Part shown: in pieces, positions 1 to 64,000 of the stretch
Layout of the letters: the number at the start of each line of letters is the position of its first letter
How positions within the stretch are numbered: the stretch's first letter is position 1
DNA from: Plasmodiophora brassicae
Lineage: Eukaryota; Endomyxa; Phytomyxea; Plasmodiophorida; Plasmodiophoridae
Assembly: GCA_039704465.1 (NCBI GenBank)
Contig: JASFAU010000020.1
Span: 496,001-560,000 of the forward strand
DNA length: 64,000 bases
Direction: 5' to 3'
Position numbers and translations under genes: made by a program
The notes under the pieces: model-generated
What the model saw: the letters and a program-made list of their open reading frames with translations, nothing else
Told to the model about the DNA's origin: nothing
Databases searched by the model: none

Positions 1-2
1 CA

Positions 3-2077
3 CAAGACGCTGACCAGAACCGGCTAAACGTCGGACAGTGGAACGCCCGGACACTGACTACACTCAAAGCTGAGCGACTGGCAGAATTCGCGAAACTGAA
101 CAAAATCCACATACTATGCATATCTGAACTAGGCCCTAGAAGGAAGATCGCCCACTTCCCCAACTACGAATTCTCGGACCTGAATACCCAGTCGGGAATA
201 TTCTGGACAAAGAACATAAACGCAGAACGAATCAAAGCGAAGCAGCTACAGAAATTTGAAAACAAAAGGATAACAACACAAATGGTCCTAATCAATGGCG
301 AAACGCTACTCATACACCCCTACATCCCCCTGACGTTAAGCAGCGAACACGCAAAGCATACTGGAACGAAGTAGATCGGCTTGTCACAAGTGAAAACAGA
401 CCTACAATCATCACAGGCGACCTCAACACACGGGACTGCCGACTAGATGCCTCGGTTAGAGCACGAAGACCCTACCTAGACCCAATCCTTATTGAGTTCG
501 AAGTCCTGAACGATATAACGCAGTCCACTAGATACGACCCCGCTAACGAGGAAAAAGGGAGTGTGCTTGACATTGGCATGTGCAATAGTGACGCGCGCGA
601 AAACATCCTTGCATGGAGGCTAGGTCCCGACCTGGATAGCGACCACAAATTCACGATTATGGAGACTGCACTAACAATCACCGAACCCGAATCACTTTTC
701 GATGGAAATGACCACAAATCGACAGTCGACATCAACCTTACGACCGAGAACATCACCTTATGGCTTGAATACGAAAACATCGCCGAAGCGAGCCTGAGCA
801 AACTAAGCAGCATAATCAGAAATAGCACTGCTTATAAAGAAACACCCCGAGAAAACCACAAATTCTGGACTACAGGCCTCCGAGACGCCTGTCGCAGGAA
901 AGAACAGGCGAAAGAAACACTCCAAAAAGCGCGACGAGACCAAAAACCTGAGGCCTACATGGAGGCCCTGAAAACAACGCTCCGTAATGAAAGCATTGAA
1001 GTATTGAGAGAATACAAAACAGCCAAGGTACAACGATACACTGAACTGGCAGAGACAGCGGTTGCTGACTCCACAGGCGCCACGACGTGGAAACTAATAA
1101 GAGAGATCAACCCTGAACTTAACAGCAAACGAACGCCACGAACAATCAAATCCAAAAGAGCCGACGAGGAGGCTGAAGAAATAGCAACAAAATTTACCAG
1201 CATATACGACGATAACGACCTTGAAACGACAGAGAAAGAAAGGATGGAACACGACGCGTTAATTAAAGCTCTCCAAACAGAGAAAGAAAGCAATAGGCCA
1301 ACACCTATCACTCGAAGAGAACTTGAAAAAGCCCTGAAGCGAGCCAAAATTCGTTCCGCCGGAGGAGTAGACGGCATCACAAACGTGCTCCTCAAAAGAG
1401 CATGCGAAGAAGAAACAACAGCGGAATATATCCTGGCAGCCATCAACAACGACATCGTCAAAGATGGAAAATTCCCAGACGACTTAAAAATCGCCAAAGT
1501 CCGGCCCCTACCGAAGGCAAAGCCAGGCGAATTCCGACCGATAGCCCTCCTGTCTAACTTAGCCAAACTAGTCGAATCGATAATTGAAACCCCATTACGC
1601 CACCAAGCCGAAAAACACCTACCACCAAACCAGAAAGGGGGTAGGGAGGCCCATAACACGTCCCAGGCGCTGATACGCCTACTTCACCACGCGGGGTGCG
1701 CGACAGTTAAAGACAAACAGTTCGCAACCATATTCTATGACTTCACAAAAGCATTCGACAGAGTGAAACATGTTAAGCTAATCGAAAAGTTGCGAAGGAT
1801 GCAAATTGACCCCTACCTAATACTAATAATTGACGAATGGCTCTCAAACAGGAAATTTGAAGTATCACACCGCGGAACCACGTCCAGACAACGAAAGCAA
1901 ACGAGCGGGATCCCACAAGGGTCAAGTCTGAGTGTACTCCTATGGGCAATATATGTATATGATGCTCCCCTTGAAGAAGACACTAGCAACATCTACGTTG
2001 ATGACATCGCCCCTTGGGCAACCGGACAAACAAAGAAACAGGTGAAACGCATCTTGCGTAGGAAGAACGCAGCCTGA
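3..2077 (+). pseudogene. LINE endonuclease and reverse transcriptase
   Basis: Frame 3 from base 3 reads an EEP-type endonuclease start (QWNARTL, then ISELGP). Around 300-350 the reading moves to frame 2, which continues through GDLNTRD, the endonuclease metal-site motif, and VLDIG. The same frame then carries the RT: RPIALLSNLAKL fingers, YDFTKAFD motif A, SGIPQGSSLS motif B and IYVDD motif C, ending at a stop at 2077. The thumb that should follow is missing. It would nick target DNA and copy the LINE RNA at the nick (target-primed reverse transcription). YVDD rather than the commoner F/YADD is slightly unusual. One frameshift and the early stop make it a broken copy. Confidence 0.85.
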
Positions 2078-2218
2078 GGGTTCCCAATCCGCGACGCACT
2101 CCGAGTGATTGCGCGGCCCATGGTTGCTTGCGGTCCCTGGTTGACAACCTGGTTGCCTGCCTGGTTGCTGGTTGCCTGCGCTTTATTTTGCCTTGAGGGA
2201 GGGTTATTTTCCTGAACG
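2078..2218 (+). other. Non-coding filler inside the LINE, TGGTTGCCTG-like repeats
   Basis: This stretch replaces the expected RT thumb region. It contains imperfect short direct repeats around CTGGTTGCCTG (2123-2178) and several stops. No target duplication was found at its edges, so it may be a deletion repaired with filler DNA. Confidence 0.4.
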
Positions 2219-2870
2219 TTGCCCAAAATAATGGAAAATACCCTCTCTGAATACATGCCCAGAGCGTACACGGACGTCCACCCGAAAGTAAAAATCGACG
2301 AGCAGATACTAGAAAACCTCTACCGAGTCCAATTCCACACAAGTTCTAGAGCAGAGGCTATAGACAAACACCTTGCAGGGGAACTACTACCGCAAGAAGC
2401 ACCAGTAGAAATATGGACTGACGGAAGCCTTACACCGGGAGAAAATGCAGGGGCAGCCGCCCTGTATATTGATAACAGGACCGACCCGCCTACAGAGGAA
2501 GGGAAACTGCACTTAGCTCCATCATAGTGCAATCCAGTTACGAGACGGAACTCATTACTAGGATGTGGCCTGGACACAGCCGCCGAACAAGACGTCAAAG
2601 ACACCAAAGTACACATATTTTCGGACTCTTTATCGAGGATCAGACAACTACAGGCCCTCCCAACAAGACCCAACAGGGTACATGACGAGGTGGCAGCCTG
2701 CGCAGATAAACTGGCCCAACTGGTAGCGAACAACAATGAGGTACACGTACACTTCATCCCTAGCCACGTCCCATTGGCCATTACCGAAAGACGAACCAGC
2801 TCCGAGCAGCCCGCTGGGAAACCACGGACGACACCGAAGCACAAAGCGACTGCGGAAGCACACAAGACCT
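2219..2870 (+). pseudogene. LINE RNase H domain, frameshifted
   Basis: Frame one (2219-2527) carries the first RNase H aspartate in IWTDGSL and the following beta strand. After a stop at 2527 a short second frame has SSYETELI with the catalytic Glu. A third frame (about 2560-2870) has HIFSDSL with the second Asp and FIPSHV where functional LINE RNases H have a histidine loop. The domain is complete in content but split over three frames. RNase H removes the RNA strand of the cDNA hybrid. Confidence 0.75.
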
Positions 2871-2951
2871 GAGCCCAGTGCAGAAACAAAACCATAACCG
2901 AGAACACCTGTAGAAAACCGCAAGGACCTATCGGAAGCAGACGGTGAAAAG

Positions 2952-3329
2952 ATGAATGACTGTGCCAACTCGCAACCCCCGTGTCTTACACTGAAAGAAA
3001 TCCAAAACCAGACACCGCCCTCTCCTACCAACTACGACCATTCCGACACGGACAGTAGCAGTGAGAATCCAATACCCGCCTACGTAGACAAAACCCACCC
3101 CATCCAAATAGAGCCCAGCGAGCCCAACGACTCTGATAGCAGCAGCGACGATGACTCAGACTCGGACTCCGCCACCCCCCGCAGAAGGAAATTCCTTGAA
3201 ATAGGGCACAGCGAAGAAATCGACAAACTGGCCAAACGGGCGGCCAAGAAAGGACTATGCGGAGTAGAACACTCCCCATTCATATCCTCCTACAAACTCC
3301 ATTTGAGACGCCTGGCAGCCGACCGATTA
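2952..3329 (+). pseudogene. LINE C-terminal region, upstream part
   Basis: An open frame with a serine/aspartate-rich stretch (residues about 33-74) followed by a basic helix is cut at LAADRL by the LTR element at 3330. Removing that element and one GATTA copy joins it in frame to 6359 onward (ADRL|EDHLK). This shows both halves belonged to one protein. Confidence 0.75.
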
Positions 3330-3475
3330 TGTGACGACCGAACACGATGAGTCAACCACACGGATTGACCGACTGAGGTCGGTCCGCGCCGGGGACGTTT
3401 ATTGTACCTAGTGCGCTACGACGAAGGAGCCCAATTTGGTGCCGGCTGAGTCGCCAACACGACTCAGTCGTGACA
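3330..3475 (-). repeat. LTR of chromovirus copy 1 (3' LTR)
   Basis: 146 bp, identical to 6208-6353 except one base (G at 3391 against T at 6269). Confidence 0.95.
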
Positions 3476-3479
3476 TAAT

Positions 3480-4047
3480 AGTCCCCTTCTAGCCGCACCG
3501 GGAACGGGCTGCGGGCTTGTCTGGGTTGAAGCATTTGGTGAGGCCTAGCAAGAACTGCTTCATCATTAGGCGACAGTGTGTACTCCAGTCGACGAGTCAG
3601 GGCGTCAGGTGTCCAATGAACGAAATCAACTTCGCTAAGGAATTGGGGTGAACGAATCTGTCGTCGATGTAGCTTGTGGGCAAACGCACGTGCGGCGGCG
3701 TCCAAGAACATGAGATCGTTGTTGAGAAACGCGATCGAGGTTGATGAGGCCTGGTCATCCTCTAACGTAGCAAAAGGTGCAAAGAAGGACTCGGCGGGCG
3801 CATTCAAGGGCGGGGGCTCCGCAGAGGCGCTCGTACACAGCTGTGCTATTGGAAAATACGGCCACCCAACTAGGATCCAGGCCAGGGCGACAAAGGTTGC
3901 GAACATCAGAAGATTGAGGCTGTGGCCGTCTCGGAAGCCACCATTGGAGGGAGGCGGCGGGAGAGACCGTTTCACCCTTCGTCGAACGGGGCCCCAGTTC
4001 CGGAAGGAGGACATAAGGGGCGTGGACTCGGAGCCTGAACGGGGCAA
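3480..4047 (-). pseudogene. Pol remnant of chromovirus copy 1 (deletion junction)
   Basis: It starts in the linker that follows protease in the complete copy, including a hydrophobic stretch (LLMFATFVALAWILVGW, about residues 46-62). It then jumps to HKLHRRQIRSPQFLSEVDF and PDALTRRLEY, which in copy 2 lie at the end of RNase H. RT and integrase are therefore deleted. Confidence 0.75.
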
Positions 4048-4187
4048 TGATAAGAGATCGGTGCGGCTGGTGGCAACAGTGTCATTGAAGGCGGCGACCC
4101 CCGGGATACCATAATCGAAAGCGGAAGGACTCGGCCTGTCGTCGACGGCAGCAGTGGCAATGTGGCACTCCGGGTGGTCGTCATTAG

Positions 4188-5934
4188 CTACGGAGCCAGC
4201 TTGCCGTCGACAAACACGGATGTAAGCGGCAACGTTTCGAGTGATTCAGCTGAAGGGATGGCACACGCAGGCGCAGGAACGCTTCGTGCAGGAGGTGAGA
4301 CCCCAGCTGAGAGACTATCCTTGCGCTTTACTGTTGCAAATGGTCCCGCCGAAGAGACGAAGGACCCAGACCCATGGACGTCTCCTGTTCCCGCCGAAGA
4401 GACGAAGGACCCAGACTCATGGACGTCTCCTGTACGGATCCCCACGAGGGTATCTCCGCGGCGCTGTAGGCGGCGCTGACGCCAATCGATATCTGGGCTT
4501 GTATCCGCCAACCAAGGCAGCCCAAGAATGACAGGGTGTTGAGGCGAGTGGATCATGTTCAGGACGACATCGCTGTCGAAACATCCGCCGACGGTAGCAC
4601 GTAGCGGGACGGTTTCCTGAGTTACTGGAGACAGGTGTCGCCCGTCGATGACGCGAACAGGAATGGCACGCGATTTAGAGCGAACCGGTATTTCATGGTG
4701 ACGACAGAACGACCAGTCGATGAAGTTGGAAGTCGCACCACAGTCTAACAGGGCGATAGTGTTGACACGGCGTGAGCCGATAACGAGGCGTACCGATACC
4801 AATAGATGCGGTATTGAGGGAGACGTCATAAGGAACAGATCAGTGACGCGGAGAGGGTTGCCGGTCCGCTCGGGACACAGCGATGAGCGGTGGCCAACCT
4901 TATGACAGTGCGGGCACGGTGGCCTCTTCGGGCAGGACGCAATAAAATGCCCAACTTCGCGACAATAGTGGCAAGCCAGGCGTTGTGCCCCTGCATCACC
5001 GCCAGCGTTGATGGCGGCGATTGGGTATTTCGACTCAAGATGAACCGCCATCTCGAGAACTTTGTCGTAGTCTCTGAAGTTGTAGAAGAACAGCGCTTCG
5101 GAGAGCGCAGGGTTCAACGAGAGGCGGAACTTTTCCGCCAAGCGGGCCGGATTGAGTCTGTACAAATGGGTCAAGCCGTTGAAGGTGCTTGTACAAGCGT
5201 TGGAATGCCAGTGCGTGGTGAGCGACACCTGCAGTCTGCTTCATGTTGTCAAACTGCGCTTCAACCTGCTTGAACGAAGGTCCCGGGAAGTCATGGAGCA
5301 GGACGGACGCTACGTCCGCCATAGACGCGTCCGCAGGCAAGTCGAGGTAAGTCTCAAGGGCCTGACCTTGCAAGGCTGTCGTTAAGACACATTGCACATC
5401 GCCGGATAGAGGACTTGTAGACGTTAACGATGTCTGGGTGATCCGAGAGAACGCAGTCAACCAACGCGTCGTCGACAGACCATCGCTTCCCGAAAAACGC
5501 GGAATGTCTTGTGACTGGACAACAATAGACGTTAAGGGTAGGCCCGGAGACACCCGTGGCGCCGGCACCCGAGCCCCAACGGACGAAGCGCCAATATGCT
5601 GCGACGTCGAGGAGACAGGGTCATGCCGAGGCGCGCCGCCGGGGTCCTGCAGAGACGTCGAGGCGGCAGAAACGTGTAGGGACGATAAGGCAGGCGGGGA
5701 GTGAGGGTCCGAACAGGACAGAGAGTCGTCGGGCCAATCGGCAGCGGTACTAGTGAGCGAAGGCGGGGTGAGCGGTCGTGCAGGGAGATGATTCGCCAGT
5801 GGCAGAACACCCCGCGCGAAGTGCAGATGCGACAGGGGACCGAGAGCAAAATCCGACGCACCCGCAACATCCGGATTCGCGGACGATGGGACGTCGTCCG
5901 CCAATGACGGAATCGACCCATCGCCTCCTGCCAT
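4188..5934 (-). pseudogene. Gag-protease of chromovirus copy 1
   Basis: ATG at 5934 (MAGGDGSIPS) opens a Ty3-type Gag with a proline/serine-rich start and a capsid region (FSGSDGLSTTRWL, YLDLPADASMAD). A frameshift near 5170-5230 moves to a second frame with two CCHC knuckles (CHYCREVGHFIASC and CPHCHKVGHRSSLC). This is followed by an aspartic protease whose active site reads LLDCGATSNFID, with C where S or T is usual. The frame ends at 4188 after a 45-bp tandem duplication (4344-4433). Gag builds the particle and protease matures it. The frameshift makes this copy non-autonomous. Confidence 0.85.
4344..4433 (-). repeat. Tandem duplication, 2 x 45 bp
   Basis: Two in-frame copies (4344-4388, 4389-4433) add 15 residues to the region after protease. 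They differ at one base (CCC against CTC). Confidence 0.85.
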
Positions 5935-5959
5935 GAATGCAATACAGTACCAACGATAG

Positions 5960-6175
5960 AAACGGTACGGCACGGTACGATACGGCACAATACGATACGA
6001 TACGGCACAATACGAAACGAGTCGAGACAATACGACGACAGAAGGTTAGTCGGTACGGCACGGTACGATACGGCACAATACGATACGATACGGCACAATA
6101 CGATACGATACGGCACAATACGATACGATACGGCACAATACGATACGATACGGCACAATACGATACGAGTCGAGA
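5960..6175 (-). repeat. 20-bp tandem repeat in the element leader
   Basis: About five nearly perfect copies of GATACGGCACAATACGATAC plus degenerate copies, all built from 5-bp NNTAC units. They lie between the primer site and the Gag ATG, so they lengthen the transcript leader. Copy 2 has only a short unexpanded version (13,440-13,500). Confidence 0.9.
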
Positions 6176-6195
6176 CAAGACGACGACAGAAGGTT

Positions 6196-6252
6196 AGTCG
6201 GTCAAAATGTGACGACCGAACACGATGAGTCAACCACACGGATTGACCGACT
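6196..6252 (-). promoter_or_regulatory. Putative self-priming site and transcript start, copy 1
   Basis: The bases directly inside the 5' LTR read TTGACCGACT in element sense (6205-6196). The LTR contains the exact complement AGTCGGTCAA (6252-6243), placed 24 bases after a TATA-like TACAATAAA. A transcript starting there could fold back and prime on itself as known for Tf1. No tRNA-like TGG primer site is present. Copy 2 has the same pair. Confidence 0.6.
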
Positions 6253-6353
6253 GAGGTCGGTCCGCGCCGTGGACGTTTATTGTACCTAGTGCGCTACGAC
6301 GAAGGAGCCCAATTTGGTGCCGGCTGAGTCGCCAACACGACTCAGTCGTGACA
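6208..6353 (-). repeat. LTR of chromovirus copy 1 (5' LTR)
   Basis: 146 bp. In element sense it carries TACAATAAA (6284-6276), a TATA-like box, 24 bases before AGTCGGTCAA (6252-6243), the proposed start of the transcript. Confidence 0.95.
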
Positions 6354-6771
6354 GATTAGAAGATCATCTAAAGAACAACCTCAAAGAAAGCAAATGGGAT
6401 GAAATTCCCAACCGACAACGATATCGAGACGACGCAAAAAAACATAGCATACGACAGCAGAAAAATCCATACCCACCCCCTGCTGAATCGCGCCCGCTCG
6501 GGACACTGCGGCGCACGGCAGCACCTCTATAACATTAGCCAATTGCAAGACATGGCCGGAGAGTCATCTCAATGCCGGCCTGCGGGAACGCAACCGAAAC
6601 CATTGAGCATCAACTCCTGCACTGCACCGCATTGCACCACAAACTACAACAAGAACGCGACGTATACGCGAGACTATGGAAAAACTCCTTCACAGAAGCC
6701 CTCTGGAAATATGAAGACGAGATGATTAACATTCTCAAGTCTGCAAAGGACAAAAAGTGCCTATACATCTA
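6354..6771 (+). pseudogene. LINE C-terminal region, downstream part with zinc-knuckle-like motif
   Basis: This continues the LINE protein after the LTR insertion. It drifts through three frames: EDHLKNNLKE, then LNRARSGHCGARQHL, then CGNATETIEHQLLHC with the Cys/His spacing of the zinc motif that often ends RNase H-containing LINE proteins. It stops at 6771. Function in living relatives is nucleic-acid binding. Confidence 0.72.
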
Positions 6772-6835
6772 ACAAACACGCCAAGATCACCAACACCACC
6801 CAGAACGAAGAACAAATCCGTGCTGATATCCGACC

Positions 6836-6975
6836 TGTGACGACAGAGCAAGATGTGTCAACCACATGGATTGACCGACTGAGGTCGGTCCAACGCCGTG
6901 GACGTTTATTGTAGTAGTGCGCTGCGCCCAATTAGGTGCCGGCTGAGTCGCCAAGACAGCGACTCGACCGTGACA
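6836..6975 (-). repeat. 3' LTR of chromovirus copy 2
   Basis: 140 bp, TG...CA ends. A single transition near 6863 separates it from its partner. Confidence 0.95.
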
Positions 6976-6999
6976 TAATAGTCCCCTTTTACGGGCGTC

Positions 7000-8984
7000 G
7001 AAGACGGGGTCCGGGCTTGTCTGGGTACCGAGCGTGGAATGCCGCGAGCAGGCGATCGAATCCGCCGGTGCCCTGCAAGTTGGAGGCGGGTTCCCAGGTG
7101 CTCGGATGCAGGGTACCCTTCCCAGTCGATATAATACTGCAGCTTACCAGCACGGTATCGAGAGTCCAGGACCTCCTTCACGATGAACAGCGGTTGGTCG
7201 TCGTCGTCGAGCAGAATCGGGGGTGGCGGAGGCTGCACACGATGGGGTATCACGTTCGGGACGTACGGTTCCAGTTGGGATGCGTGGAAGACGTTGTGGA
7301 TGCGGAAGGATGCCGGGAGCAGGAGTTCGTAGGCGACCGGATTAACGATGCGACTAACTTCGAAAGGCCCGAGCATTTGGACATCCAGCTTACCGCATGG
7401 CCGGCCAGTCGCAATTGCCCCTCGACGGAGCATGACCAACTCCCCGATCTTGAAGTCGGGATGAGGTCGGCGTTTCCGATCCGCAGCTCGTTTCATGGTG
7501 CTGACAGCACGATGCAGTTGGCGGTGTAGGTAACGGCGAATGGCCGTCAAGTTCTCCACGCGTTCATCGGCAGAGGGATTGGAGCTACCGTGTTTGCAAG
7601 GACGAGGGTCGCGTAGCTGAGGGTGGTAGCCGTAGTTCGCGAAGAAGGGAGACATTCCAGTGGACGAATGGTCGACGTTATTGTAAGAGAATTCGGCCAG
7701 CGGCAATAATGGCTCCCAGTCGTCTTGCAGGTAGCACACATAACAGCGAAGGTATTGCTCTAATATCTGGTTGACGCGCTCGGTCTGGCCATCAGATTCG
7801 GGATGGCGGGATGATGACAGATGGCGTTCAACGCCGAGACGGCATAGGAGGTGCTTCCAGAACAACGATACGAACTGGGGTCCGCTATCCGAGACAATGT
7901 CGTCGGGCAGGCCATGCAGACGGAACACGTTCTGAAGAAACAGATCGGCAAGCTGATCCGCGGAAATGGATTCTCGACACGCCACAAAGTTTGCCATCTT
8001 CGAATAACGGTCGACCACGACCAGTACAGAGTCATAGCCGCGGGAGGAGGGGAGCTTGACGATAAAGTCCATTGAGATGGAGGACCAGAGAGCGGTTGGA
8101 ATTGGTAGCGGAAGTAGCAGGCCGGATGGTCGATGGCGAGGAGGTTTGACGCGGCGACACGTGTCACAGGTCGCCACGTAACACTTGATGAACGAGGACA
8201 TCTTGGGCCACCAGAACTCGCGCTTGACGAGCTGCAATGTCTTGCGAACCCCAAAATGACCGGCGGTAACGTTGTCGTGAAGGCTGTGCAGAACTTCCAG
8301 CTTGCAGGCCTCACCAGCGACGACGAGAGCGGTTCCGTTGTATAAGAGACCATCGGCAACGCAGAAACGTCGTCCACGAGGCCCGTCCAGCGATAATAAC
8401 GTCTTCTGGACGAAGGGGTCATCGGCTTGTTCGCGACGAATACGTTCGACAAGGGAGATGCCTGATGTACCGGTCTGGAGAAAGAGAATAGCTGGGTCCG
8501 GGCGGAAGAAGCGATGCGGTGGAAGCAGCTGTTGAGACATTGCTAGAATTTCTTCGTCACCAGGCGAAGGTTGGTATTCCGGACGACGAGTGAGGGCGTC
8601 CGGCTTCCCATGAAGTCGCCCCGGACGATGATGAATCACGAAATCGAATTCGCTAAGCAGTTGAGACCAGCGAACCTGACGTCTGTTTAACTTGTGGGTA
8701 GACATGAAGTGGACGAGGTTACGATGGTCGCTATGCACGACCGTTTGGTGCTGATCTGAGTCGAGGAACTGCCGCCACTTAGTGAACGCTTCCACAACCG
8801 CCAGGAGTTCCTTGTCGTAAATGGGATAGCTAATCTCGGCAGCAATCAGCTTCCGCGAGAAGTAGGCGATCGGGTGCAACTCCCCATCTGCGCCGCCCTT
8901 TTGCGAAAGGACCATAGCGATGGCAAACATCACACGGTTGATGAGGATCGAAATGGCCCAAGACAGGTGCCGATGTGAACGCAA
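7000..8984 (-). pseudogene. RNase H, integrase and chromodomain of copy 2
   Basis: RNase H is seen in YPIYDKELLAVVEAFTKWR and HSDHRNLVHF. Integrase follows with its zinc site (H..H..CDTC around HFGVRKTLQLVKREFWWPKM) and the catalytic D, D, E in MDFIVKLP, VSDSGPQFVS and HPESDGQTERVNQ. A GPY/F module (MLGPFEVSRIVNPVAYELLL) precedes the chromodomain start (VKEVLDSRY, YYIDWEGYP). The rest of the chromodomain (TWEPASNL) is one frame away, so a one-base change disrupts it. The chromodomain identifies a chromovirus, which targets integration to modified chromatin. Confidence 0.9.
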
Positions 8985-8989
8985 CCTTC

Positions 8990-10848
8990 AGAGAGCCGAA
9001 TGCAGCTTGAGCGTCAGCATCCCAGATAAAGGCGACACCGTCACGCGTCAGGTTTGTGAGTGGTAGAGCAATTTCCGCGAAGTGAGGAATAAATTTGCGA
9101 TAAAAATTGGCGAATCCCAAGAATACTTGGAGACCATGGATATCTCGTGGCGGTTGCCAAGACAGGATAGTGTCGATACGGGCAGGGTCGAGGCGCAGTC
9201 CGTCTCGAGAAACGAGGTAGCCGAGAAACTCAACCTCCTTGGCGCCGAAAACACACTTCTCCATTTTAGCGGTAAGACTGCTAGCCCGAAGTCGTTCCAG
9301 GACGAGGCGCACATGGTGTTCATGATCGGCGACGTTCGCAGAAAAAATAAGGATGTCGTCCAGATATACGACAACGAACTGGTCGAGGTAATCCTTGAAC
9401 ATATCATTCATGAACGACTGGAACGAAGCCGGTGCGTTTGCGAGGCCAAACGGCATAACCAAATATTCGAAGAGTCCATACGGGGTGCGAAACGCCGTCT
9501 TCCACTCGTCCCCTTCGCGGATACGAATTTGATTATACGCGCTGCGCAGGTCGATTTTCGTGAAGATCGTGGCCCGACTAAGGTTGGCAAGAAGTTGGTC
9601 AATAAGAGGCAGTGGATACCGGTTCTTGATCGTGGCAGAATTTAGGCCGCGGTAATCGACACAAAGTCGCAGCGAGCCGTCTTTCTTGCGTACAAACAGA
9701 ATAGGCGCACCGGCCGAAGAACGGGAAGGGCGAATGAAATTCGACTTTAAATTGGCTTCCAGATACTGCTTGAGGGCCACCTGCTCTCGTTGGGAGAGAC
9801 CATATAGCCGACAAAATGGTGGCTCCTTGCCGGGCTTAAGATCGATGGGGCAATCGGAAGCGCGGTGAGGAGGCAGGCACGCCGGGCTGCCAGTGGCGAA
9901 AACGTCCGAGAACTCACGATAGGCGTCAGGAAGCGCAGGCCCGGAGACTGAGTCCGAGTCGAGTTCGGTCCAAGTATAATGCAGAAGGTAACAAGCTGCG
10001 TCGTCAACGATAGCATCCAGAAACGGCTCAGCGCTGACGAACGCAATCGAGGTTGATGACCCCGGGTCACCGTCTGGTGAGACCAGGGGCGTAAAGAAGG
10101 ACTCGTCGGCGGCGTTCGAGATCAGGGGCTCCGCAGAGGCGCCGGAAGGGAGCCGCGTGAATGGAAGATAAGTCCACCCAAGGACCCAGGCCAGGGCGAC
10201 CAAGGATGCAGTCATCAAAAGATTAATAATGTGGCGACCACGAAGCCCGCCAGAGGGGCGAGGCGGCGAGAGGCGTTGTCCCGCCCCTCGACGGACGGGT
10301 CCACGGTGCCGGACGCACGACGGCTCGGGGCCCGAGGGGAACGATAATAACGGATCGTTGTGGCACGCTGCCACAGTAGCAGCGGCAGCGACCTCGGAGA
10401 GGCAGGCATGCGCGAGGGCGGGAGAGGTAGAGCTGTCGACAACAGCAGCAGGCGGTTCACTGTGACCGGCGGCCACCGTATCAGTGACAGCGACCTCCGA
10501 GAGGCAATCGGGAGCGATGACGGAAGCGCTAGAGCTATCGACGCCCGCAGCCGGGACGGTCCCGAACTCGGAGTAATCGTCGTCGTCGTCGTCGTCGGAG
10601 GCCAACTCAGGGAGGGCAATTACCTCCACCTCGGCTACCTCAGATGCTGAGGCAGTCGGCAATGTTTCGACTGATGCCGCCGAATCAACTGCATGCGTAG
10701 ACGCAGGGAGGTCTCCTGCCGGGATTGAGATCCCCGCGATGCGAGGGCCGCGATGCTGGAGACGGTGGCTCCGCCAATCGATGTCAGGGTTTGTATCCGC
10801 CAACCACGGCAGGCCGAGGATGACAGGATGCTGCGGCGAATGGATCAT
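8990..10848 (-). pseudogene. Protease end, linker and reverse transcriptase of copy 2
   Basis: The frame opens with the protease C-terminus (ILGLPWLADTNPDIDW). A long acidic/serine-rich linker follows with a hydrophobic helix (INLLMTASLVALAWVLGW, about residue 218). Then the RT: CVDYRGLNSATIKNRYPLP, KIDLRSAYNQIRI (motif A), MPFGLANAPASFQ (motif B) and VVYLDDILIFS (motif C), with LGYLVSRDGL and FLGFANFYRKFI in the thumb. A frameshift near 8985 ends the frame before RNase H. The membrane-like helix is conserved in copy 1 and is not normal for Ty3 Pol. Confidence 0.9.
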
Positions 10849-10854
10849 GTTCAG

Positions 10855-11049
10855 TGATGAAGACGATAACGAAGTGATTTATTCCACTAACATCGGCGCG
10901 AGACGATGGCGACGTAACGCAGTGTAACAGGGCTTGCCAAAGCCGTTACCGGCAACGGCGACGGTGGCGGAGCCTCTTTTGTGGACGTGACACAGCCGCG
11001 CACAGTCACAGCGTCATCGTGTGCCGGTGGTAGGACATGGTCCTCGACA
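10855..11049 (-). repeat. TRIM LTR (3')
   Basis: 195 bp, direct repeat of 11,609-11,803. Confidence 0.93.
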
Positions 11050-11591
11050 CGCCCCCTCCAACGGCACGCGGTTGCATGCGGAAGGCGGTCGAACGGACGT
11101 GTCCCGGCTGGACCTTCGACTCTGGATCATGTACAACACGACCTTGCTCGTGCTCGTATGTCTTGGCTTGTTGACGCGACACGAGACGGATCGTGGCGTA
11201 GCTAGAGCTGACAGGTGTGGCGCGATATGCTGGGGCAAAGTCGTCAATGACGACACAGAGAGGAGGACCTGGCTCGGGACGACACCGACGCCGAAGGCGC
11301 CGGCGGACAACGTTATATCGAGAAGAGGTTGAGGCAAGCGATTGAGGCCCGTACGACCGGCGTACGCCTGGCGCTTACGTTCCGGTAATGGTTCTGGATT
11401 CCCGTAGGACGACCTGCCCTGCTAGCGCGATCTGCCTGGACTCTCTTGCGCGTGGCGCGGTCTGGAGTGGGCGTTCGTGGCGCGTTGTGCAGAAGCAGGG
11501 TCAGGGCAGAGACACAGTGACGCGGGACTGGCACTGGATGGCACCGGCGCGCGGGGCGCCGGCGGGCTCGCCGCCTCGAAGCGCGTAGAAC

Positions 11592-11608
11592 GCGTACGAC
11601 TGTTAATC
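11592..11608 (-). promoter_or_regulatory. TRIM primer-binding site, half tRNA-Asn type
   Basis: The plus strand reads GCGTACGACTGTTAATC, directly abutting the LTR. From memory of eukaryotic tRNA-Asn(GUU), this matches the D-stem end through the anticodon loop CTGTTAA (one mismatch to the yeast tRNA). The site would pair with a 5' tRNA half ending about nucleotide 40, as copia does with initiator tRNA-Met. Confidence 0.6.
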
Positions 11609-11803
11609 TGATGAAGACGATAACGAAGTGATTTATTCCACTGACATCGGCGCGAGACGATGGCGACGTAACGCAGTGTAACAGGGCTTGCCAAAGCCGT
11701 TACCGGCAACGGCGACGGTGGCGGAGCCTCTTTTGTGGACGTGACACAGCCGCGCACAGTCACAGCGTCATCGTGTGCCGGTGGTAGGACATGGTCCTCG
11801 ACA
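11609..11803 (-). repeat. TRIM LTR (5')
   Basis: 195 bp, direct repeat of 10,855-11,049. Confidence 0.93.
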
Positions 11804-11808
11804 TTCAG

Positions 11809-12120
11809 GACGACGTCACTGTCGAAACATTCGTCGACGGTGATTCGTAGCGGGGCGGTTTCCTGAGTAATTGGGGCCAGATGACGGCCGTCAATGACGC
11901 GAACCGGAATGGCACGCGATTTGGAGCGAACAGGCACTTCGTGATGACGACAGAACGACCAGTCGATAAAATTGGACGTCGCGCCACAGTCTAACAAGGC
12001 GAGCGTACTGACGCGACGTGAGCCGATAACGAGACAGACCGGTACCAATAGATGTGGTATAGATGTAGCCGACGTAAAGAATAAATCCGTAACATGAAGA
12101 AAGTTGGGTTCGGAACCAAA
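11809..12120 (-). pseudogene. Protease of chromovirus copy 2, first part
   Basis: A retroviral-type aspartic protease core, LLDCGATSNFIDWSF, lies in a different frame from the preceding knuckles. It stops at DSDVVLN, where the TRIM insertion begins. The remaining part (MIHSPQHPVILGLPWL) is at 10,848-10,750. Confidence 0.8.
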
Positions 12121-12128
12121 AGAAGTGT

Positions 12129-13395
12129 TTACTGGGCGACTGGGGAACCCGTTCCCAGACGCCCGGGCACATTTCCCGGGGGACCAGCCTGCGGGACGCT
12201 GGCGCTGGGTGGGGGCGGCGGAGGACCAGCAGCGGCAGGCCGCTCGGGGCACAGCGCGGAGCGGTGACCAACCTTGTGACAGTGCTGGCACGGAGGTCGC
12301 TTGGGGCAGGACGCAATGAAATGTCCAGCCTCGCGACAATAGTTGTCACGACTGAGTCGTGTTGGCGACTCAGCCGGCACCAAATTGGGCTCCTTCGTAG
12401 CGCACTAGGTACAATAAACGTCCACGGCGCGGACCGACCTCAGTCGGTCAATCCGTGTGGTTGACTCATCGTGTTCGGTCGTCACAATAGTGGCAGACCA
12501 AAGGTTGCGCCCCTCCGACCTCGATAGCGTTGACAGCGGCGATCGGATACTTCGGTTCGAGATGGATCGCCATCTCGAACATCTTGTCGTACTCGGTGTA
12601 GTTGTAAATGAAGAGGGCATCAGAAAGTGCAGGGTGCAAGGACATGCGGAACTTTTCCGCCAAACGGGACGGACTCAGCCTATACAAGGGGTCGAGTTGT
12701 TGAACCTTCTTGTACAAGCGCTGGAACTCCCGCGAATGGTGAACCACACTGGAAGTCTGCTTCAAATTGTCAAAATCAGCTTCGACCCGCTTTAACGACG
12801 GCTCCGGAAAATCATGAAGCAGGGCGGATGCCACGTCCGCCATTGACGCGTCCTCGGAAAGGTCAAGATAAGTCTCCAAGGCGTATCCTTTCAAGGCCGT
12901 CGTCAAGATGCATTGCACAGCGTCGGAAAGCGGACTGGTAGACGTTAACGGCGTCTGGGTGATCCGCGCGAAGGCGGTCAACCAACGCATCGTCGACAGC
13001 CCGTCCGCCCCCGAAAATCGCGGGATATCGTGGGACTGGACAACAATAGGCGGCGGCGACGGGGACACGGGATGCTGCGTCGACGGGGCGACGGAATTCG
13101 GCAGAGACGAAGCCACAGAAGCGTGGAGAGGCAATAGGGAAGGCACAGCGCTGATGACCGGAGAATCCGACGAGTCGTTGCGCACTTCGGGAGACGAGAC
13201 AGCTGGCGCTGCGGGGGGGCTGGCCCTAGGCAGCGAGCCATGCGCGAATTTCAACTGGGCTAAGAGGTCGAGGATCTCCGCCTTCAGGTCGCGCAGCTCG
13301 ATAGCGCCAGCAACATCCGCCGCAGCTGCAACATCCGGATTCGCGGATGATGGCGGGTCCGACAACGCCGGAATCAACCCATCACCTCCCGCCAT
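12129..13395 (-). pseudogene. Gag of chromovirus copy 2, split by a solo LTR
   Basis: ATG at 13,395 (MAGGDGLIPA) starts a Gag matching copy 1: capsid motifs FSGADGLSTMRWL and YLDLSEDASMAD, then YRLSPSRLAEKF. It reads to CHYC at 12,492, where the solo LTR enters the first zinc knuckle. The knuckle resumes after the LTR (CREAGHFIASC, then CQHCHKVGHRSALC) and a proline-rich stretch ends at 12,129. Unlike copy 1, no frameshift lies inside the capsid. Confidence 0.85.
12344..12486 (+). repeat. Solo LTR of chromovirus family 1
   Basis: 143 bp in the opposite orientation to 3330-3475, lacking 3 bp of a CGA repeat. Target duplication ATAGT (12,339-12,343 and 12,487-12,491). It arose by LTR-LTR recombination after insertion into Gag of copy 2. 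Confidence 0.93.
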
Positions 13396-13517
13396 AGCTG
13401 CGATGATACACTAGACGGAACAGTTGTTAGGACGCGGTGCAATTATACGATATGAGTCGATACGGGCCGAGACGAGACGAGACGATACGCGTACGACCGA
13501 AGGGTAGTCGGTCAAAA

Positions 13518-13657
13518 TGTGACGACAGAGCAAGATGTGTCAACCACACGGATTGACCGACTGAGGTCGGTCCAACGCCGTGGACGTTTATTGTAGTAGT
13601 GCGCTGCGCCCAATTAGGTGCCGGCTGAGTCGCCAAGACAGCGACTCGACCGTGACA
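13518..13657 (-). repeat. 5' LTR of chromovirus copy 2
   Basis: 140 bp. It shares the central core of the 146-bp family but with different flanks, so the two families are related. The primer pair is AGTCGGTCAA at 13,562-13,553 and TTGACCGACT at 13,515-13,506 in element sense. Confidence 0.95.
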
Positions 13658-14098
13658 CGACCAACGAGATCTCGCGGTGCAGGTTACCCTGCCCCGCCTA
13701 GGCCACAGGGCCTAAATTGTTATGGGTGCCCGACAGCCCAGTAGGTGTCGTTTAGGAGTTTTCTTATGGGATCACTTGAGCAGGTTGGAAGGCGAAGGGG
13801 CGCCTGTAAAACAGTGTGACCACCTCCCACGTGGAGGTGGACGTCGTCAGTACTAGTGTAGCCAGATCAACCACAGTGAGGAAGATCAAAGTCTACGAGC
13901 CTGTGGGGTGCTCTTTGAGCCCCCAGACTCGCCCCGGAGTCGCCAACCTGCGAGATCCCAGCACAAAGGTGACAGGCCGGCACTGCCAGGCCGGGAGAAG
14001 CTGCCGTTCTGGAAGCGATCCTACGGTCCTCGGAACCGAGACCGAGGCGCCTGCCTGAAAAGCGCGAAACACAAATAAACTAAACTAAACTAAACTGG
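13658..14098 (+). mobile_element. LINE 3' UTR and tail
   Basis: This is the 3' end of the LINE after the second LTR insertion. Near the end CCTCGG and CCGAGG can pair to form a stem-loop, followed by GGCGCCTGCCTGAAAAGCGC and a tail of TAAAC repeats. The same end occurs as a 66-bp insertion at 33,868 and in diverged form near 46,735-46,785, which fixes the 3' boundary. Confidence 0.8.
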
Positions 14099-15056
14099 AG
14101 CCTGATCCCAAGCATCGTCGAGATGCACGTCAACAAGTACGGAGCTAATCTCCAGTCGGATGGGAATCGTGAACCCCAGGAAGAAATATGCATATACCGC
14201 ATGCAGCCTAGTACTAACCGACCCGTGTTCCGCGTCAATCGCGACAGAATCCTTCACATAACGACAGAGACATTCAATGCTATGGGTGGTGGCACCCGTC
14301 GCGGACTGCGACGGGTTAGGCGTCGCAGTTCCATTTCACCTGACTGAGAATCGCAATAGTTAACTATAGCTGTATAGTTGGAGGGTGTCACTACCGAGTA
14401 GTTAGCTATAGTCGTGCTGATAATATGCCTAGGACTCTGGTAGTTAACTACAGTCGTAGGTGCAGTCATGGAAGGTCTGGCGGATGCCGGGATGCGGTTT
14501 GGAGATCCTGGAACGTAATTCCCCACAGGAGACTCCACAAAAAATCTCCTGGGGAGGTCCGCGAAAGACTCCATCAGGAGATCGCTAACTTTGGTGGTGT
14601 TTACCGTCCTACCACGACAAGAATGAAACTATACACAGCTCACGACGCCCAGAAATGCGAGCCAGCGTTACTGATCTATGGCGTGTGCCCTAATTTATGC
14701 CACGCGACCGGCGTTGGCCGTTGCGATTGCCGCATTTCAGTTTCTCCTCGGCGCGGGCCCGCATTTCGATGAAGAATGCGGCCTGATTCAGTTACTCGCC
14801 GATGCAACCGGTTGGGCCGGAACGCGAGCGCGTCATCCTGGCGACGGTCGATTCGGTGTAACGTGAACAGGAACAGATCTGAGATACAGAAACAAGCCAG
14901 ATATGCAGATAGGGGCAGACAGGACGGACCCAGAGCGCTCGCGCCGCCACGTCGGGCACAGTCATCCCCCCGGGTGAAGGACGCCCACTGGACATGGCTG
15001 GGATCACAACACGTACCGCACGCAGACCTGGACAATCCATCTGCGGATGGGTTTGT
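14099..15056. other. Intergenic, no gene recognised
   Basis: No convincing coding frame. Three imperfect copies of a TAGTTAACTA-type palindromic motif lie at 14,355-14,456. Several dyads flank them. The function is unknown. Confidence 0.5.
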
Positions 15057-16323
15057 CTATTTTCGTGACGCCCCGTTCAGCTGCGCCAGGTACATTTCCC
15101 GTGTCATTGGCGTGTGCTTGTCGACGGCAGGCGGTGCGGCAGGCCGCCTCGGCGCCTGCGCGTGTTGGGCCGGCGCTGCCGCCTGCGCCTGCGCCTGCGC
15201 GCCCGCATACTGATAGTAGTACTGCGCATACGCTTGGTTGTACGGATCCTGGTACGCGTCGCCCGCGTACTGCCCGGACGTATCCGGGTACGCATACGGG
15301 TCCGCCGGGTACGCGCCCTGCTGCTGCTGCGGTCCGCTGGGCCGGTACGACGCCGGCGCATTATACCGGGCCATGTCCTGCGAGTACCCCGCATTGCGCA
15401 GCGCGTCGACGACGCGCTGCTCCTTCTCGGCCTGGACCTGCTTGATGACGCGAGGGTTCGGGTCCTCGTACGCCCATCGTACGTTGAGCTGCTCCTCGCC
15501 GTCCAGCGCCTGCTCGGCCATGGCCACCTTGGCGAACTCGGCGCTGGCCCGGTACACGAACCGCACGAAGCAGCACCCGTGCTTCGGCTTCACGTTGATC
15601 TGCTCGATCGGCCCGAACACACCGAAATGCTTCGCCAGCTTCGCATACGTGTCCGGGATCGCGTCTGCATGCAACGGGGCACACGACAATGAGCGATCCG
15701 CTGTGGGCGCGCGCCCGGACGATCCGCCTACCTATGGGGATGTTGCCAATGTAGAGCGTCTTGCACTCCTTGGAGAAGCAGCCGATGCCGCCCATGTCCT
15801 CCCGGTCGGTCTGATGGCGTTTGCGCCCGAACACGTCGTGCATGATGTCGAGCCGGGCGTCGTCGTCGGCGGTCGGCAGGCGATGCAGGAAATTGCATTT
15901 GCGGCCCTGGACGCAGTTCCCTTTGGCAAAGTACAGGCAGATGTACGTGTCCGGCCTAGATTCGTCGGCGCGTGTCGCACCGGCGTCCCGTTCCGGCACG
16001 CACCGCGTCGTGGCGCGCTCCCGAACCCGCTGCTGATCGCCCAGGTACCGGTGGTACCAGATGTTATACTCGCCCTGCTGGCTCTCCGCCCGCTGGTACT
16101 TGCTCGTCGGCACGTCCTCGGCCTGCTTCCGCGCCCAGCGACGCTTCGCGCCCGTCGTCTGCGTCACGACCGCATCGTCGGACGCCGCGACATGCGGGAC
16201 GTCCTCGGCGCTGCCGTCGCCCACGGGTTCCGACTCGGCGGGCGCCGGCGCCTCGGTCGCTGGGTCGGACGGCTCGACCGCGCCGGCATCGCGATGATCG
16301 GCCTGGGGCTCGTCGTCGCCCAT
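15057..16323 (-). CDS. CWC2: Pre-mRNA splicing factor Cwc2/RBM22
   Basis: Two exons (16323-15732, 15664-15057; 67-bp intron, donor GTAGGC) encode 399 aa. After an acidic/proline-rich start come the Torus-like region (EYNIWYHRYLGD), a CCCH zinc finger spanning CLYFAKGN-C-VQGRK-C-NFLH (CX7CX5CX3H), and an RRM split by the intron: CKTLYIGNIP then GPIEQINV and HGCCFVRFVY, ending LNVRWAYEDPNP. The C-terminus is Gln/Tyr/Ala-rich. This layout is diagnostic of Cwc2/RBM22, which contacts U6 snRNA in the catalytic spliceosome. ATG 16323 was chosen because upstream codons lack similarity. It is divergent from the LRR gene. Confidence 0.92.
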
Positions 16324-16604
16324 GACGTCGTGTGCGGGCCTCTGTGTCTGTGCGCGCCCCACACCGCCGCCGCCGCCGCCGCCGCTGTCGCGGACTTTCG
16401 GGCCGCACGGAGTTCGTTGCAGCTCTCGACTCGGCTCACAACCGCGCCCATCGCCTCCTCGGGGCGCCTCTCTCCTGGACCGCATCCAACCCGACGCACA
16501 CACACACACAGACACACACACACGCGCACCTTCATGGCCTGGCACACCCGATAGCCCCGTCACGTGTCATCGCGAGTCGTCGTGCCGCACCCGCGATTTG
16601 CCGC
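16324..16604. promoter_or_regulatory. Divergent promoter region with CA repeats
   Basis: 281 bp separate the start codons of Cwc2 (-) and the LRR gene (+). It contains a GCC-repeat run (16,364-16,385) and an interrupted CA microsatellite (16,498-16,524). No TATA box was seen. Confidence 0.5.
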
Positions 16605-18419
16605 ATGATGGGCGACGTCGACGTCGGCGCGCTGCTCCAGCGGATCGCCGAGCTCGAACGGGACAACGCCGAGTTGCGGGCGCAGCTCGACGCGGCACGC
16701 AACGGCGAACAGGGCGGAGGCGAACGCACGCCGGCGCTTCCCCTGCTGGATTTGCTGGACGCGCAGAGCCCGATCTCGACGGCGATCTGGGCGTGCGTCG
16801 GCCCGGAGCAGGCCGCCCTGTCCGATCTGCTCGCCGTCTGCCGTCGCCTGTCGCAGTCCTGCTATCGGCACCTGACGTCGCTCATGGTCGACCGCAGGCC
16901 GTTCCACTACACGCGCCCGATCGGGTACGAGGTCGAGGAGACGCGCCAGAAGTCCCGCCCGGGGCCCGTCAGCGTCGACCGCCTCGAACGCATCCTGCAG
17001 AACGGCGCCCACCTTCGTCGCCTGTCGCTGGTCGGCATTCGCCGTACGCTGCAGATGGACCGGGTCGCGGCGCCGCACCTGACACACCTGGACCTGTCGT
17101 CGTCCGTCGTCTCGCAGACCGGCTTCCTGCGTCGCCTGCCGCATCTGGTCACGCTGAACCTCAGCGACACCGCCGTGGACAACGTCGACCCGATCGTCGC
17201 CTGCCCCGGCATCCAGTTCCTGAACCTGTCGGCGACGTCGATCGACAGCATTCGGGCGCTGGCGTCACTGCCGGACCTGCTGTCGCTGGACGTGTCGATG
17301 ACGGCCGTCGTCGACGTATCGCCGCTGGCCGCGTGCCGGCGCCTGCGCGCCCTGTACACGCATGCGGCCGCGTGCGAGGATCTGTCGGCGCTGCCCGCCT
17401 CGATCGAACTGCTGGGCCTGAATCGGCTGACGCCGGTGCGCCGTGTGCCCAGGGACTGCTCCAACCTGCAGTACCTGTGGGCGGCCGACCTGGACGACCT
17501 GGACTGGCTGCAGCAGATGCCGGCCCTGGTCGAACTCGAGCTCTGCCTGGACGCCAGCTCGGCGCTATCGCTGCCGCCCACGCTGCGCCGCCTGTGGATC
17601 GCGAACGACAACACCGACCTGTTGTTGATCGACTGCCAGTTCGTCAGCCAGCTGCCGCAGCTCGAGTTCCTGAGCCTGCGCATGACGTCGGTGGCGACCC
17701 TGCCGGCCTGTCCCGCGCTCCAGTTCCTGGACCTGTCGTACTGCGAGGGCCTGGCCGACCTGGACTGGCTGTCCGGCTGCCCGGCCCTGACGCACCTGGA
17801 CCTGTCCGGGTCGTACCAGGCCGTCGACCTGGCGCCCGTCGACCTGGCGCCCGTCGCGTACTGCCCCCACCTGCAGGTCGTCCTGCTGAACTCGTCCGCC
17901 GTCTACGACATCTCACCGCTGGCCAACTGCCGGCGCCTGACCCATCTGAGCGTCGCCGACACGACCGTCCAAGGTCCGCCATTGTTGTTGTTGTTCTGCC
18001 TGCGTTTGTCGACGGGCGCGAACTGACCAGGGTCCCCTGCAGATCTGGCGGACGTGTGCCGGTCGTGCCCGGCCTTGACCTTCCTGGACATCTCCGACAC
18101 GGCCGTCGTCGACCTGTCGCCACTGTCGCATCTGAAGGCGCTGCAGTACCTGGACATGCGGAACCTGGCCCGGGACCAGGACGACGACCCGCCGTTCAGC
18201 CTGGCGCCGCTGGCCCTGTGCCCGTCGCTGACGTACCTGTGGGTGGACCCGGACCTGGTGTTCCGCGCCGAGATCTGCGACCTGCTGCCGTCGTGCCGCC
18301 TGTTCCGCCCCCTGGCCGACCATATCTGCGAGGACTTCCCGCAGCCGGCCACCTGGCGCGACCATGAACAGCGTCTGGCGGACCTGCTGCCCTGGAAGGC
18401 GGGCGATAGGTTCTTTTAA
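16605..18419 (+). CDS. Leucine-rich repeat protein with N-terminal coiled coil
   Basis: Exons 16605-17973 and 18043-18419 (69-bp intron with an ACTGAC branch candidate) encode 581 aa. Residues 1-35 form a short coiled coil (IAELERDNAELRAQLDAA). From about residue 130 there are some 14 LRRs of 21-23 residues, for example HLTHLDLSSSVV, HLVTLNLSDTAVDNVDPI and ALTFLDISDTAVVDLSPL. No signal peptide, membrane segment or enzyme domain is seen. The SPLA/CxxL repeat pattern resembles intracellular LRR adaptors. The biological role is unknown. The intron sits within a repeat. Confidence 0.88.
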
Positions 18420-19447
18420 CCCAGGGAACGATCGTCCCCGTCGATATTATAGGCCAGTCGGCCGGCGTCGGCAATGCAGCACACGCCGGCTCGCATTGCT
18501 ACACGTTCTGCAACGCTGCGAACGTACGACGGGTCGCAGTGGCGGGGACCATTTATTTCTATATGCAGGCCTGGTACCGATCGACGTGGACGCCTATCCG
18601 TTGGCCAGTGCGTTTGGGACGTGTTACTTAGCCCCCGAGTATCATGACGTCGGGTTTGTCATATCTGTGGGTGAACGTCGCCCCATTTGCCGCGATTCGA
18701 CACGGGTAACGTCGCCCGCGCCTGTTCGATGTCCCCCGCCATCCACGGCAGCAACCATTTGCAGGGCCGTCATTGATCCCTCGACATGACATGGATTCTC
18801 CTCCAGCGTCAGGATTGGGGCCTGTGCGCGCCCCTTCCTGTTGCGTGCCGTGTGCGTTCGCACCTCTTCAGTCTGCTCGTCCTGTTCGCTGTGCGGCGAC
18901 GTCGGGAGGCGTCAGCGCGACCGAATTCGGTCTCGATGGGCAGCAACGCCAAGCGCTGGTATGGGGGTGCCTGCGCCCATTGTGCTTTGGAGTACACCAG
19001 ATGACCACCTGATAACCCGCCAGCCATTTGAACTAATCTGCACCCAGAACGATATCCTTCGAGGGCGCGCCCAAATAGCATTTACTACTGGAGCAGTCCA
19101 GCGCACGCCCATGGTGTATATGTCCGAACAAATGGACTTCATCGGTTGCTATCGTCTGGCCGACGTCGTCGGCTGGAGGTCAAGACTGGCGCCGCGAGGC
19201 GGAGGAACCTCGAGGCGCTATCGGGCAGTGACGTTATCCCGAGCGCGTGCGAAAGCGCCAAACCCTACAGATAGGCCGATAGTGGGCAAACCCGCGGCCG
19301 GCAAGGCTTTCCTTGTCGATCCAGCGCGGCACTCGCGTACTGACGGCGGGTTCGTTATTATGGACTAACGAACCGTCAACGTTGATAAATACCAGCCTCG
19401 CCGATTTGCACGGTCCAGCTCATGATCAGGCTCGAGCCGCCTTGCGC
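18420..19447. other. Intergenic, nothing recognised
   Basis: Open frames here are short and overlapping. None gives a recognisable domain or good splice structure. Confidence 0.45.
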
Positions 19448-19980
19448 CTAATTGGAGGCCATTGATCTGGCGAAGTCGGCCGAGTCCTGGGGCGTACGGG
19501 CGCACATGCCGACCTTGTCGTTCTGCCGGCCGTACGTGGTAGACCAGGGCGTCGCGTACAAGTAGAACGCGTCGGCGGCGTCGAAACGGACCGCGTTGAA
19601 CCCGGTGGTCGCCAGGTGCGCCACGATGCATGGTCGACACGTTGTGCGGGCTGTCAGGGATCGACGACGTCGTGACGGAGCCGGCAAACTCGTAGTGACC
19701 GGCGACGTCGCAGTTGGTGTCGCTCGGGCAGAAGAACCGATCGTAGACGGTTACGTTGGCCGCGAGGATGCCCAGGTCGGGGCACGCGCGCGCCGACCAC
19801 GAACGAGAAGCTGCCGCGGGTCGGCGCGAAACCCGACGTCATCGTCGCGATAGACGTCAGTTCCAGAGATTGAACCGATACCTGCGCAGGGCAGACGGGC
19901 GAATCAATTGTCGTTCTCGTCGTCGTCATCGTCGTCATCGCAGGGCGCGCGCCCACGTACCCGGAGCGAAGCTGCGACAT
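19448..19980 (-). pseudogene. Frameshifted coding remnant, unknown protein
   Basis: Protein-like sequence runs through three frames on the minus strand: SFSFVVGAR, then CPDLGILAANVTVYDRFFC and CDVAGHYEF, then GFNAVRFDAADAFYLYATP to a stop at 19,448. The first shift falls in a GC repeat (19,786-19,794) and the second near 19,628. The cysteines and aromatic strands look like a secreted beta-rich domain. No family was recognised. It could also be a live gene with sequence errors. Confidence 0.35.
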
Positions 19981-20228
19981 GACGGAATGGAAGTTGATCG
20001 AGCAGGTCGATCTGGGGATAGTAATAGGTCGACCTGTTGGGAATCAGGACGCGAGCCGGGCGAGACGTGGAACGGGGGCCACGCTGAAGGCGACGGGCCG
20101 CTCATGTCGCGGAGGCAGCGACCGGAATGGGCAAGTGCGAAAGTGCCGCCTGCAGACAGCAGCAGCACACAGGCGGGACATAACGCGTCGTGCGCAGTGC
20201 GCCGCGGACTTTGCGCGTGCTTCGTCGT

Positions 20229-20250
20229 GTGTGTGCGACACACACACACA
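20229..20250 (+). repeat. CA microsatellite upstream of the pinin gene
   Basis: About ten CA units in the 5' region, 50 bp before the start codon. Confidence 0.8.
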
Positions 20251-20298
20251 CACACACACGAGTGCCGACCGTCGCCGCTGGTCGCCGGGGCTGCCGAT

Positions 20299-21913
20299 AT
20301 GGAGGCGCTGTACGCCGAGATCAACGCGCTGCGCTCGACTCGCAAGAAGGCGTACTCGCGCGTCGACGCCATCAAACGGCAGATCGCGATCGCGAATCGC
20401 ACCGCCTCACTGTACACGGCGTACGTAGGCGTTGCGCCTTGCATGATCCGATTGGGATGGTTATCTAACCGCGGGCGCGCCCGCTCCCCCAGGTCTGGGC
20501 AGAAGCGCAACCGCGACACGGACGCTAAGCGGTCGCAGCGTGGATCTGTCGACGAGACCGCCGATCAAGCTGCTCGACCGCAGGAACCGGACGAGGAGCA
20601 ACCTGCGAAGAAGGTCTGCTCCGCGTGCCCCAAGCGCATCGTCCCCGTTGTACTGATGATGCATCGATGCAGCCGAAGCTGTCGTCGTTCGTCGCCAGGG
20701 TCGTACCCGAAGCCGAGGCGACAGACGCCGCTCCCGACAATGTCGTCATTGACGATGCGGGACCACCCGAGGACGACGCCGCCGCCGCGACGGCGCAGAC
20801 GGGACCCACGACCACCACTGTCGTTGACGACGGTGACGCGCCCCGGTCGAGCGCGACCGGCGCCACAAGCGGTAATGGCGGTAGGCGGTTGTCGAGGCAG
20901 GCCGACGCGGCACGCAGTAAGCGAATGTTCGGTGCTCTGCTCGGTCACCTGAATAAGGCAAAGGAGAACCTCACCGAGGAGCAAGAGGCCGAACGGCAGC
21001 GGCGCAAAGCGGTACCGAACTCGGCGTTGGCTGTTGTGTGCCCGTGCGTCCCCGTCTGACCGCCGGTCCCATGGCAGAGCATCGAGCAGCATGTTCAGGA
21101 GCGCATCCAGACCGAGTCGGTCCAGTTACGCGAGGAACAAATGAAACAGCTGCAGGAGGATCTGGAGAACGAGCAGGCCGTACGTCGCCCGACCCGTGCG
21201 TGCGTTGTGTCCGCTGCTGACCGTCTGCTGACAGGCCATGAAGGACGTCATGGACAAGCTGTTCGACAAGGAGACCAAGGTCAAGGCCCTGCGGATGATC
21301 ATCCGGCACGTCCGCATGTCGGGCCTGATCCAGACGAAGGCCACGCCGCCCGTCATGTGGAAACCGGGGCAGCACACGTCGCAGACCAAGAAGCTGATGC
21401 TCCGGTCGCGGAAGGAGACCAAGAAGGGCCTGCGGGAGGCCGTTGGCAAACTTGTGCGTCTTTGTTTCGCGTCCTGCTCCGCTGCGACGTTATAAGTGAC
21501 GGTTCTTGCCCGCTCAGGACATCAAGGACGTGAACTTTGACGAGCTGGAGGACATGGCCAAGCAGCACGTGCAGGCGCAGGCGACCGGCCCGGCGCGTCG
21601 TGCCGGTCGCCGGCAGGCCGGTGAGAAACCCGAAGGTGATCAGCCGGCGCCTGCCCCTGGCGGTGCGGACGATGGCGACGCTCCCGACATGGTCGTCGAC
21701 GACGCTGCTGCTGCTGCTGCTGCCGTTGTTGTCGACAACGGCGACGACGACGACGCCGGCGCCGGCAACATCGACGCTGCTGCTGCTGCTGGTGACGGTG
21801 AAGCGCACCTGGAGGAGGAAGACGCCGCCGAACAGGTCGTCGTCGACGACAGCAACGCGGAAGGCGTTGTCGTTGTGGTCGGCGAGGCCAAGGACGACGA
21901 CGCCAGCGAATAA
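20299..21913 (+). CDS. PNN: Pinin (splicing/exon-junction factor)
   Basis: Six exons (20299-20424, 20503-20613, 20673-21011, 21078-21179, 21235-21453, 21518-21913; introns 55-78 bp) encode 430 aa. An N-terminal helix (EALYAEINALRSTRKKAYSR) precedes the pinin/SDK/MemA domain at about residues 165-315: KRMFGALLGHLNKAKEN, a long charged coiled coil, then IQTKATPPVMWKPG and TQKL-like TSQTKKLM. The tail is acidic and Ala/Asp/Val-rich. Pinin binds RNPS1 and affects splicing and mRNA export from the nucleus. For intron 1 the second of two AGs keeps the frame. Convergent with MDH. Confidence 0.88.
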
Positions 21914-22037
21914 TTTACTAGTGCGCGCACACGTTGTATATTCCAGATGGGTCTGCCTACCTAGCGACGTCGTGCTCCATGGTTCGTCGGGCAGGGTGGT
22001 GGCGGTGACGACAACCGTTGCCCTTGTCGTCGGTGTG
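21914..22037. terminator. Convergent 3' ends of pinin and MDH
   Basis: Only 124 bp separate the two stop codons, so the 3' UTRs probably overlap. No clear AATAAA was seen. Confidence 0.35.
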
Positions 22038-23033
22038 TCACTGCAGGCCGGCCTCGGCCTTCTCCTCGGCGAGCTCGGCCTCGGTCGCCTGGATGGCCTT
22101 GGCGACCTTGTCGTGCAGCGGCAGGCCCGTCACGATCTGGTACGTGCCCTTGGTGCACTTGACCGGGTACGAGAAGACGATGCCAGGGCGGATGCCGTAC
22201 GGCGCGTTCGCCGTCGTGTAGACGCCCATCGACACGAACTCGTCGGCGTCGGTGCCGACCAGCCACGAGCGCAGGTGGTCCTTGATCGCGTTCGCCGCCG
22301 ACATGGCGCTGCTGAGGCCGCGGGCCGCAATGACGTCGGCGCCCCGGTTCTGCACCGTCGTCATGAAGTCGCCCAGCAGCCACGTGTCACTGCCGATGGC
22401 GGCCTGCACCGACTTGTGCCCGTCGACGGTCGCGTGCAACGCGTCCGGCACCTGCGTCTTGGAGTGGTTGCCCCAGATGACACAGTTGCGGACGCGGGCC
22501 GCGTTGCACCCGACCCGGGCGGCGATCTGGGCCGCCGCCCGGTTCATGTCCAGGCGGGTCAGCGCCGTGAAGTTCGCCTTGGGCAGGCGCGGGGCGGCCT
22601 GGGCCGCGATCAGGCAGTTCGTGTTGGCCGGGTTGGCGACGACCACGACCTTGCAGTCCGGGTCGGCGTGCGCGTTCAGCGCCTCGCCCGCCGCCTGGAA
22701 GATGGGCTTGTTCTTCGCCAGCAGGTCCTTGCGTTCCATGCCGGGGCCGCGCGGGAACCCGCCGACCAGGATCGCGACCTGCACGCCCGCGTACGCCTCG
22801 GCCGGGTCCGTGGTCGCCGTGCACGACACGACCAGCGGGTACGCGCAGTCGTCGACCTCCATGGCCACGCCCGACAGCGTCTTGGCCGCCGGCGGTATGT
22901 CCAGCAGGACCAGGTCGATGGGCTGCGAGGCGCCCAGCGCCTGCCCCGACGCGATCAGCGGGATCAGGCTGTACCCGATCTGGCCGGCCGCACCCGTGAT
23001 CAGCACGCGCATCGCCGGCGACGACCCCGTCAT
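22038..23033 (-). CDS. MDH: Malate dehydrogenase, cytosolic type
   Basis: A single exon of 331 aa catalyses malate + NAD(P)+ to oxaloacetate + NAD(P)H. It shows the Rossmann glycine motif GAAGQIGYSLIPL, the substrate-arginine loop GFPRGPGMERKDLL (residues about 90-103), LTRLDMNRA with the Asp of the catalytic pair, and the catalytic His in IWGNHS. This pattern is the cytosolic/peroxisome-independent class, and the length is that of cytosolic MDH (about 334). The frame is open upstream to 23,159 but without ATG, so a targeting peptide is not supported. ATG 23033 is 7 codons before the conserved MRVLITGAAGQ. Confidence 0.95.
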   Translation of the reverse strand: MTGSSPAMRVLITGAAGQIGYSLIPLIASGQALGASQPIDLVLLDIPPAAKTLSGVAMEVDDCAYPLVVSCTATTDPAEAYAGVQVAILVGGFPRGPGMERKDLLAKNKPIFQAAGEALNAHADPDCKVVVVANPANTNCLIAAQAAPRLPKANFTALTRLDMNRAAAQIAARVGCNAARVRNCVIWGNHSKTQVPDALHATVDGHKSVQAAIGSDTWLLGDFMTTVQNRGADVIAARGLSSAMSAANAIKDHLRSWLVGTDADEFVSMGVYTTANAPYGIRPGIVFSYPVKCTKGTYQIVTGLPLHDKVAKAIQATEAELAEEKAEAGLQ

Positions 23034-23325
23034 CGTTGAATGTGCGGAGGGGGGGGCGGCGGCTGGCAACGTCGACTTTGCAAAAATGTGCGCGCGTGCC
23101 GCCGTCGCTGCAGGCTGCAGCCGCCGCCAGCCGCAGCTGCAGGAGCAGTAGTGGCGCACCTTTCGCGGCGACTGCTACAGGAACCGGCCCGCCCGACGGG
23201 CGGTGGACCGTACAACACTGCGTGGCGGTGTCCGTGGGCTCCCCCTGTAGCGCAGGCAGCAGCAGCAGCAGCAGCAGCGGCATCTTCGGGCGGCCCGTCG
23301 GCGACTGCTGCCCCGCGCCGCCAAT
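23034..23325. promoter_or_regulatory. Divergent promoter region, MDH and ARM-TPR genes
   Basis: 292 bp between start codons, with a G8 run (23,049-23,057 region) and a CAG repeat (23,257-23,278). Confidence 0.45.
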
Positions 23326-25484
23326 ATGTGGCTGCGATTTGCGCGTCGCGGGACACTGCCGCGCGCCTTGTTCGTCGAGCCGACGACGGCGGCGCGGGCC
23401 GTGCCCAGGCGGCTGACGACCGAATCGGCGTCGTCGCTGTCGTCGACGCCGACAGCGACGGGGGCGCCCGTCCCGGCGTCCGTCGGCGAAGCGGGCCGAA
23501 CGGTCGCCGCCGCCTCCGGGGCAATCCACAGGAAATCAACAGGTGCCGCCCTGCGCCGAACGGTCCCGTGTCGCGGGCCTGACCTGAGCGTCCTATGTAG
23601 ATGCGTACGGGCGGCGCGTGAAGCAGGCCATCGGCCTGGCGCTGGTCGGCCTGGGGTCCTACTGGGTCTACGACAACGTCGGCACGCCGGAGAAGACCGC
23701 CAGGTTCATGATGGCCCAGGTCCAGCATGCCGGGTCGGACGAGTCGCGCGCCTCGCTGCTCTCCGCTCTGCAGATGGCGACGGCCACCTCCGGTGCGTGC
23801 GCCAGCGGACTCGGCTGCGTGTCGCCCAGGCTAACCGCGACCTGTTAGACGCCCTCAAAGAAGGCATTATCGTGTCGGACGGCCTGTCCACGCTGGCGCC
23901 CATGCTGTCGTCGGAGGACGTTGAGCTGAAGCGCCTGTCCGCCGCCATTGTCATGGACGTCTCCCAGTACTGTACGATGGCGCCGCTCGACGCCGTGTCG
24001 CCATCTCCCCGTGCTAACCATTAGCGTCCGCACAGCGTCGCTGGCCGCCGAGGTCGCATCGACCCCGGGTCTGCTGCCCGCCGTCATCAACAACATCTCC
24101 GACCCGCACAAGGAGGTCGCCATGAACAGCCTGCTGGCGCTGACGATCCTGTGCGGGGCGTCCGTCGGCAACAAGCTGGCCGCGTTCGACGCGGGTGCCA
24201 TCCCGCGCCTGACGGCGGCCGTCCGTCACCCGGACCTGGACATTGCGCATGTGGCCTGCACCACCATCGGGTCCATTGTCAAGGCGTTCCCGGACCCGGA
24301 TCGCCTCGCGCGATCCCTGGACAAGAAGCAGCGGCAGTCGATCGTGGCGGCGATCTCCCAGTAAGCCCGGCGCCCGCCCGCTCCGCTATCGTCGTGCGTA
24401 CCCTGACGTACGCGCGCGCGCGCGCATCAGGCTGGGGCAGTCGTACGTGCAGCAGGGGAACCGGTCGGCGGCGATCGACGCGTTCGAGACGAGCCTGACG
24501 CTGGACGGGACGAACCCGAACATTCACAACGCGCTCGGGCAGCTGTACCAGATGGACGGGAACCTGGCGGCGGCGAACAACGCGTTCCGTGAGGCGATCA
24601 AGTACGCGCCCGGGCTGCTCGAGGCGCAGTACAACCTGGCCGTCAACCTGACGACGCACGGGTCCCGCGCCGACATGCTCGAGGCCGTCAAGCGCATGTC
24701 GGACGCGATCCCCATGATCGACCCGTCGCACCCGAACAAGTTCGACCTGATGTTCCTCCTGGGGCGCACCCTGGACCGCCTCGACCGCGTCAGCGAGGCC
24801 TGCCGCGTCTACCGGGACATCATCCGCGCGTCCCCCGGCCTGTGGCGCGCGCACCTGGCCCTGGGCCGCCTGCTGCTCAAGCTGGACGACACGAGCGGCG
24901 CGCTGAAGGCGCTGAGGAAGGCGGCCCTGCTGCAGCCGCACGACTCGCAGGCGCAGTACCAGCTGGCCCTGTGCCTGTACCGCACCGGGCAGCTGAAGGA
25001 GGCGGCTGACGCCTGCGACCGGGCGCTGTCGCTGGCCGTCGATGATTCCGGCATGCAGAATGCGCACCTGCTGCGCGGGAAGCTGTACGCGCAGGACGGC
25101 GACTGGGCCCGCGCCCTGCACGAGTTCACGCAGCTGGCGCGCCTCCGGGCCGACCACGCCGACAGCCACTATCAGGTGGCTCGCGCCCTCCAGCACCTCG
25201 GTAACGTTGGCGTTTCGCTCTGCGCCCCGCCAATCGCTGACCGGTCGTCGTCGTCGTTCTCATTAGGGCGTCACGCGGAGGCGGACGACAAGCTGTGCGA
25301 CGTCCTCGACTGCTGGACCCGGCAGCTGGCCGCGCTGTCGCCGGCGGCGCGCGCGCGCTACTTCACGACGCACGCGGCGGATGCGCGCGTGCTCGACCTG
25401 ATCGGCGAGCGCCGGGCGGCGCCGGGCGCCTCCCCGAACCTGGCCCGTAAGTATGACGCGTTCCGGGCGACGCAACAATCATGA
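23326..25484 (+). CDS. Armadillo-TPR protein with presequence and membrane segment
   Basis: Six exons (23326-23542, 23601-23792, 23849-23971, 24036-24360, 24431-25200, 25267-25484) encode 614 aa. The start is Arg/Ala/Ser-rich without acids (MWLRFARRGTLPRALF), like a mitochondrial presequence. A hydrophobic stretch follows (AIGLALVGLGSYWVY, about residues 80-94), then ARM/HEAT helices (about 115-285), then about eight TPRs (LGQSYVQQGNRSAAIDAFE; AQYQLALCLYRTGQLKEAADAC). Likely an outer-mitochondrial-membrane scaffold, by inference. At the fourth junction the donor reads CA|GTAAGC, so an unspliced message stops at once (286 aa, ARM only). The TPR part has no ATG of its own, which supports one gene. 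Confidence 0.78.
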
Positions 25485-25820
25485 CCGTCACCCTGTCGTC
25501 GTATTCATAAAGCAACCGTTGACCGCCGAGAGCTCGTACAGAGACGCCTCGAAGCGAACAGTATGGGCTATCGGTTTGCTGGCGGCGTTAGGGGCCGCCC
25601 GACAGCATGTCCTTTCGGTAAACGTATGCGCAGCGCCAGTCTCTGGACGTTTGGCGCCCTTGTCTATATGGGTCAGACGTGCGGGCCCCTGTTGCAGTCG
25701 GCAGTGTGGCGCGCGGGCGGCGCGGCAAGTCCGAAGCCCATCGCATTCGTCGCGGGGTGCGCCGTCTGCATCGCCACCTTCGCGCCTTGGAGACCACCCG
25801 CGCCCGGACCCGATACATCC
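25485..25820. other. Intergenic, nothing recognised
   Basis: 336 bp between the ARM-TPR gene and CAF-1. Presumed 3' UTR and promoter. Confidence 0.4.
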
Positions 25821-27853
25821 ATGGCCGTCCCGCCATCTGCGGACGGCGCTGCCGCCGTCGCCGCCGTCGTCGTCGACCTGACGCAGGACGCAGCGGGGCC
25901 CGGCGTCGATGCGGACGTGCAGGCACCGCCGGCCAAGAAGGCGCGCACCGGCGACCCCATCGACGCGGACGACCAGGTGCGTTCAACACGCGCGCGCCAC
26001 CGTTTCCCCGCTGACACGCGCACCCACACGCCGCCCTGTGGCCATCGCAGGCACTGATTGACACGTTCTCGCGCACGATGGAGTCGCTGTGCAACGCGCC
26101 GATGCGACCCAGCGCCGTCGACCTGCACGACGCGCTCGTCGGCCACGATTCGCTGGCCCCGATCCGCGACGCCCTGCTGTCGTCGTCGTCGTCGTCGTCG
26201 TCCGGTAGTGGCGGACCCGCCCTGGAGCACTTGCCTCTCCTCGCCGCTCACCTCGAAGGATCGCCGGACCCGCTCCAGCACCACGTGGTACGCGCGCGCC
26301 CCCCGTGCCGTCATTGTCATCAGGCTGACCGCGACCCCACAAACAGGATGCGTTCCTGGCCATGTCCAATGGGGGCTGGGCGCCCGACGCCGTTCGCGAC
26401 GCGATCGTCAAGGTCGCGGACCGGAAGGCGCACGGCTGCAAGAAGGGCGGCGCCGATGTCGACGTGCACGCGTCGACGGACGCCAGGTACCGGTGGCGAT
26501 GGGAGGTGGCCCAGCTGGACCACATCCCGGGCGGCCTGCGCCCCTGGGTGAAGCGCGAGCGCGGCATCGACGCCGCCATTCGCCGGGTCGTCCAGGCCTG
26601 CGAGGCGGCCGTCCGGCTGGGCGCCGCGAAACGCAGGGACGGCCTGCACACGAAGCTGCTGCGGGCGATGGACGCCCTGGCCAAGGCGCAGAACGACGTC
26701 GAGGCGCGCATCGCCCAGAACGCCAGCGAGCGCGCCGACGAGATTCGCAGGTCGATCAAGAAGGCCAGCGTCAGCCAGCGGAAGAAGGCCGCCGAGGAGA
26801 GCGTCAAGGTACGCCGGGCGGGTCGGCCGTCCTCCCCTCCCCCCGGCGCCGTCGCTGACAGCGTTTGCACAGAACGTCGAGAAGTCGCGGTCGTTCATGG
26901 AGGCGTTCCTGGTTCGGTCGTCGCCCGCCAAGGCCAGGCCGCAAGGTGCGTCTGCTGCTGTTGCTGCCACTCGACGGCCGTCCTGCCTCTGACGTACGTC
27001 GGTCTCCGCGTCGCAGACGAACGATCCGGCGGCGGCCAGGTCGGCATGTTCATGCCGTTCTACCTGAAGGAGCACACGACGCTGGCGCCGCAGCGCGGGT
27101 CGGCGCGGACGACCGACGCGCCGCTGCGGTTCAACGTCCAGGCGGACGTCGCCCTGCACGTTGCCGGGCGTCGTCGTCGTCGGCGCCATCGCCCGCCAGT
27201 GTCCACCCGCAAGCGCCTGCTCCAGTTCCACACGGACGTACGTCGCGCCTGCTGTTGCTCGTCGTCGTACTGAACGCGCGCCGCGCCGGGTTGGCAGGTT
27301 CGGCCGCCGTTCGTCGGGCGCCTCGCCAGGACGAGCACGGTGGTGGGCGGGCGGCGCCCGTTCGCCCGGGACCCCTCGCTGGACTACACGGTGGACAGCG
27401 ACGACGAATGGGAGCAGGACGACGTCGAGGACGCCGACGTCATCACCGACGACGACGACGGCGTGCTGTCCGACGACTCGGATGACCGCGACGTCGAGCT
27501 GCGTCGCGACGGCCTCGAGGACGACGGCTGGCTGGAACCCGAGGGCGACGTCGGCGACGCCGGCGAGCCGTCGGCGCCGGCGCCCGCCCACGACGTCAAC
27601 CTGAGGATCATCGGCCCCGTCCAGGACGTGACCCTGCTGGCCGAACCCGATCGCGAAGCGCTCGGCGCGTTCCGACGCATCGTCTGCGCTGGTAGGGCGT
27701 CGTGTCCGCGTGTCGACATGGTCTGGTCCTGAACGCCGCTGTGCGGGCGCAGATGTCGTCGAGCGGCTGGCGGCGGCCGCGTCGACCACGGTGCCGACGC
27801 CGAAGAAGATCACCAAGTTCTTCAGCAGCAAGGCCAGGGCCGTGGCCGTCTAG
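25821..27853 (+). CDS. CHAF1A: Chromatin assembly factor 1 large subunit (p150/CHAF1A/FAS1)
   Basis: Seven exons (25821-25976, 26051-26287, 26347-26808, 26873-26945, 27017-27237, 27298-27691, 27753-27853) encode 547 aa. An N-terminal K-K-A-R cluster is followed by a Lys/Glu/Arg-rich helical region (about residues 190-300, KER-like). Then the conserved core appears: MFMPFYLKEHT, RLLQFHTDVRPPFVG, RRPFARDPSLDYTVDSDDEW, and the acidic ED region with DGWLEPEGD. The last exon ends KKITKFFSS, a PCNA-binding (PIP)-like box lacking its Gln. CAF-1 deposits H3-H4 behind replication forks. Exon 2 may end three bases earlier (GTGGTA ambiguity). Confidence 0.9.
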
Positions 27854-28319
27854 GCACGCAGTACATACACCAAGTCGTACGTTCGCAACGGGACACGGAC
27901 GGCTTGTCGCCGTGCCTGCGTTCGCGGTCATCAGCACGATGTATTACCGGACGCGGGAGCGCCCCACTCGGGATCGCCGGGAATGCCGCGCGGAATGTTC
28001 CCGCTGCTGCCCGTGTGGGTGGGTTAAAACCGCGTGAACGTCGTGTGGCCGCCCGGGTCGGACTTTGGTCCGGGGCGGCCTGCAGTCGCGGACTGGGCCG
28101 CGGCGCGCCCGACCCCTACAGTCACGCAGTTGCGCACAAGCTGCACCCGTCGCCCGTCGGGGCGACCCTGTATACCGCGAGAAGGCTAAAAATGGCGCCG
28201 GTGTGGGAGACGCCGCGAGCACCGGCTCGCACACACGCGGCAGTGTCTGCGCTGCCGGATCGACCCACCGTGCTGCTGCCGTCCCTGTTGCCGGGGGCGC
28301 ACGCGCGCTAGCCCAGGCC
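27854..28319. other. Intergenic, nothing recognised
   Basis: 466 bp. The frame of the next gene is open backwards to 28,065 but without support. Confidence 0.4.
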
Positions 28320-30731
28320 ATGTACTCGATCGAGTTCGAGGCACACGGCGCCACGACCTTGTCGCGGTGGCGCGCCGCCGCCGTCGTCGTCGCCGTTGCC
28401 TGCGCCGCCGTCGCCCTGTTCGCCATGCTGTTCGTCGCCGCCGGCGCCCGGAAGCCGTTGCCGGCGCCGGCCGCATCGCCCGCCCCACAGCAACACCAAC
28501 AACATCAACGGGGCCTGCACCCGCATCGTCGTCGCGCGTCGTCCCAGGTGCGATCGGCGCTGACGGCCATCGCGGTCGGCGCCGCTGCCGGGCACCTGGC
28601 CGCCAACGCGGCGGCCAGGTGGGCGCCCGCGGCCCCCGACCCGCGCAGCAGGTGGCCGTCCCCGCGCACGACCGCCTCGTACGGGTCCGTCGCGCTCGCC
28701 GCCCTCCACCTGCTGTCGCTGGCGACGCCCGGCCCCGGCACCACCACCACCACCGTCGACGACGATGTCGACACGTCCCCGGTCGTCCATCAGCCGCAGC
28801 AGCGGAAGCCGAAGCAGTCGCTGATGTCGTCGTCGTCGCTCGCCGATGCGGGGCGCGACGGCGGCGGCGTCGTCGTCCCCCCGCTGCCGCCGGAGCTGTG
28901 GGAGATGATCGCGACGCACGTCGCCGCCGATGACCTGCGGTCGCGCATGGCGCTGGCGAGCGTGTCGCGCGGCATGTTCGACGGCCCGTCCGGCCGGCGC
29001 ATCCGCTACGAGAGCATCCTGCACCAGGTGTTCCCTGGGGGCGACGCCGCCGGCAAACTAACCGGGGCCGGCGTCGTCGCCCAGCTCGACGTGTTCATGC
29101 GGGATTTCGCCGACCGCGGCCTGACGCGCGCCGTCCACCTGAAGCACCTGGCCGAGCGCATCCCGGCCGTGATCCACTTCCACAGCGTCTACGCCGTCCT
29201 GGACGCCATCCTGCCGCTGGCGACGTCGCGGGCGGCGCTCCTGGACCGCCTGGACCGCCTGATCGAGGCGCCCACCCCCGAGTTCCTGCTGCGTGCCCTC
29301 GCCGAGGTCTGCCTGACGCGCCGGACCCGCCAGTGCCTGGACCTGCTCCGGGCGCGATGCGCCGCCACGAACAGCACGCTGAAGGTGCCGTCGCCGACGA
29401 CGACGACGGAGGACGTCGACGCTGCCGTCGCCCACCTGCGGCTCGCCCTGGACGAGCAGGACTTCGCGTACCTGCCGGCGGAGTACGTCGGCGACACGCA
29501 CGGCGACGCCCTGCCCTGCAACGTCATGCACCTGATGATGCAGGGCGTGCCCGCCGGCCTGCTCGTCGACGATGCTGCGACGACGATGCAGGAGGGCGGC
29601 GCCCGCCTGCCCGACCGGGTCCTCTCCGGCCCCCTGTACTTCTACATGTCGGCGGCGGCGCACGGGTCGCCCCTGCGCCACTTCCAGAGCAGCCTGGCGG
29701 GCATCGCTCTCGACCTGGACCACCCGGTGTCGTTCCTGGATGGCGTGCGCGACGTCTCGCTGCTGGTGCCCGACGAGCAGGACCTGACGCCCGTCAAGCG
29801 CGCCGTGTTCCGCGACCAGGTCGGCGTTGTCGACGACCTGGCGCGGATGGACGCGCGCGTCCTGCACGACCCGACCGGCGAGCCTGCCTTCCTGTTCGCC
29901 GTCCGGTGCGCGCGCTGGCCCTCGGTCGCCCTGATCGCCGCCCTGGTCAACCCGGAATCGCCGTCGTCCGCCTGGCAGATGCGGTCGGCGATGCCCAAGT
30001 GGAGGAACGCGCTGCTGACGGCCTGCAGCGCTGGCGTCGTCGACCTGTTCGACCACGTGTCGTTCGACGGCGAGCGCCGCCAGACCGACTGGGTCGTCCC
30101 CGACGCCCTGCTGCTCTCCGTCGACGCCGGCAACCACACGTGCCTGCACCTGGCCGTCTACTCGGGCTGGCGGTACCGCGAGCAGGTCGTCCCGGTCGCC
30201 CTGGACCGCGTCGAGGACGTCGTCCGCGCCCTGTGCGACCGGGCGGTCGCCCTGCGCCTCCTGGTCCCGTTCGTCAGCGTGCGCACCAACAACGGGCGGA
30301 CGGCGCTGATGGGCGCCATCGCCGCCGGCCTCAACAGCGTCATCGGCATCCTGTTCGACTACCTGGAGCGGCACGCGTCGCCCGATGACATCTGGGCGCT
30401 GCTCAGCGTCCAGGACCGGCACAACCGCAGCGCCCTGCACTTTGCCGTCGACGAGCAGAACGCGCGCGCCTTCGACCTCGTCGTCGCCTGCCTGCAGCGG
30501 CAGGCGCCGGCGCGCGTCCCCCACCTGCTGGCGCTGCGCAACCACGAGAACCGGACGGCCCTCGACCTGATGCCCGCCGACGATCCCGTCTGGGCGTCCG
30601 TCCGCGCCAACCTGTCGATCGCGACGTCGTCGTCGTCGTCACTGCTGGCGGCAGCGCGCCTTCGTCGTCGTGCACTCGGCGCCGATGTTGCTGACCATAA
30701 CCATAACCTGTCGGAAAAGCTCTATCTATAG
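28320..30731 (+). CDS. F-box-like / ankyrin-repeat protein with N-terminal membrane segment
   Basis: Intronless, 803 aa. ATG 28320 is followed by a strong hydrophobic helix (AAAVVVAVACAAVALFAML, residues about 20-38). A low-complexity Ala/Pro/Ser region leads to an F-box-like motif (LPPELWEMIATHVAADDLRSR, about 188-208). The centre is helical and leucine-rich. The C-terminal third has degenerate ankyrin repeats (THTCLHLAVYSG-like; NNGRTALMGAIAAG; HNRSALHFAVDEQNARAF; ENRTALDLMPADD). F-box proteins recruit substrates to SCF ubiquitin ligases and ankyrins would select them. A membrane-anchored version is unusual. The upstream open frame (to 28,065) is not needed. Confidence 0.8.
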   Translation: MYSIEFEAHGATTLSRWRAAAVVVAVACAAVALFAMLFVAAGARKPLPAPAASPAPQQHQQHQRGLHPHRRRASSQVRSALTAIAVGAAAGHLAANAAARWAPAAPDPRSRWPSPRTTASYGSVALAALHLLSLATPGPGTTTTTVDDDVDTSPVVHQPQQRKPKQSLMSSSSLADAGRDGGGVVVPPLPPELWEMIATHVAADDLRSRMALASVSRGMFDGPSGRRIRYESILHQVFPGGDAAGKLTGAGVVAQLDVFMRDFADRGLTRAVHLKHLAERIPAVIHFHSVYAVLDAILPLATSRAALLDRLDRLIEAPTPEFLLRALAEVCLTRRTRQCLDLLRARCAATNSTLKVPSPTTTTEDVDAAVAHLRLALDEQDFAYLPAEYVGDTHGDALPCNVMHLMMQGVPAGLLVDDAATTMQEGGARLPDRVLSGPLYFYMSAAAHGSPLRHFQSSLAGIALDLDHPVSFLDGVRDVSLLVPDEQDLTPVKRAVFRDQVGVVDDLARMDARVLHDPTGEPAFLFAVRCARWPSVALIAALVNPESPSSAWQMRSAMPKWRNALLTACSAGVVDLFDHVSFDGERRQTDWVVPDALLLSVDAGNHTCLHLAVYSGWRYREQVVPVALDRVEDVVRALCDRAVALRLLVPFVSVRTNNGRTALMGAIAAGLNSVIGILFDYLERHASPDDIWALLSVQDRHNRSALHFAVDEQNARAFDLVVACLQRQAPARVPHLLALRNHENRTALDLMPADDPVWASVRANLSIATSSSSSLLAAARLRRRALGADVADHNHNLSEKLYL

Positions 30732-30790
30732 ATACATATTTTAGACCCCTTTTATAAGAATATACGACGACACGCGGCGCGGTGTTGCTG

Positions 30791-31339
30791 TTAATTGAGC
30801 TGGCGACGACGTCGACGCGTTTCTCGCACACGCCAGTTTAGCCAGGGGGGGGCGGCGACGCTGCTGTTGCAGACAGCAGGCGGGCAGAGGTTGATCAGGG
30901 CGCCGCGGTTCTCGCGGTCGCAGGCGGCCTCGTACGTGAACGACCGCGAGCCCCTTGTTGCACTCCATGTGGACCAGCGCGGCCAGCGATCGATGGCCGT
31001 CGCCCGGTTTCTCGCGCTGATGCGGTTGCTTAGCATGCTAGGAACGGTACGGATATAGGTGGGGAGCGGGGTCCTGACCCGCAATCGGATCCGACGAACA
31101 CAGAACGTCGTCCAGACAACCAGCGCAAACGCAAACACAATCGACAACGGACAGAGCAATGAGCACATCTCGTTCATACGCGAAGCAAACACGTCCTTCT
31201 TACTTGAAACGGACATGCCATTCATACGAGGAGCAAAGCGAGACGCAGTTAGATGGTACCGTTTATCTACACGACACGGCGCGGTGTATGTTCGACGCAT
31301 GTGCCCCGCTCGACGCAGGAGATGAGGATGCACCGACAC
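30791..31339 (-). pseudogene. Partial duplicate of the glutamate receptor-like gene (TM4 and tail)
   Basis: The minus strand reads a hydrophobic helix (CPLSIVFAFALVVWTTFCV) followed, after frame changes, by HMECNKG, FTYEAACDRENRGALI. This mirrors the last exon of the neighbouring channel gene (HLECNKE, TYEAVSDNEHRALI). DNA similarity is obvious at 30,880-31,020 against 31,405-31,580. Upstream ligand-binding and pore parts are absent, so it is a truncated tandem copy. Confidence 0.7.
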
Positions 31340-31371
31340 ACACGCCCGTTAGGGACGCCGCACAGCAACGA

Positions 31372-33753
31372 TCAGGCGCGGTCGTGCTGGTGCAGGCAGT
31401 AGGCGAGCAGGCGCGATCGCTGCCGGTCGATCAGGGCGCGGTGCTCGTTGTCGCTGACCGCCTCGTACGTGGACGACCGCTCCTTGTTGCACTCAAGGTG
31501 GACCAGCGTGGCCAGTGACCAGATGGCGCGCATGACCTCGAAGTCCACAACGGGCGCCGCCTGCACCCTGTCGTCGTCGCCCGGTTTCTGGCGCCGCCGC
31601 TGTTGCCGCAGCAGCAGCAGCAGGTCGTCGTCGTCGTCACCGACAGGTGCGGGGCGCCGCTCCCGCGTCAGGGCGTGGCAGCGCTGGCGATAACAGATCC
31701 ACAGCTGTCGGCGACGCATGCACACGCCAACGGTCAGCATCGTCGTCGGCACATTGCGTTTGCAGCGCGATACGTCGCCATACCGTTGCGATGACGATGG
31801 GCAGGGCGAGTGACACGGCCAGGAGCAGCGTGTCGCCATGGAACGACGGCCGGGACCGATCGCAGCGCGCGACGCCGGCCTGGCCGGGGCGCGTAAAGTA
31901 CGCGTCGACGAGGCGCCTGTAGGCCAGCAGCTCCCGAGCGCTCAGGACGGCCCGGTTCACTGCCGGGCAGGCGCGACGGTTAGCAAGGCGGGAAGGGCAG
32001 AGGCAGCCCGGGTATAAGGTCGACCCACCTCGCTCGCGAAACTGGTACTGCCCGGGGTCGTCCTTCTCCCGGAACAGGAACCCGTCTGAACCAAGCACAG
32101 ACGAACAAAGGTTAGCTGTCAGGATGTGGCAGCGGCGCGCCGCCCAATCAAGTGTACATGACAGTGCGGCCAGAGCCGGATGGACGACGACCGACTGGCA
32201 GTCGAGCGGACCCAGCAGGTAATGGTGCTGCAGGATGGGCACTGCGACCCGGGCACAAACGCATATAGTCAGACGGGCGTGCATCTGCTCAGACGCCATC
32301 ATCGCTCTATAACCGACAATCGTATAGCAGGGCGTCCACCTGCCCGTCATTATACCCGGCCACCATGTCCTGCACGGTGTAGTACCGGTACACCTGGGCC
32401 TGGACGGCTTCCAAGTCGAGGAACCTACACATGACGTCATGTCAGGGTCGCACGAACGGATCAGCATCCGTCGCCTGGCGGATGGATGGAGAGACGGAGC
32501 GAAAGAGGTGATCGTACCGTTCGGAGGTCGACTGCATCACGGTCCCGATGCGCCTGCCCCGGAGATCGGCCAGCGACGTGACGGTCGTGGACCGGACGAT
32601 GCTCAGGACGACCGTTGTCAGGTACGCGGTCACGGACGCAAACACCTGCGAACCAGGCGGATGAGGCGCGGGCCGGAAGCGCGGTGGCGCGATGCCCGGC
32701 CACGTATGACGTACCAACATGGACGCCAGCGTCAGACCAATGCTCAGGGATCGGGTCACACATCGCCGGGGCGCATATCGGTTCCGTTGGATGCAGCTGA
32801 CGACAATCCACTGGAACGCCTGCAGGACGCCTGTCGTTCGCGCGTGATTGGCATGCACAAGGTACAGAGCGCGCGGTCCCGACCCCGAATCGGGTTCGAC
32901 GAGAAGAACGTCGGCGTGCCGTCCGTCGGGCCCGTTGCGCTTTCGATCGCCCAGAGGATCAGCGCAAGGGCGAATAGAATCTCGACAACGAACAGGGCAA
33001 TGAGCACGTTCCGCCAGGTCATCCCGCTGGCGGCCCAGGCCCACAAGGCGGCCGAGGGGCCGCGATCAGCGCGAGCCAGAAGATGCAGACCGCTCTCGAA
33101 GTAGCTGCGACACGCTGGTGTTAGCGGGACAGGCAGCGCTCGGTCGGCGGCGGGACACTGCATGCCTGAGCGAGAAGTCGATCACCTCCTCCCGGCTCTT
33201 CGTTATCGACACAGCGCCCTGCACCGCACCCGGCAGGCAATCAGTGAGGAAGCCCATGATGCGCAACGGCCGGCACAGACCATCCCCACGTCGGCCGTCC
33301 CGTTGCGAACCGCTTCGATAACCTGGCGCATCGTTAGAGCAACGGACGACGGCGGGCGTGTGTGTCATGCGGCGGGGGCGAACATCCGTAACGTTGCTGA
33401 ACTCGACGTAGACGGTCGTCTCGCTGAGCCTCATCAGGTCCCACACGTCGACCGTGAACCTGAACGGAAGGCACCGAGTGATCAGCGCCATGCTGGAGGG
33501 AACGCCGGAACGGGAGCGACCCGCGCCACGTGTCGCCGTCGTGCGTGTCGGCCCAGGCGAAGGGCGGCGCGCGGTAGACGGCAACGCGCGTCGTCGAATT
33601 CGTCGGAGGCACATGCATGGCGGCGGCCTGCGTCGATCGCCACGACGTGGTCGACGGCTGCCGATGCAGGGCGTACCTTGGCAATGGAGGCACCGCCGCA
33701 CGCGCCCCCATCAACAGCAGGGTCATCACGCCGATCCACGCCGGAACCGTCAT
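31372..33753 (-). CDS. Ionotropic glutamate receptor-like ligand-gated channel
   Basis: Twelve exons: 33753-33521, 33492-33393, 33322-33281, 33218-33166, 33104-32884, 32830-32715, 32645-32518, 32424-32318, 32241-32158, 32085-32029, 31959-31784, 31704-31372; 549 aa. Signal peptide (1-20), ligand lobe S1 (RVAVYRAPPF; SITKSREEVIDFS keeps the Thr and ligand-binding Arg of GluA2), TM1 (about 173-198), pore (LQAFQWIVVSC), TM3 (VFASVTAYLTTVVLS, cf. SYTANLAAFLT), lobe S2 (LADLRGRRIG, STSERFL, DGQVDALLYD), TM4 ending at residue 439, and a charged cytoplasmic tail. No amino-terminal LIVBP domain, so it is a minimal receptor. Intron 4 uses a GC donor. A 28-bp gap at 33,493-33,520 must be spliced or is an indel. 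Confidence 0.85.
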
Positions 33754-33867
33754 CGTGCCAGATGAACGTTCCGTGCGTGCGGCCGCGCGTTTTGGCGCGT
33801 GACAACCAACTCACAAGTGTACGTATGGGACGGAGATGGACGGTAGGCCAGGCAAACCCCCTAATCA

Positions 33868-33933
33868 GAGGTAACCGAAACCGAGGCGCCTGCCTGAAAA
33901 GCGCGAAACACAAATAAACTAAACTAAACTAAA
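33868..33933 (+). mobile_element. 66-bp 5'-truncated LINE insertion
   Basis: It carries only the last bases of the LINE (CCGAGGCGCCTGCCTGAAAA, AAACACAAA and the TAAAC tail). It is flanked by a 7-bp duplication CTAATCA (33,861-33,867 and 33,934-33,940), a typical outcome of target-primed reverse transcription. Confidence 0.85.
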
Positions 33934-33940
33934 CTAATCA

Positions 33941-34531
33941 TAGGTTTTAACCCGCAGCGACGCCTCAAGGACCGAATAGGGCTTACGCGCAATGAATCTG
34001 ATGAGAGTTTGGCCATTGGTGGTTGTTATGTTGGTTATGGCCCGTGCGCGCTCGAGGTTGAGTACTGTACGACGCCGGCATTCGTGGGCAGGTGCCGCAG
34101 CGTCGGCCTGACTCGCTTCGTTGACGTCCCCAGGTCGTCAGGAGATTCATGTCAGTCGAACGCGTAGATGTGTCAATCTCTCGGAACCTTGGCACACCTC
34201 GTTGGAACGGGGTGCAGATGCTGGCCTCGAACGCAATACGACAGCGCCACCATGCGCCTGAGCTACCATTCGTGCCCTGGGTCGAACCGGAAATAGAGAC
34301 CGCATCGCCTACCGCATTGCAATCGATAAATGTCCAGTGTCGCCCTCTGTCAGCAGCCTGTGGGTACCTCCTCATCAAGCACGCTGAGCATCCTTTGCCG
34401 AAACTTGATCAACATCACTCGCGGGAGGTTCACGATTCGTGTTTATTTATCGGAACCCAACGTTGGCAAACGAATGCACGCGGATGCAGAGGATACGAGG
34501 ACGGGAGTAGCAGGGCACGGTCTTTGATGTT
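33941..34531. other. Intergenic, nothing recognised
   Basis: Open frames here have no domain or codon pattern that stands out. Likely 3' flank of the cysteine-rich gene. Confidence 0.4.
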
Positions 34532-37241
34532 TCATGTGGGCATCGCTCCGATGATGATGATGACCAGAACGCAGACGATGAAGTTGGCCGGGGGCCTGAT
34601 CATTCCAGCACCAGCGGTCACGGGCTGCGGCTGTTGCTGCTGCTGGCCACCTTTGCTTTTAGCATTCGACACCACCGCTTTCTGTCCGATGGAGAAGTCC
34701 TGTTGATCCCATCCGCTCGTCTGCAGCGTCAACATCCCAGCGGCACTCATCGCCTCGATGTGCGGCAGATCATTCGCGTAGCGCTGCGATGCGATGTAGG
34801 CGGACACGGAGAACGATGTCCCGGACGTCCACGCGCACGTGACGTTCTTTGGAATCGTATGGAACCATACGGCTGCATAGTTTTGCACACTGGAGCACGT
34901 ACGTGTCTGAGCTTCGGTGGATGCCGGCGGGATCACGTTCGACAGCGTCAACGTGAACTCGATGGTGGCAGGCGGTGGGAACGGAGAACATGGATCCGGG
35001 ATCTTAATCCCGCACATTGACTCCAGCATTGCTGCCTCGGATGCGAGTGGCGACATGGGGTCGCGAACCAACGACCCCAAACAACATGACGATGATAACT
35101 GGCTGGCACAGGCCGGCGTGCATGACCCGGGAACGTTGGGGTCCAACCTCTGACATGCGGAAAGCCCGGTAGCGAGAATATCGACGCAGTACTTGCCGTT
35201 GGAGATCTAGGGACGCCCACAACGCTTTCGCGTAAGAAACCTGAACGAAGCCAAGTTGAGACGACACCTCTTACCTGGCAGTAGCCATCGAAAATTGGCG
35301 GTCCACAGCTGGAACAATAATAACTGAAGTTTGGGCTGCTGGGGCTGTCGGACTGAATGGTCTGCTGGCTGATGTACTCGTTCTGGTAGCCGGTGATACA
35401 CCTGGCAGTGCGGGGCGTGACCATTAGGACCGCTCGACAAAGAAGACCACAATCACGTATGATTACCAGTCGTGTGGAGCGGCCTCGTTCTTGTCGCACG
35501 TCCTGAATGGGTTATAGCCCATTGGAAACACCTGATCATTGTACGAATGAAGAATGCTGTACACGCCTTCGTTGATAGCGTCTTCATAGAGTGCCGCGGT
35601 GGAGCACGAATCGCTGCATATCGACTGGACAGTTGCAGCGGGAATACTCATTGGCAATGGCAAACTATCAAGCAACGTTCCATAGTTTCTCAGTTCGATG
35701 ACATTGCCAGCACAGGTCCGGCAGGTCCTCTGAGCACAGGTCCATCAGACAGAGACCCCTGAGTTCACAATTTTAAGCACTTCGTACCAGCAGTGTCTGA
35801 GCCATGCCGAAATATGACTGGACTGTAAAGGCCGTCAATAGGTCGTTTGGGGAGCAAGCGCTCTGGAGGTTGGCGATGCGCGACAGAAAGGTGGTCGCGC
35901 ACGTTGTTCCGCAGAAAGACGAATCCGACACCTGCAGGCTGCAGTTGAAGACACTTTTCTGGACCGCCGCCAAAGCCGTTTGGCATGTCGAGCACGTGAT
36001 GCCCGTACTCTGCGCCATGTACATGTACTGGCTCGTCATTCCCGTTACCTCCTGCTCTGCCCAAAATGATGGCTGGCCGGCACAAGCTTGTTGAATGTGA
36101 TCGATTGCGGCTAGCGCGAGCAACTGACAGCTGCCTGATCCCGAACAGAACGTCGCCTGGTCTCGGGACGAACACGCCGGGAAACCCCATAATGAATACC
36201 CAGACTGGGCATTGGAACAGGCTTGCTGCGGCCCGGTTTCAGACGCGCATGACTGCACTGACGTTAGCAATTGACCCTTCCGAACCATATAGTGGTGCCG
36301 TCGGACGGACCTGTGCATTTGGCAGATAGACGCTGTTCCGGTACGCGTTGTTGACCTGTGCGGCACAGGCCGAGTCGATGCTGGCCTGAAGAGTGCCGCT
36401 AGCCGCTAGGCATGATCCGCAGCGGACCGTCGCATTGTAATGAGTGAAAGCAGCAGAGCAGGCAGGCGACGTTATCGCCGCATCGACAGCCGCTCCACAG
36501 GTCGTGCACCGGTCCTGATGCATTGCTAACCGGTCAGGTGGTCGGTATGAGGCGCCAGGTCTCTACCCATTACCGATATCAGTTGAGCCTGCTTCAGGGT
36601 CGATACGGCGCGGGTATCTGCAATGCCGCTGCAGGCAGTGTGAATAGAGGCGATGGCGTTTGTAGCGTTGCCAACACAGGCAGGTGAGCAAGCGTCGGAA
36701 CGGGACTGTCTCGGTCCACAAGACGTCATCTGGTTCGACGCAGCCTGCACCGCCTTGCCGCAGGTTGAGCACGATTCAACGATCGCGCTCAGCTTCTGCT
36801 CGATTGTGATCAGACTTGAAGGTCCAGTGTAACTGATGCAAGCGGTCGCCACGTTGGCCTGCTGCTGCAGGACGCTGTCTAAACAGGTGGTGCAGAGCGT
36901 TGACGACGTTGGGCTGCAAGATGCCGAAGACACTAATTGGAGCGCCGACGAGGTGGCTGAAGCGCAGGGGCTCTGTAGCAGGTGTCCGATTAGTCGTAGG
37001 GTCGCGTCGTATGCATATGATGAGTGCCGACCGGCTGCGGTGTGTTCTGGAGCAGGCGACGATTCACCCCAGCAGGGATTGGATCAGTGGACGATTCGTC
37101 TGGACGATCGCGATATGGTCCGGGGGCTGGGACCAGTGGCCCGCCTTGACCTCGGATGACGTCGAAGAGCGTCGGTGCAGCGACCGCACTTCCAACCACG
37201 ACGACAGCAACGGCCACGCTCAACACTTTAACGGTCATCAT
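34532..37241 (-). CDS. Large cysteine-rich surface protein with signal peptide and C-terminal anchor
   Basis: Seven exons: 37241-37032, 36972-36574, 36514-36311, 36252-35788, 35729-35467, 35401-35275, 35149-34532; introns 58-65 bp except the last (125 bp). The product is 761 aa. A signal peptide (VLSVAVAVVVVGSAVAA) is followed by many 40-60 residue modules with CxxC and a distal Cys: CTTCLDSVLQQQANVATAC, CSTCGKAVQ, CTTCGAAVD, CGSCLAA, CSTCQTALAAV, CRTCAGN, CSSCGPP. A beta-rich region (IEFTLTLSNVIPPAS) precedes a Gln run and a terminal hydrophobic helix (FIVCVLVIIIIGAM). It fits an extracellular, membrane-anchored protein. No family is recognised. Codon use is less GC-rich than neighbours. Confidence 0.78.
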
Positions 37242-37269
37242 TGACGGCAGCCGATTAGCAATGCGGACG

Positions 37270-37542
37270 AAGCGACCTAAATATCGGGTAGGGTCGAAGA
37301 GGTCGACGCGGACGTCGCGGGGTCGTAATGCACCACCTTGCACATAGCCATGTGGGCCAAGCGACCTTAATATCGGGTACGGTCGCAAAGGACTAATATG
37401 TGTACGTTGGATCGCAATGCACCTTTGCACACGTCAAATAGCGACGTGGACCAAGCGACCTTAGAGCATCTCCAAGTACGGTCGGAGACGTCTACGCGGA
37501 CGTAGCGGGGTCGTAATGCATCCTTGCCTACACCGATCCGTG
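37270..37542. repeat. Three degenerate tandem repeats of about 91 bp upstream of the surface-protein gene
   Basis: Units start AAGCGACCT at 37,270, 37,359 and 37,453 and share TACGGTCG, GGGGTCGTAATGCA and TTGCACA-type blocks. They lie 30-300 bp before the start codon, so they could be regulatory. Confidence 0.7.
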
Positions 37543-37851
37543 GCCACCACCATACACAATGAAGGCCATGACGACGATGAAGGCGACGAGAACGCCAGAC
37601 GTACCGATTAATGCAGCGCCGAAGGAACTGGCGCCTGAATGGGTGTGACGCCAGTGACGAGGGGATCGTCTTCGCCGACGCTGACGTTGAACAACCTGTA
37701 CCCGGTTTGGGCGACTGAAATTTCTGTCACCCCGTCTGCCGCGTACTCGCCCCTCCGTTTCAGCATGCTGGTGCTGAAGCCGGCCTCGCTCACGCCATGC
37801 CTGGTGCACGAACAGACCGCAAGTCGCCGTGCCTTGGCAGACGACCATCAC
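37528..37851 (-). pseudogene. Small membrane-protein remnant
   Basis: One frame reads MSEAGFSTSMLKRRGEYAAD (from 37,793). A second frame ends in a single hydrophobic helix (GVLVAFIVVMAFIVYGGG) with a stop at 37,528. No GT-AG intron joins them in phase, so this is either frameshifted or not a gene. Confidence 0.25.
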
Positions 37852-38404
37852 CGCATTGTCGTTGTCAGTGGCGCGTGTGCTCGCCGCCAGTCAATCTCCG
37901 TCACCAAAGTGGCCTTGGCAGGTGTGTCCCTGGGACAGTCCATTGCGCCGTTCCTCAAGTGCTGTGCGTATCCGATCGTCGCCCGGACACGGGTTGGTCG
38001 TCTTGTGCCGCGCGCAAATTGGCACCCTGATCCCGGAACGCAATACAGTCAGCGCACAGGCCAATGTATACCGATGCACGTCGTGTTACGCGCTCCTGAG
38101 GATCGCCCCCGATGCCCACATTGCCACTCAGCAACCTGTGCCTGGAGGCGCGCGTGACGTGCGTGTCCGCGCCGAGGCGACACAGCGTCAACGGCGATCG
38201 TGCGCAAACGACGAATGCGTCAGTGTCGCGCGTGGCCCGGGCTGTCTTGGGGCGGGCCCGCTGCTGAGGGTCCTTGTTGAGGTGTCGCCTATGACGGGAT
38301 GCCCCGTCAGATAGGTACGCGCGGCACCAGGGTGACCTCATCCCGTCTACCTCGCGATCTCGTCCGTTAATCATCGGGACGGGACATCCGCGACGACTAC
38401 GACG
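37852..38404. other. Intergenic, nothing recognised
   Basis: Promoter region of the Amt-RGS gene. No motif stands out. Confidence 0.4.
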
Positions 38405-40531
38405 ATGACGGACCAGGTCGCCTCGTCCCTGGACACGTCGTGGGTGCTGCAGAACGCCGTCATGGTCCTGACGATGCAGGCCGGGTCGACGTTCCTGCAG
38501 GTCGGCCTGACGCGGACCAAGTTCGTCGGCATCACCATCCTGAAGAACATGACCTGCATGGCCGTCATGGTCATCACGTTCGGCATCGCCGGGTACGCGT
38601 TCGCGTTCGGAAGCGGGTCGTCGACCGGGGCGACCACGTTCGTCGGCCTGCGGTACTTTGGCCTGGACGGCGTCCCCAGTTCCATGTACGGACACGCCTT
38701 CTTCCACATGGCGCTGGCCGTCACCGCCATGACGATCGTCGCCGCCGGCTGCTGTGAGCGGATCTTCTGCAAGCCGTACCTGATCTACGCCGCCGTCTTC
38801 GGCACCATCATCTACCCACCTGTCGCCCAGTCAGTACAGGCACGCCGCTCGGCGAATGTTCGTTCCTGGGGACTCACCGCGCGCGCCCGTGTTTGTGCTG
38901 ACAGCGCCGTCTGGTCCGCCGAGGGGTTCCTGTCGGCGTCGAACCCGTCGCCAGCGCTGCCGGTCGGCGCCATGGACTTTGCCGGCGCCGGCGTCGTTCA
39001 CCTGTGCGCCGGCGTCGCCGCCCTGACCTCCTGCCTGATATGCGGCCCGCGCGACGGGTTCCTCGACGAGAACGGCCACGCCAAGAGGACGACGACGACC
39101 AGTTACGCCAACGCGGGCATCGGTTCGCGACCCGGGCGGCCTGTCGCGCGCGCGCGTCATCCGAACTGACCGATGACAAACAGGGTGCATCCTGCTGTGG
39201 ATCGGGTTCTTCGCGTTCAACTGCGGGTCCACGAACGGGATCTCGACGCCGACGCAGGAGGACCAGGCCGGGCGGATCGCCCTGACGACCAGCGGGGCAT
39301 CGGCAGGTGAGCTCGCGCTCGTTGTAGACGTCGTCACCTCGCAGCCTGACGTGTGCGACGCGCGTTCCAGGGGCGGTGCTCGCCTCGGTCTGCATCGACC
39401 AGGTGCGCTCCGGCCAGATGGACATCATGAAGTGCATGAGGAGCTGCCTGGCCGCCCTGGTGGCCATCGCCAGCAGCTGCCACTCGGTGGAACCCTGGGC
39501 GTCCTGCTTGATCGGGGCGGGCGCCGGCGTCGTCGCCGACGCCCTCGACAGCGCCCTGCTGCGGTTCAAGGTCGACGACCCGATCGGCATCGTTCCCGTG
39601 CATCTCGGCGGCGGGCTCTGGGGCCTGCTCGCCGCTGGCATCTTTGCCCATCGCTACGGTCCGTATCTATGGGCGGGCCGCCATCTGTATCCACCGCCCG
39701 CTGACGTCGTCGTCGTCGTCGTCGTCGACAGGGACCGGCGTGATCTACGGCGATGGGCGCCTGCTGCTGTCGCAGGTCGTGGCGATCCTGTTCGAGACGG
39801 CGTGGGCCGGGGCGCTGTCGTTCGCGACGTTCCGCCTGATCGACCGGTACCTGGGCCTGAACGAGAGCGTCGCCAAGGGCGTCGAGACGTTCGGCGAGCT
39901 GGACGTCGAGCAGGCGCGCATGCTGAACGTCGACCACGCCATGCTGGCCAACCAGGGCGTGCGCATGATGGTGACGGACCCGAAGCAGGCGGCGCTGCTG
40001 TCCCGGTTCGTCCAGCACTGCCGCAAGGAGTACTGCGACGAGCAGGTCGCGTTCCTGATCGAGGCGCAGCGCGACCTAGCGTACGCGCGCAGCGTCGCCC
40101 CCGACGACCTGCCCGCCCGCACGCCCGACCTGCTGGCGCGCAAGGCGGCCCTGTTCCGCGAGTTCATCCGCAAGGGCGGCACGCGGCAGATCAACATCAA
40201 CGCCAAGCTGCACGACGTCATCCAGGAGCGCCTGGGCGACCCCGAGTTCGACACGATCGCCATGGCCATGGAGGAGATCTTCGCCATGCTGCAGAACGGG
40301 CCGTTCGCCCGGTTCTGGGTCCTCGAGCAGGCCCGCATTCACCAGCGGCGGATGGCGAGGCGCGGCGCGCGCAAGGTCGCCCCCGGCGGCGCCGGCGCCG
40401 ACTCCGACTCCACCGACGCCGGCGCCGGCCGCGCGACAACGCCCAGCAACCGGAAACGCGGCAGCGCCTACAACGTATCCGGGCAGCGCGAGCCGACCGC
40501 CAGCAGCACCGACCAGCAGCCGGAACCGTAA
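38405..40531 (+). CDS. Ammonium transporter fused to an RGS domain
   Basis: Five exons (38405-38829, 38905-39122, 39184-39306, 39371-39658, 39732-40531) encode 617 aa. Residues 1-390 are an AMT1-type channel: TSWVLQNAVMVLTMQAG, HAFFHMALAVTAMTIVAAG, MDFAGAGVVHLCAG with the first pore His, and DDPIGIVPVHLGGGLWG with the second. Residues about 430-550 are an RGS fold: KQAALLSRFVQHCRKEYCDE, LFREFIRKGGTRQININ, FARFW. The last membrane helix and the whole RGS lie in one uninterrupted exon, so the fusion does not depend on a splice call. RGS domains speed GTP hydrolysis by G-alpha. The tail (550-617) is low complexity. Confidence 0.9.
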
Positions 40532-40656
40532 GATAAACAGGAGATGGCACCCGCGGGCGGCCCATCATCCGCTATACCAGGGCCTGTCACACACTGGCTC
40601 GGTCCCCGTTGCCTGGCAGGTTCGTCCCAGACGCGGGACCCTCTGCCGTTGTTGCG

Positions 40657-43600
40657 ATGGCGAGCGACGCCGTCGAAGGATCCCGCCGCCGTATCCAGGA
40701 CAACGTGCTCGTCGCCGTGCGCGTGCGCCCATGCAGCGACGACGCGATCGTCAGCGTCACCGGCAACGACCTGTCGCTGGCGACGCCCCGCAGCAACCTG
40801 GGCGGCGGCGGCGGCGGCGCCCGATCGCACTCGTTCGCGTTCGACCGGTGCTACCTGGACGCCACCCAGGCCGACATCTTCGCCGACCTGGGCGAATCCG
40901 TCCTCAGGAACGCCTTTGACGGGTTCAACAGCACCGTCCTGGCCTACGGACAGGTGGGCGCCGCGTTCAACCCATGTATGGACGCGCCGTCTAACGACCA
41001 ACCCGCTGGCTGGGCAGACGGGGTCGGGCAAGTCCTACTGCATGATGGGGACGCCGGACAGCCCGGGCCTGATCCCGAACATCGCCTCCGCCCTGTTCGA
41101 CCGGATCGACCAGGTCGGCGGCGACGACCGGCGCCGAACGTTCCACTGCGAGGCCAGCTACCTGGAGATCTACAACGAGCGCGTGCGCGACCTGCTGGCG
41201 CCGGCCCGGGCCGAGGGCGCCGGCCTGACGGTCAGGGAGCACCCCGTCCATGGGCCGTACGTCGAGGACCTGAGCGTCATCCCTGTACGCGACGCTTGCC
41301 GGGCGGACTCGACGCCACCTGACACGACGACGTGGCCTTGATCCCCCCCACACAGGTGCAGTCGTTCGACGACGTGCAGCGGCTGATCACGCAGGGCAAC
41401 TCGGCGAGGACGGTGGCGGCCACGAGGATGAACGCAGAGTCGTCGCGGTCGCACGCCATCTGTACGTGCCGTACTGGCATCGCCCGCGCCTGTCCCTGAC
41501 GCCCGGACCCTCCCGACAGTCACGATGACGCTGAAGCAGGCGCTGAGCGACCGGACGTCGGGGGCCACCAGCGAGAAGGTCGCGCGGATGCACCTGGTGG
41601 ATCTGGCGGGCAGCGAGCGGCAGGTGAAGACGAAGGCCAAGGGGGCGCACCTCAAAGAGGCATCAGGTCCGGGTCACTAGATTCGTCGGTCGGCACCCAC
41701 CCGCTGACCGTCCCGCAGAGATCAACAAGTCGCTGGTGACGTTGGGGCGCGTCATCTCGGCGCTGGCCGACGCGAGCTCGGCGCCCCGGCGCCCGTCGGC
41801 GTCGTCGCCGCGTGCCGCCCACCCACACATCCCGTTCAGGGACTCGACGCTGACCTGGCTGCTCAAGGGCAGCTTTGGCCTGAGCGGGAACGCGCGCACG
41901 GCGCTGCTCTGCACGATCAGCGCCCGGCCGTCCGACTACGAGGAGACGCTGGGCGCCCTGCGATACGCTGCCCGGGTACGCTGGCTACGTGGGAGATGCT
42001 TCCGGCGCGCGTTCAGTAACCTCATGACATGCTTGGTCGCGCAGGCGAAGAAGATTGTGACGACGGCGGTGTGCAACGAGGATTCGGACGTGAAGGTCGT
42101 CGAGTGCCTGAAGCAGGAGATTGCGGGTACGTTGTGCCGCCCGTAGGGTTGGTGGGTCGCTCAGACGGCGCCGTGTGCGCCCGGCAGACCTGACGGAGCG
42201 GTTGAACCACGCGGAGCGCTGGAGCGCCCAGGAGATTGCGACGCTGACGACGGAGCTGGAGCAGAGCCAGAAGCTGATCGACACGGTCAACATGTCGTGG
42301 GGGGAGAAGCTCGCCAAAGCGGAGTCGATCCGGCAGCGACGCGAGCAGGCGCTGATCAGCGAGGGCATCGCCGTGAAGATGGACCCGGCGCTGCCGTTCC
42401 TGTGCAACCTGGCCGAGGACCCGGCCGTCAGCGAGTGCCTCGTCTACTACCTGAGGCAGGGCGAGACGCGGGTCGGACGGTCGCGGGACCTCGCCGCGCC
42501 CTGCATCGTCCTGCACGACGAGCACGTCCCCGACCTGCTGTGCGTCTTCACGAACATCAACGGGGCCGTCCAGGTGAAGCCGTGGGACGGGGCGCGCGGC
42601 GTCCACGTCAACGGGCAGACCGTCGAGCGCGCCGTCGCGCTGGCGCACGGCGACCGCGTCATCCTCGGCCGGCGCCTGTCGTTTCGGTTCAGCGCGTCGA
42701 TCCAGAGCATCGAGCGCAAGTCGATGCAGCGCTCGCAGGCGAAGATCGACTACGAGTTCGCGCAGGCCGAGCTGAACGCCAGGTCGGTGCGTGTCGCCTG
42801 CGGGCGCGCGCGTGTTTGCCGATGTGCGCGCCTGCTCGGGACAGGTTGTCGAGCGTCATCGAGGACCTGGAGCGGGAGCGGCAGCAGGTCCGACTGCTGC
42901 AGGAGCGCGTGCAGTCCACCGGCGCCGAATACAGCACGGCCGTGGCGCAGCTCGAGACGGAGCGCCTGGCCAAGCTGGAGCTGTCCCGGCAGCTGCAGTT
43001 CGCGGTGCGTAGTGTATTGATACGCCGGACCCGGGCGCCCTGTCACGGACTGACGCGGGAACTGCAAACAGCGCGAGCAGAACTCCGTGCACGAACGTTC
43101 GCTGGAGTCGACCAAGTCGCTGTCGGCCAGCCAGCAGCGGGAACTGCGCGCCGTGCACCAGGAGCTGCAGCTCGAAAAGGCGATGCGCATGGACCTGTCG
43201 AGGACGATCGACGCCATGTCGCAGAGCGTGCAGTCGCCGACGACGACGTGCGCCGCCGCCAGGGCCGACGTCGACGAATGGGTGGGCCGCGTCCTGCGGC
43301 GCGCCATCATGCGACGGCGCCGCGAGTCGTCGACGACCCTGGGCGAACTGCTGGCCAGCGTCGACCAGGCCAACGCCATGGCGCACGCGCTGTCGCACGA
43401 GGTCCTGTTCGACGTCGGCTGCACGTGGCAGGCTGTCGGGATCACGGTAGACGCCGACCATCCGTTCGTGGCTGGGAACGCGTGCTGATTACCGCAGGTC
43501 GTGCCCATCGTCCGCATGCGGCATCGCAGCCGAACGTTCTCGCTGTCCAAGTCGCAATTCAACCTGCTGTTCCTGCACCTGCGCGAGCTCTACTGCGAGG

Positions 43601-45982
43601 TGCTGGAACGCGGCACCGCCCGCCAGGTACACCCGTTGTGCGACTGCCGGCGCGCCGCCGACTGATGTGCTGGCCACGACCGCAGCGATCGTCAACCCGT
43701 GCGCTAGTCGACCCGATCGATCGCCTGATGTCGCAGGCACACGGGGCGGTTCGCATTGGCGCGGGCGAGATCCACACGCTACGCAACGTCTGGAACGGGC
43801 CTTGGTCCGGTCGAGCCGCCGTCCTGGACAGCGGCGCCGCGCCGATCGCCCACCTGCAGTACACGCTGTAAGACGCGGTCCAGCAGCAACGCTGGCCGGG
43901 CACTTACTTGTTCCGGAGCAGGACGTCGGAGGTTCGGGGCCCCACGGTTGGTCGCCCATGGACGTTGACGATCCGGGTGGACGGGGTCCGCCTGCTGGAC
44001 GAGAACCGTCGTGCATCGATGCCAGTGGACGTGTCGTTCGCGATGCCGGTCGGCCCAGACCTGATGGCGTACCATGTGCCGACCGTGGCGGGCCACCAGG
44101 CCGTTCCCGTCGACTGGGTCCTGCCGAACGTCAACGAATCCGACCTTGACGTCATCTGGCACTGCCCTACGATTCGGTTCACGGTGATGGGCGCCGGTGA
44201 TGATGGCGACGACGTCGGCGCCGATATCCTCCAGACGGTTGCCGATCGCCACAGCAGCCTGAAGCGCGTGTCCGTCCTGAAGACGCCGTCGATCGGCCCC
44301 GACGGATCCATCTGGTACGCGGCGTTGTGCACCAATCTTCCGCGACGACCCGCCCTTTGTTGAACGCGGGCGAAAGCGTGCCAGGCCCATCGCCGCGATT
44401 GCGCTCGGCGAGGATCGGCAACGGCGCCACTCACGACGAGGCCAGCGCGTGGAGTTGCACGACGTCGCGCGACGCGAAGTGCAGCAGCGTCGTCATGCAG
44501 CCGCTGCCGCTGGACTCGTCGCCGACGCGTGAGACGCGCCTGCACGTCACCGTTGAGATCCAGGTATGGTAACGGCGTCGCGACGGCCGGGCTGGGGTCA
44601 CCTGCCGAGGTAACGGATTGGCAGGAGCTGTCGACGTCGACGGGGACGTACAGCCCGTGCTCGATGAAGGCGACGAAGGACAGCGCCGACGTCGTGTACC
44701 GGGTCGGATTGCACCGCGCGAAGCGATTCAACGTGCGGATCGTGCAGGCGGACACGGCCACGTTCACATTGGAGTCCTGCCACAAACTCAACGTTCGCAC
44801 CGGGCCCGGGCACGTCCCATGATCCACGCCTGACCGGCTCGGTTTGACAGGTCGTCGCCATTCGCAGCGGGACGCTGCGCGATCCGACCCTCTTCGAATG
44901 CGACATTGTCCAGGAACACGGTACGTCCCGCCGTGGCCCAGGTCGTTGGGCGTGCTGAACAGCGAACCGTCAGTGCACATGCACGACCGGGTGCTGTCGT
45001 TCCGGTGCGCGTGGCCGGCCGATCTCGTCCACCACTCGTACACGCAACGCGGCACGACGTTCGACCTCGACCTGGAGCTGAACCTGTTCGTCCAGTGGCA
45101 ATCGGCGCCCGTTGCCATACGCCGGACAGTCACTTGCAAGGTACCCTGACACGCGTGCAAACAGTGTTCTGAACGGCGTTCCCTGAGCACGTTCCCGACA
45201 GGCCTACGCAGGAATGGGCCTGCTGCGATCCCTGGTGAACAACATCGCCCGAGGAGGGCACCGCCCGGCAGGTCCGACAATGGATGATGAGCACAGCGAA
45301 GGCTTACCATGATGCCGCAGGCGTGTTCTGCACGGTGGCATCCGGGCCCATCACGCCGCTGGTCGCCTCGATGCGGGCGCAGATGTCGTCCCTGGCGAAG
45401 AGCATCGCTGTCAAGTTGGACCTCGAGAAGGTACGCGCGGCACATTGACCGGGACGATGTTGCGAGCCCAACACGAGCGTATGCAGGTCCGGCAGCGGTC
45501 GTCGCGTTCCTACACCCTCGCTGATGTCGTCCTCGAGGCCTTGTCGCGGTACCGCTGCGTTCGCGATGCGACTCCCGGAACGCCAGCAACGACGCCGACG
45601 TCAAAGGGGACCATCACGCAAACCAGCGATATCAACAGGTACCAATTCTGGGTGCACCGTTCCCTGTGCCAAGACGTTGACAACCAGGATGCACAGTCAG
45701 ACGGAGCGCAACGGTTACCTGGTCGACGTGACCCGGCGTCGTCGTCGAATGTACTATGTGCTGCGGTACCCATTGCTGCAGGTGTATGGCGACGCGAGCA
45801 GCCAGCGCGAAACGGACGCCATCGACCTGGTCAGCGCAGCCGTCCACATCGACGCGGCGAACGCGTTCACGCTGGTTCTGCAGACGAAGGCGTCCGGCGC
45901 GTACACCCTGCAAGCCAGCTCCGAGGACGATCTACACAACTGGGTGCAGTGCCTCGCCAGATACATCCTTGTGGTCCGCTAG
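40657..45982 (+). CDS. Kinesin-3 (KIF1/UNC-104 type) motor with FHA and PH domains
   Basis: Twenty exons: 40657-40953, 41018-41284, 41356-41461, 41520-41666, 41719-41975, 42045-42126, 42188-42782, 42845-43004, 43072-43413, 43498-43626, 43686-43867, 43922-44314, 44377-44563, 44625-44792, 44851-44920, 44974-45140, 45202-45271, 45321-45430, 45487-45638, 45688-45982; 1391 aa, phases all agree. N-terminal motor with P-loop GQTGSGKSY, switch I ESSRSH and switch II DLAGSE; neck coiled coil; FHA (YYLRQGETRVGRSRD, GDRVILG); KIF1-type middle region; C-terminal PH (YVLRYPLLQVYGD to YILVVR). A plus-end cargo motor, the PH domain binding vesicle lipids. Exons 9 and 13 have alternative boundaries. Confidence 0.88.
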
Positions 45983-46000
45983 CCCGACGACGATAATACA

Positions 46001-46480
46001 TCACGAACAGTAGTACCGATGCAGGCGGGATCCGGAAGCACAGCTTACAGCTGTTTGTCGTTGTTGTATGGCATTGGTATTTCCAGGCCACAATGACGGG
46101 TCACCCCGGGACAAACGCGTCAGCAGCCGTTGATGCGCACCCCTGCAGCGATTCAGGTGATCGAGTTTGTCGCCCCAACGTGAACGGTACGTCTTGAGGA
46201 GTTCCTGCACTGGAAGATCATGAGTGGCCGACACAGCCAGCGGAGCCCCAACGGGCCGGTCAGCAAATTCGTGAGCGGCGACCTTCTCCATCGTGTCCGC
46301 CAGGGTACTGCACGTGATGACATCGGACACCAGGACCTGGTCCAGCAAGGACGGCGTCGACTGAGACATCCCGAACTGTGTGCAAGCACTCTGAAAGGCG
46401 GCGATGCCCGGCAGAGACGTCTTAGTCGGAACGTTGTTCCGCAGGATGACGTACAGTATCCAACAGCTGTTGCAGTACAA
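46001..46480 (-). pseudogene. Unknown remnant, copy A of a duplicated segment
   Basis: Reads LLDQVLVSDVITCSTLADTM and EKVAAHEFADRPVG, then VQELLKTYRSRWGDKL. The same sequence in broken frames is at 49,620-50,152. No family recognised. Conservation of codons in the shared part suggests it was once coding. Confidence 0.4.
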
Positions 46481-46595
46481 TTGTCGGCACTTTCCTTACC
46501 CGGCGTCACAGCCGTCTGACATGGCGATCACGTCATGCCCATACAGTGACGTTGTGTACAGGCACTCATCCATCGTCACCGTTACCGACAGCGTC

Positions 46596-46786
46596 CCCGA
46601 ACTAAACTAAACTAAGCTGAGCGAACCTCATCCCGTTCGGATATCGTCCAGGCGCGACGAACCCTGATGGCCCGGTGCTGCCCGGCCGGGGGATGCTGGC
46701 GTTCTGCTGGCTGATCAACCTGCGCCGGTCCTCGGGACCCGAGGCCGAGGCGCCTGCGTGAAAAGGGCGACAAACAAACTCAACTC
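46596..46786 (+). mobile_element. Diverged LINE/SINE tail copies
   Basis: ACTAAACTAAACTAAG at 46,599-46,615 and, at 46,731-46,786, CCTCGGGACCCGAGGCCGAGG followed by GCGCCTGCGTGAAAAGGGCG and a CAACT-repeat tail. The second matches the LINE 3' end at 14,028-14,098 with about 80% identity, including its stem-loop. Confidence 0.6.
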
Positions 46787-46892
46787 AACTGACCCATCGG
46801 ACCATATGGCACTGGTGTTGTTCCTCAATTTGAATTAGACGCCTGACGCAACGAGTCTTGCGCTTAGCCACGTACGTGACGCTGATCCATGG

Positions 46893-48933
46893 TCATCCGT
46901 ACGCCGGCCTCAGAAGCTTCAGAAGCCATTGTCCAAGTTCTCCTTTCACCCTGGACCACTGTCCAAAATTCACATCGACAACTATCCAGCCGTGCCGCTC
47001 CAGTAAGTGGCGCTTCAGCCTGGAAGCCCCATTCATCGACGTGAGAACACCGGACTGGCTATCGCGGAGGAAGTGTGTTGGGCCATTCACTTCGACAGCA
47101 ATCTTGCGACCAGAAGGCGAAACAAGAGCTGCGTCAACAGTATAACCGGTGATAGGGCAGACGTATCCATGACGGACAGAACCAGGCGGGTACATTCGCC
47201 GAAGAACACCGACAACTTCACGCTCCATTTGGGATGTACGTTGCTGCTGGTCGGACATCGCAGCACTCCAACTGGTCACCATCCCTCTCGTGTCCACGTG
47301 ACAGACACGATCGACAACAGAATCAAACTCGGGTCTCCCATAGAAGAGTCGCCATAAATGCAGCTGTGCATGTTCCTCAACGGCAAACAAGCCACTCGAA
47401 AAGAGGAAGCACGCGCGGCCGACCATAGCTTCGACGACGCGAACATCGGGTAGGAAGCGGACAACGGAGAATGCCCAAACCGTATTGGCGACGAGCTGCG
47501 GGCTGAATTCTGTCATGAGCGACAGCGTACGACGGGAAAGGGCGATGAACAGAGCACGGTTCTCAATCGACAAGGTCGCGAACGCCCATGCCATAGTGGC
47601 TACATTGTGGGCGTTGAAGTCTGTCATGACCGACACAGCATGATCAGCAAGGGCATCGAACAGGGCGCGGCTCTCGATCGACAATGTCGCGAACGCCCAC
47701 GCCGTATTGGTGACACTCTGTGCGTTGAAGTGCGTCATGGTCGCCAGGGCACGATCGCCGAGGGCATTGAACAGGGCGCGGTTCTCGAACGACAGTGTCG
47801 CGAAAGCCCACGCCGTATTCGCGATATTCTGTGCGCTGAATCCGATCATGACCGCCAGAGCACGACCGGCAAGGGCATCGAACAACTCGCTGTGCTCGAA
47901 CGACAATTTCGCGAATGCCCACGCCGTATTGGCGACACCCTGTGCGCTGAATTGCCCCATGATCATCAGAGCACGACCGGCAAGGGCATCGAACAGTTCA
48001 CGGTCCTCGATCGACGATTTCGCAAATGCCCACGCCGTGTTGGCGACACCCTGTGAGTTGAATTCCGTCATGGTCGCCAGCGCGCGATCCCCAAGGGCAT
48101 CGAACAGGGCGCGGTCCTCGAACGACAATGTCGCGAACGCCCACGCCGTATTGGCGACGTTCTGTGCGCTGAATTCTGTCATGATCGTCAGAGCACGACC
48201 GGCAAGGGCATGGAGCAGTTCGCGGTTCTCGATCGAGAGTGTCGCGAACGCCCACGCCGTATTGCCGACATCCTGCGGTTTGAATTCGGTCATGATCGCC
48301 AGCGCACGACCGGCGATGGCGGTGAACAGCGCACGGTGCTCGATCGACACTGTCGCGAACGCCCACGCCGTACTGGCGATACCCTGTGCGTTGAATTGCG
48401 CTATACACGCCAACGCATGATTGCCGAGGGCACTGAACAGGACGGGGCTGTCGATGCGTCCCCTGGCAAGCGATTGCAAAAGCATTGCCGTTGCTTTGGC
48501 ATTGTAGCCGGTAATGCGTTTTCGGTGTCGTTGAAGAGCAACAGCAATGGCGTTGAGCACACCTGTTGGAACATGATTCTGTCTCAGAGAAACGGAAACG
48601 CTTCGCGGCATGGACGACAATCGCATACGCTTATCTGTAGACCCGCTGCGCGAAAGCTTGTTGGCAAGGTGCGGTAGTAGATAGAAATCGTTGCGGTCAA
48701 GGAACTGACCTTCCTGCAGATAGGCGACGGCGCTGTCTACGGTTTGCTTGTTCGGGGGATCCCGATACCGAAGATTGTCGTCTAGGACATGGAGCGCGGA
48801 CGTCGAGGTCACCGCCGGCACAATCTATACGCACGGTTAGATCCAAACGATGATGCAGTTAATGTTACGACAAGATGCAAGCCGCACGTACGCCTATGAG
48901 AAGGACAGGCAGAAGGAGAGCGAACGACGCCAT
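46893..48933 (-). CDS. Heptatricopeptide-repeat protein with RAP domain
   Basis: Exon 1 48933-48892 and exon 2 48824-46893 (67-bp intron with CTAAC branch) give 657 aa. The core is nine 37-residue repeats ending TAWAFATLSIENR, the heptatricopeptide (HPR) type known from apicomplexan organellar RNA-binding proteins. The C-terminus is a RAP domain (about residues 580-655): KIAVEVNGPTHFLRD, SRLKRHLLERHGWIVVDV. Expected role is mitochondrial or plastid RNA processing. The frame lacks an ATG before 48,626, so either the small first exon (MASFALLLPVLLIG) or M at 48,626 starts it. The hydrophobic start is odd for an organellar presequence. Confidence 0.85.
47443..48441 (-). repeat. Nine tandem 111-bp coding repeats
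   Basis: Each unit encodes 37 residues. DNA similarity between units is high (for example GCGAACGCCCACGCCGTATT recurs), implying recent expansion or gene conversion. Confidence 0.9.
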
Positions 48934-49619
48934 GATGCGAGGGCACCGCCGCTGGCCGGCGTCGGAGTGTCTGGAACGACAAGGGCAGCGGAGATGGTTG
49001 CTGCTGCGATGGTCGTCCCCAGTAGACACATCGTCGCCGGCGTTGGCCAGACCCAACCACACCCAGGGGGTCGACAGCTGCGTCTCCCCAGCAGACGACG
49101 CAGCGACGTCTGCAGCGCGCGGGTCTGCACCAGAGGCAACCTTCATGGCACGGACGCTATTTGCAATGGCGAACCCAGGCCGCGGAGTCGGTCCATGGCC
49201 GGGCAGGCAGCCGCGTCGCGCGGTACGTGCCACGTGGACTGGTCTGTCTGGCCACCCCAGTCGGGGCTTGACTGCGAGAGAAGCCGCGCGTCGCTCTTTT
49301 GACGCGGACAGCTATTCCTGGCTCGGACACCGTGAGAAAAGGCTGCATTTTCCGATACAAACGTTTGCCGAGGTCTGCAGCGATTGTTTGACATCATATT
49401 GAAAGATCTTGCTGCCGCGTATTGAGCCAACGACAGTGCTGGCGTAAAACCGCCGGTACCGCCCAGTTCTCTGCCAGACGCGTAGCATCACTGCCGAATA
49501 TGGTCACCGACCTGACCGCCCCAGCCGGCTGATGGCAGCGCTATGTCTCCAGCACGTAAGGATTCAATGTCTAATACCACTGGCGTCTGGTGACTGAAAA
49601 CGAATCTGCGATGACCGAC
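48934..49619. other. Intergenic, nothing recognised
   Basis: Presumed promoter of the HPR-RAP gene and spacer. Open frames look incidental. Confidence 0.4.
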
Positions 49620-50152
49620 ATAGAGGCGGGATCCGGAAGCACTCACGGCTGTTTGTCGTTGTTGTATGACATTGGCATTTCCAGGCCGCAGTGACGGGCC
49701 ACGCCTGGACAAACGCGTTCAGCAGCCCGTTGACGTGTCGCGGGGGACGATGACATGGGCGCGCACCTCTGCAGAGATTCATGTTATCGCGTTTGACACC
49801 CCAACGATACTTCTTGAGGAGTTCCTGCACATGGGAGGAGTCATTACAGGCGGACAGCGAGGCGCGCGGAGCCCCCCCGAACGGATCGATCAGCAACCTC
49901 GTGAGCGGCGACCTTCTCCATCGTGTCCGCCAGGGAGCTGCGCGTGATGACATTGGACAGCAGGACCTGGTCCAGCCAGGACGACGCCGACTGCCGCGCC
50001 GCCGCCGTCCGGAACTGGCCTTGCGCCTCGACGACCAGGCGCGACAGGCGCTCGACGACCTTCATCCGTCGCGACCACACCAAAATCCGGATGGCGTTCC
50101 GCGCGCCGCCGGAACAGTCGCATGTACGAAGCAGGACAGATGAGCAGGTCAC
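49620..50152 (-). pseudogene. Unknown remnant, copy B of a duplicated segment
   Basis: WLDQVLLSNVITRSSLADTM and EKVAAHEVADRS match copy A at 46,001-46,480. Then a frameshift leads to VQELLKKYRWGVKRDNMNL. The part upstream in minus sense (MKVVERLSRLVVEAQGQFRT) has no counterpart in copy A. Confidence 0.4.
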
Positions 50153-50475
50153 GAGAATGGGGCAGACTCGATCAGCGATGGGCGCAGGAGACGACGTGGT
50201 GATTGGCCATGCAGGAGAAGCGTCAACGATGCGTGCGTTGAAGGTCGACCCATGTCACTGTTGTTGCTGCAGTATCCATTTTGAATTCCCGATCTTGCCA
50301 GGTGACGCTGATACCCTTGATCATCAGTACGTTTCAGATCTGAAGCTCGTCGGGGCCAAGTGGAGCCAAAATGTGTTGGCCCCACACGTAGACATCAGAT
50401 GGACGCGCAACCAGCATCGCATCACTTTGTCAAGTTGAACGGTCGACAGAGGATGTCGTAAATCCATCCGAAGCG

Positions 50476-50579
50476 ATAAGCCTTACAAGTTCTTCCTCGC
50501 TTCTACCTCCGTACGTGCAACAGTTCAATATTGCACATACTGAGGTAGAAGCGAGGAAGAACTTGTTCGTAAGGCTTAT
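50476..50579. repeat. Inverted repeat, arms about 35 bp
   Basis: 50,476-50,509 pairs with 50,542-50,579 (three extra bases in the right arm). The 32-bp loop itself contains GTGCAA/TTGCAC. Confidence 0.88.
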
Positions 50580-50976
50580 AGTTGGCCAGCAGCTGGTACC
50601 ATCGACTCACCGCGATCAGATTCATCGAATCTGCCTCCTGGGCCACGCAAAGGGGCCAGGACAGATCAAACTTAACCAGATGACGAATGTCGCCCATGTA
50701 GAGGCCAGCGCCTTCGAAACCGACAATAAACTTCGAATTGGATGTTGTGTAGGATGCGTCGGCATCCTGCGTTCGGAACATGCAATTACCTAAGAGCATC
50801 CAGTCAGATGATGGGGAATACGAATTAGCAAAGGTTGTGGATACCGATGTCCGCACGCGAACTGGCCTGAAGAGCTCTCGGCAGACACACAGGGCTGTAT
50901 GCCAATTTGTGGTAGTCGAAGAACACATTGAAATTTCCGAGCTGTCGCCGCATGCCATCGAACGTTCCAATATTTC

Positions 50977-51048
50977 TGGCGTTCGTCGCTTCAGCAAAGG
51001 CTTTGACCAACCTGGCGTTCGTCGCTTCAGCAAAGGCTTTGACCAACC
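50977..51048 (-). repeat. Tandem duplication, 2 x 36 bp
   Basis: Perfect copies at 50,977-51,012 and 51,013-51,048, in frame with the transposase, encoding LVKAFAEATNAR twice. Confidence 0.92.
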
Positions 51049-51105
51049 GAATGATGGCCAGTTATTATTCGGTGAGGTGAAAACCAGGGCACAGAAAACA
51101 TACCT

Positions 51106-51565
51106 ATGAATCTTCTGGCAAACTTGGGAGAACACTATCGAGAGGAAGGAGGGGTGTTTGAATTCGATATTGACATCGATTGTCGCCTACAGGAAATTTG
51201 GTTGGCTCGTCCTCAAGGACTGCAGTTCGCGGCAATGTATAATGATGTCGTACAACTCGATGGTGGTGCCAAGTCCCCAACAATATAAGACTTCCCTATC
51301 GACATATTATTCGGTGAGGTGAAAACCAGGGCACAGAAAACATACCCAAACAGTCAATGACTGTTGCAGGAAGAAACGTGAAACCGTAAGCATTCATCTT
51401 GGCACCACCATCGAGTTATACGACATCATTATACATTGCCGCGAACTGCAGTCCTTGAGGACGAGCCAACCAAATTTCCTGTAGGCGACAATCGATGTCA
51501 ATATCGAATTCAAACACCCCTCCTTCCTCTCGATAGTGTTCTCCCAATTTTGCCAGAAGATTCAT
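51106..51565. repeat. Inverted duplication inside the MULE, arms 168 bp
   Basis: 51,106-51,273 is the reverse complement of 51,398-51,565 with very few differences. Spacer 124 bp. A 40-bp block (ATTATTCGGTGAGGTGAAAA...) is also repeated directly at 51,065 and 51,305. Confidence 0.93.
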
Positions 51566-52599
51566 AGCATTTGGGTCGCCTCCGAAAGCCCGCAGCTTTC
51601 CCGTTCTCAGCATTCGATGCAATACAGGTCTTCCAAATGTGACATCAGGAAACTGATCAGCAAGCATCTTAACAACCTAAACTCCCGTCATTAAAACCAG
51701 TTGCGCAGATCAAACGTAAAACGATATACCATTGGGAACGGAAGGGAATATTTGCCCAGCGCAAGAATTGCGGACGCTTGTTCCTTGGTCAGGTCACGTT
51801 GATGGGTGACACGAACGCCATTACTCGACGGAAGTTCCACTGGGTGGTTGTGGTCGAGACAAAAGTTGGCGTCCTTCACGACGTACTTGCGTTGCTTTAC
51901 GTCGTACGTGAAAGGAATTCTGAGCGTGCAAGTTGTTCGAATGGTTCGAACTTTTTTCTTGCCTGGCTCCTTAAAATTGCAGTATGCGTGGCCTGAGGGA
52001 AATAGTTGGGGTTATCAATACGGTTATCGACTACAACGAGGGACCGACCTCGCGCCCACGCACCATCGTGGCCAAACAATTTGACGGAGCGTTCCTTTGT
52101 TGCAAAAGCTTTGAACTGGACGTTGTTCTGAGACGAAGAGCAAATTTCATTCGACGCCGAACAACGGAATGGAAGAGTTACTGACATGACAGGCAGTTTC
52201 CTGGCGTAGGTTTCCAGAAAAAGTTTCAACTCGACATGAGTACTGTCGAAGGCCATGGCTGGTGCCGGAACCCAGGTGGCGTCGCCATCGGAATAATCCG
52301 GGTCGTCCCCCATTTCACCATCATCGGAATGGAAATGGGATCTTCGACTGTTGGCGGGTGCACGCTGTCTTGTTGTACCTACGTCGATGTCCTTTGGATC
52401 GCCTATTTCGCAAGTATCGATCTCCGGAACATCAACGTCCGAGCCTTGAACGCTGAGGTAACTCGCTCGCTGTTCAGCCGAGATGCGGTTCGCCAGAAAC
52501 CAGTGGACGATCTCATCGTCATTAGCCATTGCTGTCACCCTGACACCCGGTCGCTCTACGACGCACACTGTTTGCGGACGGCGCGGTCCGCAGCTGGGT

Positions 52600-54162
52600 G
52601 GGCCGTGGCGGACTGCACGTACAGGCGTACAGTACAGGCAACTCCGCGCTCATTGATTAATAGTAGGATTAATTTCGCGGGACGACAAGCGGGATTCGTC
52701 CCGCGGAACGAGAACCTGGTGTCGTCCCGCGGAACAACAAAACATTTCCTGTTCCTGAGTGAGTACTGCAGACGGAAATCGCTTCGCAGGAAAGTAGCGC
52801 CCTGGACCATCTGCAAGGACTGAGCAATAGCAATTGTCCCCGATATGGTAGACTGCAAGACATCTTTCATGAAGTAAACCCATCGCTCAATTGGCCAGGT
52901 CCAAACGCATCCGACCAATGGCCCCCATCGTTTGATGATATCAGGCAAGTGAACAAGCGAGTGCATCGAAATTGTCAACAGCGACGACGGTATGACTGAT
53001 TCCAGGTACGCCATTGCATCACTAAACGCCTTGATCACAGAATCCAGATCGCTCTTGACGAACGTCTTCGTCAGCAATGTCGATAGCGCATGGAGAAACT
53101 GGAAAATCGCCACCCAGATGGGAACAATAGGAGAATCTGGGCGGGACTGAAGAAGAATTCTGGCAACAATCGACCACCAGAGACCGATGCCGAGGTCTCC
53201 CACCCAAACCAGAGAGTCCGCCGCCTCCCACCAAGAAGATAACAAGGGGTTCTTTGCTTTCGAAGGCCCTCCCGATACCCAAGTCAGTTTCTTCAGAACA
53301 ACGTCGAGTTCGACAGCAAGGAGAAGACCATTTACCGCCCGATTTCACTTTTGCTGGAAAGGCAGTGTTATTAGGCCAAGCCCAGACAGGAACGGGTCCG
53401 CTTTCGCGACCAAATAGTTTCTCGTCCTGCAGTAACGTGTTAGGAACAATCTTGATTCGAACACAGAACGCGCACGCATGCTTACCTCCGCATTGTACAA
53501 CGAAGTGCCGGAGCCGTAATACTCAATTGCCTTGAACAGCGGGCGAGTTACCCACAAGCAAACGGCATGGATCGGATCATGCACATAGTTGGACCGATGT
53601 CCGAAACTTGAGAGGAGGCCGACGGAATACACGTCAGAGCCAGGGCCGCGAAATCCACCCCGATCGTCGGCATTCCCTGATGCCATGCGACGCCGAGTGT
53701 CATCATCGTCCTTGAGGCGTACGTCAGCGCGGAGCTGATTGAGCGACCGCGAGTCACATGGCCTTTCATCGCGAGATAGTGAGTCCAGCGTTTCAACCAA
53801 GTCCTCGTAGATATTAGACAACTGTAGCAGCATATAGATCGAAGGTCAGTGATAAGACGACCGGAGTTATCCACCTGACAAAGTGTTCGTGATTTGCGGA
53901 ACCCAGCACACCCAGGCGTTTCGGGCCACGTTCGAGACTTTCGCGAGCATTGCATGACAAGCGTGGCATGGCCTGGAACGGAATGGGTTACAGAAAGGCG
54001 TGAGCCGAAACGCCTGGCTGGAACCCCCATTCCGTTCCAGGTCATGCCACGCTTGTCATGCAATGCGTTCGCGAAAGTCTCGAACGTGGCGTCATTCAGG
54101 GTTTTTGAATGCAGAACGTTCAATATACTGACAAGGCGTTGGACTTCCGGGGACGCGAACAT
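52600..54162 (-). mobile_element. CACTA-like transposon remnant (DUF4218-type region)
   Basis: The minus strand carries SMHSLVHLPDIIKRWGPLVG and VWTWPIERWVYFMKDVLQS, the signature of the DUF4218 region that follows the TNP2 transposase in En/Spm elements. Upstream pieces in other frames (DPIHAVCLWVTRPLFKAIEY; VQRLVSILNVLHSKTLNDA) probably come from the TNP2 part. Many frame breaks. No CACTA termini seen. Confidence 0.55.
53926..54089. repeat. Inverted duplication, arms about 61 bp
   Basis: 53,926-53,986 pairs with 54,029-54,089 with few differences. The spacer holds the inverse (54,007-54,019) of a sequence lying just outside the left arm (53,912-53,924). Confidence 0.88.
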
Positions 54163-54892
54163 GAACGCCCCGTGATATTTTCACAGACCGGTGCGCGGAT
54201 CGTCCAAGGCATCCCGCTTGCCATTCTGGCTGGTGCAGCTGGTGGCACATAACTCAACGTAGTCTATTGCCTGCCATTCGAAAGCTCAGAAACGCCATTG
54301 CGATCGCCTTGCTACAGATTGATTTCCTTACCATATTATTGACGGCAGATATGCACCAGACGTTTCTGATACATCCACTGACGGCGTCGAATACGGAGGA
54401 ACCATAACAATACATCAAGTTGAGCTCGAAAGCATCGAGGCGTTGCAATGCTCTCCGATGCCCCTTTGCGACGCTGGGAATCAGCGTGACGGGAGCTATT
54501 AACCCCTGATTGCAGCGAGTCGATGCTGGCAACCCCATTCACGCATGCGCCCAAGAAATACGTTCTGAGAAGCGTCGGAACCAGCGCCCTGTCGACGGAC
54601 GGCGGGGAGTCCCGGCCGCCATGGCTGACAGACGGCTTCATTCGGCGGCCGACGGGCGACGAAACGACGTGCGCCACGCACTTCGAGATCGGCACCACAA
54701 ACAATTGCCTCGAAACGGGCCCCACTGGTTCTAAACGCTGAGCGGATCTTGACTGAATGTAATTGCTGGGCCTGTGTGCTGGAATTGCTGTGGCTGAGTG
54801 GCTTCCGCCATCCGGGATACCCTGTCTCCCATGTGGCTCCAGTTTGGAGCCGACTGGTTCCCAGTGAGAAGCAAACCTTGTGGCAGTCCAGG
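54163..54892. other. Accessory DNA, no gene recognised
   Basis: Short overlapping open frames, none with a recognised domain. Probably transposon-derived. Confidence 0.35.
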
Positions 54893-54990
54893 TTCCCCTC
54901 CAGCCGTACCCCTCAAATAAGTGACGCTTCAACCGGGGAGCCCCATTCATCGACGTGAGAACATGGGAATGGCAATATCGGAGGAAGATT
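54893..54990 (-). pseudogene. RAP-domain gene fragment
   Basis: Encodes HVLTSMNGAPRLKRHLFEGY, matching LTSMNGASRLKRHLLERHGW of the HPR-RAP gene (46,967-47,075) at DNA level as well. Only this piece of the RAP domain is present. Confidence 0.7.
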
Positions 54991-55050
54991 GATATGTTGA
55001 GGACGAGGGGACGTACCGCTTGAACAGCCGATCCTTTTGTCGTTGGGATA

Positions 55051-55224
55051 ATGACGTCACAGGCAGCCCTGCTGGTCGCTCGGGAAGCCTCCAATATCGG
55101 CAGATATCTTAAGCACTTCGCGGGTACGGTAGGACAGTCAGATTCGTCGGAAGGTGACGTTCGTGACGCGTTTGCTGCCATCGGTGTGCGGTGGGACGTG
55201 TTACACGACTATTTTCTTAATTAA
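55051..55224 (+). CDS. Small ORF, 57 aa, unknown
   Basis: ATG 55,051 to TAA 55,224 (MTSQAALLVAREASNIGRYL, ends VLHDYFLN). Overlaps the last 24 bp of UBE2J on the other strand. It looks like a helical fragment and might be a last exon of a larger gene. No homology recognised. Confidence 0.25.
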   Translation: MTSQAALLVAREASNIGRYLKHFAGTVGQSDSSEGDVRDAFAAIGVRWDVLHDYFLN

Positions 55225-56210
55225 TATGGCCAGGATGGAGATGAACAAGGTCAGCGTGATCGCTGACCACAGCACGTCGCTGCCGGACGCACTCGACGCC
55301 TGATGAGCGGTGGTTGGCGCTTGTGTCCTGGGCGACTCTTCCTGTCTAGGCGTCTGTTCAGCAGGAGCAACGTGCTCGGCAACACTGGCCCGTTGCTGCT
55401 CTGCAGCTGGTTCGTGCTGATCTGCAACCTGCCGTTCCGTGTCGGGGATCGGCCGTTGTTCCAGGTTCGGCGCCTGTTGCGTACTGAAATGATCGGCATT
55501 GACGACGCCACAGACGGGGCACTTCCACGAGGTTGACTGTGCCGCGAAGGCCCGCCTCTCCTCCTTGCTGTACTCCAGCGACCCGATGGCCCCCTGCGGG
55601 TCCGTGGGCAGGAACGCGATCAACGCGACCAGAACCGTACGAATGCTCCACGATGGCTGCGGCGACGATTAGAACACGGTTGTGCCGAAACAGTCAGTCA
55701 GGGACAGTACGCGTACCTGCCAGAACTCGGGGTGGAACCCGCTGATGCTCAGACAGATCTTCTTGCCCGTTTCGAATCGCCCGGACGGCTGCGCAGCGAC
55801 GTGAGTGTGGCGCCGCACGGGGCACGCGCCGATGCACGGTACCGTTAGCAGCATCAGGTCGGGCGGTTTGAACGGGTAGTCGCTCGGCCTGGGTGATCCC
55901 GAACAATCAGCGACGGTGCTGTTTCGACGGCCGCATACGAGACGACGGACAGGACGATACGGCCGTGGTAGATGCCGCCCTCGAACTCGGTGTCACGCGG
56001 CCCGCGTATCGTGAAGTGCCAGTCGAACATGTTGTCGTCGAGCGGCGCCGCCACGAAATCGCCCGACCCGGCCTGCCGCATCTCGCGTATCTCCTGCAGG
56101 ATGCGCTTGACCGCCCCGGACTGCCCCACCCCTGGACGAAACGATATCAGCGCGCGCACACACGGCCGGGGGACACGCGAACGCGACGCACTCGACGGCG
56201 GCGACGACAT
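55201..56210 (-). CDS. UBE2J: Ubiquitin-conjugating enzyme E2 J (Ubc6-type, ER anchored)
   Basis: Four exons (56210-55951, 55888-55843, 55788-55717, 55656-55201) encode 277 aa. The UBC fold starts at AVKRILQEIREM. DNMFDWHFTIRGPRDTEFEG and YHGRIVL follow, and the active-site Cys lies in KKICLSISGFHPEFWQ. WSIRTVLVALIAFLPTD and GAIGSLEYSKEERRAFA are signatures of the J class. A CxxC pair (CPVCG), a Gln/Pro-rich linker and a C-terminal tail anchor (AITLTLFISILAILI) complete it. Works in ER-associated degradation, adding ubiquitin at the cytosolic face. Start at 56,210 is the first in-frame ATG. Divergent from the tomosyn gene. Confidence 0.93.
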
Positions 56211-56434
56211 CGACCCGCGTCTCGCGCTGAATGTGACGGCGATGCGCGGACTGCGCGGGCCACGTCAGCGCCGCCGCCGCCCATCTATGATTCGACGCGG
56301 GGCGTCGTCGTCGTCCCCCACACCCCAAAAACACGACGGCGACCCGTCCATTCGCCACTTGGCGACAACAGCAATACGTAACCCCGCGCTGCCCTGCTGC
56401 TGCCATCCGCCATTCGTGTTTTGGATGGGTTGAG
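56211..56434. promoter_or_regulatory. Divergent promoter region, UBE2J and tomosyn genes
   Basis: 224 bp between start codons, no TATA box seen. Confidence 0.45.
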
Positions 56435-59166
56435 ATGGGGAACAGCGTCGGGCGTCGGCGGCGGCCGGCGGCGGCGGCGGCGGACGACGACGACGACGAC
56501 GACGACGCCGTGCCGTCGTCGTTCGTGGCGTGCGACCTGCACCGGTCCGATGTCGTGTTCGCGCCGGTCGGCCGGGCCGGCGTCGGCCGGTGCATCACGG
56601 CGCTGGTCGGCCTGGGCGGCGGCGGCGGTCTGTTCGCCTGCGGCACCGCCACCGGCCTCGTCGTCATCGGCGACGCGTCGCAACGGCAACCGACGGTGAC
56701 GCTTCGCAACAGCGACGCTGCTGCTGTCGTCGCCCTGCACGCCCTGGCGGGCAACCGCCTGGTCGTCGGCCTCGACCCGCCCGTCGTGGAGGTCTGGAAC
56801 TGGCGGACGTCCTGCCGACTGTCGTCCATCGCCTCCGTCGACCTGTCGTGCTCGTCGTCCTACGCGTCCCGGTTCATCCTGCATGCGGCCGGCGACGCCG
56901 GCAACGTGGACGTGCTCGATGCGGCGGCCGGCGGGCGCCTGTCCGCGTACGTCATCCCGGGCGCCGTCCCCGAGGCCCGCCCCGCCATCTCGCTGACGGA
57001 ACCGCTGGCCCGGCAGCTTCAGCGACGCCGGTCGTACGACGACGCGGTGAGGAACCTGTCCGTCAGCGCGATCGCACATGACGGTCAGGAGCTGCTGGCG
57101 GTCGCGTACTCGACCGGGGCGATCCTGCTCTGGAACCTGCGTTCCCGGCAGCGGACGCAGTGGCTGGCCTGCCCGCACGACGTCGCTGGCGTCGCGATTG
57201 ACGGCGGGAAGCGGGTCGCAGCGGGCGGGTCGGCAGGCCGCATCTACGTCTGGTCCTCCAAGGGCGCGCCCGTGGGCACGCTCGAGGTCGGCGAGGACAT
57301 CGTCGACCTGCAATGGCTTCCGGATGGGCGCCTTGTCGTCCTGTCCGCGTCGGCGCTGTCGATGTTCGCCGGCGAGTCGCTGGAGGCGGCGGCTGGACGG
57401 TCGGTCGGCGACGTGTCCCGATTTGCGATCATCGACGACGACGATCGCCTGCTCTGCGCGACCTCGTCCGGGTCCGTGTTCGTCTCCCCGATCGCGTCGT
57501 GGCCGACGACGCGGTCCACCGTCATCGCCGATGATTTCGCCATGGCGAACGTGTTCACGGCGTGCTCGTCGTCAGCGTCGCCCAGCGTGCCGTTCGGTGT
57601 TCGCCACTGCGTTCTCGTTACGTCCGGTGCGTCGTCGTCGCCCCGCGAGGTCGTCATCTGGGACGTCACGTCGCCGTTCGCCGCACATCACCTGCGCTCG
57701 ATCAGTGTGCAGGACCTGGCGCATGGTGCCGAACCGTCGGCGATCGCTGCGTATCCGGCGACGGACGACCTCGCCGTTGGGTTCTCGAACGGGCTCGTTG
57801 TCGTGCTGCATGACGCCGTCCAGACCCTGGGCGTGCACGTTCACGCCCGGCCCGTCTCGATCGTCGCGCTCTGCTCCGTTCTGGGCCGCGTCGCTGCAGT
57901 GGACACGGGCATGACGGTCAGCTTGATCGATGCGCGAACGTCGCAGGTCCTCTTCCTGCACGGGTTCGCCGGCGAGATGCTCCGCGTGGGCGCGATACAC
58001 TTCTGCCAGATCGAGAACGTGTCGTCCACAGGCGACATCGCGTCCGACGGCACCCCACTGCGACCTGTGCTACTGGTCGGCCTCTCGTCCAACCTGGTTG
58101 TCGCCGTGGACGCCAACGAAGGCGTACCGCTGAACGCCTCGCTTGAGTCGATCGCGGGCGTCGCCGGCCACAACGATCAGGACGACGATACGGACGGGCT
58201 GTCATCGCGCTCCGATACGACGACCGGCAATCGCGAACCAGCGCTTGTCGTTGCCGGCGTCGTTGACCTGGAGGGCAACCCGATCCCCTGTGTGCGAACG
58301 GACGACAAGTCCCGGTCGATCTACATCTCGCCAAGGTACATCGTGACAGCGTGCGGGTCGTCGCTCGACGTGAGGCAGATCGGGCGCCATGGCCCGCGAT
58401 GGGAATGCGAAACCATTGTAGGTTTGACCGTCCGAGTCGACCGTCGCCGGCACCCGATTCCTTTGCGTTCCAGGCACACGTATCGCTGCCCGATCCCATC
58501 GTGTCGTGCTTCATCATCTCCCAGCCGATGGAGAACAAGTCGTCCGCATCGTGCGTCGCGCTGGTGCTCGCCTGTCGGTGCCTGCAGATCCGACGACTGA
58601 TGGACCTGTCTACCGTCCTCCTCGAGGCTGACCTGCCCGGTGACATCCCGTAGGCCAGGCAGTTGACCAATCCGGACGTTGCGTTGATGCTCACCTGGCG
58701 CTTGGCGTGCAGGGACGATGAGCTGGCAGCGTGTTGCGTCACAAGCGATGGGCGCCTGACGTGGAGGTCGTCGTCGGGTGAAGTGGTCACCGCGATGCTG
58801 TTCATGGACGCGTTGCGTCGGATTCAGGCGCCCGTGGTCAGCACGGGGACAACAGCCGCCGGGTCCAGCAATGTCGACGCGAAGCACAGCAACTTCCTGG
58901 CGTCCATCTCGAAGGCGATCAAGGGGTCGTCCGTCTGCGATCTGTTCGCGGAGACGCGTCCGCCGCCGCCCGCCGCAGCCCAGGCCCGGCAGGCGACGCG
59001 CGGCAGCGACGCGGACGCGTTCTCCTCGATGACGAGCAAGGCGCGCGAGAACCTGGAGGCGCTGCAGGAGACCGCCGACAAGAGCCAGAACCTGGCCAGC
59101 GCCGCCAACGACTTCGCGGCGAACGCGCGCCGCCTGGCCGCAAAGCAACGATCCGGCTGGTTCTAG
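56435..59166 (+). CDS. Tomosyn/STXBP5-like WD40 protein with C-terminal R-SNARE motif
   Basis: Three exons (56435-58417, 58474-58649, 58713-59166; introns 56 and 63 bp) encode 870 aa. WD40-like blades fill most of the protein (LFACGTATGLVVIGD, LVVGLDPPVVEVWNW, AVAYSTGAILLWNL, VAAGGSAGRIYVW). The last 45 residues form an R-SNARE-like coiled coil (SKARENLEALQETADKSQNL, then ANDFAANARRLAAKQ). This is the tomosyn/Lgl arrangement, in which the SNARE motif competes with VAMP for syntaxin to limit vesicle fusion. It has no membrane anchor, as in tomosyn. Convergent with TBCCD1, 81 bp away. Confidence 0.82.
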
Positions 59167-59247
59167 CCGTTGCCCGGCGTCTTATTTATTCGGGGCGCAC
59201 GGACGAGCGATATCGTACACCTTCAGGGGCGCGGTCGCCCAGCCCCT

Positions 59248-60273
59248 TCACGATACGACGCGGTACCGGTTCTGGTGGAGCGCCTCGAGGAACGTGATCT
59301 CGCCCGACGCTTCCAGCCATTTCTAGGCCCAGGGGGGGCGTTGGTCAGTCAGACGACGGAAGAAGACGAGCGCTGGACGACGTACCCGAAACTGGGTGTC
59401 GACCTGGGCCCTGGCCTGGGCCAGGTCGGCGCGGGGCACGCTGGGATCGTTCAGGCGGGCCAGCAGTGACCTCCATCGCGACTCCCTGACGGACAACGCT
59501 GTGTGTGGTGTGTTCAGTACCACACATGACTTCCTGTTCGTGTGTGTGTGTGAGTAGGCGTCACCTTGCTGGTAGGCGTCGGGCAACGGGAACGGCGACG
59601 GGGGCGGATGCCCGATCGGGACCGGGGCCATGATGAACTCGGCGGGGTCGACGGGGCGGACGACATCGGTGGGCGACGCGTCCGTGGACCCGGCGACGAC
59701 GTAGCGAAGCGAGGCGGCGTCCTGCAGCACAGCCGGGAACGTGGCGCCCGGGTCAGACGCGTCGCAGAGCCGCGGATCGCGGAGCCTATCTTTGAACAAT
59801 GTCGTCGGACCCATCGAACGGCGCGTTGAACGGCCCGACGGCGACGTTGCGGCAGTCGGCCTGCACTGCGATAGGCTCCCTGCAGAGCGCGAACAGGGTG
59901 CAGGAGACTGACGTCCTGCGCAGGCCCAGCGTCAGGGCGATGGCGATCATCGCATGGGTACAACGGACGCGATGGACAGCGAGCGCGTGACGGCCGACAC
60001 GGTCACCAGCTGGCACGACTCGACGAGGACCTCGCCGAGGCAGCATCCGACCACGACCCGGCAATTGCGACAGTCGCGAACGACGACGCGGTCGGCGACG
60101 ACGCCGACAATGTAGAACACGGCATCGGTGCAGGCGACGATGTCGATCGACGACGACGAGCGCCCCGGGGCGACGTGGCGGCTGCCGTTGACAACGCCGT
60201 CGAAGACGATGCGGCCAGTGTCGTCGGCCCCCATCTGCGCCACGGACTCCGCCGCCGCTGTGCTGAGCTGCAT
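59248..60273 (-). CDS. TBCCD1: TBCC domain-containing protein 1-like
   Basis: Five exons (60273-59969, 59915-59811, 59785-59565, 59498-59386, 59322-59248) encode 272 aa. The TBCC/CARP beta-helix is seen in GRIVFDGVVNGSRHV, VVVRDCRNCRVVVGCCLGEV and FALCREPIAVQADCRNVAV. The C-terminal part typical of TBCCD1 follows (VDPAEFIMAPVPIG, PFPLPDAYQQ, ending WLEASGEITFLEAL). TBCCD1 positions centrosomes or basal bodies. The usual N-terminal half (about 250 aa) is absent. A 25-bp GT...AG gap (59,786-59,810) must be removed to keep frame: either a mini-intron or a one-base error. Confidence 0.78.
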
Positions 60274-60479
60274 GCACCCCCGCAGACCTCACTCGAGGCA
60301 TTCCGCCGCGACGCCAAGCAACTCGTTTAGAAACACAGACCCGAGGCGTCAGCCAACGATTCCCTTCATTGGCGCATTTCCGGCAGTACTAGTACTGCTG
60401 CCTCATGTCGGCCCGATCGGACAAGGCCCCGGGGTACCAACTGCTCGATCTACCTACAGAGCTTTTAAGAAATTGAACC
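60274..60479. promoter_or_regulatory. Divergent promoter region, TBCCD1 and 7TM genes
   Basis: 206 bp. CTTTTAAGAAA lies 12 bp before the 7TM start codon. Confidence 0.45.
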
Positions 60480-61844
60480 ATGATGGGCTCGCTGGTGGCA
60501 GCGATTGCCGCCGTGTCATGGGCCTCGTCGTGTGCGCTGACGATTCGGTCTGGCGATGGGCAAGTCCGGTCTGTGACTAGCTATGGATTCGCCGGGGGCA
60601 ACGCGGCGTTCAACGTTTCGGCTGCTGGCGTTGACGTCGTGCAAGCGTCGATGATAAGCCATGCGGTATCCAATGGCCGTATCGTGTTCGTGCAAGTGAC
60701 CACCGTTACCGTCAATGTCGCCGACTGGGCAAACGCCTGCCACGGGAACGGATGCGCGGGCCTCGTGCTATACGCCGACCCGTCCGATCTGCTGCGGACG
60801 ATCTTGGAGATGCTGGCGTGGTCGTACTGGGTCCCGCAGCCCGGCGCATTCGCTGCTCTGCCCATCATGGTCGCCGTCGACGACATTGGGACGGTCTCCT
60901 CTTCCGACACGGTCACCATGGTGAACGACGTGCCCGCGTTGGAGCAGAACCCGGCTGCACGTACTTTGCGAAGCTTTCAAACAATGGCTGCCTTCAGCAT
61001 CGTCGCCGTTGCATACTTTTTCCTCGCCATGTTGTACCTGGTCCGGATCCTGCAATTCGTAGTCGATGCCTCCTGGAGGTTTCGCAGACCGCCTTGGCTG
61101 GCCATCGTCACCCTCTTGTTTTGCGTCCTAGGATACGCGGTGAGAGGGACGCGGGCCGCCAACCTCGCCTGGTTCCACGAGCAAGGCCTCAGCTTTCCTG
61201 CTCTCATCTTCTTCGCCTATGCCGATTTCCCTTTGGTTGCAGTGGCTCGTACCGTCGTGACCGTTATCGGAACACAAACCATGGACGCACAAGGGCAAGA
61301 TCGGTGGCTGTCAAGATTCTATCACTGCGGGTCCATTATTGGCCTTTCGATAGCGGCCACTCTGTGCATCCTTGTTGGCATTGCGACCGGCACGCAGGTG
61401 ATCCCTTTCGGTGTGGTCGCAACCTACCTGCTCTTCGCGTCCCATGGCATGCTCTACACGTTGAAACAGGGATGGGGCATCTTCTGGACGGTTCGACAGC
61501 TGCATAGCCAAACCCGGTTCGGTGGTGGTGGTGATGCAGTGGCCGAACGACGACGTGCGGTGGCACGCGGGTTGTGTGCCACCTGGGTGATGGCCACGTT
61601 GACGCTCGTGTCTCAAGTCGCCGTTCTAGCGGCCCAGAATACGTCCCCGGCCAGTTTCCTGATCGCATACGGTGCAAGTCAGGTTGTGGGATGGGTGGCA
61701 GGCTCGGCGCTGCTGACAACGTTTCGCCCGAGACCATCCGCCATCGACCGCTTTCTGACGATCCGACGTATACTTAAACGGGCCGATGGCGCGTCCCCTG
61801 GTCATGCCAAGACGGCGATACGTGTCTCGCCCGCTGCTAATTAA
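60480..61844 (+). CDS. Seven-transmembrane receptor-like protein with ectodomain
   Basis: Single exon, 454 aa. Signal peptide (residues 1-20), an extracellular domain of about 145 residues including an HGNGCAGLVLYADPSD stretch typical of PA-like luminal folds, then seven hydrophobic segments: about 169-193, 203-222, 236-261, 277-299, 301-326, 362-385 and 388-413. A basic cytoplasmic tail follows. This topology fits a G protein-coupled or GOST/LU7TM-like receptor. No family signature could be assigned. It is less GC-rich and has no intron, unlike most neighbours. Confidence 0.75.
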   Translation: MMGSLVAAIAAVSWASSCALTIRSGDGQVRSVTSYGFAGGNAAFNVSAAGVDVVQASMISHAVSNGRIVFVQVTTVTVNVADWANACHGNGCAGLVLYADPSDLLRTILEMLAWSYWVPQPGAFAALPIMVAVDDIGTVSSSDTVTMVNDVPALEQNPAARTLRSFQTMAAFSIVAVAYFFLAMLYLVRILQFVVDASWRFRRPPWLAIVTLLFCVLGYAVRGTRAANLAWFHEQGLSFPALIFFAYADFPLVAVARTVVTVIGTQTMDAQGQDRWLSRFYHCGSIIGLSIAATLCILVGIATGTQVIPFGVVATYLLFASHGMLYTLKQGWGIFWTVRQLHSQTRFGGGGDAVAERRRAVARGLCATWVMATLTLVSQVAVLAAQNTSPASFLIAYGASQVVGWVAGSALLTTFRPRPSAIDRFLTIRRILKRADGASPGHAKTAIRVSPAAN

Positions 61845-62212
61845 GGGCACGAACTCCAGGCAGTTCATCCTGCGAACGTAACGGTGGATAGCTTCTTGGT
61901 CGATGAAACTTCATGCGCTGTGTATGTAAACCATAGGGCTGGGTTCGCACTCATAGTACTATCGACGCCTTATGTATTACACCTGCGTGGCCCTGCATAT
62001 TGCTTCCACTGTTTCAAGGTCCCCCCACGTTTGGGGATCACGGGCACAAACACGCGGCCATGGCGGTGTTTGTACCCTCCAGTGCTCATCCAATACACAC
62101 TGCACCATTTTCATCAAATACGTTGAGGGGAGGATGGTATAGCCGATGGTAAGCATGCTGAGTAGGGTGGTCGTGGATGGCAAACGCAACGCAGCCGCTG
62201 CTGGGTTTTGCT
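61845..62212. other. Intergenic, nothing recognised
   Basis: 3' flank of the 7TM gene up to the foldback. Confidence 0.4.
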
Positions 62213-63085
62213 GGAGTCATTAACGTCCTTGTAGGTTTCGTGTGCTTGGGTACAGCTGTGCATACATGACGTTCTGCCCTCATAAATATAGGCATTACCG
62301 CGTCGATTATCTGAAGGCTCTTGGTGGCCAGAAGATGCCGTTAATCTGTACACCTATGAGTACACACGTCTCAGTAAGAACATGACAACCTTCGACTTCT
62401 AGCGACGTTAATGACGTTCCGTTGGCAGTGGTCAAGCAAGAACTGTCCAAGCGGCGAACTCATCTGGGCGTTCTGGTCCAGAAGGAAGGCTCGAAAAGTC
62501 GCCTGAAGAGACGCCGGCCTCCCATAATCGGCGACACGGGATCGAGAAAGCTCGAGTTCCTTTCAAGCCTATGGCAGGAGCTGAGGAGCGACGAGGACGG
62601 GAGTGCCGAGCGCTCCTTGCGTTAGTCCATACGGCACTCCTCAGCTCCTGCCATAGGCTTGAAAGGAACTCGAGCTTTCTCGATCCCGTGTCGCCGATTA
62701 TGGGAGGCCGGCGTCTCTTCAGGCGACTTTTCGAGCCTTCCTTCTGGACCAGAACGCCCAGATGAGTTCGCCGCTTGGACAGTTCTTGCTTGACCACTGC
62801 CAACGGAACGTTATTAACGTCGCTAGAAGTCGAAGGTTGTCATGTCCTTACTGAGACGTGTGTACTCATAGGTGTACAGACTAACGGCGTCATCGGTCAG
62901 CTGATCGTCCCGCAGGCGCAACCAATCTGCAAGCTGTTGGTGTATCTTCATGGTTATGGCCTTTTTCTGGCCACCAAGAGCCTTCAGATAATCGTCGCGG
63001 TAATGCCTATATTTATGAGGGCAGAACGTCATGTATGCACAGCTGTACCCAAGCACACGAAACCTACAAGGACGTTAGTGACTCC
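62213..63085. repeat. Large foldback (inverted duplication)
   Basis: Left arm 62,213-62,588 is the reverse complement of right arm 62,637-63,085 apart from few mismatches and one deletion of about 73 bp in the left arm. Spacer 48 bp. The right arm holds the 3' half of the RS-rich gene plus its downstream flank. The left arm is the broken copy. Confidence 0.93.
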
Positions 63086-63435
63086 ATTTCGGCTCGCAGG
63101 GCCATCCGCTGAGGTGTCTTCTGAGCCCGCACATCTTGCGGTGACAGGTACCGCGCAAGTGGTCCAGACGGGATTGGACGCCGACGCGCATCAGGTGCGA
63201 AGGGATCAGCAGGGCTAACAACCCTGCCTTCGCTTTGTCTGCGGTCATCGTGAGACGTTGATAGCAAACGCATGAACAGTGACCTGTCCACCAACGTGGA
63301 TGATTCTTCTTCTCGCGAAGAAGACCGCGTGGGTGAACGTGATGGGGACCGTGACGTACGGCGACCGTGAACGCGGAGGGGATAATGACGGCGACCGGGA
63401 CGAAGATCTCGAAAAGTCACTCGGCGCAAGTCCAT
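62823..63435 (-). CDS. RS-rich protein, unknown
   Basis: Exon 1 from ATG 63,435 (MDLRRVTFRDLRPGRR) runs to about 63,076. A 66-bp intron (GTCCTT...AATATAG, about 63,009-63,074) leads to exon 2 ending at 62,823. The first part has SPSRSPTRSSSREE, typical of splicing-related RS proteins. The C-terminal part is helical and charged (YRDDYLKALGGQKKA, IHQQLADWLRLRDDQL, SLYTYEYTRLS). Another frame upstream of 63,370 also reads RSSSRSPSLSPPRSRSP, so a frameshift or missing exon is possible. Its 3' half is duplicated inversely next door. Confidence 0.5.
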
Positions 63436-64000
63436 AATGTTGACGAGACTAATAAGGCAATGAGACGGCGCAGGTACGGTTGTATCGTTGGTGTGGCGTT
63501 ACGCGCCGCCTCGGCTCCTTTAGCGGCCGGTGCACGAGGACGCGATCGGCGAGCCATCCCGGTCGATGCGACGAAACGATCCAAACATTGACGATAACAA
63601 AGTGATACGTAACAGCGGACATTGGACGTGAACTTGCCACGGGGGTTACGCCTGTTACCGACGTGCCAGCGGCGGTTTGGCGCACGCGGAGTTTGTGCCG
63701 GGGTTGCCGCCGTGCTGCACCAAAGTTGAAGCCCTGCAGTGGAGTCCTGCGGTACATACGTTCACAGTTTCGGTCAATCGGCAATGTCCTACCGTACACC
63801 GCGTCTGCTGGAAGGTCGTAAGCGTGCGCGCCTCGATCGGACCGACGTGTCGAACGTAGTCCCAATGGCTCGCCGATGGTGCCCGAGCAACGAAATGGGC
63901 TAGCGAATCTTTGGTGCCCATGGTTTGTGTCAACTTAGGCCTGGGCGCAGAGCTTCGATGAAGAAGGGGGCTCGTTATGCTATTCGGCATGGTGCCTGCC
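63436..64000. other. Intergenic, nothing recognised
   Basis: Right edge of the window. No convincing coding frame. Confidence 0.4.

What the first reader, a model, noticed from the sequence alone, without database searches (positions are those of the whole stretch)
38405..40531. Ammonium transporter fused to an RGS domain
An AMT1-like channel with both pore histidines runs straight into an RGS domain. The final membrane helix and the RGS lie in the same uninterrupted exon (39,732-40,531). Fusions of Amt to histidine kinases or cyclases are known in bacteria, but I know of no described Amt-RGS protein. It would link ammonium flux or binding to shut-off of a G-alpha protein, i.e. a eukaryotic ammonium transceptor.
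Basis: partly seen in the sequence, partly recalled or inferred. Interest (0 to 1): 0.93.

Follow-up and report, generated by a model that had tools for sequence, protein, structure and literature searches.

The report
Ammonium channel fused to RGS domain
The clubroot parasite Plasmodiophora brassicae has a gene that joins an ammonium channel to an RGS domain, the kind of part that switches off G proteins, so the cell may be able to turn ammonium uptake directly into G-protein signalling.

The parts
38405..38829 (+). exon 1: start codon, residues 1-141 and 2 bases of codon 142 (first three membrane helices and most of the fourth)
   Evidence: splice model; same protein as annotated; helices
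38905..39122 (+). exon 2: includes W145 (AmtB W148), D166 (D160) and pore histidine H174 (codon 38999-39001)
39184..39306 (+). exon 3: includes F226 (inner gate, AmtB F215), N227, S230 (AmtB S219)
39371..39658 (+). exon 4: includes D325 (AmtB D310) and second pore histidine H333 (codon 39601-39603)
39732..40531 (+). exon 5: last membrane helix, linker, RGS domain, low-confidence tail and stop, one open frame
39758..39853 (+). last membrane helix (residues 361-392)
   Evidence: model
39875..39970 (+). linker helices (residues 400-431), at the place of the conserved C-terminal regulatory tail of Amt proteins; tail motif altered here
39995..40315 (+). RGS domain (residues 440-546)
   Evidence: Pfam; fold
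40373..40528 (+). low-confidence C-terminal tail (residues 566-617)
   Evidence: pLDDT under 50

Best explanation
It is an ammonium channel of the eukaryotic AMT1 type whose cytosolic tail has been rebuilt into a linker and an RGS domain. Shown by sequence and model: both domains, the shared exon, an essentially complete set of pore residues, an RGS domain with its family's near-invariant residues, and G-alpha genes with RGS-type switch motifs in the same genome. Inferred: (1) it forms a trimer in the plasma membrane, as its family does, and binds and probably conducts ammonium; (2) binding or transport moves the cytosolic face (loop 5 and the C-terminal region, the coupling surface proposed for Ks-Amt5), which changes how freely three clustered RGS domains reach membrane-bound G-alpha; [quoted passage not shown] I think it slightly more likely that ammonium lowers GAP action, as genetic evidence suggests for glucose and AtRGS1, but this is a guess. 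Likelihoods: fusion real and made as one protein 0.95; RGS is an active GAP 0.7; ammonium controls it 0.5.
Against: No experiment. The outer-gate Phe (AmtB F107) is L104, and G117, A120, G268 and R384 of AmtB, conserved in 90% or more of homologues, are A114, C117, A284 and N395, so affinity or transport may differ. The Amt branch is long (2.24 against a median of 0.58) and the RGS branch longer (4.71 against 0.39): fast change may mean relaxed constraint as well as new function. The RGS profile score is modest, and 54 of the other 82 RGS matches in the genome rank above it by E-value. The linker is modelled at only 54-76, and the RGS in the full-length model is poor (38-76) because that alignment held no RGS rows, so the placement of RGS against the channel is unknown. 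The Ks-Amt5 ammonium site is mostly missing (3 of 7 residues), so its sensing mechanism cannot simply be carried over. One of the 10 G-alpha loci showed neither switch motif.
Confidence: 0.5

Rival explanations
1. The signal runs the other way: active G-alpha binds the RGS domain and gates or traffics the ammonium channel, so the RGS works as an effector domain, as in RGS-RhoGEF proteins, and the channel is the output.
Against: Near-invariant residues of the RGS family are kept; 12 of 29 RGS frames examined in this genome have RGS on multi-helix membrane proteins, where a GAP role is the usual assumption (the assumption is mine).
Confidence: 0.2
2. The Amt part is only a membrane anchor that places a constitutive GAP (or a scaffold without GAP activity) next to G-alpha; transport and RGS work side by side without coupling.
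For: P. brassicae places RGS on many carriers: multi-helix membrane proteins, cNMP-binding, FHA and kinase proteins, so shuffling is common. The linker is predicted with low confidence.
Against: An 11-helix channel with a nearly complete pore is a costly anchor, and the pore residues have been kept despite a long branch.
Confidence: 0.25
3. Artefact: two neighbouring genes read as one, or an intron removes the RGS from the mature message.
For: No cDNA seen here; exon 5 has in-frame ATG codons before the RGS (M411, M418, M426; protein), and intron-like stretches start inside the RGS at 40000-40030.
Against: One frame with no stop from the last helix through the RGS; NCBI holds the same model, in a cluster of five member sequences whose origins I did not see; none of the 10 intron candidates lies between helix and RGS.
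Confidence: 0.05

Closest known systems
Ks-Amt5 of Kuenenia stuttgartiensis (Amt-histidine kinase) and other Amt-kinase fusions
   Different: Output is a G-protein regulator, not a kinase; only 3 of 7 ammonium-site residues and none of the three pore-blocking residues are kept (my reading against PMC5764959 passages); the Amt domain does not group with the four kinase fusions in the tree
Receptor Sd-Amt1 of Shewanella denitrificans (8qj3, 8qj4) and Amt-GGDEF fusions
   Same: Top sequence match in the PDB (E 1.8e-36), titled a receptor with ON and OFF states; Amt-GGDEF proteins P0031, P0044 are among the hits
   Different: That Sd-Amt1 carries a cyclase output is recalled, no call shows it; the two Amt-GGDEF rows sit on another branch of the tree (Sd-Amt1 itself was not in it)
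AtRGS1 and other 7TM-RGS receptors
   Same: Membrane sensor followed by a C-terminal RGS; nutrient (glucose) input by genetic evidence (PMC3718340, passages)
   Different: The membrane part is an 11-helix Amt fold, not 7TM; the expected ligand is ammonium, not sugar
Mep2 ammonium transceptor of yeasts
   Different: No fused signalling domain in Mep2 (recalled); here the output is in the same chain

Membership tests
Amt/Mep ammonium transporter (PF00909) | Profile match over the whole domain | tested here: met
   269.4 bits, 2-379 of 399 positions
Amt/Mep ammonium transporter (PF00909) | Twin histidines, D160, W148, F215, S219 of the pore | tested here: met
   H174/H333, D166, W145, F226, S230
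Amt/Mep ammonium transporter (PF00909) | Outer gate Phe (AmtB F107); usual, not universal | tested here: not met
   L104; Phe in 52 of 64 homologues, Leu in 3. [quoted passage not shown]
Amt/Mep ammonium transporter (PF00909) | Ammonium transport | not testable with these tools
   needs yeast or oocyte assay
RGS domain (PF00615) | Profile above gathering score | tested here: met
   35.3 bits against 23.9
RGS domain (PF00615) | RGS helical fold | tested here: met
RGS domain (PF00615) | GAP activity on G-alpha | not testable with these tools
   only conserved residues seen
Ks-Amt5-type Amt sensor | Internal two-ion ammonium site (Q24, E31, N47, D50, T51, T109, T112) | tested here: not met
   Q25, Q32, N48, C51, M52, T110, A113: 3 of 7 kept, both acids lost (alignment, residues)
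Ks-Amt5-type Amt sensor | Bulky pore blockers F27, Y30, F34 | tested here: not met
   S28, L31, L35 (residues)
Ks-Amt5-type Amt sensor | Signalling domain fused after the last Amt helix | tested here: met
   RGS in exon 5
7TM-RGS (AtRGS1 type) | Seven-helix receptor part | tested here: not met
   11 helices before the linker and an Amt fold

The most novel reading that the evidence does not exclude
A eukaryotic ammonium transceptor in one chain: an AMT1 channel evolved independently of bacterial Amt-kinase and Amt-cyclase sensors into a receptor that sets G-alpha lifetime through a fused RGS domain, so that a nutrient channel takes the place of a GPCR in controlling a heterotrimeric G protein.
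Probability: 0.4. Interest if true: 0.9.

Novelty: new variant of a known kind. Interest (0 to 1): 0.68.

Why it matters
Whether eukaryotic Amt/Mep proteins are true receptors is hard to settle while channel and signalling partner are separate proteins (background recalled). A natural fusion puts input and output in one chain, so ammonium binding and GAP rate can be measured on one purified protein. It would also add a channel to the membrane parts that control G proteins directly. It lies in a root parasite of Brassica crops whose disease is affected by nitrogen supply (PMC8298192, start of abstract and passages).

Tried and rejected
Rejected, with moderate confidence: origin from a bacterial Amt-kinase or Amt-cyclase fusion. 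In a 49-row tree the Amt domain falls in a fork of 27 rows that holds the named eukaryotic sequences and some unnamed ones, apart from the six fused rows (P0023, P0024, P0030, P0040 with kinase, P0031, P0044 with GGDEF; all unnamed as to species). Support is 93/77 only and the branch is long (2.24), so this is a lean, not proof. I left 17 of the 64 homologues (P0020, P0022, P0026, P0029, P0035, P0037, P0039, P0043, P0057-P0065) out of that tree before it was built.

Rejected: a Ks-Amt5-like internal ammonium site (3 of 7 residues).

Partly tested: other transporter-RGS fusions. None of the 10 MFS_1 or 15 Aa_trans matches lies on the same strand within 2 kb of an RGS match (compared by eye; only 9 of 65 MFS candidates were scored; no other transporter family was tried). 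The second Amt gene (contig C5:572718-574118) reads about 37 residues past its last helix to a stop, with no RGS (my reading of the frame).

Led nowhere: aligning Amt homologues and RGS pieces together put the RGS pieces across the Amt domain, so I folded the two parts from separate alignments. An origin of the RGS from a membrane RGS gene is hinted at by the tree (fork with the two L050 rows, 96/93) but the branch of 4.71 makes it unsafe. A paper on GPCR signalling in this species (10.1186/s42483-019-0018-6) is not held, so what it says of RGS or Amt I do not know. An 'ammonium transporter' gene Pldbra_eH_r1s015g07621 rises about threefold in two soils against a third (PMC7415369, passages), but I could not tell which of the two Amt genes it is.

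Limits of the absence claim: the search with residues 340-560 scored 5118 candidates and returned only the protein itself; the whole-protein search scored the 7995 candidates sharing most words, and none of the 64 other hits carries PF00615. A control search with a cNMP-RGS protein of the same genome (119 hits) named no other plasmodiophorid and showed no other PF00615 row; names are given for only some rows, so the database may hold few or no close relatives. Literature: 'RGS domain' with 'ammonium transporter' gave 3 papers; I opened passages of one (PMC5660106, about gene expression) and saw the other two only in the listing. Searches showed no Amt-RGS report in their listings; of the papers listed there I opened passages of a few only. 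So 'not described' rests on these searches of an open-access library.

Full report
What is there. The window is Plasmodiophora brassicae: the protein I spliced from 38,405-40,531 is identical over 617 residues to an NCBI entry of that species named "RGS domain-containing protein", in a cluster of five member sequences, with PF00615 and PF00909. The species is a rhizarian, class Phytomyxea. The held assembly has 25.3 Mb in 21 contigs. The gene has five exons and four GT-AG introns of 61-75 bases, each with one CTGAC in its 3' half. A kinesin gene follows on the same strand (Kinesin profile from about 40,816).

The C-terminal tail. In 55 of 64 homologues the tail holds E..G.[DN], in 36 of these with HG following; the query lacks the motif as such, though the aligned E403, G406 and D409 remain, with one extra residue. 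The region is modelled as helices at 400-404, 407-415 and 420-431 leading into the RGS, at modest confidence (54-76 for residues 391-440). In Ks-Amt5 the linker of one monomer lies by loop 5 of the next, and its authors think it plausible that this couples the domains (PMC5764959, passages). The same geometry would be available here if the protein is a trimer, which I did not test.

The G-protein setting. The genome has 83 RGS matches and 82 G-alpha exon matches, about 25 loci above the cut-off by my grouping by eye; some weak matches may be other GTPases. Of 10 G-alpha loci fetched, 6 show RxxTTGI (the switch I segment that RGS domains grip, recalled) and 9 show DVGGQ on the matching strand; one shows neither. 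Introns may split the motifs that I missed. So RGS-compatible partners are likely available. Of 29 RGS frames I held (of 83 matches), 12 carry four or more hydrophobic stretches, the pattern of 7TM-RGS receptors; of 10 frames scanned with Pfam, others carry cNMP-binding, FHA, kinase or myosin-tail domains. Amt-RGS is therefore one product of a genome that has shuffled RGS widely. It is the only transporter carrier that I saw, but the check for others was partial.

How it probably works. The simplest model: Amt subunits present their RGS domains at the membrane; ammonium binding or turnover shifts loop 5 and the tail; this changes access of G-alpha-GTP to the RGS, hence the lifetime of the G-protein signal. 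AtRGS1 gives a precedent for a nutrient acting on an RGS rather than on an exchange factor: genetic evidence is consistent with glucose halting its GAP action (PMC3718340, passages). Binding, coupling and direction are inferred. The reverse model (G-alpha acting on the channel) and the anchor model stay open, at 0.2 and 0.25.

Origin and novelty. Six hits join Amt to a kinase (P0023, P0024, P0030, P0040) or a GGDEF domain (P0031, P0044). In the tree the P. brassicae domain sits apart from all six, in the fork with the eukaryotic sequences, at support 93/77 and on a long branch. I read this as an independent, convergent fusion, with moderate confidence. No second Amt-RGS protein was found, with the sampling limit shown, and the literature searches listed under Tried and rejected showed no report of one. 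The parts are known kinds and signalling Amt fusions are known in bacteria, so I file it as a new variant of a known kind, with high interest because a eukaryotic channel-RGS chain makes the transceptor question testable on one protein.

Noticed in passing
whole genome; loci L040-L058: 83 RGS matches in a 25 Mb genome; 12 of 29 RGS frames examined look like multi-helix membrane proteins with RGS after the helices, several side by side (L043, L045, L046, L050).
   Followed up: partly
whole genome: About 25 loci with G-alpha matches above the cut-off by my grouping by eye; six of ten fetched show RxxTTGI.
   Followed up: partly
L040:1276-3069 (+), L041:2317-3600 (+): Frames with cyclic-nucleotide-binding domains (three stretches, and one) followed by RGS; a search with the first found no other row with PF00615.
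   Followed up: partly
L051:2435-3211 (+), L052:1283-3202 (-), L058:3141-4769 (-): FHA-RGS, RGS-kinase (GRK-like order) and myosin-tail/RGS/FYVE-like combinations; the FYVE match is below its cut-off.
   Followed up: no
genome contig C5:572718-574118 (L039): The only other Amt gene found, without RGS.
   Followed up: partly
40816-41284: Kinesin motor gene directly downstream on the same strand.
   Followed up: no
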